Below are positions 1 to 64,000 of a stretch of DNA of 64,000 bases, piece by piece. Origin of the DNA: Pardosa pseudoannulata (lineage: Eukaryota > Arthropoda > Arachnida > Araneae > Lycosidae); the NCBI GenBank assembly GCA_032207245.1, contig CM063510.1, positions 155,810,948 through 155,874,947 on the forward strand. The letters run 5' to 3'. Under the pieces are notes generated by a model. That model was not told the origin of the DNA. It saw only the letters and a list, made by a program, of their open reading frames with translations, and searched no databases. How positions within the stretch are numbered: position 1 is the first letter of the stretch; each line of letters starts with the position of its first letter. The translations under genes were made by a program, and so were the position numbers.

Positions 1-837
1 CCCAACTACACCCAAAACTTGCTTACCTCTGCAAATTTGCTGATGGAAGGTAAAATACGCGTTTGACGAATTTGGCCCTAAATTTCATTGGCTCCTAGAA
101 GTCAATTAAATTGCTTTTAGGATTTTTGCTGAATCCCTTCAATTCTTACTGATAGAACTTACTTTTCTCCCATAGTGTTATGTATAAAAAAATAGTTTGT
201 TCTTGAATTCTGTAGTATTTTAATCCTTTAACTTAAGTTTAAAGTATATTGTATTAATTAAAATGTTGTATTCTGTGCTTCTTCTCACTGAACTCATGGT
301 TTCTAATTTTATTTTATTATTTTTTGGCATTGTAACTTCTGTTAGTAAAATTCTCAGTCCTCATTATCGTACTTAACACATTGACGGACAATAGGAATAA
401 GTTCGAAAATTAACACTATATATTTTGTAATTTTTAGAATATTAGAAGTATAGTTTTACTCTTCCTGCTTAAAAAAACTAAATTTTGATTAATTCAGCAC
501 CTTTAATTAGGTTGCGGCTATAACAGTCATGGCGTCAGCGTACTCTAGATACTATGTAAAGGGACGATGGCGGCTATAACAGCAAAAATTTTAAAACGGG
601 AATGACAAGTTTAATGACTCAAATAAGCAATTTTTTGTGTGCAAAAGTATTTTTGGGAGTTTTACAAGAAATGTTAGTTTATAATCAAACAAAAATAAAT
701 AAATGACAAAAAAAATTATTAGTAATTATTACACAATATTTTAGGTATGCTATGCTTCAAACCATAGTGCAGGACACAGTGCAGGTTTTGACTGTTATTA
801 CGGTTTTCGTCATTTAAGACTGTCAACATTTGTAGTA
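1..837. other. AT-rich stretch, nothing assignable
   Basis: No open frame with recognisable protein features and no clear repeat boundary. A short phrase, GCGGCTATAACAG, occurs twice (near 513 and 569), suggesting a small local duplication. I see no gene here. Confidence 0.4.
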
Positions 838-960
838 AAAACTAGTAAGTACACGATTTTTAATAGGTTTAAAAAATCTAGCAAATGCACATTGGAAAAA
901 TTTAAAGGAGTGGCTTCCGACCCCTTAAACCGTATGAATATGCCCTTGGCTTCTAAGGAT
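838..960 (-). mobile_element. hAT transposon fragment (family hAT-W)
   Basis: This stretch matches the hAT copy at 11460-11600 almost base for base in places: both carry AAACTAGT, then a TTTTAATA-GTTTAAAAAATCT stretch, then a GGAG-GACC-CCTTA-CC block. In the family the block lies just upstream of the C-terminal dimerisation domain. No open frame survives. It is cut on its right by the 173-bp tandem repeat. Confidence 0.55.
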
Positions 961-1013
961 CTTAGTCTAATCCTGTCTGTGGTCTACACGATTCCAAGTC
1001 CTGCTGTCAATAA

Positions 1014-1505
1014 CTTGGTTTTGAATCCATGGAGTGTAGGTGCACCCTACCAGTCTGTCAGGGTTACCCTTTAGGGTGCAACATGGAAGGAACATTTCAG
1101 AATTTCATTTTATTTTTACCCTTAATACTCATGTAGTCCCGTGGACCTGCTACTTCAAGAAGATTGCAACACACTCACGTCAACAAGTTGGTTTCGAATC
1201 CATGGAGTGTGGATGCACCCTACCAGTCTGTCAGGGTTACCCTTGAGGGTGCAACATGGAAGTAACATTTCAGAATTTCATTTTATTTTTACCCTTAATA
1301 CTCATGTAGTCCCGTGGACTTGCTGCTTCAAGAAGATTGCAACACACTCACGTCAACAAGTTGGTTTCGAATCCAAGGAGTGTTGGTTCACTCTATTTGT
1401 CTCTCAGGGTTACCACTGAGGGTGCAGCATGGAAGAATTCATTTTATATTTTCAGAATTTATTTTGCTTTTATCCTTTAATACTCATATAGTCCGTGGTC
1501 CCAAA
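1014..1505. repeat. Tandem repeat, 173-bp unit, about 2.8 copies
   Basis: The phrase TTGGTTT[T/C]GAATCCA starts at about 1015, 1188 and 1361, giving an exact 173-bp period. Each unit carries a CAGTCTGTCAGGGTTACC-like block, then ATTTCAGAATTTCATTTTA and a TACTCATGTAGTCC block. Units 1 and 2 differ by only a few bases. Unit 3 is more diverged and breaks off near 1500. The short overlapping frames in this region repeat with the same period and are by-products of the tandem array, not genes. Confidence 0.9.
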
Positions 1506-2029
1506 AGACGCTTGTGAAATCTCAAATTTTTTAAGTCATTAAATTTTCTTTTGTGAGGAATTTCCCCATTCGAAGAGATGTTACAAGATTATTCGTTTGA
1601 AGAAATGTTGCACTGTTTTCATAGACACTCACATACTATCCGCTACTACAGTCATAGAAAGAAGAGGGAACATAGAGATGATTTTGCGTTAACCGAATAT
1701 CGTATCGTGTCATTCAATAAGGTGAAAAAACAAAACAAAAATTACCTTAAAGGAGATTGGAAGCATCAAAAGTTGTATTAAGGAAATTGGGTGAAATATA
1801 AACCAAATAGTTTTTTACACTTATTATATAACATTTATTCATAGCAGACATATATTGTTAAGCAGAAGTTTTACTGTTTTTTTTTTATGGATGGAGGTGA
1901 TTTGAACTTTTAATTCACTAAGATATTATACGTAAGCTATCCTAAATTTGCAATTACTATTAAGAAATAACCCAGATATGTGGATAAAATTTATTTTGTA
2001 TTGCATTGATGAATTCTTATGTTTATAAT
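1506..2029. other. Unassigned AT-rich stretch
   Basis: A short plus-strand frame covers 1578-1781, but it has no domain signature and no similarity that I recognise. Nothing else is supportable. Confidence 0.35.
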
Positions 2030-2936
2030 GGTGCAAGGATGTATTTCGAGGGAAGAGGGGAGGTCTCCGGTGGGTCTAGACACTCCCCAAAATATTTTCA
2101 ATGTACGTATGCTTTACAAAATTTTTTAAACTTGCCTTAAAACTTCTGCATATCAATAGTTCTTATTGCAAGTGTTGAAGAAAAATGGTTTTCAACCATG
2201 AAAACAGTAAAAACATCTCTTCGCAACAGAACTAGTCGCTAAAGGTTTATAAATTTAGCATTACTTTCGGTGCATGTAGTCAGAATTATAAATGTGAATA
2301 AGCTCATCATAAAATCTGAAAGAATTAGTTTACTTCTAGACACCAACAGAATATTGGCATAATCAGTAATTCATTAAATATTTACTTCTACGAGTTACTG
2401 ATTATGCCATTCTGTTTTCGAATTTTGTTATACAAGACATGTAATTTGTAAAAGAGAAATAAAAGGATATGCCAGAATTCCTTTCTGTATATTCTTTTTT
2501 ATTTTTCCAGTTATTCATAAAATTACTTTAGTTTAAATGCGTCTGGTATATGCTGGAGCGTAAATTAGATAGGCTCCACTATTTATCAGATAAGTTTAAA
2601 CTTTGTAAAAACTTAAAGCGTAAATTAAAGAACACAATGTGGTTGGAGATATATTTTAGAAGATACAATGAAATTATGTATAGTGTTTCTGATTCGTTTT
2701 ATGACGTACTTACATATGTTTACAAAACTATGTATAAGACTATACATAACGTCTTATACATAAGTTATACTATGTAAAACTATGTATAATTTATAAGACG
2801 TATGTATGTATTTTGTATGTGTGTGTGTGTGTAATGAAAATATTTTATGAGATTGAAAGATCACCGTACTTTGTTTACTGTACGAGTTGGATTAAGACTT
2901 TAGACCCTCAGAAAAAAAAATCTAGTGACGTCACTG
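2030..2936 (+). mobile_element. hAT transposon 3' fragment (hAT-W copy A)
   Basis: This is a decayed 3' end of a hAT superfamily DNA transposon. At 2190-2243 the frame reads WFSTMKTVKTSLRNRTSR then stop. After a frame break it continues as FINLALLSVHVVRIINV. Together these are the hallmark of the hAT C-terminal dimerisation region (S-F-S-x-M-K-R-x-K, then L-x-x-L-A-L-L-S-x-H). About 650 bp of non-coding 3' sequence follows. The copy ends in GTGACGTCACTG at 2925-2936, the reverse of the CAGTGACGTA-type terminal repeat shared with other copies. Stops and frameshifts make it inactive. The 5' catalytic part is missing. Confidence 0.8.
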
Positions 2937-2952
2937 GCAGCAGACATAGAAT

Positions 2953-3635
2953 ACCCTATATAATAATAGCCTAAGTTATCTGTCCGTCTGTCCACGAATT
3001 TTTGAAGCGGTTGGTCCTGGTATGGAAATAGGCGTCCATATTAGATTCTTAATGAGTTAGGGTTAGCAACATTCAAAGCGAATAAAGTTTAGCTTCTTAA
3101 CTATCGATCTGATTCTAAAATAAATTGGTGTAAATATGCTTCATATCACAGCGAAAGATACTGTCATCTTTAAAACGTTCGAAATCCACTCCTTTCCCCC
3201 CTTTTCTAGAGTTTAATGCGATTATTTCAAACCCTATTTTCCCCGGTTAAGAGCAGGCGATTAAATTTATCAATTTATTACATAATAAATAAATGAAAAT
3301 AACATTTTTTTTCTATCATTATGACGTCATTCCTTTAACCCTCTCTTTGAATCATTTCTTGTTTTAAATTATTTAAATATCGTTTGCATTATTGTCATAC
3401 TTTTTATCACTGAACTTAGATATTACGTAATTAATTTTCTTTTATATTTGACCTAAATAATAGATTATGTACGTATGTGTTAATTTAAAGTTTAATCATC
3501 GATTATTTTTGGCTGCAAGATAATTCTCAGCCAAAAAACAAACCATTTTTTTTTACCTGCCTCATAGGGTACTTTACAATTCTGGAAAATTAAAAATTTT
3601 ACTGATCCCGTCATATGGCGGGCTTTATGCTAGTA
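2953..3635 (+). repeat. Dispersed repeat X, plus copy
   Basis: This 0.68-kb repeat also occurs inverted at 17931-18912. Shared landmarks in order: CCCTATATAATAATAG, TGTCCGTCTGTCC, a GCGGTTGG-CCTGG block, TTCTAAAATAAATTGGT, CTTCATATCACAGC, CCGGTTAAGAGCAGGCGAT, ATGACGTCATTCCTTTAACC, and finally GTCATATG-CGGG with GCTAGTA at the end. It has no coding capacity. A terminal CTAGTA with a nearby short hairpin resembles tails of some RTE-derived or Helitron-like repeats, but I cannot assign a class. Confidence 0.8.
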
Positions 3636-4692
3636 AATTGATAGTATACTAATAAAAGGATATCAGAAACTAAAAACAGTTACGGATCTGAGAGTTCTAA
3701 CACTAAATAAATGTTATATGTTTAGAGATAGTAATAAGCACAAAAGTGCGGTGAGAATTTTTTTTACTGCTTTCAAATCTTAGCAAGCAGCAATATATGC
3801 AAAGCTAACGTAAGGACCAAATAAAAAGACTTGCTCTACGTTGATATACTTTCTGGAACATAGATTCTCTTATAGATTTAAGCAAGAAGGACTCACACAT
3901 AAAGCGTCTCGGATTGAGAGCCGGGTTACCCGGATCATGGAATGATTATGGGCGATGACATTCACCTCTATATTTCCAATGTCATTACTAACGGAAACCA
4001 GGGTTAAGATCATCTGCCCCGTCGTTTTCACTCTACCCCTTTTTTTTTCACTTCTGCTCACTGGGAAAGGAAGTACACGTTGAAAAAAGGGGGTTGAATA
4101 TTCTTCACTTTCCCTTTCTTCTGAGATGGAGTCGCGGAAGCGGGGTTCACCTTGAGGGACTGTTCTGCTGCCCTTGGGGAAGGCAACCCCTTTCCTTTCC
4201 TTTTCTCGGCTCCGACCCCTTTTTCCTCAGCTTTCGTTCTTACAAGCTTTTGTTCTCCTTAACCTTCCGGTTTAAGTGGCTTCCAATAAAAAAATTAAAT
4301 AAAAAAAATATTGAAAACATCCATGTACTGGCAGGTTTTGTGTTCAAAGGTATGTCAGGTGTTGCCGAGTTTCCGGAGGTATTTCGTACACGCTACGCAG
4401 TCACTGTTTACATGTGCTAGATGTGAAACTGTAACAATAGCACAACTCCATTCCGTCAGTAAGGCGGTATGTTGGAAGGTATATACACATACATATATAT
4501 TATATTACAAAATATAACGGTTACTGACTTGCTGATGGCGTCCTGTTCGAAATGTGTACATTTAGAGCAAAAAGACTTCCATATTTTTGTTCTCCAATTC
4601 GTTTTTATCTCATTGGATTACTTTGTATATCACCATTGAGGCTGCAAGCCATCTTCGGTAAACATAGCAGTAAGTTTACAATTTTTTCTTAG
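3636..4692. other. Unassigned stretch
   Basis: Moderately GC-richer than its surroundings between about 3880 and 4420. Open frames on both strands lack domains, conserved motifs or plausible starts. It could be an old repeat or an exon of an unrecognised gene; I see no support for either. Confidence 0.3.
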
Positions 4693-4853
4693 TTAACCCT
4701 TTACCTGTCCTATACATCACATATGATACACTTATATAAAGCTTTATACGCTTGTATATCATATGCGATTTATCATATGATTTTTTCAGTTATATGTATG
4801 AAATACATACGAGATATAATTATTCTGTTGTATAGGGACAGTCAAAGGGTTGA
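4693..4853. mobile_element. TTAA-flanked piggyBac-like MITE (TTAA-1 copy a)
   Basis: It starts TTAACCCTTTACCTGTCC and ends GACAGTCAAAGGGTTGA, an inverted match with one degraded TTAA. TTAA target duplication plus a CCCTTT terminal repeat is the signature of the piggyBac superfamily. The interior is palindromic AT-rich sequence with CATATGATACAC and GCTTTATACGCTTGTAT, shared with copies at 17031, 21200, 30504, 46136, 47049, 57405 and 58722. It has no coding capacity, so it would have been moved by a transposase encoded elsewhere. Confidence 0.75.
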
Positions 4854-4861
4854 CCCCTTAA

Positions 4862-4932
4862 CGTGCACGCTCGAGTTAACTCGAGAGCATTAAACTGGCC
4901 AAACTGTGCACACTCGAGATAATTCGAGCAGC
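4862..4932. repeat. Paired XhoI-type palindromes in a direct repeat
   Basis: A perfect 16-bp palindrome, CTCGAGTTAACTCGAG, lies at 4870-4885. A near-copy, CTCGAGATAATTCGAG, lies at 4913-4928, 43 bp away. The left copy is preceded by GTGCACG and the right by GTGCACA, so they form a direct repeat of about 24 bp. The site abuts the end of the TTAA-1 MITE and starts with CCTTAACG, so it may be the end of another TTAA element. Confidence 0.7.
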
Positions 4933-4945
4933 GTTGTACTTTTGT

Positions 4946-5689
<744 letters not shown>

Positions 5690-5699
5690 AGTATCAAGG

Positions 5700-6431
5700 A
5701 CATATTTACAGCTAAGGGTGGAGAAATCCGAGAGGGGGGGGAGGTCTATACCCAATCTAAATATGTATAATGTGTACATTAAAATATTTTTAACATTAAA
5801 ATTTGCTTAGATTAGTTTTTACTGCAAGTGATGACAGATCGTTTTCAACCATGAAAAGAGTAAAAACATTTCTTCGCAATAGAACTTTTGGTCTATATAG
5901 GAATGACTATAAATGCGACTAGTTTTGTTCAATTGGTTTGATCAATTTGGTTTTAAAGTCTAGGCTAATTAATTTGGTATTATAAAATGGTAGTTTATAA
6001 ATTGCTGGTTATGCCATACTTTCCGAATTTTGTTGTCATCCAAGTTATGCAATTTTGCAAAAGAAAAATGAAACTGTCATGATTTTTTTTCCAATATGTT
6101 TTTATTTTATATTCCTATTTATAAAATGTAGTTCAATTTCATCTGGTAAATACTGTAACTTAAATTGAGCATATTCCTGTTTTTACTAGGCAAATTTAAA
6201 TTTGGTAAAAATTTAGAGCGTAAATTAAAAGACACAGTATGATTTCAAATGTATTTTTCAAGATACAATGAAGTGACATATATAGTTGCTGAACCATTTA
6301 ATGACGTATTTATGCATACATGCAAAACTATGGATGTATGTATAAGACATGTATGCATGTATGTTTGTACTTTGTATGTGATGAAAATTTTTGGACCTTT
6401 TCACGAAAAAAAAATTCTGTCTACGTCACTG
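5700..6431 (+). mobile_element. hAT transposon 3' fragment (hAT-W copy B)
   Basis: At about 5841-5888 the frame reads SFSTMKRVKTFLRNRT, the best preserved hAT dimerisation motif in the window. Upstream is the family's GAGAGGGGGGGAGGTC block. Downstream come TTATAAATTGCTGGTTATGCC, AAAATGTAGTTCAATTTC and a TATGCATACATGCAAAAC block, all in the same order as in copies A and G. The copy ends at CTACGTCACTG (6421-6431), the reversed terminal repeat. The reading frame is broken after the motif. Confidence 0.8.
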
Positions 6432-6532
6432 TCCAGTAGTATAAGGAAGAAATTATTAGGATTTCAGAAACTCCGTGGTTTGCTATGCTCTGGAAATGTC
6501 TATCTGTTATGAACTGTCTGTATGGAACCCAT

Positions 6533-7176
6533 TAATCCTTTGCCTTAAAACAACGTATGGGAGACGGGATCGTACTGCTGTGCCTAAAATGAGAACCTCG
6601 TATCACACACGCGATGATTCTGTCTGGCCAAATGTGAAAAGCTAGTATCAGACAAGTTATTGTTTTTTAGGCGATGAAGTTTTTGTTTTTGCATTATTGT
6701 TTGTTACAGTTGCAATATAAGAATTGGTCGTTTATTCTTAGGTGTGATCGCAATGGAGTATTATATTAAATGCAATAAATAATTAACTGTTGGTGCTTAA
6801 AAAATTCTTTAAAAAATCTAAAAATTTAACCTAATGGCAAAAAGGGAAATGGATACTAATAAAGGTGCTGGAAAGTGTCCTGATGACACCTTAGAAACTG
6901 AAACAGATACCGATTTGGATACATCTGAAAATAGCATTGTAGTTTGTCCTGTAAAAAACGTGTGCAAAGTTTAGTTAGTGATAAAACTGCGTCTGGTCGC
7001 GACGCATGAGAAAAGCTTTCATCGAAAGTGGCACACAGAATCGTCGCTCGATTCATAAGGCAAGAGGTTAAACCTTTTCCTTTTGGCATTATTCCCCACT
7101 TTTTAAACAGATTTGATGCTGCTCTTGTGAGTGAAATTTGCTTAGGAAGCTTTCGTGTAATCACTGTACGTGAGTC
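6533..7176 (+). mobile_element. Possible piggyBac-like element remnant
   Basis: Position 6533 begins TTAATCCTTTGCC, similar to the ends of the TTAA elements in this window. About 300 bp inside, an ATG at 6834 opens a 46-codon frame rich in Asp, Glu and Thr (TETDTDLDTSENS), ending at a TAG at 6972-6974. An acidic N-terminus behind a TTAA-type end would fit the start of a piggyBac transposase. The frame is short, and no catalytic Asp region is visible. A second TTAA element begins at 7177. Alternative: chance ORF in unrelated repeat DNA. Confidence 0.3.
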
Positions 7177-7331
7177 TTAACACTAAACATAACCGGTCAA
7201 ATGATCGTTAATGCATATGTAAAAAATGCGATGGGTAATGAATTAAAATAGAAATAAAAGAAATAGGTATGTATTAAGTGAATAAATAAAAGAAATAGGT
7301 ATGTATTAAGTGTTGGTATGTTTAGTGTTAA
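7177..7331. mobile_element. TTAA-flanked MITE (TTAA-2 copy a)
   Basis: It starts TTAACACTAAACATAACCGG and ends GGTATGTTTAGTGTTAA. The outermost 14 bases are inverted repeats of each other, and both ends carry TTAA, consistent with a piggyBac-type non-autonomous element. The interior contains a short direct duplication, AAATAGGTATGTATTAAGTG near 7261 and 7297. A longer relative is at 16593-16850. Confidence 0.8.
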
Positions 7332-9683
7332 AGGATGTGTTCGAAATATTTTCCTCTTACGCAATATAAGCAAATTTTCACGGTTCTGTAGGATCCAATT
7401 TTCGGGTATGTCTGTATATCACCTTAGAGGCTCCTTTTTATATTCGTTTAAACTTTGAATACCGTAAAACTAGATGCTTGTCGTTTCTATTCTTTCACTT
7501 TTTTGTTTGTTTCTTTGCGAAATATTCCCGTTTTTCAAAACGCGAAGGATATTCCGTGCACGGTTTTAATGGTAGTCAAAAAAGGTTTACGATTTTTGCC
7601 GGTTCCAATATTAAATTAAATGGGTCAGAGGCTGAACTGTTTACTTTTTTAATGTGAGATTTATGTACTAAAAGTTGAATATAGCAAAATGTACTTATCT
7701 TGTTAGTAAAGAAATTTCCGTGATTAGGCTTACATAAATTTTGAGAGATTGCACAAAAAAATTTTTCGCAAGCCATTAACTCCTAGCGTTTTTCAGGACA
7801 CTTAAAAAATAATTTGTAGAACTTTTGTTTTCTTAGAACGAATTTTTCATTCTGGTTAAAGTAGAGGACAGTCGTATAAAAGGTCCCATAACATTTTCGA
7901 GTACCTGGAACTATTCATAATTCTGTCATTTCAATGGGCACTTTAGGATTTTTCGAGTCTCGCTCAGGAATCTGTCTTTTTAAAAAGTACACCGACTTAA
8001 AATAGGGCGAATAGCTCTATCTATTATTAAACTTTACTTAATTTACATAGTATAACAAATAATTATCAGGGAAATTTCCTTTATTATACAAATGACATTC
8101 TACGATGTGTAAAATACAGCCAATCCCCGATGAGTACGCATTGAAAGTTGTTTAAATTTTAAACATATATTAATTTTTATATAGAAAAAAAGTAGGCATT
8201 TATCCGTTAACCGAGTATAAGGGTAAATCGCTACACTGCGAAATATAGCATTTTTACACAGCATTATTTATATTAAATTAAAATAACTCGTAAAAACGTT
8301 TTCGAAAGATCACGTGCTGTTATCAATTATGTACACCCAGATCGAAGGCTGGACACGAAGCGAAAAGTTAGAAATAGGGTTTAAAAGCAGTACCTAAGTA
8401 GATTACATTAGTGTAGTTGAGGTTTAACCTTTTAAAGTACATAATTAAATTTTTTTTTGAATTTTAATGAAATTAGGTAATAAATGTTATATATGAACCT
8501 TATAAATAATAACTATATGAAAAAAAATTTTCTTTGGGATTATTGCTTTTTTGTTCAGGGTGGGGGGTTAACTGCGAAACTAACCCCTTGTACACGCGTG
8601 AAAACAATTCTTTCGTAACATTTTAAATATATTTGAAGAATACTGAATAATTCTCATTAAAATTATCTAATAAATGAATAGCTAACCAATTTACAAGTTT
8701 TGTTTTAGGTAGGTATTTCTTATTTGGAGACTAAAGGAGAAAAATCAGATTTGTGCTTTATGTAAAGCAAGTTTAAACACCTATATTTCAAAGAGAAAAA
8801 TAAATTAAGTGTAGTTATATAATTCGTTAAAAATTTAAAACGCTAAAAATATAGATAGTCTAAAAAATTCATTCATATGCCTAGAGAAGGAGAGATAAAA
8901 ATATTTTAACAGGGGGTTTCGCAACGAAATCACTGTCCGTTAAAGGGTTAAACCGAGGATGTGCAACAGCAACAAACAGGTTGGAATGAACAAAAATATC
9001 CATTCAGTCGAAAGAGTTTGAATATAAAAGTGTATGTCTAGTCTGATGCTTTGATGTAAATTTATATAGGGGTAAAAGGGAGGTCGTAATTATTGAAAAC
9101 ATCTGAAAATTTGAAGGTATCCTGTCCCCTTAATTCTATACTGGGCAAGATAAGGATACTTTATAAATTAAATAAAATGCACTATTCTCTTAGCGCATGT
9201 TGACGTTTCGTGTTGGTTTTATATTTATTGAAATATATAAATGTCTTTATACACGTTTAATGAACCAATCTCAAATAATTCTATTCTCCTAAGTACACGA
9301 AATCTGCTTTTTCCTCATTTCGTCGTGGTTCACAGTGGATCAGACAAAAGAAATGCTTAAAAACTAACATTAAGAGGTAGAAAAAACGTAGTAAGCATAT
9401 AATGTTTACTGTAGATATTAGAAGATGTCGGAACTTTTTGATGTTGCCGTATCTCCATGTTAGGCTATCATTAGAATCTTTCTGGATAGCACGAATTCCG
9501 GTTCCTATACACGATAGTAGAACACTTGTATGGAGCTTCTGACGTTGTGTGATAAAATAATAGATATTTACATCCGGGAACATCTCCATGATAACTTTTT
9601 TTATTATTGATTTAATTGTAGATGGTAGCAAATAACTCCCGGGTTATTCAAAAGGGGGCTTGTATATTTATTATGTGAGCTAC
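7332..9683. other. Unassigned 2.3-kb AT-rich stretch
   Basis: No domain-bearing frame. Two TTAA-adjacent sequences, GGGGTTAACTGCGAAACTAA near 8565 and a GTTTCGCAACG...AAAGGGTTAA stretch ending near 8951, share an inverted GCGAAAC core. They could be the ends of a decayed TTAA element of about 385 bp, but the match is weak. Nothing else is supportable. Confidence 0.3.
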
Positions 9684-9825
9684 CAGTGACAAAGCCAGAA
9701 TATTTTGGCGGGAAGAGTCAAATATCTTAATCTAAAGTACAGCTATCTCTCAATCTCATAAAAAATATTTTTTCATTACACACACATACATACTACAAGT
9801 ACGTAATAAAATAAATGTTATACAT

Positions 9826-9842
9826 AGTCCATTGTTTTGCAT
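9826..9842. repeat. Target-site duplication, left copy
   Basis: AGTCCATTGTTTTGCAT occurs exactly here and again at 10957-10973. In other hAT-W copies (for example around 6312-6335, reverse complement) this phrase is single copy and continues straight into GCATACATAAA, so the second copy arose with the insertion. Confidence 0.85.
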
Positions 9843-10035
9843 AATAAATGAAGGCTTGAAAATCTTTACAGATGGAAGCAAAATGGAAACAGGAACGGCT
9901 TATGGTTATGTAATAATAAAAAGAAATAAGATAGTATATACCTGTAAAACAAAATTGCATTGTCATAATACTGCATTTCAGGCTGAGGGGTCTGCAATAC
10001 TTGATTCCCTCAGAAAGATAAAACAATTGAGTGAA

Positions 10036-10070
<35 letters not shown>

Positions 10071-10445
10071 CATGTATATGTATATGTGCATGTATATGTA
10101 TATGTGCATGTATATGTATATGTGCATGTATATGTATATATCTGCATGTATATGTATATATCTGCATGTATATGTATATATGCATGTATATGTATATATG
10201 CATGTATATGTATATATATGCATGTATATGTATATATGCATGTATATGTATATATGCATGTATATGTATATATGCATGTATATGTATATATGTATGTATA
10301 TGTATATGTGTATGTATATATGTATATATATATATATATGTATATGTATATATGTATTTATATATGTACGTATATATGTATATGTATATATGTATGTATA
10401 TATGTATATGTATATATGTATGTATGTATGTATATATATGTATAT

Positions 10446-10502
<57 letters not shown>

Positions 10503-10523
10503 TACACACACATATATACATAC

Positions 10524-10560
<37 letters not shown>

Positions 10561-10956
10561 CCAACCTACTTGTATAGAATTGGAAAACAAGATTCACCAA
10601 ACTGTAAATGTGGAATGATAGGCAACCCTCAGCATTACATGCAAGTAAGATGTAATCTCGTTCCGATTTTTATTAAAAAATACGAAAACGAAACACAGAT
10701 CAAATACTTTAAAAGAATAGATAATAATAGTAATCATATTAAAATGTTAAATTCAAACTACTTTTTTATACAAATTAAATTTTAAAATTTTAAAATGAAT
10801 GAAAATATTTAATAAAAATAGTAACAGTGATAAAAAAAGTGTTTTTTTAAATTAATAATTCAGTGTATAACATTAAAATGAATAATGTCGAAAGGTTTTC
10901 CTTACCCACTTTTGCATCCATAAACTCTTCAGTTTGATGTGGGTGTGGGTCATCTA
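9843..10956 (+). mobile_element. 5'-truncated LINE: RNase H and C-terminal region
   Basis: This is a remnant of a non-LTR retrotransposon polyprotein. The frame 9835-10035 encodes an RNase H domain: [17 protein letters not shown] supplies the first catalytic Asp, and [13 protein letters not shown] the second acidic residue, as in Jockey/I-type LINEs. The frame then stays open through a microsatellite of about 520 bp. It resumes with [15 protein letters not shown] and GNPQHYM, a C-x-C-x7-H-x5-C zinc-knuckle-like motif typical of the tail of such polyproteins, and stops at 10783-10785. Reverse transcriptase and the 5' end are absent. The 17-bp target duplication around it matches target-primed insertion. 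No poly(A) tail is visible. Confidence 0.8.
10038..10558. repeat. Compound (TA)n/(TATATG)n microsatellite inside the LINE frame
   Basis: The array comprises (TA)n at both ends and GTATATGTGCATGTATAT / GTATATATGCATGTATAT repeats between. It splits the RNase H domain from the C-terminal zinc-knuckle region yet contains no stop in the LINE frame. It therefore translates as an artificial run of Tyr, Met, Cys, Ile and Val. All other long frames here, on both strands, are products of the array. Confidence 0.9.
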
Positions 10957-10973
10957 AGTCCATTGTTTTGCAT
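10957..10973. repeat. Target-site duplication, right copy
   Basis: AGTCCATTGTTTTGCAT, identical to 9826-9842. Host hAT sequence resumes with GCATACATAAACGG immediately after it. Confidence 0.85.
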
Positions 10974-11610
10974 GCATACATAAACGGATCAGCAATTGTG
11001 TACAAATTGCATGGTATTTTGAAAACTATCCTTGTAACCACAAGTTTTTACCATGCTTGAATTTGCATGGTAAGTACTGGAGCCTATTTAATTGACGCTC
11101 CAAGATTTATCAGACGAATTTGAACTAAAGTTATTTTATGAGAAACTTGGAAAATAAAAAATAAAAAAAAAAATGAGAAAGGAATTATGATATATCTTTT
11201 TATTTTCTTTTACAAGCTTACATACCTTGTATGACAACAAAATTCGAAAACAGTATGGTATAATCAGTAATTTATAAACTGACGTTTTATAGCAGTAAAT
11301 TAATTCAACCAACTTTTAAGGACAGCTTGTTCAAACCTTCATCCGAATTTATACTTATTCCTATAGGCACCTATATTTGTCAAACTTTTGTGACCAATTC
11401 TATTGAAGACATGTATTTGCTCTTTTCGTGGTTAGAAAGGATCTTTCAACAATTGCAATGGAAACTAGTGATGTACAAGTTTTAATAAGTTTAAAAAATC
11501 TTGAAATGCATATATTAAAAATATTTCGTGGAGGACCAGACCTCTTACCCTGTAAATACGTCTTTGATACGATTCTCAAATGCGTTTCGGGCTAAATCTT
11601 TGTCCGGCAG

Positions 11611-12310
11611 GGGAAAAGAAACATTTTTATTGATTTTATATGATTCTTAGAGTATATAAACTTAATCTTAAAAAAAGTCTTCCCAATAACATTTAACCGA
11701 GTTAAAAAAATTGGGAGTGGGGGGGGGGAGATTTTTGTGGTATTATGGAAGTTTATTTTTTATATTAACTTTTCTAGGTCTTTTGATTACATTTGATGTA
11801 GATAGCATTAAAAACTTAATGATTAAGTATGTCCTTCCTTCTTAAAAAGCTGACATTACGAAATGTAATCAAGGTGTATGTATTTAACTAATTTTTCAGC
11901 AATTTATTTTAAATTTAGTTTTTGCCCTTTTAATGTTCAAACTTGTCGTTTATTTGGCAGATCTTCAAATGTCATTTCTTGGAATTTTCTGCTAAATATA
12001 TGGCATTTGACACTCAATTTTCCCAGGCTTAGTAGAATGGTTTGTTTAGGTTTTGGTTACTACGGTCAGCTATCACTCTCTTCCCTCGATGTGAAAAGAC
12101 ATCTTGTCAACAGCGAAATGCTACCTATGAACTGTGGTACTTGTTTGTCTGGTTATCACCGGTCATTGTGTAGGATTTGGCTTGATATGCTATTAGAAGA
12201 CCAAGAAGCTTAGAATAGCCCCCGTTTTCGATTCGATGAGGATTTTGTAGATTCTCTTGACAGTTATTTCAACTAAGGTAACATTCTTCATTAGTAAAAG
12301 GCTTTTATTA
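11611..12310. other. Unassigned stretch with a 111-codon frame
   Basis: A plus-strand frame at 11878-12213 starts at a non-ATG codon and has no domain I recognise. Base composition rises slightly towards 12,200. It could be an old, decayed coding sequence. No function is proposed. Confidence 0.25.
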
Positions 12311-12317
12311 TGGCCTT

Positions 12318-12560
12318 ATCAACATGTAAGCATTAATTTGGTTCTTTTACTGTTGAAGAATGTAGAGATTTCTTGCATCACAGCGAAACATTATCAATCG
12401 ATTTATCATAGTTTGGGTTGATTTGTGATACGGCCTTTGACCGGTTGAAAATATTTCGTTATCACACGAGAAATCTGCGTATTCTTCAGCGGGTAAAGGG
12501 ATCTTAACTGAATCTGCTGCTTTTTCAATAAGTACATCTTGGCATATGACAGCGCCTTCA
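12318..12560 (+). repeat. Dispersed repeat R, copy 1
   Basis: It shares a block with 16165-16352, 19190-19415 and, inverted, 17655-17830. The common order is CGGTTGAAAAT-TTTCG, then GAAATCTGCGTATTCTTCA, then GGGTAAAGGGATC-TAA-CTGAATCTGCTGCTTTTTCAA, then a (C)ACATGTTGACG-like phrase and GGCCTTTAC. The copies are about 75-80% alike by eye. No terminal repeats or coding capacity are visible; the class is unknown. Confidence 0.7.
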
Positions 12561-13352
12561 CAGTTGTAATACGTGATTACTAATCACAGAACCTTTTAGC
12601 TATCGTCAACAGAATTTTTAGAGTAAAATGTACTTGATGGACGAAGCTTTTGTACTAGTAATATACTTAGGTTTGTAAGTAGTCAAGAAATGTCCTATTC
12701 CTTTCTGTTCGCAAACGTTGGCCGTAGTGCTACACCAGACAGTTTGTACGAATCATGATATTTAAAATTGCTGAGTAGATCTCTGATTTCTTCGCCCAAA
12801 ACCTTCGCTCGGGACTATTAGAGTTCTTAAGATATCTCCGGAAAAACGAGTGCTCGTTAAATTCAATAAATTAGTCATAGAAGCCTTTTAATATAAACTA
12901 ACTATAGATGAAAAAGTAATTCACATACACATTGTAACAATGAAAGTACAACAGTATTCCAAATGAGCATTTTTCAAAATCGAACAGGGTTGTATTGAGG
13001 CAGTAACTGAAGTTCAACGTTCATCGTCAGTTATCGTTGAATATTCTTAGAAGCTGCAGCATAAAGTGGTGTATTGTTGACGGCCAGTACCAGTGGCGTC
13101 TAACAAATGCCTAAATAGTCCAAAAGCGATGACATGGCTGTACACAGTATTACTGAATGTATAGTCTACTTTTGGTGGTAGTAAGGAAGTTTTGCAGAAA
13201 CAAGTGGTGAACGTTACTTGTCCGTGTAAGCAACAGCTGCAGCGAAATGGCATTTATCGACAGTACTGACCATTTTTAGTGTGGATACGATGAAGCCGTG
13301 CCTTTCTGTGAAAAGTGATAGCATAGAAAGGTGCTGGCGGTGATTTCGCTGC
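12561..13352. other. Unassigned stretch
   Basis: Mixed composition, short frames on both strands without recognisable domains. It may be interior sequence of the element that gave rise to repeat R, but I cannot show this. Confidence 0.25.
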
Positions 13353-13445
13353 TGTCATGGATGTTCGTAGCAGCCTATAATCGTATTAGGCTGTAAGTCC
13401 TGGTCTCATTAGCACTCGTATAGCAACTGCAGTGCTCCAAGTCAA
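13353..13445 (+). mobile_element. SINE-1 tail, partial
   Basis: The order TCATGGATGTTCGTAGC, then AAGTCCTGGTCTCATTAGC, CTCGTATAGCAA and GTGCTCCAA-TCAAAC is the body and 3' part of SINE-1. The tRNA-like head is missing or unrecognisable. The middle differs from the consensus phrase CCGTTCGGAATCGGCTTTAA. Confidence 0.6.
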
Positions 13446-16164
13446 ACTGTTGAAAAATAATCTGTAGAAGATAGATGTTCCATGTCCAATTGATAAGCAG
13501 TCTTCGGTATTGCAACGAGGATTGTGGAGTGCTCTTCCGATCATTTGCTTTTCGAATGATTCGACAAGAAATCTAATTATCAGAATATGTAACGACTCCA
13601 TGCTTATTTATATCACTATACGATGGCTTACACAGTTTAGTCGATGTGTCACTTGGCTTTAACTGGACTTCCTACAGTTTTCATTCTATCGCGTGGACGT
13701 ATTGCACCAGCCGAATCTTTAGGGTGGTACACAAACATATGCATTGCACATATGTTAGTGTGCATGTCTGTAAGAGAGTGTGTGTGTGTATATGCACAAA
13801 AATATGTAATTGTACATTTATATCTATATATTTAATTGCTTTTTTTACTGACACAGTCCAAACTTTCGGAATTTTCAGCCATATTAAAGCTGCTATAATT
13901 TACTAAAGAGGAAGCAGAATGTAATGTTCTGCTACGTTTTAGCACTTTGTATCCCAACAACTTTGATTAGAAATATATTTACTGGTTCATAGGTTAGAAT
14001 ATGATTTTGAACATATAAAACGATTGAGAAAACTATAAACATAAGAGAGAACATTTATTGGAATAAAGAGTGTACTTTCTAAAAACAAAAACTCTTATTT
14101 TCTATAAGTATTGCAAATCATTTTGCATAAAACTTATCCATATCCAAAGAATTTGAAACTGTCTTTGAGATAAATCCACTCCCAGCTTATCCACATCCAG
14201 AAAAAAAATTAAGCACCCACACTTTATTTCAGTAATATTCACGTGCATCTCATCAAACGATGAACTGAATTTTTATTTGCAAATTCAACTTAGTATGGCC
14301 TTTTGAAAATAATTTTACAATTTAAATGCTTTTACTGCAGTGTTAGAGGGTATAAAATCGACAAATCACCCTTTTAAAGCTTACTGTGTAAATGACATCT
14401 ATTTTTGGATATTTTGCATATCTGCAACACACTAATACAAAAAGTTTAGTATATAAAAAGTCAATGCATGAACAAACTCGCTTGCGATAGGCTATGTTAC
14501 TATTGCGTATTTGCCAACTTTAAGACATTGGCATTAGTAAAACTTTTCTCGGCGTATCGGCTGGTTGGTGGATTTTTAGTGACACAAATAATTGAATTCA
14601 ATAAAAGTTAATTATAATTTTTCCTTCCCCCAGAAAACTCTAACTAAAATTTAATTGTATATATTGAAATCTTTATGCTTTCATTGTACATAAAAGATAT
14701 TAATAACTTATTTTTTTCTATTAAATTTGGTTCTAGAAAATCGCAAAAATAATCTAAATTTCAAGCTTAATTTAGCAAAATCAGTAAGTTAGATGTTAAA
14801 TTTATCAAACTACGACTTACTAAGCTTTAATTCTTTTCAAGAAATAAATTTTTTTCAGTATTCCAGATTTTTAAAAAGACATATTTGTAAAATTCGGATG
14901 AAACTGATATAACATCTAGTGATACCACTATTTACATTTAGCAATAAAAAAAATTATAAATATGTTTAGTATGCTTAAAGACATTAAATTTCCGTATGAA
15001 CACAGGAACTTAATATCGTTAAACGTTCTAAGCATATTTATAGATTTTTTTTTTTTATCAGGTATGTAAATTTCTGCTGAAACGAAATGATTTCAAATTT
15101 TTAGACGTTACTAAAGTAAAAAATCCCTTTTTTTGAAATCTACGATTTTATTTTCACAGTAACAAAAACCTTCAAAAGTTTTGGTCTATCCGTAAGTCCT
15201 TAAAATTAAATCAAAAACCTTAAATTTTACGGATAATTGGTGCATGTTGGCACTAAAGGATTATTGGTTACAGTGCTGCTTCTAATGAAAAGTATATAGG
15301 GGTATCAAAATATATTACTTGACACATTCAAGCCCAATAGTATATTCTGAAAAACTGTTATAATTTTTTTTACAATTCAGAACGAGAAATATGTACTAAT
15401 TTTATACCATAATAGTGATATGCAATTTAAATAGAACTCGTACACTATGCTTTTTCTGTTCAATTTGAGATTTTAAAAATAAAAAACATGTTAGGAATTA
15501 TAAGTGATGCCGAATAAAGTAGTGAACTGAAAATAGAATGATTTTAAGTTATTTTTAAAATTGAGAATTTTGTACAGGGTACGAGTTTTATTTTGACTTG
15601 CTTTTTCCATATCCATACCATTGACATATCTATCTGGTACTACGTTGTATCTATAAATACTATTATAAGCATATTATAAGTACTGCGCTGTATTATTCAT
15701 CCATCTAAATACAACTGCGTTGTAATTTAAGTATTGTGTAAAGTTCATTGTGTTAAATATATGAATGTTTTGTTAGTTATTTGTTAAATTTTTACCTTTT
15801 TTAAAATCTCAGATTGAGAAAAACAATTAGCGTACCAATTTTACTTTGACTGATTGCATATTTAAAATTACCAAATGGAGTAATTGTTAGCCTTGAAATT
15901 ATGAAATTAGAGGTTTTACAATGCTGTTATACATTTCAATTATGAACTCCAAGAATGTTTTCAAGTCACAGAAACTCATGATTATTTTTTTCCGTTATAT
16001 TATAAACATTTTAAAATTTAGATTCTAGCTGTATTTATGATTTAAATCATGATTATAGTATTAAAAAGTAAGAAAATATGAAAGTTATTTACGAGGAACA
16101 TAAATAAATTTGGTGCATTTTAATGGTTAAGGTAGTATAAATAAAGTTTATCAAATGCATAAAG
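13446..16164. other. Unassigned 2.7-kb AT-rich stretch
   Basis: From 13,640 to 13,910 there are short frames with a TGTG-rich patch. From 14,000 onward the DNA is AT-rich with no recognisable repeat or gene. No splice-site or codon pattern suggests exons. Confidence 0.35.
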
Positions 16165-16352
16165 CTTTTCCCTTCATTCATCCGATATAGTTTGGTTCAG
16201 GTAGACGTGTGGTAAGGTCTTTAATCGGTTGAAAATGTTTCGCTAAAGAACAAGAAATTTGCGTATTTTTCAACGGGAAAAGGAATCCTAAACGGAATCT
16301 GCTGCTTTTTCAACACATACATATTGACGTGCGGTAAGGCCTTTACTTCAAT
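16165..16352 (+). repeat. Dispersed repeat R, copy 2
   Basis: It matches copy 1 through ATCGGTTGAAAATGTTTCGC, GAAATTTGCGTATTTTTCAA and GGAATCTGCTGCTTTTTCAA, and ends near GGTAAGGCCTTTACT. No open frame is conserved between the copies. Confidence 0.7.
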
Positions 16353-16592
16353 ATTTGAAGATCAAATGCTATCAAATTCGGAGCGAATATTTCACAAACA
16401 TACATGGTAAGGGAGTAACTCATTATTCAAAATTCTCAGATTTAGTTTGTAAATTTTTTTTGAGAAATTTTTACAACTGTTGTACTCGAGTTCAAAATAT
16501 TCAGATATACGTCTAATAGACCTGAAGATAATCTATTTCACGAAAAATAGAATTGAAGACGTTATCACTTTTTTAAAAATTATTTTTATTTT

Positions 16593-16850
16593 TTAGCTCT
16601 AAATATACCATAACCGGTCAAATGACCAGTAATGTGTATGTAAAATATGTAATGGGTAATTGATTAAAAACTGTTATTCTTTGTGTTCGTAATACATAAA
16701 AATTGACAATATACAATTTTGTTTAATTGTAATAAAGTCTATTTGTTTATTTCCTTTCCAATATCCATATTTCATACATTCAATCAGGAAACATTTGACT
16801 GGTTGTTGTAGAAATAGGCATGCATTAAATTTTGGTATGCTTAGTGTTAA
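16593..16850. mobile_element. TTAA-flanked MITE (TTAA-2 copy b)
   Basis: Longer relative of the 7177-7331 element. The left end is degraded (CTAAATATACCATAACCGG instead of TTAACACTAAACATAACCGG). The next block, TCAAATGACCAGTAATG, is conserved. The right end, GGTATGCTTAGTGTTAA, keeps its TTAA. The extra 100 bp in the middle contains CATTTGACTGGTT, an inverted partner of the left subterminal block. This suggests that copy a is an internal deletion. Confidence 0.75.
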
Positions 16851-17030
16851 AGTAGAATTGATTTATTTTAGAGCATTAGAGAACAGTATTTTACCTTAAT
16901 TTGTTGATTTTTATATACAAAACTATTAAAAGTTCGTATTATATGGTTTTCTTAGTTTTAATCCTAAAATTCATGATTAAAATCAAAAATTAAATGACTT
17001 CAAATATCGAATCAGAAGCAGGCGGATATC

Positions 17031-17219
17031 TTAACCCTTTACCTGTCTTGTCCATTCATTATGATACTCCCATCTAATGCTTTATGCGTTTATGTGTTCC
17101 ATGTGATTCACGATGATATAAAATATATAAAAGCTTGTATATAAAATAGCTTAAGAGTTCATTTTGTATAGCATGTGACATATAAGCGTATGTGATGTGC
17201 AGGAAAAGCAAAAAATTAA
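17031..17219. mobile_element. TTAA-flanked MITE (TTAA-1 copy b)
   Basis: It begins TTAACCCTTTACCTGTC and ends GATGTGCAGGAAAAGC with TTAA at 17216. Between them lie inverted AT-rich arms (AAAGCTTGTATATAAAATAG) typical of TTAA-1. No coding capacity. Confidence 0.75.
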
Positions 17220-17654
17220 TATACATAATCATAAAAATTCGAGAGTATTGTATATTTTAAGATCCCAGATGGTGCTGTACTGTCGCGAAATTCGAATAGA
17301 TGAACTGAATCATTTTATCTTACACCCTGAAAAGTATTCTTGCTACCCAATTATTTCACTTTTAAAAGTGCATGCTCAGTTATTTTACTACCTCTCGTTA
17401 GAGATGTCTTCGATTAATAACTGGAGATCCTTGACCAACGTTTAACCTTTTAAATTTCTTATTTGAGAACCGTTAAAAATACTCTGTATAATTTTAGATT
17501 TTTTAAAAATATTTTTTTATATCATTATGATAACCATCCCCCAAAATTTTCCAGTAACTTCTGCTATTTATAATTTCTTCCTTTTGGATCGATATTTTAT
17601 GACTTTCATGAACTCTCATGGGGAAATACTTTACCGGCAGGTACATCGGCTGAA

Positions 17655-17830
17655 AACGGGATGGAATAATGTAACTGGAATATCTTTGTATTGAAAAATA
17701 TCTTTGTAAAGGTGTTGTCACACGTCGACATGTACGTGTTAAAAAAGCATCGGATTCAATTTGGGATTCCTTTCCCCGTTGAAGCATTCGAGCATTCTTT
17801 GTGATATACAGAAACCTTTTCAACCGATTA
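17655..17830 (-). repeat. Dispersed repeat R, copy 3 (inverted)
   Basis: The reverse complement carries CAACGGGGAAAGGAATCC, GAATCCGATGCTTTTTTAAC, ACGTACATGTCGACGTG and ACACCTTTAC, aligning with copies 1, 2 and 4. A minus-strand frame across this copy continues to 17503 but is not shared by the other copies, so I do not call it a gene. Confidence 0.6.
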
Positions 17831-17930
17831 AAGATCCGATTTTTACAAATTGTTGGGGGTAGCGATCAGACCACTTTTTGGTGAATAAAAGGAATAGAAC
17901 ACTATTCGACTACCTACAAATCTATGAGTA

Positions 17931-18912
17931 CTAGTATACAGCCAGTCATATGACGAGATTAGTAAAATTTTTAATTTTACACAATTATAAAGTACCCTAT
18001 TAGGCAGGTAAAAAAAATGTTTTGTTTTTTGGCTGAGATTTATCTGGTACACGCTCAGTAATTTGTTTATCTTTTTCTGACCACATGTTAGTTGTCAACT
18101 TTAATTTATCTTGTCATATTACGTGATAGAATGGACAGCAGAGCTTTTAATATTAGCAGTGATTATTTGGTTGTATATATGAATGATGTCCAAAATTTAG
18201 ATCGCAAACCGTGTGATTATGTATATAAAACAGACGAACAAACTTCTTAATTTTCAAACATGTATAACTTAAACGCTAGATATTTATTAGTCCTTGAAAT
18301 AGACTCCTAGACTTTTATGAAAAGAATTTGTTGTTAATACCGGTGATAAAATTTTCATTGCAACAAAAATTAATCGATGATTAAATTCAAACTTATCACA
18401 TACGTACCAAATCTGTTACTTAAGCCAAATATAAAAGAATATTATTTACGTAATATCTAAGTTCAGCGATAAAACGTATGAAAATAATGCAGACGATATT
18501 TAAATAATTTAAAATAAGAAATGATTAAAGGAGATGGTTAAAGGAATGACGTCATAATGCTAGAAAAAGTGTTATTTTTACTTATTTATTATGTGATAAA
18601 TTGATAAATTTAATCGCCTGCTCTTAACCGGGAAAAATAGCGCTTGAAATAATGGCATAACACGTTCGAAAAGGGGGGAAGGGGTGGATTTCGAGACCAT
18701 AGTAATTTTTGCTGTGATATGAAGCCTATTTATACCAATTTATTTTAGAATCGGATAGATAGCTTAGGAGAAGATAAACTGTACTCGCTTTGGATTTTGC
18801 TAACCCTAACTCATCAAGAATCCAATAAGAATGCCTCTATACATTCCAGGTCCAACCGTTTCATAAATTCGAGGACAGACGGACAGATAACTTGAATTAT
18901 TATTATATAGGG
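17931..18912 (-). repeat. Dispersed repeat X, minus copy
   Basis: Inverted relative of 2953-3635. Matching landmarks: GTCATATGACGAGAT, AAAGTACCCTATTAGGCAGG, ATCGATGATTAAA, ATTACGTAATATCTAAGTTC, GAATGACGTCATAATGCTAG, TCGCCTGCTCTTAACCGGG, GGACAGACGGACAGATAAC and TATTATATAGGG. It is about 300 bp longer, the extra part being 18050-18330. Either this copy has an insertion or the plus copy has a deletion. Confidence 0.75.
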
Positions 18913-19189
18913 GATTATTATTTGGTACAAAAGCATTCATTCATCACACCATTTTACTCTAAAATTTCATTTGATGATAGCTAAAAGGTACGGTGCCTAA
19001 TAATGTATCCCGATTTCTCGTGTGATACCGATTCATTTTCAGTGGATTAAATGCCTTATCAATAGCCTGAACTAAAATAATTCAGTTGAAAATTTATTGC
19101 TGTTACACAAGGAATAGCCACATTTGCAACCTGTAAAAGAAATTATAAAGTAACACGTACATTTTGAAGTGTGATACAGCCTTTAGTTT

Positions 19190-19415
19190 TATTCCTTTAC
19201 TGTGCTGAATGTGCAGATTTCTTGTTGTTACAGATTGTTTGTCAACCGATGTATTTTAGTTCAGGTTGACTTGTGATGAAGTTTTTAATTGGTTGAAAGT
19301 GTTTCGGTATCGCACGTGAAATCCGCGTATACTTAAACAGGAGAAGGAATACTAAACTGAATCTACTGCTTTTTCAACACGTACATGTTGACGGGTGATA
19401 AGGCCTTTACTGAAT
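19190..19415 (+). repeat. Dispersed repeat R, copy 4
   Basis: It contains TTAATTGGTTGAAAGTGTTT, CGTGAAATCCGCGTATACTT, GAATCTACTGCTTTTTCAAC, ACGTACATGTTGACG and GATAAGGCCTTTACTGA. It is the cleanest copy on the 3' side and shows that the shared unit is at least 220 bp. Confidence 0.7.
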
Positions 19416-19639
19416 TTTATAAAAGGGCTAGATAACCCGACAGACGTTGTCCTGTTTTAACGCTGTCAATCCAAAAATTGTAAAATATTTTAAAATAAAT
19501 TATAAATTGGACCGTTTTTATGGAAAAGTAAGGAAAATAATTATTTTAAAAATACTTGACACTACCATACGTATAGTCATCACGAAAGTAATTAGATTAA
19601 ATTAAAATTTTTACATCGCCTGTACGGGGTTTCCATACT

Positions 19640-19690
19640 GGGACTTCTCGTATTGAAGCCCGTTGCGCCGACCATTGCGCCACTGATACG
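19640..19690 (-). other. tRNA-like head fragment
   Basis: The reverse complement reads GTGGCGCAATGGTCGGCGC (a plausible A box), then GGGCTTCAATACGAGAAGTC. It is not a complete tRNA: there is no convincing acceptor stem. It is probably a SINE head of a family not otherwise seen here. Confidence 0.3.
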
Positions 19691-19799
19691 TTGGGAGTGA
19701 AGGGTTTCAAGTGGTATTATAATAATCTCAAGAATCTCATTTCTGGGATTTTTAATTTAAAAAAACCCCATTTTTTATCGGATCAAATAGTGAATCTAA

Positions 19800-19920
19800 A
19801 CCATTCTAGAATCAACTTTAATTATATACACAAAATTTCATCAAAATCAGCCCAGTCGTTTAGGACGAGTTATATTCCATACACAAATACAGAAGAATTT
19901 TATATGTAAAGACATACAAG
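19800..19920 (+). repeat. LINE-type 3' tail fragment
   Basis: The phrase AAATTTCATCAAAATCAGCC, then CAGTCGTTTAGGACGAG and ACACAAATACAGAAGAAT, follows the wording of 3' ends of common animal non-LTR retrotransposons. There is no coding part. Confidence 0.4.
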
Positions 19921-20109
19921 GCTTAGAATCGAAATCACTCGAACGGCCGTTCTAGTGTTAATAACGACAACGTTATGAAGACATAGATTTCCGCATAACT
20001 TTTCATTCGTTGAATCCTTTATTTTTAAAATCTGAATATATCTGTGATTTGAAGCACAGTGTTTTATAAAAGAATGTCAAGCATATATTCTTCTTTCGAG
20101 GCACTGCAG

Positions 20110-20960
20110 CCTGTTACAGGCCAAGGCCGACCCTAAATAGTTGTTTTCATCTGGTCGCATCCATAGCGAGGTTGCTCCAGTTTCCTTTATTTATACGACT
20201 AAAGTCCCTCTACACCTAATTGGTCATCTTCTTCGTCTTTTGTCTCGCATGGAATTAGAAAAAGTGACCTTTTTTACTGGGTTATATTGTCATATTGGAA
20301 TAAATGTCCTATCCATCTTAGTTTATTACATTTTATAACTTTATCAGGTTGCTTGTACCTTTTGGTAAGACTCAAGTCCCTCTCCACCTAATTGGTGGTC
20401 TTCCTCGACTTCTGTTTCCCATGGGATTAGTAAAAGTGAGTTTTTTTTTCTACTGGGTTTTCGTTGTCAGATCGGAATAAATGTCCAAGCCATCGAAGTC
20501 TATTGTATTTTAGAACTTTAATAATATAAGGTTGTTTGTACTTTTTGGTAAATTTCAAAGTTAAATAAGTATCTCCAGCTATTAATCTCATGGACTACAT
20601 CAAAGAGTTTTCTTAAAATTCTACGCTCAAAGGTTAATTATTTGTTTTAATGTAATTTGGTTATTGCCAGCTTTCCTTCCCATAAAGTAGAATAGGTCGT
20701 AATATTGTCTTATAGATGCTAATTCTAGTATTTAAGCTTATAAATCGAGATTTTAATTGTTTTTGAGGCCATGATAGTATTTATTTGAGCTAGCGAGTCT
20801 GTTTATCTCTAAGATATGGTTAGTGGAGATGACAGATCTAAGATATTTAAAGTGTGACACCAAGTATATATTACAGTATATAAAAACTTTAATTCTGTTT
20901 CGAAGTTTTTTAGTAATTAACCTGTACTGGAAAAATCTTTTCATTTTAATCATTTATGGA
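20110..20960 (-). mobile_element. RTE-like LINE fragment, C-terminal region
   Basis: On the minus strand, 20950-20570 carries decayed reverse-transcriptase thumb sequence (SHFKYLRSVIST, EINRLASSNKYYHGL). At 20510-20380 is the C-terminal block typical of RTE-type LINE proteins, LRWLGHLFRSDNENP then, after a one-base frame change, TNPMGNRSRGRPPIRW. The same block is repeated, more decayed, at 20320-20190 (LRWIGHLFQYDN). The 3' end reads GGCCTTGGCCTGTAACAGGC in reverse complement. Stops and frameshifts abound. Confidence 0.75.
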
Positions 20961-21199
20961 TAGCAAAATACTTTTAATTTACCATTCCCTTTGGAGACTT
21001 CAGTACAGTCGAACTCGTTTATAACGAAGACAACATATTATTAAATTCAAGTGTTCATAAAAACCATTCGTATAACCGAAAATTTAGAAATAAATAAATC
21101 TTAATGGATAAAAATCATTTAGAAACAAATGATTCGTTTATTATTTTTTTCATTTGTGAAAAGAATAAAAGCTCATCTGTTTCGTTTGTAGTTTTTGTT

Positions 21200-21419
21200 T
21201 TTTCTCTATGCTAACAATTCGACCAACGACAGTCTTGGCACGTAAGCTTGCTTCATCGTATACACACCTTGATTCCAAATATCACATGATACACAATCAA
21301 CAACACTTTTTATACAAATTTCTTACATATTTTATATTGTGTATCACATGTGATATACAAGGATATAAAGCAATAGGTGTGTATATCCTATGTGATGTAC
21401 AGGACAGGCAAAAGTTTAA
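21200..21419. mobile_element. TTAA-1 MITE copy c, left end lost
   Basis: The right half is well preserved: TGTGTATCACATGTGATATA, GGATATAAAGCAATAGGTGT, TATGTGATGTACAGGACAGG and AAAAGTTTAA. The left half contains only scattered matches (ATATCACATGATACACAATC), and no clear left TTAA end is visible. The internal palindrome TATCACATGTGATA is intact. Confidence 0.65.
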
Positions 21420-21614
21420 AAACATATCTTTATTATACGTATATCATGTAAATACAGAAATCAGTAAAAATTAATCTATGTATAATGTTCCCCTTGAGTT
21501 TTAGTTCTATATTATGAAAGAAAGTTATACACGTGTAAGTCCGATATATTTTGTTCCTTCTTCCTGTTTCCTGGGAGGAAAGGGGATATTTCAAATTCTG
21601 CAGAAAAACGAAAT

Positions 21615-21795
21615 CCTCGATCAAGCCGACCAAACGATGGCTGGATGGGTAATGCGCTGCTGTTCGATACCGAAGTTCATGAATTCGAATCGTACTGATG
21701 GTATGGTTGTTCGTGGTCGTTCGGAATCAGCTTTCAGCAGTAGGTTCTGATCACGTTAGCCCCGTTGAGAAAAATAGACCTTAGCTTTCGAACGA
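21615..21795 (+). mobile_element. SINE-1 copy
   Basis: The tRNA-like head starts AAACGATGGCTGGATGGGTA; the anticodon-arm region reads GCTGTTCGATACCG, and ATTCGAATCGTAC stands in for the B box. The body GTTGTTCGTGGTCGTTCGGA, GCAGTAGGTTCTG, TTAGCCCCG and the tail ACTAAACC follow in order. It is diverged at many positions. Confidence 0.7.
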
Positions 21796-21857
21796 TTAAC
21801 TAAACCGATAAATCTGTGATATATGCTCTCTAAAAGAGACCGGAGCTTCATGGATTT

Positions 21858-21960
21858 GGACCCTTTACATTACATGGATGATATATACACGTTGTAATGC
21901 TTTATACGCTTGTGGGTCCCGTCATACAAAATGAACTGTGTTTTAAGCAAAATAAGAGTC
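21858..21960. mobile_element. TTAA-1 MITE fragment, copy d
   Basis: GACCCTTTACATTACATGG, GATATATACACGTTGTAATG and CTTTATACGCTTGTGGGTCC match the left half of TTAA-1. The right end is not recognisable. Confidence 0.45.
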
Positions 21961-22072
21961 TCAACTTTAAATATAGGAGTCTCTAGGTTAAGCCTTCAAA
22001 ATTTTCAGATTTTTCAAAATAAACTAAATAAATAAATAAATGAATAAAAATAAAACACGCGCTTTTAAATAA

Positions 22073-22076
22073 TATA

Positions 22077-22106
<30 letters not shown>
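22073..22106. repeat. (AT)n microsatellite
   Basis: Simple AT dinucleotide run. A homopolymer A run follows at about 22166-22185 and a T run at 22536-22554. Confidence 0.9.
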
Positions 22107-22113
<7 letters not shown>

Positions 22114-22889
22114 GCCGAAAATATATTTGAGTGTAGTGTGTGTGTGTGTTCAAAGATTTCGATTTAAAAAAAAAAAAAAAAAAAAGTGATGTTCTGCGCA
22201 TTTAAAAAAGGCATAAGAAATTCCACTTAGTTTAAAAGTTTTGATTAAAAATATAAAAGACATTCTAGTGTTTGATAGTTCTTTACTTATTACTTTAAAT
22301 TGGTTTTTCTCTGCATGCAAATTTTTAATGTTGCGCGCAAAATTTCTCAATCTATTTAATATTTTTGCACAAAATTTTCAGCATTTCAATATGTTTTCTT
22401 GTAAATGGACTAAAATTATTACTATGACAGTCATAAATTTGTTTTACAGAGATAACTACATGTTAAAATGACCCCCAGAAAACAGGTAAAATTGTAAACA
22501 TGTTTTAAAAATATAAAATAGGCTTAAACTTATGTTTTTTTTTTTTTTTTTTTTAAAGTTAGATTCAATTTTACAAGTATGTTCTTCATTAAAAAACTTC
22601 AAATTGAACGTTTGTGTGCAAAATATTTCTCGTAAACATGCACGAAAATGAAAACAGTTTTAACGAACAAAAAAATGAAGTCATATTTAAAAAAAATATT
22701 TTTTATAAGTATTTGAGGTTAGTTTATTAAAGAGTTTATGATATATAACAGATTTCTACAAAAAAAATTTCAACTATGAAATAAAAAAGAAGTTATGTAA
22801 AGTCAAAAAGTGGTAACAAATGTTATGTTTAACACTTATGTTTAACAGTTCTGAAATCTCTTAAATTTAAGTATATTTATCAAATACAC

Positions 22890-22960
22890 GTATGAAATTT
22901 AAAGCCTTATATCTAATGACCATCGAATAATTCTCCCAAGAGGACAGCCAAAGGGTTAAC
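22890..22960. mobile_element. TTAA-element right end
   Basis: AAATTTAAAGCCTTATATCT, TAATGACCATCGAATAATTC and GAGGACAGCCAAAGGGTTAA match the right end of the element at 46260-46334. The left end was not found. Confidence 0.5.
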
Positions 22961-23280
22961 ACCAACCCAACTATATTTAAAATAATTACTCGTTAAACCC
23001 ATAGTCGTTAAATATGGGTTTTCAATAGGAAGTTTAACTGCATTTAGCAAATATTTTCCTCCGTAAACATTACGTAGCTCGTAACTTCGATAGCAAACCT
23101 GTCTATTTTTTTTTCTTATAATAGCACTCAACGGCAGGCGGTAAGCGTAAGAAGAAAATAGTTGATCAAATTATTTTTAATTGGATAAACAAATTTATTT
23201 TCTTAGTATACTCTCGATACCAAAATTATGTTAATATTTCGGAACTAGAGAAAAAGTCACCAGGAAAAAATATTATTTGA

Positions 23281-23790
23281 GCTGTTTCTTGGTACTACAG
23301 CCTAGAGCAAGCCAGGGCCGTCGCAACGAGTTTTTTCCATTGGAGTCCGATGGAATGTCAATGGCTATGCATTTCCTGTTTGTTATCTTCTATATTTTTA
23401 AGTCATCATCAAACCATCTGAGTGGAAGTCTTCCAGGTTTGCTGAGAGGTAAAAGCATTAGTGGGGTTGTTGCGTGCATCAATGGTTTTAATATTTGTTT
23501 TAAAAATATTATCGTTTTTCATTAGCTTTATTTTAATTTTTCTTTTATGGTGTGGCAACTTTTGAAAAGAAAGAATAATAATTTTTTTTTGAGATTGGAG
23601 TATTGTAAGATAACAGAAAGCATATATATGAAATTAATGAAAGAAATCTTATGGTGCTTCTTGTCGTATTCCCATGAAACCGTCTATATCATGCAGTACT
23701 GGAATAAGAAAACAAAATGGGTTGTTATCCTCTAATCTAAAGAAGTGGCCAACGTACCGCATTCTGCTTGATTCGAGAACTTTTAACAAT
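23281..23790 (-). mobile_element. RTE-like LINE fragment, second copy
   Basis: On the minus strand, 23770-23690 encodes MRYVGHFFRLEDNNPF, equivalent to LRWLGHLFRSDNENP of the copy at 20.4 kb. Downstream, near 23445-23400, it reads SKPGRLPLRWFDDDLK, the family's G-R-P-P-x-R-W-x-D-D block. The 3' end near 23281-23325 resembles that of the other copy (GGCTGTAGTACC against GGCTGCAGTGCC). Heavily decayed. Confidence 0.65.
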
Positions 23791-24374
23791 TTCTGGCTAT
23801 TTAAAAATTTCATCACTGCAAAGGATTTGCCTCATATTATTATATTGGACAGCTCCGAAAATTTCGCGAAGTACTTTTCTTTGAAAAATGAACAGTCTGT
23901 TTTGGATATGTTTACTCAGTGTACAGCTTTCGCTGTTATAGAGAACTACTGGTCGAATGAATGTATTATGCAGAATAATTTAGCTCCATTGCTAAAAGTC
24001 GTGATCTTAGTTAAGCCAAAGTAGCATACGTGGGTCAACACTAAACCGTAATAAATTTTAACATTCAGTTCATTCCTGTTGGTGACAGTTGTTCCAATAT
24101 TAGTGCTTATAAAATTTTAAATGTTTTCTTTCTGTTTTTTTTCTCCTTAGTTTCAGTAGCTATGAATTGTCTGGAACGTATTTCATCTTTGTTTGTATTA
24201 AATCATTTAAAGTCTGTCTTTCCTGCTGAAAAATGAAAGGAAAACCTTTAAGTGAGATAATTAAGGATTCCTAGAAGTAAAAAAATGTGAACTTCAAATA
24301 AAATTGAATAGTTTTAACCTTTTTACTCGTATGTACATGAAATTTATAGAATTGTAGCGACTGAGCAATGGTAT
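23791..24374. other. Unassigned stretch
   Basis: A plus-strand frame spans 23674-24024, but its first part is the antisense of the LINE fragment and the rest has no recognisable domain. Not supported as a gene. Confidence 0.3.
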
Positions 24375-24375
24375 A

Positions 24376-24580
24376 CAAATGGAAAGGCTGGATGAAGGTC
24401 GAATGGTTTAGTGCCACTATTCGGCATGAGTATACGGGTTTGAATCCCGCTACAAGCATGGAGGTTCGCAGCCGTTCGGAATCGGCTTTAAGCAGTAGAT
24501 CCTAGTTTGATTAGCCCTCGTGTACGAAAACAGTAGGCCGTAGCACTCTTGACCTAACCAAACAAAACAAAACAAATGGA
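24376..24580 (+). mobile_element. SINE-1 copy, nearly full length
   Basis: The head GGCTGGATGAAGGTCGAATG leads to GGGTTTGAATCCCGC (B box). Then GCATGGAGGTTCGCAGCCG, TTCGGAATCGGCTTTAAGC, AGTAGATCC, ATTAGCCCTCGTGTACG and GTAGGCCGTAGCACTC follow, and the tail is CCAAACAAAACAAAACAAA. It carries an extra segment in the anticodon region. It lies directly upstream of hAT-W copy D. Confidence 0.75.
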
Positions 24581-24589
24581 GAGTTAAAT

Positions 24590-25245
24590 TGCAGCCAAAG
24601 AACTTGTTTATAGGAGGGGGAGTTCCGATTGGTTTGGACTGTCCTGGAAATGTTTAATATATACCTTGCAATATTTAAAATCTATACAAATTTGTATACA
24701 TTACTAGTTTCCACTGCCATTGTTAAAAATTGGTTTTCAACCATGAAAACAAAAAAACATTTTTTCGCAGTGGAACTGGTCACAAAATGTTGACAAATTT
24801 AGTATTACTTTTGGCAGAGGATTATAAAGGCGGGTGAAGGTTTGAACAAGCTGGCCTTAAAAGCTAAAAAGATTAATTTACTACTCTAAACCAGTAGTTT
24901 GTATAAATTACTGATTATGCCATACTGTTTTCAAACTTTGATGTCCTACAAGGTATGTAATTTGTAAAAGAACTGTAAAAGGATATGTTAGAATTCCTTT
25001 CTCAATATATATTTAAACATTTTATTTTCCTAGTTGCTCAAAATTACTTTAGTTTAAACTTGTCTGGTTAAATTACTGGAGCATAAATTAAATATGCTCA
25101 ATTATTTACGAGGCAAATTTAAACTTGCCTCGGTAAAGACTTAGATTGTAAATTAAGACACCATGCTGTTGGATACATATTTAAGATGTAATGAAATGAA
25201 GTACGGTGTTTCAGATCTTGTTTCAGTGGTTCAAAACAAAACAAA
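24590..25245 (+). mobile_element. hAT transposon 3' fragment (hAT-W copy D)
   Basis: The block TTATAGGAGGGGGAGTTCCG opens it. The dimerisation motif reads FSTMKTKKHFFAVE near 24732-24775, with a deletion relative to copy B. The family 3' landmarks follow: AAATTACTGATTATGCCATA, TACTGGAGCATAAATTAAAT and AGACACCATGCTGTTGG. The copy breaks off before the (TG)n stretch and terminal repeat. Confidence 0.75.
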
Positions 25246-25249
25246 ATCT

Positions 25250-25335
25250 AAGCGTCTGCGAGCTTATACTTTAAGTTAGTGGTCTGTTCAGAAATTGTCT
25301 ATGAGTCTTTCACCAATAAAAAAAATTCTTCTTTA
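25250..25335 (+). repeat. Short dispersed repeat shared with 31190-31285
   Basis: GCGAGCTTATACTTTAAGTT, AGTGGTCTGTTCAGAAATTG and CTATGAGTCTTTCACCAATAA align with CCCGCTTATGTAAGTTTGTG, GTCTGTTTAGAAACTATTTA and TGAACCTATCCCCAGTAA at 31.2 kb. Class unknown. Confidence 0.5.
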
Positions 25336-25336
25336 A

Positions 25337-25440
25337 TAACGTGACAACCTATTGCAGGTCTTAGCTGCCTCAACAGCACGCTTCCTTCAACTCAGACGGT
25401 CCAGCGCAACTCTCTGCTAGTCTTTAATTCCTAAAATTTT
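25337..25440 (-). mobile_element. Possible LINE C-terminal fragment
   Basis: The reverse complement reads RRVALDRLS then, after a stop, RKRAVEAAKTCN. This is similar in layout to the terminal W-x-x-V-A-x-D-R...A region of RTE-like LINE proteins. Short and broken, so the call is tentative. Confidence 0.3.
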
Positions 25441-26796
25441 GAGGTCTATAATTTTAAACATAGGATCTCTTTTATGTAAATGAAAATTTCGCTATAACAG
25501 GCTTATTTTTAATCATATATAAACACGGTACACTTTAGTGAAGTTATAAAATAGATATAAATAGTTATCTTAGTTTTAGATTGTTATGTATCTGAGCAGA
25601 AAGTAATATTATTGGCGAGGCACGAAAATTTAAAAATTGCCAGACCACGAAATTATAAATAATTATATACTTGGAAATGCGTGGAACTGTTGATTAAACT
25701 GCCATCTACCTTCGCTAAAACGGAAAAATTGTTAAAAGAAAACGTAAAAATTCTACACTGCAGTTTCTTAAAAATCCTTAAATAAGGAGAGTAGGCGCTA
25801 TTAGTTACTCTTTTATGCAGAATCATCGGGTGAGATGAGAAATTCGAGCCTATAAGAACAGATTACGACCAGGGCTGCTCTACCTAGACCGCCATAGAAG
25901 TTACGTTTGGCGTTATTGCCGATGTGCGTGATCAGACAAACTTTGAACCAAGCAATGAACAAGGAACATAGAGGTTAGGGAGCCATCTCGTGCTTGTATG
26001 TCACGGAAACGACCCACTTGGAGGTACACTTTAAAAAAAATTTAGAATACTGGATCGGAAAGTTTCATTTTTATGGCATCAAGTATAACAACGTGACATT
26101 CAATCACTGATAAGTCTAAAACACTAATAAAAATAATGCACACAGTTGTGTATGTCTTTCTCTCTCTTTCTTTATATGTAATGGGTAGACAAAATTCATG
26201 CTTCGGGACTAAACACTGGGAGTTCCGCTTAAGGTTAACCACCTAACCACATATGCTTCGCACACCAGGGCTTTTGGTCTTCAAAACGGAGACTGGCACC
26301 GTAGGCCATGGCTCCCGTGTTGGTAAAGATGTAAAAAAACCCGGAATTTTGGGAACTTTGGGAAGAAATAATTTTAACAATGTTTACATTTATTTGTTCA
26401 ACAGTGGCTATTTAAGAACTAGCATATTATTTCTAAGTTTTTTATTTTTTATTTTTTTTTGTTAACTTTTGGCAATTTATATATATTCAAGAAATAATAG
26501 CAATGAGCATTTAAATGATTTTATAGTAGTACTTATGTAATTAATGACCCTGTAAGTCTTATCAAACACATAACTGGTTGCTACAACTTTAAATGCTAAT
26601 ATAATAATTATATACATTATTTTTATCATTATTTATTATGTAAATTGCTTTATGCTAAACTTTTTCCCCGCCTTTTATAATATAAAAATAAATATCTTTA
26701 AATTTAAAATAAGTTTATTATTTTATGTAATGCATATATCATTTAAAGGTGTAATGAAATGACACTGTTGCATTTTGTGTCCAATTCCTACACAAG

Positions 26797-26800
<4 letters not shown>
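25441..26800. other. Unassigned stretch
   Basis: No assignable gene. The part 25,780-25,990 is less AT-rich and could be an old SINE, but no A or B box is convincing. The part 26,230-26,340 also has mixed composition without identifiable structure. Confidence 0.3.
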
Positions 26801-26805
<5 letters not shown>

Positions 26806-26859
<54 letters not shown>

Positions 26860-26877
26860 AAAGAGAGAGAGAGAGAG
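26806..26877. repeat. Compound (TA)n(TG)n(AG)n microsatellite
   Basis: Three dinucleotide runs in series. It truncates the Tc1-like transposase fragment that begins just to its right. Confidence 0.95.
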
Positions 26878-26879
26878 CT

Positions 26880-27400
26880 GATTTAAGTGGTTTACCTTCC
26901 TTTCTGTCTACAAAATGACGACCATCGGATCTAAACAAATTAAATTTTGACTCATCAGTAAAAATAAGACTTCCAAAAATCTTGACTTCGTAATATAGTA
27001 TTTAGCATATTCAAGACGTTTTTTCGCATTTCTGGCAGATAAATATGGTTTCTTTTGTGGTGCATAGGCTCTATATTCCTTAGAATCTAAAAAAATTTTA
27101 CCTTCTGTGGATTCACATTGACAACAGATGTCTCTTTCAACTGTCTTGATATCTTTATTGCAGAAATTGTAAGATTCTCTTTAACAAATCTCAGTATCCA
27201 CCTCTCTAACTGAGGCGAAGAAATCTTTTTGGGCCAACCTCTTCCATTTGGCCTGTGGAAAAATCCGTACCTTTTATAGTTATTAATTACGTAATGCACT
27301 GTTGAATGCGGCTTTTTCACAATTTCTGCTATATCTCTCATGCTCTTCTTTCCTTTCCATAGTTTCGAAATTAAGTTTTTCATATCTATAAAGGTTGATT
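26880..27400 (-). pseudogene. Tc1-like transposase, N-terminal two-thirds fragment
   Basis: Transposase of the Tc1/mariner superfamily, which excises and reinserts the element at TA sites. The minus-strand frame 27383-27087 encodes an N-terminal helix-turn-helix: SKLWKGKKSMRDIAEIV, KPHSTVHYVINNYKRYG, RGWPKKISSPQLERWILRFV, NLTISAIKISRQLKE. After a frameshift, 27080-26880 continues with YLSARNAKKRLEYAKYY. It then reaches LIFTDESKFNLFRSDGRHFV, which holds the first catalytic Asp of the DDE triad (F-T-D-E-S-K-F). The rest of the catalytic domain is missing beyond the microsatellite. At least one frameshift makes it a pseudogene. A sequence TACAGTGAACC (reverse complement, near 27610-27620) may mark its 5' terminal repeat. 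Confidence 0.85.
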
Positions 27401-28380
27401 GGAAGTTAGAGTTGTGGAAATCTCAAAATTTCATCTTTAAATTATTTTATTTAATTAAATGCAGCGTTTTATTGAAATGCAAACCAATCATCTCATTCGT
27501 GGGAGAAATTACCATTTAAAAAAAAAAATGTTTCATTTTAAAAGTACAACTCGCTTTTAAAATATTGAGCTACAAAATGGATTCTCCTTGCTGTCTAACT
27601 TTTTTTTTGGTTCACTGTATATAATTGTATAGATGTATGAATGTGTAAAATATATTCCATATCTCTCACTATAAATATGTGCAACACACACACATACAGA
27701 CAGTTTTGGTTTGGAGAGCTTGGGTTTTATTAAATACACGAGGATAACAGCTTTATTTAACGTAAACTTTTAATTCTACCGAATGTTTGTGAATATATAC
27801 TAAAGTAAGATTCAAATAACTCCGGTTAGTAAATTACCATCGTTTGGCTCATCTAAGTGAGATTGGGAAAACATATATGTGTGTCTGTGAGTAAACACAC
27901 ACACACAATTATCGACACGTAACTGTCTTCACATTCGATATAATATTTTTATACTTTTTACATTTTGAAATGACTTGCTGTTCTTTCGGTATATTCCGAA
28001 GTGTGTAGATGATCACTAAAGATGAGTCGAAAAATCGAATGTTTGATATTGAATTTCAACAGTGCCTTGATTCCTTCTGATATGGTGACCGAACGAGGGA
28101 TGAATGGTCGAGTGCTGTTCTTCGATATCGGATTATGTAGATTCGAATCCCGCTAATGGCAAGGATAGTCGTAGCCGTTCGAAATCTGCTTTAACCCCTT
28201 GATCTACAAGTAAAACGGAATTTGATGTATCCAAAAATCTTGACTGAACAATATGTATTAGAAAAAGACGTTTTTTTCGCATTTCTGCTGTGTAACATTT
28301 AATGGTTTTATGTGTTATATACAACCTTAAGAAAAGCATAAATTATGATAAAATTTATTTATCTTTGGTTTGATTACAGA
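27200..28380. repeat. Local duplication, copy 1 (better preserved)
   Basis: This block contains the Tc1-like 5' region, an AT-rich spacer, the head of a SINE-1 copy and the left end of a TTAA element. Its landmarks recur in the same order at 28384-29275. The phrase around 28021-28066 (GAGTCGAAAAATCGAATGTT and onward) is repeated almost unchanged 989 bp downstream. Confidence 0.75.
28086..28190 (+). mobile_element. SINE-1, 5' part (split copy)
   Basis: Head CGAACGAGGGATGAATGGTC, anticodon-arm region TGTTCTTCGATATCGGA, B box GATTCGAATCCCGC, then GTCGTAGCCGTTCGAAATCT and GC. It breaks exactly at the SINE's internal TTAA, where the element 28191-29513 begins. The remaining SINE tail resumes at 29514. 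Confidence 0.8.
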
Positions 28381-28383
28381 TTT

Positions 28384-29275
28384 TCTTACAAAGAGACCAC
28401 CCACAGCTTAACCGAGAGTAAACTCTGCCACAGTGAGATCGAAGAAATCTTTTTTACTTCCTTTTTCTTTCTTTTTTCTTTTATAGTTTTTTTTTTTTAG
28501 TAATGATTTAAAGGTTTTTTTTTGCTTTCATAGCTTTCTTTCCTTTATAGTATTTAATTTAAAAGGTTGATTATTCAATCTCTTTCTTGTCTTTTTTATT
28601 TTTTTTAGTAATTTTTTTTTTACAAATGCCTCTTTAACTATTTTTGTGTGGGTTATATTTTTTGTATTTTTTTATGTACCATCTCTGTTTTATGTAGCAC
28701 ACGTCTTTTTTTTTTTATTTTTTTTTGATGTCAGACAGTTTTTGAGAGCTTGGGTTTTATTATTCGGGGAATAGGGGTAACAAGACCGTTTACTTAACGA
28801 TTGATCGTTTCTTTTTTAATACTACAAGTAATTCCACTAGTCTAGACATAAGACTTTTTTTGGTTCATCTAAGTCTGTGAGTAAACACTCACACAAATAT
28901 TGTGTTCTTCACATTTCGATGAGCCCTACGGAGTTTGACCGTCTTTTTACATTTTGAAATGACTTGCTGTTCTTCCGGTATATTCCGAAGTATGTAGATG
29001 ATCGCTAAAGATGAGTCGAAAAATCGAATGTTTGATATTGAATTTCGAGTGCTGTTCTTCGATATCGGATTATGTAGATTCGAATCGCTAATCGTAGTCG
29101 TAGGTTAGTTTTTTTTGATTACAAGTAAAACGGAATTTGATGTATCCAAAAAATACTTTTTATTTCTGGCTCATCTGATTTGTTTTTTTTTTTTTTTTTA
29201 GGATTTTATGAGATTTATATGATTTTAAGTTTAAGCATAAAATTATGATTTAATATCCTTTTGACGTTTTATCGG
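28384..29275. repeat. Local duplication, copy 2 (compressed, T-enriched)
   Basis: Shortened second copy of 27200-28380. The offset between matching landmarks shrinks steadily: about 1224 bp at CGAAGAAATC, 1030 at GAGCTTGGGTTTTAT, 989 at AAATCGAATGTT and 916 at GAATTTGATGTATCC. Many small pieces are missing, while T runs are expanded (several of 12 or more). Yet the matching pieces are almost identical. It carries a truncated second SINE-1 head. Confidence 0.7.
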
Positions 29276-29281
29276 GTTTTT

Positions 29282-29410
29282 TGCTACGGTCTACTTTTTG
29301 CAAACGAGCAATGAGGGAGGAACGCGAACATCCATGCCACTGTGGGATTCGAACCCACGAACTCCGGTTCCGAAGACCAGCACCCTAACCAATCTTCCAT
29401 CGTTCGGCGA
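29282..29410 (-). mobile_element. SINE-1 copy, short variant
   Basis: The reverse complement has the clearest tRNA-like head in the window: GGTTAGGGTGCTGGTCTTCG, then GAACCGGAGTTCGTGGGTTC and GAATCCCAC. The arm CTGGT/ACCGG encloses the 7-base loop CTTCGGA, giving anticodon TCG (tRNA-Arg). The usual body between GGATGTTCG and GCAAAAAGTAGACCGTAGC is replaced by a shorter sequence. Confidence 0.8.
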
Positions 29411-29513
29411 CGTTTATCGGAGACAGCTATTGACGTCTCGGAGATGTCAAAGTCTACTTTGGCACATGATATGACTGACGTCTCCCAGACGTCATTGTAT
29501 GTCAAAGGGTTAA

Positions 29514-29585
29514 GTAGTAAGTCCTGGTCTTATTAGCTTTCGTGTAGCAAAACAGTAGACCATAGAGCTCCAAATCAAACCAACC
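29514..29585 (+). mobile_element. SINE-1, 3' part (split copy)
   Basis: GTAGTAAGTCCTGGTCTTAT, TAGCTTTCGTGTAGCAAAAC, AGTAGACCATAGAGCTCCAA and ATCAAACC are the SINE-1 tail. They continue directly from the TTAA that ends the inserted element, completing the SINE begun at 28086. Confidence 0.8.
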
Positions 29586-29849
29586 TTTTGACACAGTGGT
29601 TTATTCATTCCTTCTTCTGAGATGTAATAAAGTCTGCTCGGACTCCTTCGAAGGGTTAATGAATATTGAATGATTCTATCTTAGAATAAAAAGTTTTGCA
29701 TTCCATATCTTCAGATTAGAACTATTAAGTACTATAAATATTTAAGGTGTCTGCATTGATTTGTTTTCAAGCATAATGAACATATCTGTTAACTTATCAC
29801 ATAAGCAAAATTCGCATATTCGAGATTTGTCTGATAAACAATAATTGAA

Positions 29850-30010
29850 TTAGTAGACCTGTCATTTGGTAAATAAAACACGTGAGTTCAATTCTCGCCA
29901 CTACCATGGATGTTCTTGGCCGTTCGGAATTAATCGTTTTCAAGCAGCGAGTCCAGGTGTAATTCGTCTTTACAAAAAAATTACCCTAACGCTTCAAACC
30001 AAACAAAAAA
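29850..30010 (+). mobile_element. SINE-1 copy, diverged
   Basis: GTGAGTTCAATTCTCGCCAC takes the place of the B box region. Then come CCATGGATGTTCTTGGCCGT, TCGGAATTAATCG, AAGCAGCGAGTCCAGGTG and the tail CGCTTCAAACCAAACAAA. Confidence 0.65.
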
Positions 30011-30279
30011 TTGTTTTAAACACTCATAAGACTAGTTTTTTTTCAGTCTTCGTTTTAGTTTCATTTATTTAGCTTTCTTATGCATTAGGTTACTGGAAAA
30101 AAAGACCTTATAAAGCTAGTAAGTGGTGCGAGATTGTTTTAAGAGAAGAAAAGCATTTCCTTTAGCTTATTAGTTAAAATTAATTGGATTTTTACCGTGG
30201 AGGGAATTAAGCTTACCGCCGCGCATTCTCTCTGATTCTATGTTACACTTTTTATTTCTTTGTTCGTTGCATTACATAA

Positions 30280-30297
30280 TAATAATAATAATAATAA
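30280..30297. repeat. (AAT)n microsatellite
   Basis: Six trinucleotide units of AAT. Confidence 0.9.
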
Positions 30298-30503
30298 ATG
30301 TATTTTGTAGTTTTCAAAAATAATTTCAAATTTTATGTTTAAAAATAAGAGTAAAAACTGTTCTTATTCAGTCGAAGGGGGATTTAATGCCGAGTTAAAA
30401 AATAGTATTCAAGATTTTACTGATTGTAAGACACACTTAAATTTCTGTGTCTATAAATGACTGTTTATAAAGACACAGTTATAAAGACTGAGATGAAATC
30501 AGA

Positions 30504-30875
30504 TTAACTTTTTGTCTGTCTTGTACATCCCCTATCATATACAAATCTAATGTTCTATAAGCTTGTATATTGCATGTGATACGTAATGAACTATATTTGA
30601 TATACAAGCTTTTACATATTCTGTATTTTATATCGTTGTGTATCACGTTATATACAAGCATATAAATAATTAGATCTGTATATCGATATATATGATTTGT
30701 ATATCTGTATCTATATACTATAGATCTGTATGTATATACGATCTGTATTTGTATACTATATCCGATCTGTATCTATATATTATATATACTATATATACTA
30801 TATATCTGATCTGTATACTATATATACGATCTGTATATCTGCATATTATGACGTACAGAAGAGGCGAAAGGTTAA
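30504..30875. mobile_element. TTAA-1 MITE copy e with internal expansion
   Basis: The left end is TTAACTTTTTGTCTGTCTTG, the right end GACGTACAGAAGAGGCGAAAG then GTTAA. The left arm is typical of TTAA-1 (TATATTGCATGTGATACGTA; ATATACAAGCTTTTACATAT). The right arm is replaced or expanded from about 30675 to 30845 by a loose GATCTGTATATACTATAT repeat. TTAA lies at 30504 and 30872. Confidence 0.7.
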
Positions 30876-31289
30876 AAATGACATTCATCAATGGTTCCTC
30901 CATCGCTTAAAGCTAATAATGTGTTTAAGTTAGGGCCTGATCACTTTAATTTTAGTCTCAAGGAAAACAAAAATTTGGGGGCTCCTACTGCAGTTTTTAC
31001 TAGCTGTACACCACACTATCGATATATATGTATAGTGTATCCCAAAACAACCACCCCCAAAAAAGACCCACCCACCCAAAAAAAGAAAAAAATGCGAATT
31101 ACACATGCATAGAGAATAAATTCAGATCACCAAAAATGGTTTTAACAGTTTGTAGTGTACACTCGACTGTAACTCGGGGTGGGGTGAACTTTTAACTCCC
31201 TGAGCTATAAATTTCCCGCTTATGTAAGTTTGTGGTCTGTTTAGAAACTATTTATGAACCTATCCCCAGTAAAAAATAAATGAATAAAA

Positions 31290-32115
31290 TAAATGAATAG
31301 AATTTTATAAAGGTTTACTTCAGAAAATCAGAGAAAATGGAAAAAGGACTTGTGGAAAGGAACACTTATTGGGTACCATGTGGTCAAAACGTATTTATAG
31401 GGGTGTTTTGAGGGATCTGGACTCTCCCTTGAAATATTTTCAATATAAGCCTTACAAGATTTTTTTTAACTTATTAAAAATTTGTATACATCACTTTCTG
31501 CTGCAAGTTTTGAAAGATAGTTTCCTATCATCAAAAGAGTAAAGATATTTCTTCGCAATAGTTGAGAAATTTAAAATTATTTTTGTTCCATAGAGGCATG
31601 GTTATAAATTCAGATGAAGATTTATAGAAGATGGCCTTAAAAATCAAGACTAATTTTACTACTATAAAATGGTATTTTTTTAATGATTATGTCATACTGT
31701 TTTCCAATTATGTCATAAGGTATGTACTTTTGTAAAAGAAAAATTTATGTCCTAATTCTTTTCTCCTAATGTTTTTTTTTTATTCTCCTGTTTATTCATA
31801 AAATTACTTTAGTTCATTCGTCTGGTAAATACTAGAACGTAATTTAAGTATGCTGCAGTATTTACTAGACAAATTTGAACCTGGTAAAAACTCTGATCAT
31901 AAATTAAAAGATACGTTATAGTTGCAAGTACAATGATATTACGTACAACTATGCTGATCTTTTTTATGGTGTATTAATGTACGCATGCAAAACCATGGAC
32001 TAAGTACTTATGTAAATATGTACTTTGTATGTGTGTGTAATGAAATCTTTTCTTGAGATTGGATGTTCACTGTACTGTGAATTAAGATTTTGGAAATCAG
32101 AAGAGAGCGTATGCA
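31290..32115 (+). mobile_element. hAT transposon 3' fragment (hAT-W copy E)
   Basis: From TTATAGGGGTGTTTTGAGGG the order follows copy A: GGACTCTCCCTTGAAATATT, then a broken motif FPIIKRVKIFLRN near 31524-31562, then GGTATTTTTTTAATGATTAT, AAATTACTTTAGTTCATTCG and GTATGTGTGTGTAATGAAAT. The terminal repeat is missing. Confidence 0.75.
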
Positions 32116-33046
32116 TGCGTATTTTTTCTTTATGTATAAATATAAACAATTTCATCCGATTTGGGGCAGATATTCGTTAATAATAATTAAAAAACCTGCC
32201 AGTATCTTAATTTATATTTATCCATCCAGTTACATGATCCTACTCTAATCCATAGAACCTTTTCCTTCAGAGGATAAAAGTCAAAATACGAGTGTAGTTT
32301 TTGTATATAATCTTGTGAAATAAATATTATACATATATATGCATATACTTACATTATGCATAATCATCATTGTAACTGGCCAAACAGCCCAGGGTGGGTC
32401 AGAAACTCTGAGTATTTTTCCACTATGACCTATTGCCAATCCTCGATCTCCAGTTCTTTACTTTCATGGATGAAAAATCAGATTCAGGCCCGATTCTACT
32501 CCGTTTTCTAGTTCCAGAACTCCTAACAATGTTGTTAATCTTCCTTCATACCCTATTGACATAATCTTGGGCAATTTTATGTGCTTCAGTTAGCATATTC
32601 TTTAGCATTGCATTACTCTGGTGTTTCTGATTCATACAAAATTAGGGATATTTATAAACACACCTTCATTTTCATGACGTATGACTTGAGAGGCATTTAA
32701 AATTAAATTTCGTAGTTAAGTAGTTAAGGTGCTTTGACATAATTAGCTTTTTTTGTAGTTTTTACACGATGTAAAGCCGAGTCCAATACTTTCAACCACA
32801 ACCAAAATACAATTTTGTGGTACCCTAAAAGAAGTTATTCGGTTCTTCATTATCCCTGTAGCATCACATATGTTAGTAGCAAGATTTAATTTTAGTTTCA
32901 TTCTGCAATGTAATTTTTTATATGTAAACCTTGAATATAAAATTTTAGGTTGCCTATCCGCTGTAGAAATTGGTGGGTGGACGGAATTGGTTTAAACTAA
33001 CAACTGCAGCTGAAGATGGTTCAATATCAAGGGCAGTTGTGGACCT
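32116..33046. other. Mostly unassigned; short repeat shared with 59.15-59.47 kb
   Basis: The phrases CCTCGATCTCCAGTTCTTTA, GAAAAATCAGATTCAG and TTTTCTAGTTCCAG at about 32440-32520 recur in the same order near 59160-59450. Class unknown. The remainder shows nothing assignable. Confidence 0.4.
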
Positions 33047-34015
33047 AATGAAGTAGCCAGAATTTGTTTTCGGGGGCAATCCAAAGTACAGTGAACCAAA
33101 GGCATAAAATAATTAATAAAAAAAAAATTATTACTCTCATAGAAAATATATACATACATTCATACAGACATCCATAATTTTGCAGGTATACATAAATACA
33201 ACCTAAAATGGATCAGCAGCGCTATACGTAGTTTGAAGAATATATTTGCAACCACACTGTGTCTTTTAATTTATGCTCCAAATTTTATCCCGTTTAAATT
33301 TTTCTGGCAAATACTGGAGAGTATTTGATTTAGGCTCCAGTATTTACCAGACGAAATTGAACTGAATTTTATAGATAGGGAAATAAAATAAAAACATATT
33401 GGAAAAAAATTATGACAGTTTCATTTTTCTTTTGCAAAATTACATAACTTGGATGACCACAAAATTTGGAAAGAGTACGGCAGAATCGGCAATTTATAAA
33501 CTACCGTTTTATAATATAAAATTAATTAGTCTAGATTTCAGACAAATTTAAAGTAATTTTATAAATAACTAGAATTTTTTTTAAATATTGAGAAAAGAAT
33601 TATGACATATCCTTTTATTTTTCTTTTACAAAATTACATAACTTGGATTGCTTTCAAAATTCGAAAATAGTATGACATAATCAATCATTATGCTGTTTTA
33701 TGTTAGTAAATTAATTCTTTTAGCTTTTAAGGCCAGCTTTTTCAAACTTTTATCGGTGTTTATTGCCCTGCCTATATGCAACGAAAACAATGCTAAATTT
33801 GTTATCTCCTTGTAACCAGTTTTAATGCGAAGATATATTTTTGTTCTGTTTATATTTGTAAACGATAGTTCAACACTTTCAAATAATAATGTACACAAAA
33901 GAAAAAAAAAATGTGATGCATACGCTGAAAATATTTTGGGGAGAGTCCAGATCTTCCGGAATCCCCCTATATATTCAGCTATCGACTTATGGACTCGGGG
34001 ACCAGTGCGGAAATA
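33047..34015 (-). mobile_element. hAT transposon 3' fragment (hAT-W copy F), with internal duplication
   Basis: Reading on the minus strand, it begins around 34010 with the GGATTCCGG/AGATCTGG block. It passes the best-preserved dimerisation frame, 33898-33698, which reads RTKIYLRIKTGYKEITNLAL then FSLHIGRAINTDKSLKKLAL, and runs to the eroded terminal repeat at 33047-33060 (GAAGTAGCCAGAAT). The segment with AAATTACATAACTTGGATTG (33600s) occurs a second time at 33440s (AAATTACATAACTTGGATGA). Two fragments of the family are therefore joined or a partial duplication has occurred. Confidence 0.8.
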
Positions 34016-34580
34016 TCTCTGGGACTCTCCTTATATAGGAATGGTCTTCCTGCAAAAATATCAACAGAAATGTATAATTAACGTTTATTTAAATAATATT
34101 AAGTAGATGAAAATATTTGAAAAACAAAAAACAAGAACCACCATTTTACTTGTAGCAAACAAGCGATATCTCAAAAAGCTTATTGACCTTTTGAGAACGG
34201 ATGGTTGGTATTCTAACCAAGGCAAGCAAATCTAAATAGTAAAATATATTGCACTTGGTTGAAATATGCACCACCACTTTCTTATCTAACCAGTTTTTTT
34301 CCTGTCCACTGTTCAACTGACCAGGAAAAGGTCCTCGTTATCAATAGCTTCTACTATTGGACCTATTTTCGTAGGGTTACTTTACCTCGTACTCCCTTTA
34401 AGATTCTCTCGTGTTGTATAAAGAAGCAATTATTGCTGTACAATATCAGAAATTCAATATCGCGATATATCCCCAAATTAATATTGATATATTGCGATAT
34501 TACTATAAAACTATCCACAAACGTGTTCTGTATTGCCCCGTGTGGAAAAAACAAATATCGCCTTCTTCTTTGAAAACCAG
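34016..34580. other. Unassigned stretch upstream of the GC-rich island
   Basis: AT-rich with several ATCGCGATAT-like phrases near 34455-34505 (TATCGCGATATATC, ATATTGCGATATT). These could be part of regulatory DNA of the adjacent island or simple composition. No coding evidence. Confidence 0.3.
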
Positions 34581-35008
34581 AAGTTTGGGGAAAAGTGACA
34601 ACAACGAGCAGATGACTTTTTATTTTCATTGCGCGAGGGAAAAAGTAAAGCACAAACGTCGGCCGCAAGGACGACTATCCGCTGAAAAACTGATTCAGAG
34701 ATTTATATATTTATTCGTCTTTTCCGTTCGAATTTTTTCCTTTAAGTTTTTTCTTTTCTCTTATCGTCCGAACTTTATGCTTGTGACGTGTGTCCGTCAT
34801 CGGAAAGAGACATGCGTCACGTGTCTTCTTGTCAATGCCGATATATATCGACACTCCTCCCCCCCTCGCGTCTCTCCCCTTCAGAAACTGTGTGCGTGTG
34901 TGTTTCGTTCCCTCTTTTCGGAGTCTCGGCCCCTCTTTTGCTCATTTGAATTTTTGGTAAAATTAAGTTTCTGGCAAATAAGGCTCCGACCCTCTCACAG
35001 TTCCTACA

Positions 35009-35031
35009 GGGGGTGGGGGTGGGGAACAGGG
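35009..35031 (+). promoter_or_regulatory. G-quadruplex motif
   Basis: Four guanine runs (5, 5, 4 and 3) separated by T, T and AACA. This satisfies the usual pattern for a stable intramolecular G-quadruplex on the plus strand. It lies about 270 bp upstream of the CCAAT boxes. Confidence 0.7.
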
Positions 35032-35231
35032 CTTCATTTTCGTGGAGATGCATTTCCACACCACACCCTCCTCCTGCTCCACCCCTTCTGGCATTTGTTT
35101 AGACTGCAAAGAAGAGGGGGGAAAGCACGCGTGTGCTTCCATTCTCCCTCGAGCGCCCTTCTACTACCACCTTCCCCTTTCGCCCCGCTCCCCCCGGATA
35201 TTCCGAGATATTCCGGTAGGCGTTTCCCCCG

Positions 35232-35245
35232 GCAGCACGTGCTGC
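35232..35245. promoter_or_regulatory. 14-bp palindromic E-box
   Basis: GCAGCACGTGCTGC is a perfect palindrome centred on CACGTG, the binding core of bHLH and bHLH-leucine-zipper dimers. It lies about 40 bp upstream of the CCAAT boxes. Confidence 0.65.
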
Positions 35246-35369
35246 GTAGGCAGAGAAAATCTTCCACCCCCTCCCCTTTTCCATTGGCCGAATCCAATAA
35301 GAGCGCGGTGCGTGGGCGTATCCCATACTAGGTACTGCCCCCGCCCAGACCCGAGAGTTGAGTTGAGCG

Positions 35370-35375
35370 GTAAGA
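35370..35375 (+). other. Candidate 5' splice site
   Basis: GAGCG/GTAAGA matches the metazoan donor consensus well. It is positioned within about 80 bp of the CCAAT boxes. No transcript evidence; a chance match is possible. Confidence 0.35.
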
Positions 35376-35849
35376 AGGAGGAGGACGCGCCGTATGCTCA
35401 CGTGCGCGTGTACGGGCCCCCTTTTGTTATCGTTTCCTTCCCCCCCTCTTTAGAAGAAGAGAAGTCTCTCTTCTCTCTGGAAGCATTCACAATTTCCCAT
35501 TCCTTTATTGTGCCACCCCTTTTCGGGATTTATTCTTTTCACTCCCCCTCCCCCCGTACGAGTATTTCCCCTACCCCGCCGTTTCCTTCTCCTTCTGGAA
35601 CATTCCGTTCGATCTTTACGGGGGAATAAGTGGAAAAATCGAGTCGAAATTGGCCCGTGTTAGAATTGTCTTGCCTGCCTCAGTTCTTTTTTCTTTTGTT
35701 TCGGGTTCTGTTCCGTGTGTAGAGAATGAGTCTTTCCCCGTATTTATTTATTTATTTATTAACTGAAGCACTCTGCTTCGCTCCATCCTGTGTGTACATA
35801 TATACGCACATACACATATATTCATTCACGATTTTTACATACACACACA

Positions 35850-36560
35850 CAGGGCCAGTTCTATGCTTTTAGCCTCCTGCGTGCTAGAAAGTATTTGGCC
35901 GTACCTGCCAATACAGATTCCTAGTATAATGAAAACTTAATCCAATGCATAGAACTTTTCTATTATGTTCATTTGACTGCTCTAAATTATTGCCTAGAAA
36001 TCTAAAAAGTATTTAAAAATGTATAAATTAAATATTTAAGTTTAAATTAAAAAATTAAAGTAATATGTTATTAAAATAGGGATATCCTGTAAAAAATAAT
36101 AAAAAATAACAAAATGCATCTATGAACTACACTATTCTTTATTTTTTATTTATTGGTTAACAATAATATCTGATAGTTAAGTCAAATATATACACATTTT
36201 TTTTTTCAGTTGCTAATAATCCTGTATAAAGTGATAGAAGTAGTACGATTTAGTATCAAACTTGTGACTTATGTTTTATCTTTTCTTGCAAATCTGTTTG
36301 GATACTTTTAATTCGTATTTTTAAATTTTTTCAAAGTGAAAATACCTTTTAAAATGACTTAATATATTGCAAATGAATCTTATATAGTAATGAAATATGT
36401 GAAAAAATATTCCTTAAAACTAATCCAGGTGTAGCAACCAATTATTCAAAAACAAAGAAAAATACATTTTCTCAATCTAAATTTATTAATTATTATAGAG
36501 AATATCTACTAAATATGCACATTGATAGGGGGCAGCCAGAAACTACTTTGCATGCAGGCG
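35850..36560 (+). mobile_element. hAT-like non-autonomous element (CAGGGCC family), copy 1
   Basis: It starts CAGGGCCAGTTCTATGC and continues with GTGCTAGAAAGTATTTGGCC, TACCTGCCAATAC, a TTATTAAAATAGGGATATCC block and TTGGTTAACAATAATATCTG. The element at 45018 has the same order. CAGGGCC is a common hAT-type terminal repeat. The far end is unclear; GCGACTATAACC near 36560 may be part of it. Alternatively it extends to TTACGGCCCTG at 37435. Confidence 0.55.
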
Positions 36561-36603
36561 ACTATAACCCCAATGATGGTCTTGTGTATATATACATATA
36601 TGC

Positions 36604-36610
36604 ATAATAA

Positions 36611-36643
<33 letters not shown>
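36604..36643. repeat. (AT)n microsatellite
   Basis: AT dinucleotide run preceded by ATACATATATGCATAATAAA. Confidence 0.9.
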
Positions 36644-36646
<3 letters not shown>

Positions 36647-36756
36647 CAAGTATTTACACAAGTATTTAGTTTGAGCGTATGTGTTTTATATGTATAAATC
36701 CAAACGGTATGTCGAAAGTTACTAAAATTCGGGAAGGCTTTCTTCAATACCTTTAC

Positions 36757-36825
36757 ACGGTCGCCAAACGATGGAAAAATTATTAGGGTGCTGACAGGAC
36801 CGTTACCAGGTCCTTTGGCGACCGT
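36757..36825. repeat. Nested perfect inverted repeats (hairpin)
   Basis: ACGGTCGCCAAA (36757-36768) pairs perfectly with TTTGGCGACCGT (36814-36825). Just inside the right arm, GGACC (36797) and GGTCC (36809) form a second stem around GTTACCA. Part of the loop (AAACGATGG...TTATTAGGGTGCTG) resembles the SINE-1 head. It may therefore be a rearranged SINE. Confidence 0.7.
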
Positions 36826-36889
36826 GGCAGAAAACTGGTCTGCGCTCTTATTACCAAATATAATGAGAAAATAAATAAACATGTTTTTT

Positions 36890-37330
36890 TTTCCTATATC
36901 GTATATTCAAAAGGAACTCACAAACTCTTAGTTCTTAAAATGTTCCTTGTATATTAATTTTTAATTTTTTCTTCTATTTTTACCGTATTAATACTTTAAT
37001 ATTTTTGAACATTCTGGGGGTATTATTGTCTTGATAAACTGAATACTTTATTTAAGGGAAATATGTTTTATTTAGACATTGAATTTTCATAAAAAAATGG
37101 TGAATTTTTAAATTGAAATTAGTTTTAATAACATTAATAAATCTAAAATTTTAAACGAAAACCCGAATTTATGTAAAGGCATAATAGGATTGTTTGGTAA
37201 ACGCTTTGTAAAATTCTATAATAAGTTTAGCCTCTAGAAACACTTAAAAATATCATCAAAAAAATAATTTTTAAACAATGGATTTTATAATAAAAAAAAT
37301 TATTTTCAACTTTTCCTTATTTCTACTCGA
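36890..37330. other. Unassigned AT-rich stretch
   Basis: No gene or repeat recognised. It could be the interior of a CAGGGCC element running from 35850 to 37435. Confidence 0.3.
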
Positions 37331-37435
37331 GGCGAATTGTCCTCTTTCGGACCCCATTTTTCTCATGGTGCCGCGCCCCTATGACTGATGCGCCCGTGGC
37401 AAATGTCACCTTTGCACGCCCTAGTTACGGCCCTG
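37331..37435 (-). mobile_element. hAT-like terminal fragment (CAGGGCC end)
   Basis: The reverse complement begins CAGGGCCGTAACTAGGGCGT, then GCAAAGGTGACATTTGCCAC and GGGCGCATCAG. This is a hAT-type terminal sequence. It abuts a SINE-1 copy whose 5' end is missing, so the element probably inserted into, or was deleted together with, the SINE head. Confidence 0.5.
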
Positions 37436-37592
37436 GGTGCTGATCTTGGATACCGCAGTTCGTGGGCTCGAATTATACTGTGGCAAGTACATTCGTAGAC
37501 ATTTGGAATCGGCTTTAAACAATAGAACCTGGTCTTATCCCTCGTGTTACAAAAAAGGAGATCTTAGCGCTCCAAACCAAACCATTACACGG
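37436..37592 (+). mobile_element. SINE-1 copy lacking its first bases
   Basis: It begins GGTGCTGATCTTGGATACCG and continues CAGTTCGTGGGCTCGAATTA, TACTGTGGCAAG, GGAATCGGCTTTAAACAATA, ATCCCTCGTGTTAC and CTCCAAACCAAACC. The A-box part is absent because the CAGGGCC element abuts it. Confidence 0.75.
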
Positions 37593-37954
37593 TTGCTGTC
37601 GATGTTATAGCCACTTCTGTTCACCCTATTACGGGATAGGGCAGTAGTACAGACATCAGTGTTGGCGGTAGACGACAGATGGCAGCACATAAGTGGGTTT
37701 TTTTTTAATTTATTTACCACGTTAAAAAAGAATAGGTTAGTTAACTTGAAATTCGGCAACCAGTTGATTATTGGAAAATAAAATTGTTTGCAAATTGTTG
37801 CATTGAATTTTATTATCTTTTTTAAATTACGATATATTTTTTTCCACTTGCTTCCTGCATTATTCGCCACAACCAAGTCGCAGATATTTTGTTGGTCATC
37901 TTATTATGAAAGCACCTTATTCCTTATTAACTCTCACATTATTCCGTAGCTACA

Positions 37955-38172
37955 ACACAAAGTGGATCCTCGTAATTTAGAAGCAAGATAAAAGTACAAG
38001 AATCTGACTTGACCTGCCACCTCTAGAGGTACTATTTAATAATTTAGAGGGCATTGCGACCACGAACCTATTTTAGATACGTATTATTAATTAACACGAC
38101 GGATATTGGCCCAGCTCGAGCCTCGAACACGCAACCCTCAGGCTGTGAAATGGGTGTCTTTGCCGATTAAGT
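37955..38172 (-). mobile_element. SINE-2 copy
   Basis: The reverse complement opens with GTAGTAACTTAATCGGCAAA (tRNA-like A-box region), then GAGGGTTGCGTGTTCGAGGC (B box). The family core follows: AAATAGGTTCGTGGTCGCAA, TGCCCTCTAAATTATT and GTACCTCTAGAGGTGGCAGG. It lacks the distal 3' part of the full copy at 42064-42426. Confidence 0.75.
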
Positions 38173-38954
38173 TACTACGGCCTGATATAAACAAATTTTG
38201 GGGGAGAGGAGAGGAAATTAAAAGTTGTCTATATGTAGATAAAATGAAAATTGTGTCAAACCTACTGCTTAAACATAAACGCCAAACATGCAAACTTCTT
38301 GGAAATGTGCACCAAATTTTGGTACTTTAATTCTGAAAAAGTTTTTACACTTTCTATCTTAACATTGAACTGCATTGTGCTGTTTGTTTTATGAAAGTCT
38401 TCATGGAAAATGATATGTGCTAACTATATGAAAAAAAAAGGCACTTATGTGTCATAATTTATTATTACATTGCACATTAGACGGATGCATATTAGATTAT
38501 ATTAAATTGATGATTTATGATGATTGATAGTATTTTCCTGTAGACATAATTTATTATATATACCAAGACCTAAAGCACTACGCGAAGTATGTATACATTT
38601 ATTACATACATATACAAAATTTACACTCTTAAGAGCCAAACATTGTGATCTCTTTGAAATTTAAGGCTAAGGTTGAAATTTAAATAATATTTTTCAATTT
38701 GGTTTCTAACTTTGGCCACTTAAATTACGTAAAGTCACACTTTGCAGTTAGGTTTCTGAAAATTAAGCACTTAGAGGCCCACCAAGGTATTGAAGAAGAA
38801 AAAAGTTATTTGAAATTTACCGTAGAATCAAAAATTCTATCATATTCCTTTTTTAAAAATTTTTTTTACCAGTATGGTTGTCAATACAGATATCTTTATG
38901 CCAAACACTGTTGCGACATTTTTACTCCTTTTCCACCAGTCTTGTAGCTTGAGG
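38173..38954. other. Unassigned stretch
   Basis: Short frames at 38106-38330 and 38699-38947 have no recognisable domain. The first overlaps SINE-2 in antisense. Nothing supportable. Confidence 0.3.
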
Positions 38955-39130
38955 AATGTTAAGGATGCGAGTAATGTTGCCCTGCTGGGTCCTCTCGATT
39001 TAGAAGCAGAATACCAAGCAGAACATTGCAAGGCTTGACCTGCCTCCTCCAGAGGTATCTTTTATGAACGTAGATCAGGGGCCAAGACGTCGACCACGAA
39101 GAAATTTTAGGTAGTCCGCGCTGACCTCGG
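38955..39130 (-). mobile_element. SINE-2 body fragment
   Basis: GTAATGTTGCCCTGCTGGGT, TTTAGAAGCAGAATACCAAG, TTGACCTGCCTCCTCCAGAG and GTATC match the SINE-2 body in reverse orientation. The tRNA-like head is missing. Confidence 0.6.
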
Positions 39131-40985
39131 ATATTCACAATTTAATTTATGACTTACGACATAAAATTAATGAATTATTTAAAATAAATATTTTTGAAAA
39201 TTAATATCTGAGAAAACGTTTCCAAATATTTACAAATTGATTTTGTATTTGAAATCATACTTTGGATCGACGTATAAATATACGCGAATCTGCTTTTCAA
39301 CCATAAAAACCAAACATCGGTCACGTTTCACAGATGGACATTTAATTTTTTGTTTACGCATTGCAATAATCTCTTGCCAGCCACAATATGATAAACTTGT
39401 CGCAGATATACAGTGGCAAATTTCAACTAAACGAAGTGAATAGGATGGTCAATTTTTGATATATAAATACTTTGATTATTTTCGTCAATAAATTTTTATT
39501 ACGCAAATATTAAGTTTTTTTTTTAGAAAAATTAGATAATTTATCATTTTTTCTTGTTACCGAAAATAAATATATAAACATGTACGTTACGTTAATTTAG
39601 CTCTGCCATTGGTAGACTGCTTTCGATTTATTAAATGTGGAGTAGACCACGGATCACAAAAGTTTGGCCACCACTGACTTAGATGATACTGTGTTCAGGA
39701 ACCTATTTTGCGTGCCACAGTCGCTTTAACCTATAAGGCGATTTCACGCTGTAGGGCAAATTCTCAAATTATGACAATTCTGGCTTTAGTTTTAAATGGA
39801 AGAGCAGTTTATTGTTTGTCTATTGGCTGTTGTAAACATGAAAATGAATATGAAGGGCATTATAGTAGTTCGATAAATTGCTTTATAGCGGCTCGACTAT
39901 CTATCATCATCCTATTTTTTAAATACTAAACTGAACTCCTCAGCGCTTCAGCCCACGTGAACCATGACCTACAGTGTCAGTCTCCGTGTACGAGACCAAG
40001 GTCCATGGGGAGCGGAGCATATGTCTCGATTAGGTGGTCAGCCTTACGCGAAACCCCCTGTGTTTAGTTCTCAAGCATGCTTGGTCCTCTGTTTGTTTAC
40101 CCACGTAAGACTGAGTCAACCTTGCCCAGCACGAAGATTTCCTAAATACAGCTGCGGATACTCCAGTCTCCTTTGAGGTAAAGTTTTTTTCTCCTTATTG
40201 GACATTACACGATTTATTACTGGTTCAATGTAACACAACATTCGGTTAACATTATTGTCCCTCTTAGCACTATGAGCGGATAGCTTGAAAGTGTCATTTT
40301 ACGAAAACAATCCAACATTTCCCCACACAAATAATCTTGCAATATCTGGTTTTCGAATGGTGTATCAGACAGGGATCACTCGTCTGATAGGAATTAAAGC
40401 TGAAGTACCATCTAGAATCGAATCTCCTCTGTTGTGTTTAGGCACCTTTCTAATCTCTCTCTCTTTCTATATTTGATACATGAAAGACATTCGTAGCGAA
40501 AATATAAACAACGAACAAGGACTGAACGCATCTTTTTATAGACAATAAGGATATTATCTTTAATCATTTAGATGTATCTTGGAGATAATCATCCTGTTGG
40601 ATAACACTCTAAAGTTTAAACATGTTTTGATATTTTTTTAATTTCAGAGGATTAACCATGCTGCGTTTAGACACTTTTCTGTTTAACAAATGATCATTTA
40701 GGACTGTAAACAAAAATTTTGTTCAGCCATGCATTTAATCATTCTAATTAATTTTTAACATTTCTAGCTCTTCAGATTATTTATTTTTAATTTTTGCATG
40801 TTCCCTCAGTTAGCAAATCTGATTGATTAAAATCCCTGTTTAGACTTTTGATCCTTTTGCTCCGGTTTAATTAGAATACCTACATACCCTGGACATTAAA
40901 TACTATATCGTTTTAAAACAAACTTGTAGTATAACTTAGAGCAGGGTCGAATGGAACCACTTCGTAGCCCTAGAGATTTTTTTTT
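39131..40985. other. Unassigned 1.8-kb stretch
   Basis: The part 39940-40180 is less AT-rich and holds an ATG-started 70-codon frame (39964-40176) followed at once by GAG/GTAAAG, a donor-like site. The frame ends in a stop just before that site, so it does not behave like an internal coding exon. No domain recognised. The rest is featureless. Confidence 0.3.
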
Positions 40986-41182
40986 TTTAACCGGACCACC
41001 ACCACCCTCTTCTACATGAAATAGAGCACACAAGGACGTATTTATAGGGGGTTCCGAAGGATCTGGACACTTCCGAAATATTTTTAATGTATGCATTACA
41101 AGATAGTTTAAACTTATTAAAATTTGTGTACATTACTAATTTCCAACGCAATTGTTGAAAGAACGTTTCTAACATTCAAAAG

Positions 41183-41354
41183 GCAGAACGATGGCCGATT
41201 GGTTAGGGTGCGGCCCTTCGGTACCGGAGTTCGTAGGTTCGAATCCAACTGTGGCATGGATGTTCGTAGCCGTTCGGAATCAGTTTAAGTTGTAGGTCCC
41301 ATTAGCCCTCGTATTGCAAAAAGTAGACCGTAGCACTCCAAACTAAACCAAACC
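41183..41354 (+). mobile_element. SINE-1, full length, with imperfect 12-bp target duplication
   Basis: GCAGAACGATGGCCGATTGG, GTTAGGGTGCGGCCCTTCGG, TACCGGAGTTCGTAGGTTCG, AATCCAACTGTGGC, ATGGATGTTCGTAGCCGTTC, GTAGGTCCCATTAGCCCTCG, AGTAGACCGTAGCACTCC and the tail AAACTAAACCAAACC follow one another. Flanks are AACATTCAAAAG on the left and AACCCTCAAAAG on the right. Removing the SINE restores continuous hAT sequence. Length is about 172 bp. Confidence 0.85.
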
Positions 41355-41387
41355 AACCCTCAAAAGAGTAAAAACATATCTTCACTG

Positions 41388-41458
41388 TCTGAATGATGGA
41401 TGAATGGGTTCAGTGCTGACCTTCGGAACCTGAATTCGTGGGTTTGAATCCCACTGAG
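41388..41458 (+). mobile_element. SINE-1, 5' part (split by a MITE)
   Basis: AATGATGGATGAATGGGTTC, AGTGCTGACCTTCGGAACC and GGGTTTGAATCCCACTGAG form the tRNA-like head. It is broken at CCACTGAG by the element 41459-41937. Confidence 0.8.
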
Positions 41459-41937
41459 AAGGGCCAGATTTTCCTTTAGACTAACTAGATTTCAGTCTAG
41501 GGCCTCAAAATCAAGAGGGGCCTATATTCAAATTGTTATCAAAATTAAAATTACACTATTCTAAAAACAGTGATCACTAAAACACTGAACCAAAAGTAAG
41601 GAGAAATTAAGGCGCATTTTATTTTTGTAGTCTAAGATTTTCATTATTTAAATTTTGTTTCTTTGTAAATATTGTGTGTTAAGTTTGATTAGTTATTGTT
41701 ACGAGTACTATATATGGGGCTGAGAATAAATGTCCAAATAAGTGTTCTTGACTTTTTTTTAAATTTATTATCTGTGCCACATTTTTTTTTAAAGATTAAT
41801 ACCAATCACAACATGTTTTATTTTACATATTGATATATGTATTATCTCTCATGTAATTTACAAAATTAAAAATGAAAGGTGAAAGGACTTCATAAGTGGC
41901 ATAGCCTAGGGTCTCTTTTCATGTAAATCCGTCCCTG
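41459..41937. mobile_element. hAT-type MITE with 8-bp target duplication
   Basis: The 8-bp sequence CCACTGAG lies at 41451-41458 and again at 41938-41945. The termini are AAGGGCCAGATTT (left) and CAGGGACGGATTT (right, reverse complement), 10 of 13 matching. Eight-base duplication plus a CAGGGNCGGATTT terminus is characteristic of non-autonomous hAT elements. The 479-bp interior is non-coding (TCAGTCTAGGGCCTCAAAAT near the left end; GCCTAGGGTCTC near the right). Confidence 0.85.
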
Positions 41938-41945
41938 CCACTGAG

Positions 41946-42049
41946 GCATGGATGTTCGCAGCTGTTCGGAATCGGTTTTAAGCAGCAGGTCTCGGTCTTA
42001 TTAGAACTTGTGTTGCTAAAAAAGTTGACCGTTACGCCACGAACCAAAC
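41946..42049 (+). mobile_element. SINE-1, 3' part (split by a MITE)
   Basis: GCATGGATGTTCGCAGCTGT, TCGGAATCGGTTTTAAGCAG, CAGGTCTCGGTCTTATTAG and CCACGAACCAAACC continue the SINE interrupted at 41458. Confidence 0.8.
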
Positions 42050-42063
42050 CATTTCTTCGCATT

Positions 42064-42426
42064 GCTGTTGCTGTTGCATGTGCCACTTGGTCTCACCAAG
42101 CACGATTGAGCCGGAGGCTACTCGTATTAAGGCAAGGAGGAGCACCTTTCGTTTCGACGAGCTCCTCAAGGGTGAAAGTACGACTTAAGCTCAAGTAATT
42201 CTGATAGTAATTCTGATCCTTGTAATTCTGAAGCAGGGACTAAGCAGAAGACCCATAGGTTTGGTCTGCCACCCCCAGAGGTATTGATTGAGAACTTGAA
42301 GGGCTTTGTGACCACAAACCTATTTTACCTTTAACGAACACGGTGGGTCTTAGGCCGGCTCGGGTTCCGAACTTGCAACCTTCCAGTTACAAGAGCGTTG
42401 TCTTTGCCGACTGAGCTACCGCGGCT
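42064..42426 (-). mobile_element. SINE-2, full length, with perfect 14-bp target duplication
   Basis: CATTTCTTCGCATT occurs at 42050-42063 and 42427-42440, bounding a 363-bp insertion. On the minus strand it starts with GAGCCGCGGTAGCTCAGTCG. The loop CTTGTAA suggests anticodon TGT (tRNA-Thr-like), and the B box region is GGTTGCAAGTTCGGAACCC. The body has AAATAGGTTTGTGGTCACAA and GGGGGTGGCAGACC, and the element ends in a CAACAGCAACAGC simple tail. It defines the family in this window. Confidence 0.85.
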
Positions 42427-43044
42427 CATTTCTTCGCATTAGAATTGGCGAAAAGAGAATGATAAATTTAGCATTACTTTCGATGCATATAAGCATACCT
42501 GATTATAAATGCGAATGAATATTTAACAAGCTGCCTAAAAGCTAGAAAAAATATTTTTTCTACTGTAAAATGGCAGTTTATAAATTATTGATTATGCCAT
42601 ATTGTTGTCGAATTTTCATGCCATACAAGGTATGCGATTTTTTAAAAGAAAAATAAAAGGAAATGCCATAATTCATTTTTAATATTTTTAATTTTTTTTA
42701 TTATTCATAAAATACTTTAGTTTAAATTCGTCTGATAAAAAATGGAGCATATTGACTCCAGTATTTGCCAAACAAGTCTAAACCTCGTAAAAGCTTGGAG
42801 AGTAAATAAAAAGAAAATATGATTGCAAATATATTCTTCAAGATAATTGAAATTACATTCAGTGTTGCTGATATGTTTTATGACGCATTTGTGTATGCAT
42901 TCAAAACTTTGGATGTATAAGATTTATGTATGTAGGTACTTTGTATATGTATGCATGTAGTAAAATTTTCGTAGCGATTATAGTTTGGAAAAAGACTAAA
43001 ACAACCCCCTGCCCTCCAAAAAAATTGTTTTGGGTACGTTACTG

Positions 43045-43679
43045 GAGCACACATAATATATAAAGCAATAAATGAAACAAAACTTAATGTGAAAAACTAA
43101 AACGAATCTTAAAATTTTTAATAATCAAAATTATTTAGCATACAATAGATTTAAATTTTTCTTGGAAAGTTTGAACAGTTTTAGATATTCAGAAAAAAGT
43201 GAAGTAATTTTTATTAAAGGTGTAACCAGAGTATATGATATGAATAATTTTTATTTAAATAAAAATTATGTTTCTTTATCCTTTAATTCGTCAAAATTAT
43301 CAATTATTTCATCATAATTTGAAAAAGTAGAGTTTCTCACTTAATATTTTCAACTAAGTCCTTAATTTCATTTTTAAAATGTGCTAAGTTTTAATGTATT
43401 CTATCGGCCGCCCTGTAAATTTGGTCAACTGAGTGCATGCATGCACTGCACACATATTAGTGCTAGCTCTGTGTGTGTGTATAATAAGACAGATCTCATG
43501 ATGGGTGGTTGCAGTCATGGCCCATAAAAATGACATCATTTTAGTTAGACCTCCTTTATTAACAGATCGTTGGAGGACGGGTTCCCACTTCATTATAGGG
43601 ACAGGACAAACGGAGGGGTCAGCTAGCATGAAGTTAGAAGTAGTTGGTCCTTAACATCTGGGTCAACCTCTCAGTCAAA
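43045..43679. other. Unassigned stretch
   Basis: AT-rich, then a mixed-composition part (43,384-43,629) with a minus-strand frame that lacks any recognisable domain. Confidence 0.3.
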
Positions 43680-43714
<35 letters not shown>

Positions 43715-43717
43715 CTA
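43680..43717. repeat. (TA)n microsatellite
   Basis: TA run with one break, followed by a CT-rich patch and a CACACACA patch. Confidence 0.9.
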
Positions 43718-44004
43718 AAAAATTCAAATCTGATATTGTATACTATATAATTTTTCTCTCTCTCTCCCTCATGTGTTATACACACACATAAAGAGCGTAC
43801 ACAGATAGATAAATATTACTACATTATATAAAAGAATACACACGTTTTGGAGTCGAACTGACTGAGGTCGTTCTAGTATTAAGTCTTATTTCCTTTAAAA
43901 CTATATTTTTGTCTAAACACTTGCTATTCTTTTAAAATAAAAATTGAAATATCGAATTTTTAAAGGATGAGATGTTCCTGTTTCTTAATCTCCATTTTAT
44001 TATT

Positions 44005-44115
44005 TTACTAGCTATATGAGGCCTGGGTAGCATATTTTAATGTTATTTATTCCATCGCCCATCCAAGAAACTTAGCCGCCTGTGTGCAAGCATGCTAGTC
44101 TTGTTCCTGGTTAAC
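44005..44115 (+). mobile_element. hAT-like terminal fragment (CAGGGCC family)
   Basis: AGCATATTTTAATGTTATTT, GTGCAAGCATGCTAG and CTTGTTCCTGG parallel the right end of the element at 46030-46135 (AGCATATTTTAATGTTATTT, GCATGCATGCATGCACGCTC, CAAGTCCTGGCCCTG). Only the end is present. Confidence 0.55.
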
Positions 44116-44199
44116 ATTATCGAAATCAGTTTGTTCGATTTATAAAACAGCTGAAGAATTTAAGTTGATTGAGCGAGTAAATAATTATTTTCACGAGTG

Positions 44200-44985
44200 T
44201 TAATATTGAAGATGCATTACTCACTAGATGCATTTGGTATAGGAAAAGTTAAATGAGGATGTAATTTAATGACTATTCTTAATACTATTTCTATATTTGG
44301 ATATTTTGATACTATTTCTATACTCTTTAAAAACTACAACATGCCAGATGGCAAAGTCAAACTTTGGCTTATGCGAATTAATTTAAAATATAACTATTTT
44401 GCCCAATTCATCAGTATCATTTCATATAGGAAAAATTAAATATATTATTAATGATATTTTTATATTTAGAAATGTTGATATTTTTGTGTTTTTTTTATAA
44501 ACTGCATCATGCCTGATAGCAAAGTTAAATTTTTGCTTATGCGAATTAATTTAAAATAAAATTTTTTGTCCAATTTTTCAGTATCATTTGATATAGGAAA
44601 AATTATATGCATGTGTGTATATATATATGTTTATATGTATGTGTGTGTATGTATATATATGTGGGCATATATATATAATTTCTATATTTGGAAATGTTGA
44701 TACTTTTGTGCTCTTTATAAATTGCATCATGTCAGATGGCAAAGTTAAATTTTGTCTTTTACAAATTAATTTAAAATAAATTTTTTCGTCCAATTTTCCA
44801 GTATCGTTTGATAAAGCAAAATTTAAATATATTCACAATAATTTTTCTACATTTGGAAATGTTTATCCCATTTTTATGCTCTTTATAAATTTCATCATGT
44901 CAGGTGGCAAAGCTACATTTTGGCTTTTGCAAGTTAATTTAAAGTACAATTTTTCGCCCAATTCTTCAGTATCATTTTCGCCATT
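44200..44985. repeat. Tandem repeat, about 168-bp unit, four copies
   Basis: The phrase GCGAATTAATTTAAAA and its variants start at 44373, 44541, 44761 and 44929. The spacings are 168, 220 and 168 bp; the longer one is explained by a TATATG microsatellite inserted at 44608-44678. Each unit also holds a CATCATG(C/T)C(A/T)G(A/G)TGGCAAAG block and CCAATT-TTCAGTATC. Copies are about 80-85% alike by eye. Non-coding. Confidence 0.85.
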
Positions 44986-45017
44986 GAAGAAAGTAATATA
45001 TTTTTGCTTATTATACA

Positions 45018-46135
45018 CAAGGCCGATTCTGGGATATTAGCTGATTGTACACAAGAGAGTATTTGACCGACCCCTACCATTACGGCTTCCCATTAAATTT
45101 ATAATTTAGCTTTGCTTAGAAAATTACTATTTTTATGAGAAAGCTTCATATAATTGACTAAGGGCAAAAAAAGAAAGAAAAAATATATACATATATTTAT
45201 TTTAAGTTTATTAAAACCGATGCTATATCAAATAAAAGTAACGAAATATACCCATGAATTGCATTTGTTTTGCTTTTTATTTGTCAGTTTATGAATAATA
45301 TCTGACTATTCTAATTTTTTAGATAATTTCTTTTCAATTTATAATATTACTATCTAAAGAGATACAGAGTATCAAAGTTATATGTGATTACTAACATTTG
45401 ACCCTTTTTCTTACACATCTATTTCGAAATTTTAGTTATCATTTCTGATTTGTTTGAATAAAGAATTTCTTAAAAATCCTTTAATGGATTTAATGTATTA
45501 TAAACTAATCTTCTTTTAAATAAATATAAATGTATAGAAGTATTCTCTTAAAACTAACCCAAGTATTGAATAAAAATTACAAAAAAAATATAAAACTTAT
45601 AAAAATATTGGATGTTTGCATCCGACAGAAACATTTGTTTAGTACTTAAATTATTAGTATAAGTTACTAAAACTATACTAATCTTTCACTTATTTCTTTC
45701 TTTTTACTTTCATTTAATTGTTTACTTAAATTCAGCTATTTAGGGCCCCTCATTATTTTTCTTTTTACTTTAAGACTTTATTCAGTCAAATTATTTTCAC
45801 CTATAATATATTTTCATATTTCATGATGCACACCATGTAGAGTAATTCTCACCTTCACCAATGGGGATTCTGCTCAAGCCCAAACAGGTGCAGGTGCCCC
45901 AAACAAGCTACAATTCGGAAACTAACCCAAGTTTAGGATAACAATTACTCCCAGAAACAAAAAGGGAGAGGAATAAAAAAAAATTGTTTTTCTCACTAAA
46001 TATTTTCAGTAAAAAAATTCGCTTTTAAAATAAAAGCTCCAGTTAGCATATTTTAATGTTATTTTGGCCCGCATAGAAATGTGGCAGCCTGCATGCATGC
46101 ATGCACGCTCTGCACACCTACAAGTCCTGGCCCTG
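45018..46135 (+). mobile_element. hAT-like non-autonomous element (CAGGGCC family), copy 2
   Basis: The left terminus CAAGGCCGATTCTGG and the right terminus, in reverse complement CAGGGCCAGGACTTG, are inverted relatives. Flanking octamers are ATTATACA and ATTATCCC, an imperfect 8-bp duplication. The interior shares GAGTATTTGACCG, AATTGCATTTGTTTTGC and GAATAATATCTGACTATTC with 35850-36560. About 1.1 kb, no coding capacity. Confidence 0.65.
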
Positions 46136-46334
46136 ATTATCCCTTAGCATCTCTTGTATATCACATATGATACACAGTGAACTCTATTTTAAGTGGAAAA
46201 TACTTTGTTAGAACGTCTTAAACGTCGTTTGAACGTTTAGTTATATTTTTCAATTAGACAGAAGAAATTTAAAGCTTTATATCTAATGTACAGCATATAA
46301 TTATTTTCTCATAGAGGGACAGATAAAGGGTTAA
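46136..46334. mobile_element. TTAA-1-like MITE copy f
   Basis: The left end is degraded (ATTATCCCTTAGCATCTC). TTGTATATCACATATGATAC and ACAGTGAACTCTATTTTAAG follow. The right end GGGACAGATAAAGGGTTAA keeps TTAA. The right half matches the fragment at 22890-22960. Confidence 0.65.
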
Positions 46335-47048
46335 ACACGTTTGTCCAAAAGCAAAGCTCACTCACTTACAAACCTTCTAAAAATATCAGTATGATCAAAT
46401 ACTAGTCATTTGTCTTATTTGTGTATGCAGTCCGGCTCAGAGAGTAGCATTGGGCATTAATTCTCTAAAAATCAAGTGTTTGATTTATGCCAGGGTTTTA
46501 CCGACAAAGACTGAGATTGGTTGGATAGCCGACCGTAGCGTTATCACTACCCAAAATTCTACAACTTCTAAGACTGCTCTTGTTAACAATCCTAGGTAAA
46601 GCAATTTTTAAATGACTTGACTATTGCTTGCAAGGATTTAAATCCTTGTTTGGGTTTTCTTTGGGATAGAATCGTTCCTGACACTGATTCTAACCTGATT
46701 CATCCCTATTAGTGTCCTTTGAAGTCTGATTCTGTGTTACGTCTAACAAGCTCTTAATTTATATCATGGCCATCAGCCGACCAACTCCAAGAAGTGGCAA
46801 CTCTTTTGGAATGGAATGACAAACGGTCAGTCAGATTTTATCTGTTATAATAAGATAAATGATACAATCACACAATACTGAATTTTATTGCCGAAATATC
46901 TTTTTTAAAATAAGAAATTTAATAGTTTTCTCTTTAGATTAACTCAATATGAAAATTTAAAAATGTTCTTTGAGTAAACATTATTTTCCATGTTATTTCT
47001 TAAAATAAAAGGTCATATCTGTAGAAAAATAAGCATATAAAATACCCT
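46335..47048. other. Unassigned stretch
   Basis: 46,440-46,800 has mixed composition without recognisable domains or a clear SINE head. Nothing supportable. Confidence 0.3.
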
Positions 47049-47253
47049 TTAAACACTTTACTTGTCCTGTTCGTAACACGATACACATATCTATGGCTTT
47101 GTATGCTTGTATATCACACATCATACAATGATATAAAATCTATAACAGCTTGTATATAAATTAAGATTCATTGTATATCACGAGTGATATACAAGGGAAT
47201 AAAGCATTAAATGTTTATATCATATGTGATGTACAGGACTGGCAAAGCGTTAA
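47049..47253. mobile_element. TTAA-1 MITE copy g, near complete
   Basis: The left end is TTAAACACTTTACTTGTCCT and the right end GTACAGGACTGGCAAAGCG then TTAA. Inner arms: TTGTATGCTTGTATATCACA on the left and GAGTGATATACAAGGGAATA on the right, with a central CAGCTTGTATATAAATTAAG. About 205 bp, foldback structure, TTAA at both ends. Confidence 0.8.
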
Positions 47254-48349
47254 ATGTTATAATGTGTTTATTAACCCTAAACGCTTTCCAGATTTTGTTG
47301 AATATTGTTACAATTGTTACTTCTGCCAAGCTACTTAAAAACATTATTTTAAAACAAGGAAAGTCATGTTATATACTTTATTTTAAGGATTTTATTTTAA
47401 AAAATGATACTTCACACTAGTTATTTTCTGCTTTTGAGATTCATTTCTTTAATTGCAATAAATCACTGAAACATACGGACAGCATTATAGTGTTTATGTA
47501 TTTCAAAGAAAGCCGCAGCCAGCCCTTTTCCTAATGCATTTATTTTGCGCTTGTTTAAAAAATTTTTTTCGTTTTCTTTTTTTTTGGCGGGGAAGGGCGA
47601 AGAACACGTGGGTGCTTGGAAAGCTGAAGTTCTGTGCGATTCACCTGTCGTTATGTCTTGAGCAAAAGAGTAGACCGTAGCACTCGAAACCAAACCAAAA
47701 CCTGTCTTGATGTCCAACTGATAAACCAAATTATAAATCTGCTGATAAACGTTAACATAGTTTTAAAAAAATCGCATATTCTTTAGGTAGTTTGTTGTAA
47801 AATATCAAATGAATTGACGTTTTAAATCACTGTGTTTGATTTATTAAATTACTACGATACATTTTTTTATATCCAAAATAAATTATTTTCTTTTTCATTA
47901 ATATTAAAAGTAAATCAGTAAATATACTTATAAAACCATACTCATAGTAGAGAATGATATTTTGTGAGAATATTGCTAATCTTTAAAACAAAACCACTCA
48001 AAATTATGTAGTACGTCGTATTTGATTTAATTTTTTTCAGTTTATTTGTTTTGCAATTCCCTACATATGGCAAATTACAGAGTAAGATAAATGTGTATGG
48101 TTAGATCCTTAATAGGATTTTAATTACGGTATTTCCGCAACCGAGTTATTTTATGCCAAAGTCTTAAAGATTTAGCATAATCGGATTTTACATATAATAT
48201 ATACTTTACAGAACTAGTCTCAGTATACATACAGAAAGGGATGTTGGACTCAACAAGAAGTACCCTTACATTTGACTGACATTTTTTAAAAGAAATGTGA
48301 ACACTAATTCTGGCCTTAGAAATGTTCGTCTTGTACTGGTCATTATTTG
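47254..48349. other. Unassigned, with a SINE-1 tail near 47,645-47,705
   Basis: GTTATGTCTTGAGCAAAAGA, GTAGACCGTAGCACTCGAAA and CCAAACCAAAACC at about 47650-47702 are the SINE-1 3' end. Its upstream part is lost. The rest is AT-rich and featureless. Confidence 0.5.
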
Positions 48350-49094
48350 CAGACCTGCCAACTTTTGAATATTGAAAATAGTAGCACTTGACAACTTTTG
48401 AAATCAAAAATAGTAGCACACTAATTTGCGAGGTAGGTTGGATGGCGAGTTTTTACACCATAAATCCTGGGCAATCGCACGCGTGCCATAACACAATGCA
48501 CATACTAAATGATTGTGTGAATGATGTTTACTGCTCAAACCAAACAATCAATTCTACTAAAGTATCTAAAATCCCATATAAAATTTCAAATAGACAATAT
48601 TTCATTTACAAAATATCATACACATTTCTGAACTGAAAACCCCCCATAAAACGTTAGATGAAGTATTTTATTTACATTAATTTTAGTTGTATTTAAATAC
48701 TATTCTACACCTTAACATTTTTAGTAAGAAATATTAATTTTAAAAAATCTCAGAAATATACTGAGGGACGAACACAGAAATATACTATTATATTATAACC
48801 CATGTTATCAGACAAAAAATCTAAAACTTAATCCAAAAATTTCTACCTTCGAGAGAGTATGGCATCGCACCGTAGTTACACGAAAATGGATCGGAAAAGT
48901 TTTTTTACGGATTTCTTTATATCGCTTGCGGAAATATATTCATTTATTTTGATTTTCCGGATGCGATGTTATTTTTTATTCATGTATTTATTTTTTGACG
49001 AAAAATCGTATTATTTTGCCTGATTTTCGTAGGATCTTAATTATTTGCTAAATTCGTAGAAACTACGATTTTTTCGTAGCAGTTGGCAGGTCTG
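48350..49094. mobile_element. TIR element K, copy 1 (non-autonomous DNA transposon)
   Basis: The termini are CAGACCTGCCAACTTTTG and, in reverse complement, CAGACCTGCCAACTGCTAC: 14 identical terminal bases. The host phrase TATTTG is repeated at both flanks. The interior is about 745 bp without coding capacity. Subterminal direct repeats are visible: ATAGTAGCACTTGACAAC and ATAGTAGCACAC at the left, and imperfect ACTACGATTTTTTCGTAG palindromes at the right. A second copy in opposite orientation lies at 52149-53645. Confidence 0.85.
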
Positions 49095-50839
49095 TATTTG
49101 TCATCTAAAAATTGGGGATCGGCGTCAAAAACTCGTATTGAAAATTTGCAAACAGTGCAAAACAAAACACTTCGGTGCATTTGCACGGGTCCCTGGTACC
49201 ATACCAATAAATAAGTACATCGTGATATCGAAATAGATCCGATTAAAACAGTCATCAAGATTCTTGCTTTGAAATTTTTTTTAAATTTGCACAAAGTAAG
49301 AAACGAAGAAATAACTGCCGGACTATGATACCAGATTTTTCAAACGGTTACAATGGTTACAGTCCTTCATCTCTGTATTAAACCTACTTCAAAATGATCT
49401 CACCGAAGTTGATGGCTCGTTCTGAATTTCGAATGCGAATTTATTTAAGTTTGATTTATTTCAATTTCAACATTAATGTAATCTAATAATAATAATTTCT
49501 ACTATAATTTTATAAATTTCTTCTGTCATGGGTCTATTAAAATCAGCATTTTAATATCCCCTATAAATGATTACAGTGGATATGGAGCTGCTGCTCTTGG
49601 TGCCACGACACTGCTTCATGTCTGTTACCATATCAAGATTCAGGATTAAGTTTTTTACTGCTAGTTGCAAGACTTCACAGTTCTCTTACTTATTTAGTTG
49701 TAAGAAATTATTTATAGAAAACGAATGGCACATAATCACCGATGAAGAAAGTTTGTATTACATTGATATTTTCGTGAAAATATACAGGTCACTCGTAATT
49801 CTTTTAATCATATAAACACTCACCGATAATCAGGTCGAATTTTATTTCATTTTCTGCCCATTTTAAATAAAGTTTGTAGTTTTAAAAGATAATTAATACT
49901 CTTTTTACCAACAGTTTAGCGACATTGTAAACAAATACTGAGTAAATTATTCCTATACACCCATTCCAGTGTGTGTGTATGTATACACACACACACTCCA
50001 GACAAGGGTAAAAGCTCTTAGAGATGAGTAAAATTTAAGGAAAATACTTTCTTCTTTAAAGGAAATTCAATCAGTTGCTTACATTCTGTATATTTACAAT
50101 CGTGACTTATTTAAGTTTTGAGGCTTTTATAAAGTGAAAAGATTGGTCACTGAAGATTACCACAGTCATTACGATATTGTTAAAGAAGGAGCAGATCAAA
50201 AGAGATTGCGAAAAAAGAGGATTTTATTTTAACCTTTTTATAATTAAACTACTTACGTTTAAAAAATATTTAAATTACGTTACAATATATCATTTCATGC
50301 ATATAAAAAATAGGAAAAATTTAAAAATTTGAATCAAAGTGTATGTCTAAAGAACAAAGATGTCATATTTCTCTCTAACATTGTAAATTTTCTTGAACGA
50401 AAATTGGCAGAAAACTAAATTTTCGTAAAGAATTTTCCGTAAGGAGTTGCTCTCTGGGGTCTGGTATGACGCACCCTAGAATAGCTCTTGCACATGATTT
50501 TAATAACGTCTTTAAATTCACAATCTTATGGCGTCTTACTATAGAGACGCCAAATTTGAGAAGGAGAGAATTTTTTTTATTGCAGTAGTGAGTTTCAATA
50601 TGTTTGACCTACCTAAAACCTTCCTAGGGTTTGCCCGAATCACCATGCAAAACTTCATGAAGATTGATCCAGCATTTTCGGAATGTTTAGTGAACATACA
50701 AAAAGAGGGATTCATACATTCGTGTAGAGATAATACTAATATTTTTTAACAATAAACGCCCTTTTATTTTGAAGCAAATGAATTCTTTTTCACTTTTAAT
50801 TTTGGTGAACTTAGAAAGTTAATTTTTATTAATTTACTA
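49095..50839. other. Unassigned 1.7-kb stretch
   Basis: Several frames of 70-85 codons (49567-49815, 50528-50749) lack domains. A TGTG/CACACA patch lies at 49970-49997. No gene supported. Confidence 0.3.
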
Positions 50840-51020
50840 GCTGTTCCCTGCCACGCATTGCTGTGGCTCATTGTAGTTAAACGGAAATAAAAGAAAAAAG
50901 TGTATGTCTTTAATATGTTTAATTTAATAACTCTGCGTCTGGTGGGATTGTAACCACTGCTTTCATTCCTCTGTGCTAAGAAGTTTACCACCGAATCAAA
51001 TACCCAGCGGCAAATCAAAT
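50840..51020 (-). mobile_element. SINE-3: tRNA-like head with RTE-type tail
   Basis: The reverse complement runs GATTCGGTGGTAAACTTCTT, AGCACAGAGGAATGAAAGCA, GTGGTTACAATCCCACCAG (B-box-like), then GAGCCACAGCAATGCGTGGC and AGGGAACAGCTAGTA. The CAGCTAGT end with an inner GCCACAGCAATGCGTGGC hairpin is the common 3' end of RTE-mobilised repeats. Only one copy in the window. Confidence 0.55.
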
Positions 51021-51039
51021 TGCTGGAACAGACACCGAG

Positions 51040-51185
51040 ATTTTAAACCTGTATATAAACGGTATGGATAAAAACACACGAGGACTCTAGTACAACTTTA
51101 TGCCCAAACTGCAAGGCAATCGGTGCAATATTTTTAGAGATTTTAGGTTACAAACAAACATTTATATTTATATATATATAGGTAA
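51040..51185 (+). repeat. Retrotransposon-type 3' tail, copy 1
   Basis: CTGTATATAAACGGTATGGA, GGACTCTAGTACAACTTTAT, GCCCAAACTGCAAGGCAATC and GGTTACAAACAAACATTTAT, then a TATATA run. A second copy follows 326 bp downstream. Confidence 0.65.
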
Positions 51186-51365
51186 CAGAATCATCTTAAT
51201 GCATATTCAGATTACTTTTTAAATCCATGTTTTACTGTATAATATTTTATCAAGATAAACATTTGCATCAACAAATAGAACTAGTATTTGTAGTTTAATA
51301 ACATTCATGCAAGAGTCAAAAGCGATGTTTTATACATACATATTCTAAGTCCAAAAAAATTCGTT

Positions 51366-51520
51366 ATAGAGATTTTAAACTTTATATATAAACGGTGTGG
51401 ATATAAACATACCCAGACTCTAGTACAACATTATGCCAAAATTTCAAGCCAATCAATGCTATATTTTCAGAAATTTTGGGTTACGAACAAACATTTACAT
51501 TTTTATTTATATATATTTCA
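51366..51520 (+). repeat. Retrotransposon-type 3' tail, copy 2
   Basis: TATATATAAACGGTGTGGAT, AGACTCTAGTACAACATTAT, GCCAAAATTTCAAGCCAATC and GGGTTACGAACAAACATTTA match copy 1 in order. The two copies may flank an insertion or be independent insertions of one family. Confidence 0.65.
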
Positions 51521-52148
51521 TCTTGCAGAAGAATAAAATGTTCTACACATACATTCATGCTTTTGCATGCACACATATATATGATATAAAGTGGATCAGC
51601 CACACTGTATGTAATTTTATTGTATCTCGAAAAATATATTTGCAACAAGATTGTTTCTTTTACTTTAAGCTAAGTTCTTACCAGGTTTAAATTTACCTTG
51701 CGAATACTGGAGCAAGTTTAATTTACTATCCAGTATTTACCAGACAAGTTTAAACTAATTATATGAATAATCAGGAAAATAAAAAATATAAATTCAGAAA
51801 GGAGTTATGATATATCCCTTTACTTTTCTTTTACTGAATGATATACCTTGAATGCCAATAAAATTCATAAACACGATGGTATAATCAGTAATTTATAAAC
51901 TACCTTTTTATAGTTATCAATTAATAATTCTGATTTTTTAGGCCTGCTTTTTCAAACTTTCCTATGAATTTATAGTCATGCTTATGTGTACCGAAAGAAA
52001 ATAATGCTAAATTTGTCAATTTTGTATATCCAGTTCTTTTGCGAAGAAATGATTTTACTCTTCATGTTTGTAAACGATTTTTACTCGCTTGCAGTGTAAA
52101 CTAATATTGTACAACAAATTTTAATAATTTTAAAAAGTCTAGCTATAC

Positions 52149-53645
52149 CAGACCTGCCAACTGCTACGAAAAAATCGTAGTTTCTACGAATTTAGTAAAT
52201 AATTACGACCCTACGAAAATCGGTTAAAAAAATACGAATTTTCGTCAAGAAATATATAAAGTAATAAAAAATTACATCGCATCTGGGAATTCAAAATGAA
52301 GGAATATATTTTCGCAAGCGATATAAAGAAATCCGTAAAAAACTTTTCCGATCCATTCTCGTGTAACTACGGTGCGATACCATACTCTCTCGAAGGTAGA
52401 AATTTTTGGATTAAAAGTTACATTTTTTTTCTGATAATACTGGTTGTAATGTAATAGTATATTTCTGTGTTCTGCCCTCAGTATATTTGAGATTTTTTAA
52501 AAATTATTTCTTACAATAAAAATGTTAAGATGTGAAGTAACATTTAAATACAACTAAAATACTTCTTATGGGGAGTCTTCAGTTCAGAAATGTATATAAA
52601 TGTATATGATATTCTGAAAAGGAAATATTGTCTATTTGAAATTTTATATGGAATTTTAGATACTTTAGTAAAATTGATGGTTTGGTTTGAGAAGTAAACA
52701 TCATACACACAATCATTTAGTATAGGGTTGGTCATTTTGCCGGCAAAATGGTATTTTTGCCAGGACAGTGTCAAAAACTGGAAGAAACCTGCAAAATCTA
52801 GAAAAATTGGCTGGATTTTAAAAATGTACAAAATAATTAATAATTAATAAATAACAAAATAATAAATAATTTTGTACATAATACAATTGAGACTTAAATC
52901 ATAATATTAATTAGGTGTTTCATTAGTATTAATTTGACAATTTAAACAATTAAAAATAATTTTCATTGATGTTAGAAATGAAAATACAATATTCTATTTT
53001 TGTAAATAAATTTATGTGATGGAGGCATGGGATAAAAAATGTTTTCTTTATTTATCAATTTAATATAGTAATGTTGTCTTTAATTGTAATGTGTATATAT
53101 ACATATAAAAGATAGATATATGATATAAGTACTAAAAACGCTTAAACCTACAGTTTGTAGGGGAATATAAGCTAATAATTACATTAAAACAACACTGCAC
53201 ATAAAAACTTGCAAAATCAATCTTCATTTATCTTTTTTTTTATCTCTAGGTAGTATAACTTTAGATTTAAATTACTGTTTCAATAATGCGTTGAATATTC
53301 TTTGTTACAAAAAACCATTATATTATGTATTTTTAGATTAGAGTTAAAATTAGTAAAAGTTAAAATAGTTACATCCCCGTAAATAAAACATATCCATTTT
53401 TGCCACTTGGCAAAAAGTGGCAAAAATGTATTTTTGCCAGGACGGTTTTTTCCATTGTTTTTTCCACCTTTGGCAAAAACGTGTTAACCCTAATTTAGTA
53501 TGTGCATTGCGTTATGGCTATTGCCCAAGATTTATAGTGTAAAAACTCGCCATCCAACCTACCTCGCAAATGAGTGTGCTACTATTTTTGATTTCAAAAG
53601 TTGTCAATTGCTACTATTTTCAATATTCAAAAGTTGGCAGTTCTG
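52149..53645. mobile_element. TIR element K, copy 2 (inverted, carries an insertion)
   Basis: It starts CAGACCTGCCAACTGCTACG and ends AAAGTTGGCAGTTCTG. Flanks AGCTATAC (52141) and AGCTATAT (53646) are a near-perfect 8-bp duplication of hAT host sequence. The body is the reverse of 48350-49094 (TCCGTAAAAAACTTTTCCGA; CTCTCGAAGGTAGAAATTTT; CTCGCCATCCAACCTACCTC). It is interrupted at 52723-53492 by a further element. Confidence 0.85.
52723..53492. mobile_element. hAT-type non-autonomous element nested in element K
   Basis: ATTTAGTA is duplicated at 52715-52722 and 53493-53500. In the uninterrupted copy K1 (reverse complement near 48500) this phrase occurs once. Termini are TAGGGTTGGTCATTTTGCC and, in reverse complement, TAGGGTTAACACGTTTTTGCC. 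Subterminal repeats of TTTTTGCCAGGAC occur at both ends (52757; 53431), with a TTGGCAAAAAGTGGCAAAAA pair near the right end. The interior is AT-rich without coding capacity. 8-bp duplication and short terminal repeats suit hAT. Confidence 0.85.
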
Positions 53646-53850
53646 AGCTATATATACTTAAAAAATATTTCGGGGGGAGGGATGCAGACGCTACAACCCT
53701 CCACGCCCTATAAATAGTCCTTGAAATGTGTGTATAAGACATAACTGGATATTTTTCGAAAATTACGATTGTAAATACTACTAAACATACTTCTAACTTA
53801 CGTCAGATAAAAAAATATGTTTATTACTGCACACAGTATGATTACCTGGA

Positions 53851-54020
53851 CAGGGGCGTACGCAAGGGGGGTTAGGGGTTTAAACACCCCCTTGAGCTCA
53901 GACAAAATAGCAAAAATAAAAATTTTAGTAGAAATTATGTAGGCAATTATTTTTTAGAATTATGAAAAACCCCTTGAAAATTATGACTCCCCCCTTGAAA
54001 AAATTTTGCGTACGCTACTG
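53851..54020. mobile_element. 170-bp hAT-type MITE with perfect 8-bp target duplication
   Basis: TACCTGGA lies at 53843-53850 and 54021-54028. Termini are CAGGGGCGTACGCAAG and, in reverse complement, CAGTAGCGTACGCAAA. The inner parts also mirror one another: GGGGTTTAAACACCCCCTTG on the left; ACCCCTTGAAAATTATGACT and CCCCCCTTGAAAAAA on the right. No coding capacity. It is one of the cleanest insertions in the window. Confidence 0.9.
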
Positions 54021-54028
54021 TACCTGGA

Positions 54029-54755
54029 CATATTTCGGTATCAAGTTTTTCTACATCGCGGAAAATAAAAAAGAATTGGACTTATATATAAAGACTCAGC
54101 GAAGTTCATTAAGTTGTTGCGAATATTGCTCAGAATATATTGATATTTTTTGAAAATCCAAGTTAGGTTAAAAAAAAATGCTTAATTGCTTTGTAGAAAA
54201 CGGAGTGTTCACACAGTCCCTTAAATTCCGATTCCAGGACTAGTTATTATAATAAAAGACAAACTTATGACTCAGCAAAATCTCCGAAATTTTTTGCTAA
54301 GTAAATTTGGTGACCCTCGATAGAGTCGGTAGTCTAACTTTTTTAAATGCTGGGCGCGTTTCTTTATCTAATAAACTGGGAATGTGGAGATACGATTTTT
54401 GTTTGGCCAAAAATAGAGACCTAGAGTAAATACTTTTTGCTTGGATCGAATGCGAAGGCGCCGCGTCATCGGAAGGCAGAATACTTATTACCGACCCTGA
54501 CATTTATTTAAGAAATTTTGGGAATTTTTTCCCTCGAGGAATCTATATCTACCTCCGAGTCAATTTAAAAAAAAAAAGTATTGAAAGTTTTGATGAAAAT
54601 ATCTTGTTTTTAATTAAAGTGGGGTTTAAAAACTACGAATTGAAATTCTTATTTCAATGATATTTTAAATCGCTTTCAAAGCAAAAAATATTCTAAGCAA
54701 AATTTTAGAAGAAATTTGCGTCGACACCAAATTTTCTACAGCAAATTCTAGTATA
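54029..54755. other. Unassigned stretch
   Basis: No recognisable repeat or gene. Confidence 0.35.
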
Positions 54756-55045
54756 TTAGGTTGGCAACTAAGTTCTCGTAGTTTTTATAAATTTTAACAT
54801 TCCATACGTCATTAAATGTTTTTGGTCTAATTTTTATGATCATTCAAAAAAGTATTTTTTGTTCTACCGGAATTTATGTTTTATTTTTTGTTCGAGTTAA
54901 TTTGTTAATTTTCAGATCACTAGAATGGAATGTGAGAAAGAAAAAAAGAACGAAAAAAGAATTTTCGTTACCTTCTTTTAGTTTTTTGCTTTGAATGAAG
55001 ATTTTAAGCCACAATAACTGCTTGTGACATTTGTGCTTTGCATAT
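54756..55045 (+). pseudogene. Mariner transposon 5' end with transposase N-terminal remnant
   Basis: TTAGGTTGGCAACTAAGTTC at 54756 is a mariner-type terminal repeat, preceded by TA. Starting at 54927, ATGGAATGTGAGAAAGAA opens a decayed frame. Further on, ATITACDICAL matches the N-terminal helix-turn-helix phrase T-A-R-N-I-C-A-V-Y of mariner transposases. The element stops at about 55045, where an inverted SINE-1 begins. The catalytic domain is absent. Confidence 0.75.
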
Positions 55046-55049
55046 AGAG

Positions 55050-55218
55050 GGTTGGTTTGGAACGCTACGGTCTGCTTTTTTGCTACATCGGGTCTTATAA
55101 GTCCGCGACTTATTGCTGGAAGCCAATTCCGAACGGCTATGAATATCCATGCTAGCAGTGGGATTCAAACATACAAACTGCTATACCGAAGACCCTACCC
55201 ATTTAGCCATCGTTTTGT
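55050..55218 (-). mobile_element. SINE-1 copy
   Basis: In reverse complement: ATGGGTAGGGTCTTCGGTAT, AGCAGTTTGTATGTTTGAAT, CCCACTGCTAGCATGGATAT, TCATAGCCGTTCGGAATTGG, CAATAAGTCGCGGACTTATA and GCAGACCGTAGCGTTCCAAA. All blocks are in order and mildly diverged. Part of the segmental duplication. Confidence 0.75.
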
Positions 55219-55600
55219 GTGTTGCCCATAAATGCTGTAGTATATAAAGTATCATATATATATAAAGTATAAGTATATAAATGCTGTAGTATATAGCTTA
55301 CCGATTGGGTGTCCCAATGTCAATTCATTCTAGAGTACTCAAATGAAGGTTAGATTTATTTCGAAATTTAAATTACCTTTTAGATTATATTACATACTAG
55401 TAATATAAACATTTTTGAGAACATAACTAATCATTTTCATAAAATAAATAATACGTTTAATTAAATTTTATGTCTTTCATAACTGCAGACCTAAACTAAA
55501 AGCAATCAAAGGGCACTATTTGGCGATATTTGGCAATTTATCTTTGAACGCCACTAAGATAAAAAACACTTTTGGTAAAACTATTTAGAGAAGATCGAAG

Positions 55601-56058
55601 TCTTATAAAAAATATATAAAAACATTAATCGCGTTACAAATAAAATAAATATTTTTAATACCGCTTCGATGACTGCGTTGCCCATGGCAACGGATTCTGG
55701 GGAAAAAAAAAGCCGAATGATAGCAGAAAAAACTTAAGTAGCTAAACTATTCTTGGTATGAAAATATCCAAACGTATAATTTTAAACCTACTTAATAGAC
55801 TGACACATGAAATATGTTTAAAAACAGTAGATTTTAATTATTTTAGTAAGTCATTCAAAGAAAATTGTATAAAATATAAGACCGCAAAGCTTTTTAGAGA
55901 GGAAAGACCGTTCATTATGCTCTTCACCACAGAAACATTTTGTCTGAAACCTTCCCAGGATTGATCTAAATAGCCCTGCAAAATTCCACGAAGATTGATC
56001 CAGCCATTTACGAATACATATCGAAAATATATGCATATATGCATGCACACAATAGCAA
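55601..56058. other. Unassigned; contains a possible hAT-like phrase near 55,910
   Basis: Overlapping short frames on both strands, no domain recognised. The phrase AATGCATATATGCATGCACA at 56030-56050 is simple sequence. Confidence 0.3.
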
Positions 56059-56232
56059 AACACTGGCAGAATGGTTAGGGCGTGCTTCTTCGGTACCGGA
56101 GATCGTAGGTTCGGATCCCACTGTGGCATGGATGTTCGTAACTATTCGAAATCTGCTTTAAGCAGTAGGTACCAGTCTCATTAGCCCTCGTGTTGCAAAA
56201 AGAAGACCTTAAAGCTCTAAACCAAACAATAT
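56059..56232 (+). mobile_element. SINE-1, full length
   Basis: CACTGGCAGAATGGTTAGGG, CGTGCTTCTTCGGTACCGGA, GATCGTAGGTTCGGATCCCA, CTGTGGCATGGATGTTCGTA, TCTGCTTTAAGCAGTAGGTA, CAGTCTCATTAGCCCTCGTG, GTTGCAAAAAGAAGACCTTA and the tail CTAAACCAAAC. The A box, TCG anticodon loop and B box are all recognisable. No internal coding. Confidence 0.85.
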
Positions 56233-56584
56233 ATGCAAACACATACAAAGGAAGTTACATATCATCAATTCAATATTTGTTGTTTTCCTTTCAAATCCGG
56301 TACGAGCCACAAAACTTTTACTGAGGGCACGCGGTTTGGTTATCCGTGGTTTAGGTTATCAAAATAAATAAATAAACAAGTAAATAAAGTGAGTAGGGAG
56401 TTTCAAATACCCATACATTTGAAAAATTGAATTGTTTTATTTCACCTACAAGATATGTGGATTTATTAAGAAGATAGTCATGAATTGCACATGAAAATTT
56501 TAATGATGGATTTACCTAGCAGGGCCTAAATTCCACACGCTACATAATTCCGAATGAAGGCCCGTATGCGTTGGATTTTTAAAA

Positions 56585-56732
56585 ATATTTTTAGCTCTAC
56601 TCTTTTGTTACATGAGGGCTAACGAGGCCTGGACTACAATAAGTATTCCGAATGGCTAAGAACATCCATGCCAGCATTATGATTCAAACCCCTGCACTCC
56701 AATATCGAAGAGCAGCCCAGCCATATGTCTCT
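56585..56732 (-). mobile_element. SINE-1 copy
   Basis: In reverse complement: CTGGGCTGCTCTTCGATATT, GGAGTGCAGGGGTTTGAATC, ATGCTGGCATGGATGTTCTT, AGCCATTCGGAATACTTATT and CTCGTTAGCCCTCATGTAAC. The tail is degraded. Confidence 0.7.
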
Positions 56733-56889
56733 TTCCTCACCAGAAGTAAAGCTGATCATTTTTAGGTAGCAACCATATAAAATGGTCAACGAACCTGTGG
56801 TGTCGAAGTGCCAGATGTCACACTAAGAAGAATGAAAAAAAAAACTTTTCATATTTTTATATAATTTTTTTCCTTAAGATTACATTTTA

Positions 56890-57275
56890 TTGATAATGGT
56901 CTTATAAGGGTTTGGATCATCCTTTACAACGTAAAGGAGAAATGCCTTCCTGAATTACAACTTTACCGCCAGTATGAATACTGTCTTATAAGGGATTGAT
57001 GGATCATCCTTTACTATATTAAATGAGAAATACCTTCCTGAATTACAGCTTTACCGCCAGTATGAATACTGTCTTATAAGGGATTGGTGGATCATCCTTT
57101 ACTTTATTAAATGAGAAATGCCTTCCTGAATTACAACTTTACCGCCAGTATGAATACGGTCTTATAAGGGATTGGGGAATCATCCTTTACTATAAAGGAG
57201 AAATAACTGCCTGAATTACAACTTTACCGCCAGTATGAATACGGTCTTATAAGGGCTTTGGGAATCATCCTTCAA
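56890..57275. repeat. Minisatellite, 84-88-bp unit, about 4.5 copies
   Basis: GTCTTATAAGGG starts at 56899, 56983, 57071, 57159 and 57243, so the unit lengths are 84, 88, 88 and 84 bp. Each unit holds ATCATCCTTTAC, a variable centre, GAGAAAT-CCT-CCTGAATTACA and CTTTACCGCCAGTATGAATAC. In units 1 and 4 the centre forms a CCTTTAC...GTAAAGG or CTTTAC...TAAAGG hairpin. Copies are highly similar, so the array is probably young. Non-coding. Confidence 0.95.
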
Positions 57276-57404
57276 AAAGTTCAAAAGTTTTTAAACGATT
57301 GTCATCTTGTTCAAAGGTAACGATGAGAATTTTGTTACACATGTTCGTTATAAATTTTTGTTATACATTTTTCCTAATGCAGATGAGCTTAAGAAGGACA
57401 GTTA

Positions 57405-57853
57405 TTAACCTTTGCCCGTTCTATACACCACATACGATGTGCACATTTAATGCTTTGTACGATTAAGTATCCCATGCGATACCCAGTGATATAAAATGTA
57501 TAAAAGCTTGTATATAAAATAGAGTTCCTTGAGTATCACACAATGAACTAATTTTATTTATAAGATAATATAATTATAAGATAATTTGGATTACATATAT
57601 TGTATGCATAATGATATAAAATATCAGAAAGCTTGTATATAAAATAGTTCCTTGAGTATCACACAATGAACTAATTTTATTTATAATATAATTATAAGAT
57701 AATTTGGATTACATATATTGTATGCATAATGATATAAAATATCAAAAAGCTTGTATATAAAATATAGTTCATTAGTATTACGTGCGATATACAAGCGTAT
57801 AAAGCATTACATGTGTACATCATATTAGATGCACGAAACAGGCAAAGGTTTGA
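57405..57853. mobile_element. TTAA-1 MITE copy h with internal tandem duplication
   Basis: The left end is TTAACCTTTGCCCGTTC; the right end CGAAACAGGCAAAGGTTTGA has a one-base change in its TTAA. The inner arms ATACAAGCGTATAAAGCATT and AAAGCTTGTATATAAAATAG are typical. A 123-bp interior segment (TTCCTTGAGTATCACACAAT at 57525 and 57648) is duplicated in tandem, doubling the element's length. Confidence 0.8.
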
Positions 57854-58419
57854 TTTACTGTTTCTGTTGCTGTCTTTGTGTTTGCAAAAATCTCATGGTG
57901 TGTTCTCGATTCTGAAATGGTAAGAACTACAGTGCTAAACAAATGGAACAGGTTTATATGTATGCGTGCTTGAATACGATGACTTAAGAGTGTCACGATT
58001 CGAACGAAATGGCATTCGGCAGGTGGTGATCGCTCATCAAAATTGTAGATTTGAGTTCAGCGTTTCGTGTCGACCGGAAGAGGTTTCTCTTACTCTGCCA
58101 ATCTCATTTTCTTATATTGCCTGGTTTCTTTTTCAAACTTCGAAAAGACCGTTTTCAGAACTTTCAATTTTCTGGATGCACTCTTTACATGTGCCCAATT
58201 TTTTTCGACCATGAGACATCATTTAATGGAGTTTCTGTAGTTCCAATTAAAATCACTGGATACTGACTCATCCGCATCCCTTTAGTCCACTTGTTAACAT
58301 ATGAGGAAAATAAGGCTGTGCAAGGAACATCTAAAAGTACATCTAAAGTTTACATCCAAAAGTTTCTCTGAGCAAATTTAGCCTCGTTACAAAACGTTCT
58401 CCAGGGTTATATCCTACTC
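57854..58419. other. Unassigned stretch with an 82-codon frame
   Basis: The plus-strand frames around 57966-58266 overlap, have no domain I recognise and may be chance. Composition is slightly less AT-rich than the surroundings. Confidence 0.3.
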
Positions 58420-58608
58420 CGTTTTGGTTAGTTTGGTTTGGTTTGGAGTGAAACGGTCGTCTGTTTTGTTACATAAGGACTAATGAGACCGGAACCTACT
58501 GCTCAAAGCCGATTCCGAACGGCTACCAGCAATAATCGGGAATTTGAACCCGGGAACTCCGGTACCGAAGAGCAGCGTCTAACCCATTCGGCCTTCAGTC
58601 GTCAACCG
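58420..58608 (-). mobile_element. SINE-1 copy
   Basis: In reverse complement: AAGGCCGAATGGGTTAGACG, CTGCTCTTCGGTACCGGAGT, TCCCGGGTTCAAATTCCCG, then TAGCCGTTCGGAATCGGCTT, TGAGCAGTAGGTTCCGGTCT and CATTAGTCCTTATGTAAC, with the tail CCAAACCAAACCAAAC. The region around ATGGATGTTCG is deleted. Confidence 0.8.
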
Positions 58609-58721
58609 ACTTCATTTTGAAGTTGAGTGAGAAAAATATATTTTTTGTGAAAAATTTTACGCTTCAATTAGAATGCCTTTTTCAAAAGACATATAAAACA
58701 GGTCTGCATAAAAATGAGTCA

Positions 58722-58948
58722 TTAACCGTTTACCTGTCTTATTCTTGCAAAGGAAGTTACATATATAGAGATAGTAATTCCAATATTGTATATCACATGA
58801 TATACACATCTAATGCTTTATACGTTTGTATATCCCATGCTATAGCACAATGATATAAAATTTATAAAAGCTTGTATATAAATGTAGCTCATTGTGTATC
58901 ACATGGGATACACAAGATTATAAAGCATTAGATGTGTATATCATGGAG
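58722..58948. mobile_element. TTAA-1 MITE copy i, right end lost
   Basis: The left end is TTAACCGTTTACCTGTCTTA. A short insertion, TTGCAAAGGAAGTTACATAT, interrupts the arm. Then TATATCACATGATATACACA, TCTAATGCTTTATACGTTTG, the centre AAAAGCTTGTATATAAATG, and ATAAAGCATTAGATGTGTAT. It stops at ATATCATG, about 25 bases short of the expected right TTAA. Confidence 0.75.
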
Positions 58949-60181
58949 AGACTTTGTATGCGTGTAGACATGTAGATACATGTGGAGTGTTGAGACTTTT
59001 CAGTCTTGTCTCGTGGCTGGATTTATTTTTTTAAAAAACCATCAGTAGACGTCATCTAAAGGAAGAACTGTGGATCAAAATAAGTTAACGCGAAAAATCA
59101 TCATTATAACTGTCCAGGTAGGCTAGTACCTTTCTTTGATTCAATGACTTTTTTATGATTCTCGATCTTCAGTTGCTTTTAGTCTCATCGAATGATGAAA
59201 TGCCATAGCAACTCGCGTAAGTAGCTATGGCATTTAAATCCTATGATGAACTCAGCTCTCAAATGCGAGTTTCACTCTATAAATGCATGGAGTTCAATTC
59301 CTTGTTAATAAATGGCTTTAAATCGTTGAAAAGATTGGGAAGTTCGAAATATAAACTCGACTAGGGCGTTTAAGTATGATGTCTTGAGTTAATAGACAAA
59401 AAATCAGATTCAGTTCACTTCAGCCGGATCTGCCTCATTTTCTAGTTCCAGTAGACTTAACTTGCAGAACTTCTTTCCCAAAACTGGCATCTTTATTCGG
59501 GCCAATGGGACATCCAATTAATTCTATTGATTTTCAAACATTTGGCAATCTCATGATGTTTTTAGATTTTATACAATTCAAAATAGTATCTCCAAATATT
59601 ATCCGCATTTATACCACAAAAAGATTATTTCATAGTATTTTCTTTTCAAAAGATGCAATAAAGATTTCTTGTCGTTCAATCAATCATTTGAATAACTTAT
59701 TAAAGATATGTAAAACCTTTCACAGTTTCCAATCTGAGATATGAAACCAAATGAATACTAGAGCCTATACCCGCCCATTTTGAAACTATAAATGGGTTTA
59801 ATGCTTAACCTGGCTGGATCTTAGTGAAAAATTACAAATATACTGTTCTGGCTTATTTGTGAGAGTATAAAATTAGTTATCCTCATCGGTTTTCCATTCA
59901 TTTTTTTTATCCCTATAAAAACAGATAGGTTTCAATTTGAAAACCTTTAGATACTAGAAAGTTCATGTTTTAAAAATGGACTATATTTGCAAGCAGTCCA
60001 CTATTTTTAAGTTTTTATTTTAAAACTGAGTTATTACTAGAAGAAAAATCGTGGAGTTTATAAAAGTTTGAGTTATTGTACAAAGTTTGGAATATTAAAA
60101 TAACTTTTAGAAAGAATAACTTTTTAAGTTTATAAAAAAAGAAAATATGCACGTTATATGCAGTATAAAGATTATGGAAGT
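58949..60181. other. Unassigned; includes a hairpin and a short dispersed repeat
   Basis: At 59160-59470 the phrases TTCTCGATCTTCAGTTGC, AAAAATCAGATTCAG and TTTTCTAGTTCCAG match 32440-32520. A perfect inverted repeat lies at 59198-59235. Frame 59505-59744 has no recognisable domain. Confidence 0.4.
59198..59235. repeat. Perfect 12-bp inverted repeat (hairpin)
   Basis: AAATGCCATAGC at 59198-59209 and GCTATGGCATTT at 59224-59235, with a 14-base loop. It lies inside the short dispersed repeat shared with 32.4 kb. Confidence 0.75.
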
Positions 60182-60388
60182 ATTAGTTTGCCAGCTAGAT
60201 TGTAGCCATTTCTTTTTTTTTAATTTTAACATTCCGCATGCCATTAAATGTCTTTGGCGTAATTTTTATGATCATTCGGAAGAAGAAAAAAGAATGACAG
60301 GATGAGAAAAATGAGTATTTTCGACAATTTCTTTTTACCTGTAATCAAGGTTCTGAGACCACAAAAACTACTCGTAACATTTGTGCTG
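60182..60388 (+). pseudogene. Mariner 5' end, second copy, transposase N-terminal remnant
   Basis: The terminal repeat is eroded (ATTAGTTTGCCAGCTAGATT). Downstream, ATTCCGCATGCCATTAAATG and TAATTTTTATGATCATTC match the first copy. Near 60357-60395 one frame reads TTKTTRNICAVYRG, the mariner helix-turn-helix phrase. It is better preserved here than at 54.8 kb. Confidence 0.7.
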
Positions 60389-60391
60389 TGT

Positions 60392-60580
60392 ATAGAGGAG
60401 TTCGGCGTAAAGCGCTACGGTCTACGGTTTTGCTCTACGAGGGCTAATAAGTCCGGGACCTACTGCTTAAAGCCGATTTCGAACTGTTATGAACATCTAT
60501 GATAGCAGGGGGATTCAAACCCATGAACTTCTGTGCCAAAGAGGAGCGTTTTACTTATTCGGTCATCATTTAGCGTGTTG
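60392..60580 (-). mobile_element. SINE-1 copy
   Basis: In reverse complement: ATGACCGAATAAGTAAAACG, CTCCTCTTTGGCACAGAAGT, TCATGGGTTTGAATCCCCCT, ATCATAGATGTTCATAACAG, ATCGGCTTTAAGCAGTAGGT, CCCGGACTTATTAGCCCTCG and AACCGTAGACCGTAGCGC. It is the counterpart of the SINE at 55050-55218. Confidence 0.8.
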
Positions 60581-60920
60581 GAAATGAATGCTGTAGTATA
60601 TAGCTTATTACTTTGTAACCAAGTTCTGGATTGAGTTTCCCACTTCCAATTATTTCTAGGATTCCCAGATAAATGTTACATTTATTTAAATATTTAAATT
60701 ACTTTTTAGATTACATTACACACCAGCAATATGAAACATTTCGGAAACGTAACTACTCATTTTCATAAAAGGAATAACAAATTTTAATTAAATATGTATT
60801 TCACAACGTTAGATCTCTAAACTAAAAGCAATCATAGAACTATTTGGCGATAGTTGGCAATTAATCTTTGCAATTCACTAACATAAAAATAACTACATTT
60901 TTGGAGTGGTTATTTGTGTT

Positions 60921-62029
60921 GTGTAAGGACAGAGTGCCAGAGCTAAAAAAAACCCCACTCGTTCTGACTAGTATATAAAGTTTAACTTCTTGGCCTACAC
61001 GATATCTGCCAATTGCGCGATCTATAGTAAACAAGAAAGTCGGTCGCGCGCCGGTAATTCAACTGTTCAGCCGTGTACCCGAACTGGCGCCAAATGTATA
61101 CTTTTCATTACATATATATTTCAGTGTAACGAAAGGAATTGTGAAATAATAAACAATATTTAGGTACAAATAATAATTTTAAGACGTTTAGGGTGTAATC
61201 ATAGTTTTCGTGCACGTTTTCTTAAAGGAAACATAATATCACTGTTCTTACTATCGTATTGACAAGATCTATGGAATCAAAATTGGCAATAGTGTCACAC
61301 TTCTCTCCACTATCATCAACATTAGATTTCCTTCTTCTTGGCATGATAGCATACAAGTTCTTTAACTCTTTACACGAAGTTATATTTGAACGCAATGAAG
61401 CTTTACGGAGAACTAAAGTAACAGATCATCCAGTTTCGTCAGAAAGTGAAAAAAACAAAATACTGATGTTACAATCAAAGGATAAATATTCGATGTCAAA
61501 TAACTTCAATCGCTTGTTCTAATAATAATGCGCTGCATCTTATGCACAAATTACTCACCAAGAGTCAGACTCGTGGTTTTCGCTTATGCCACAAATTCCT
61601 TACCACGAGTCACACTCGTTATAGGCCAAAGGGTTAAAAATGGAAGTTTGGACCTTCGTAGACGCACCTTGTTTTGCCCATAGAGGTGAGTTTGATAAAG
61701 AGCGATAAAACCAACATTTGAAGGAAAATTAGCCTCAAAAGATAAGGGAACTATCTGGCGTAGAAAATTGAATGCTTTCACTTTGCTACAGAAAAGTATC
61801 TTTACTCGGCGAGAAAGGTTCAGAAGTTTGGATCATGCGTTACGCATGCTTTAAATGACAACAATAAAAATCTACGAGCTGGACTGGTTTGCTTGTTCGT
61901 CACTGCTCTACCCAGAGACTAAAGCAATAATTTCTCGTCTTTGAGGCCAAAATTTTAATTTTTTATTTTCCCATACCCATTACGAGCAATTCTTTCAGCT
62001 ATGGCACTCTCTCTACATGCGCCGAATTT
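60921..62029. other. Mostly unassigned; degraded TTAA-type end near 61,635
   Basis: At 61525-61636 a pair of ACGAGTCAGACTCGT-like phrases (CCAAGAGTCAGACTCGTGG; CCACGAGTCACACTCGTT) precedes GGCCAAAGGGTTAA. This suggests the right end of another TTAA element with a palindromic subterminal repeat. Its left end is not identifiable. Frame 61259-61522 has no recognisable domain. Confidence 0.4.
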
Positions 62030-62133
62030 TTATGGATGTTCGTAGCCTTTAGGAATTGCACTTAAAATGTGTCCCGGTCTTGATAGCCCGTGTGTAGCAA
62101 AATAATAAACTATAGCACTCCAAACCAACCGTC
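62030..62133 (+). mobile_element. SINE-1 tail
   Basis: TTATGGATGTTCGTAGCC, TTAGGAATTGCACTTAAAAT, GTGTCCCGGTCTTGATAGCC, CGTGTGTAGCAAAATAATAA and CTATAGCACTCCAAACC. The tRNA-like head is missing. Confidence 0.7.
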
Positions 62134-62564
62134 GTGTGCAGCACTATACAAGTACATATTTATATTCGAATCTAAACTATTATAGTCTTGGATAATCTGC
62201 AGCATACGAGGTTAATTTAACATTTTTATTACTATGTTTATCTATGGTAATTGCTCAAACACTTTAAATAGAATAATAATAGATTTTTTACACAGAACAA
62301 TAACAAAATTTTAAAGTAGAAAAACAGCATAAGTGGAACAATTAAAAACTATAAATTTGTAATATGAATTAAAACATTTTTTTAACATGCTTAAATTAGG
62401 AAGGAGTTATTAAATGGTTTTATACTATTTTTTTAAATTTATTTTAACTGACGTATGAAATCATTAATTTCCACACTAAATATTAATTATATCTTTTGAT
62501 ACTTTTCTCTATCAACAGTTTAATGATGTAAACCAATATTGCATAAGTGACATTCAATTTCAGG

Positions 62565-62692
62565 CTATATATGTATATATATGTATATATATGTATATAT
62601 GTATGTAAATATGTATGTATATATATGTGTGTGTATGTATATATGTGTATATGTATATATGTGTGTATATGTATATATATGTATGTATGTAA
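62565..62692. repeat. (TATATG)n / (TATG)n microsatellite
   Basis: Imperfect repeats of TATATATG and GTATATGTG. The overlapping 78-codon frame is an artefact of this array. Confidence 0.95.
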
Positions 62693-62819
62693 GGCGGCGA
62701 AATTAATCTGCCGGTCACATAAAATTAAACCCCTATTATTTTTAATTGCCCAGATTGACTGGGCAATGGGTAGCCTAAGTTAATAACAGTCGCGACACTA
62801 TGATATAAAAAGAAGCAGC

Positions 62820-62935
62820 AAGTCTGATTTGGAACTTAACTTTTATTTAAGATCTAAGAAAAAAGCCTCTTTCTCCGTAAAGAGCAGAGAATGGAATGAT
62901 ATGCCAAAAACACTTCCAAGGTTGAACCCATAGAG
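62820..62935 (+). mobile_element. Possible LINE C-terminal fragment
   Basis: One frame reads KASFSVKSREWNDMPKTLP, resembling the F-x-x-R-x-x-x-x-W-N-x-L-P phrase near the end of CR1/Jockey-type LINE proteins. It is bounded by stops. Short; may be coincidence. Confidence 0.3.
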
Positions 62936-64000
62936 AGGTGACGCAGATAATATTCCCAAAGAGAAGAGTAACTTAGTCAGCAATATTAAAAATCAGACAG
63001 GAACTTAGATCATTGAAAAAAATTAACCATTTGCCTGGGACACCAGGAAATTGAGGAAAGTGGAAATTAAATTTGCATTTATTTCAGAGTTAGCTTTGAG
63101 AGAAGAGTAGAAAGAATTTTAAGTCACCGAACATTCCTTTAGATAAGATTTTTGATGGCAAGGTAAATAGTTAAGAAAGAATAAGAACAGGAAGAGTAGA
63201 ATTTGTAAGAAATATTTTAAGTGTAATAATTTTGATATACATTATATATATATATATCCTCCTTCTGATGGATGAGATCTTGGACTGCTATTCTTGGAAT
63301 GATATCTCATTTCAGCGTTGTTTGCACCTTCCATGTATCGAATCTATGTCTACGAAGCCTTACATTTCTGCATCTACGAAAATTAGTCTAATACTTTCTG
63401 ACACGGTTTGAAATTTTGCGTATATATATTCCACGAACATACATGCAGGAAATAAATCACAGATTTAAAGATAAATTATGTAAAAATCATTTACTCCACA
63501 AATTGTGTAATTGTGTAGGAAAAGTTTTAAAAAATGTTGTACCCTAATTTAAATAACTTCACAGCTATGATTCTGATCGCCTAGACAACAGTGTCAGAGA
63601 TGAAAAAAGTAAAGTCGGCAAAGTCGGTATTAGTCAGTATGTTTCAGATAGGTCAGTATTTTTAGAATTAACGATAAAATGACTCCAAGAAGCTGTAACG
63701 AAAGTTAATTTTAGGACTTCTTACAAATTAAGCGAGAGGTCATCATAATTTGCATATTAAATTTAAGCTTTGATTTTTACATTAAAAGCTCACGTGGGTG
63801 GAAAAGTTTAGTATACAGAGAGATGAAAAGTGATCAGTAGCAGTTACTACTTTTCAGTTTGCCCAGTATTGGTCTGTATTTTCAGAATTAAGTCTGTAAA
63901 GTCAGCATTTGGTGAAAAATGAGCTTTTTGTGCTTGTTTGTGTTTTATTTAAATATTTGAATTTTGATTTATTAATCTAGAATTATTTTAAAATAAAGTC
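62936..64000. other. Unassigned stretch
   Basis: Short imperfect direct repeats (GTCAGTATTTTTAGAATTAA at about 63652; GTCTGTATTTTCAGAATTAA at about 63872) suggest a diverged duplication of about 220 bp. No gene recognised up to the window edge. Confidence 0.35.

Follow-up and report, generated by a model that had tools for sequence, protein, structure and literature searches.

Transposition-in-transposition dating (TinT) reportedly orders the activity of element families by their nesting. The locus described here likewise orders element activity, although the TinT work, in the part of its description cited here (PMC3014933), deals with primate Alu retroposons, whereas ours are DNA elements in a spider. 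Among described elements of comparable kind, Mar and Vege are hAT MITEs of Drosophila willistoni of 610 and 884 bp (PMC3517528). According to the passages of that source used here, both are short, AT-rich and non-coding, with 11-12-bp ends and 8-bp duplications (PMC3517528), a pattern that fits the innermost (M) and outermost (W) elements of our locus, whereas the end sequences differ. In addition, Mar has a central TA in its target (same passages, PMC3517528), whereas M prefers a T in position 2 and an A in position 7. The intermediate element (K) invites comparison with the Dada DNA transposons, whose 6-7-bp duplications are near the shorter values found for K; however, the U6 and U1 Dada elements, as the cited part of PMC3706591 presents them, lack terminal inverted repeats and are aimed at RNA genes, whereas the terminal repeats of K measure 14 bp and its targets vary. 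Dada was ruled out for K by these terminal repeats and varied flanks.

We analyzed a stretch of 64,000 nucleotides (the window) from a chromosome of Pardosa pseudoannulata, and compared its elements with the genome (2,415,360,735 bases in 1949 contigs, the window lying in contig C14), for which the assembly paper gives 25.01% of unknown repeats in the section cited (PMC10810088). The window contains a three-level nest, in which a copy of W (copy H) is split by a K element (K2), itself split by M. We consider, with a probability of about 95%, that three short elements inserted here one after the other by cut-and-paste transposition. The nest is ordinary and such nests are routine, but it cleanly orders, relative to one another, three element families that are abundant in the Pardosa pseudoannulata genome.

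Architecture of the nest

The preliminary description had proposed the same three levels and an end-to-end match between K2, once freed of its insert, and the reverse of an uninterrupted K element (K1, Table 1). This match was found. Removing 52723-53492 only, as had been suggested, leaves the 8-mer ATTTAGTA twice, and one copy was removed before alignment. The resulting alignment with reverse K1 covers 755 columns, with 641 matches, 68 mismatches (35 transitions and 33 transversions) and 46 gap columns, and 641 of the 709 ungapped columns are thus identical. The local score was 1002, whereas none of 100 shuffles exceeded 31, and the two arms of K2 align with K1 separately too (scores of 764 and 254). 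When 0 to 13 bases after M were dropped, the fit of the M insertion site to K1 gave a single peak at 8. The coordinates proposed for M were right, with ATTTAGTA on both sides, and the AGCTATAC/AGCTATAT flanks of K2 were confirmed in the sequence. K1 had also been said to prove the boundary and the single-copy state of the target; it is indeed uninterrupted and carries one clean ATTTAGTA at the M point, although "prove" is slightly strong, because K1 is a paralogue at another site.

Table 1. Positions in the window of the components of the nest and of the K and W copies used for comparison.
Feature	Position	Strand	Remarks
W copy H, left part	51530..52148	+	hAT-type, non-autonomous, own left end missing; longest W matches 67-72% identity
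Left target-site copy of K2	52141..52148	+	AGCTATAC
Element K2	52149..53645	-	inverted relative to K1, interrupted by M; termini CAGACCTGCCAACT and (opposite strand) CAGAACTGCCAACT
Left target-site copy of M	52715..52722	+	ATTTAGTA
Element M	52723..53492	+	770-bp hAT-type MITE; TAGGGTT/AACCCTA ends, GGCAAAAATG-type subterminal repeats
Right target-site copy of M	53493..53500	+	ATTTAGTA (8/8)
Right target-site copy of K2	53646..53653	+	AGCTATAT (7/8)
W copy H, right part	53654..53723	+	to W end CCTTG; joined flanks align through junction
Element K1	48350..49094	+	uninterrupted, 745 bp; 14-bp perfect inverted ends, flanks 6-bp TATTTG
W copy B	5695..6431	-	most complete W in the window, both ends recognised; flanks CTACTGGA/ATACTGGA

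The genome search for K gave at least 56 matches among those listed, the best 40 of 808 candidates being scored. In each of the 42 fetched K loci, the flanks of M align continuously through the M point, with no insert (49 alignments, 38 distinct places, K1 included). The list consists of near-full matches and favours uninterrupted copies, because a split lowers the score of a copy, and K2 is itself absent from it; therefore, the 42 of 42 shows the empty state to be common, and not that K2 is the sole split copy. Counting uninterrupted M targets by 24-mers gave 57, a figure inflated by chance, as three shuffles gave 4, 4 and 10, and the alignment was used instead.

Family W is present in the window as eight main copies (A to H), 69-76% identical to each other, and smaller pieces. 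H is a fragment whose right end stands at 53723 and whose left end is missing; its left limit is approximate, the alignments to W beginning at 51538-51672. The left flank of K2 matches W strongly, and the right flank alone (approximately 78 bases of W) is inconspicuous in BLAST. When the two flanks were joined with one 8-mer and aligned to the other W copies, as the preliminary description had suggested, we observed a match across the junction, for instance at 72% identity in copy C (143 columns) and at 75% near 41073-41175, also in W (105 columns); the multiple alignment likewise shows W continuity across the K2 junction. In the empty-site comparison summed over eight W stretches, dropping 8 bases was best (332), with 6 (326) and 4 (325) close, and only one of the eight stretches peaks at 8 by itself. 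Since the other lengths come so close, the length of 8 bp for the K2 duplication is taken mainly from the 7/8 direct repeat.

Target-site duplications and classification of the elements

For each copy of M and K, we scored the best duplication length between 4 and 11 bp. Among 30 M copies, it was 8 in 26, 7 in one, 10 in one and none in two, with no case of 6, and 27 of the 30 copies have at least seven of the eight duplication bases matched. Mispaired M flanks (870 pairs) gave 6 bp in 1.72% and 8 bp in 0.23%. The Ac-type target consensus is nTnnnnAn. In 25 M copies, T at position 2 or A at position 7 was found in 62 of 100 positions (approximately 34 expected from base content) and the central TA in 10 of 50; the five copies left out are L045, a duplicate, and L047, L051, L062 and L070, in which 8 was not best. 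In its target preference, M resembles the Ac-type consensus and not the central TA seen in the Buster-type Mar. Its 7-bp TAGGGTT ends and its 770 bp are within the limits given for hAT elements (short terminal inverted repeats of 5-27 bp, less than 4 kb) in the passage cited (PMC3517528). Taken together, these results support M as an element of hAT-type behaviour and as the 770-bp hAT-type MITE with TAGGGTT termini that had been described. The M search gave at least 41 matches among those listed (best 40 of 1074 candidates scored).

The W search gave at least 53 matches among those listed (best 40 of 3366 candidates scored). In 14 pairs of candidate ends, of which several are doubtful (including three with one common left end in an AT repeat), a duplication signal was clear only at 8 bp, with a match fraction of 0.438 vs. 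0.241 for mispaired pairs; at the other lengths from 5 to 10, the same 14 pairs were at most 0.05 above the mispaired control. The terminal repeats of W are imperfect, CAGTGACGTA matching CAAGGACATA from the other end of copy B at 7 of 10 positions. The 8-bp signal and the CAGTGACGTA-type ends support the assignment of W, and of H with it, to the hAT type, in agreement with the preliminary description. At 42340-42430 and 41183-41348 of the window, tRNA-like SINE sequences, recognised by eye and with no tRNA called, adjoin or break W copies.

Element K has the short terminal inverted repeats of hAT elements (14 bp, perfect in K1). Like M, it has the features of a MITE, being short, with inverted ends, target duplications and many copies, and non-coding in the 10 of 20 open reading frames of at least 45 aa that were checked. 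Its duplications present another profile. Of 38 K copies given, 6 were dropped for unclear ends, and in the 32 scored the best length was 8 in nine, 6 in six, 7 in three, 10 in three and none in 11. The two window copies differ in this respect, K1 being a 6-bp case (TATTTG, not 8 bp) and K2 an 8-bp case (7/8). The K duplications are likely of mixed length, mostly 6 to 8 bp, which we do not regard as settled. Because of this mixture, K is not to be filed as hAT on present evidence; it is a terminal-inverted-repeat element, the superfamily of which is left unassigned.

A serious alternative, which we find somewhat doubtful, would make K an ordinary hAT element whose duplications are fixed at 8 bp, the other lengths coming from decay, end-slippage or chance. 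No single length is commoner than 8 bp (9 of 32), no duplication appears in 11 of 32 copies, and the copies are 2.5-8.7% from the majority sequence, so that their flanks have decayed. Two of the 6-bp cases match at 6/6 and four only at 5/6, in two of the 7-bp cases (L005 and L028) the ends are altered and the length could be 8, and K has CAG ends, which we take to be hAT-like. However, M, scored alike in the same genome, behaved differently, as the comparison of K and M gave a Fisher p of 0.0002 for 8 vs. the other assigned lengths and of 0.004 for 6 vs. the others, the copies being taken as independent. Furthermore, the six 6-bp cases among 32 real K copies stand against only 0.91% in 992 mispaired K pairs (0.3% for 8 bp). 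Copy L014 lies inside a tRNA-like SINE family (named by eye; ARAGORN gave no tRNA in the window), and the best fit of its joined flanks to nine empty SINE stretches is obtained when 6 bases are dropped (sum of 685, compared to 676 at 7 and 620 at 8), seven of the nine stretches peaking singly at 6. These observations speak for mixed lengths in K.

We did not find a subfamily split between the 6-bp and the 8-bp copies (best of 850 columns, p 0.03 uncorrected). The K tree (26 rows) is star-like, with one of 23 inner branches well supported, as would be seen in one burst. A tentative and rather unlikely explanation is that the K transposase has no fixed stagger, and that during one burst its cuts in the target were spaced by 6, 7 or 8 bp; K might then be an atypical hAT lineage or an unrecognised superfamily. 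If the mixed lengths hold, they would caution that duplication length alone should not decide where a short element is filed. The mixed length in K is the one point that a specialist might follow up. Searches of paper text with the K-end strings cagacctgccaac, cagacctgccaact and cagacctgcca gave no transposon title among the matches listed, and scans of viral contigs for the K and M ends and of prokaryote genomes for the K end gave 0 matches.

Order of insertion and mobilisation

W, K and M are each multicopy in the same genome, where many separate copies of each were found. The mean pairwise divergences, given as K2P only and with no mutation rate applied, were 0.361 for W (28 pairs from the eight window copies), 0.117 for K (28 rows, K1 being entered twice, as K1 and L001) and 0.065 for M (30 rows, L044 and L045 having common flanks), the K and M values leaning low because their rows are best-scoring matches. 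Sampled divergence declines from W to K to M, which is the order of the nest. The sequence W, then K, then M holds, as do the boundaries and the use of K1 as an uninterrupted paralogue, and 42 of 42 K loci are empty at the M point. An old W element landed first, a K element then entered it with duplication of the target AGCTATA(C/T), and an M element entered K2 last, duplicating ATTTAGTA.

Cut-and-paste elements can leave their sites, and in principle K1 could have lost M by precise excision instead of being an empty paralogue. We consider this very improbable, since all 42 fetched K loci are uninterrupted at the same place, and since hAT excision usually leaves footprints, whereas K1 has its one clean target. 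An artefact of assembly or duplication as the origin of the composite is hardly credible, for although the assembly comes from highly heterozygous material, as stated in the section cited (PMC10810088), each junction has its own target duplication, and K and M are found alone elsewhere with other flanks. We therefore retain three successive insertions as the history of the nest.

No Pfam match was obtained in 10 of the 20 open reading frames of at least 45 aa overlapping the nest, and Rfam and ARAGORN gave no match on the window. As no recognisable transposase was found in the nest, W, K and M were each presumably mobilised in trans by transposase encoded elsewhere. We infer this mobilisation because of what MITEs are, and likewise the identity of the transposases responsible. 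The hAT dimer domain is abundant in the genome, with at least 150 matches (150 scored of 4934 candidates). At 7 of 10 places with hAT frames of at least 559 aa, we found no autonomous partner bounded on both sides by ends of K, M or W, the M end pattern used being able to recognise one of the two M ends only; single weak end-like matches were observed at two of these seven places.

Many of the 150 listed dimer-domain matches, on many contigs, have a 67-aa open frame with one internal TAA, which suggests a high-copy element carrying a broken transposase piece. The window itself carries a Tc1/mariner-like transposase fragment at 27087-27422 (HTH_SB, E 4.4e-5, below the curated cut-off).

Additional elements in the window and in K copies

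Just right of H, at 53851-54020 of the window, we observed an element of 170 bp (J) that ends in CAGGGGCGTACGCAA and, read on the opposite strand, CAGTAGCGTACGCAA, and that has a perfect 8-bp duplication, TACCTGGA. A strict 9-mer structural scan gave 11 AT-rich matches and missed J, and was set aside for a later scan. A hAT-like candidate with CAGGACCGTTACCAG-type ends and a duplicated GGTGCTGA lies at 36795-37435; the structural scan behind it gave three matches in the window and one in 10 random controls.

Other K copies are interrupted or rearranged elsewhere in the genome. In L038 (approximately 1036-5284), a K copy is split by an insert of approximately 540 bp with CAGTAGAACCT ends and TA flanks, presumably Tigger/pogo-like, and this composite is repeated head to tail approximately three times. 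In L039 and L042, K pieces (the first 227 or 128 bases) stand in tandem every 650 or 222 bases approximately.
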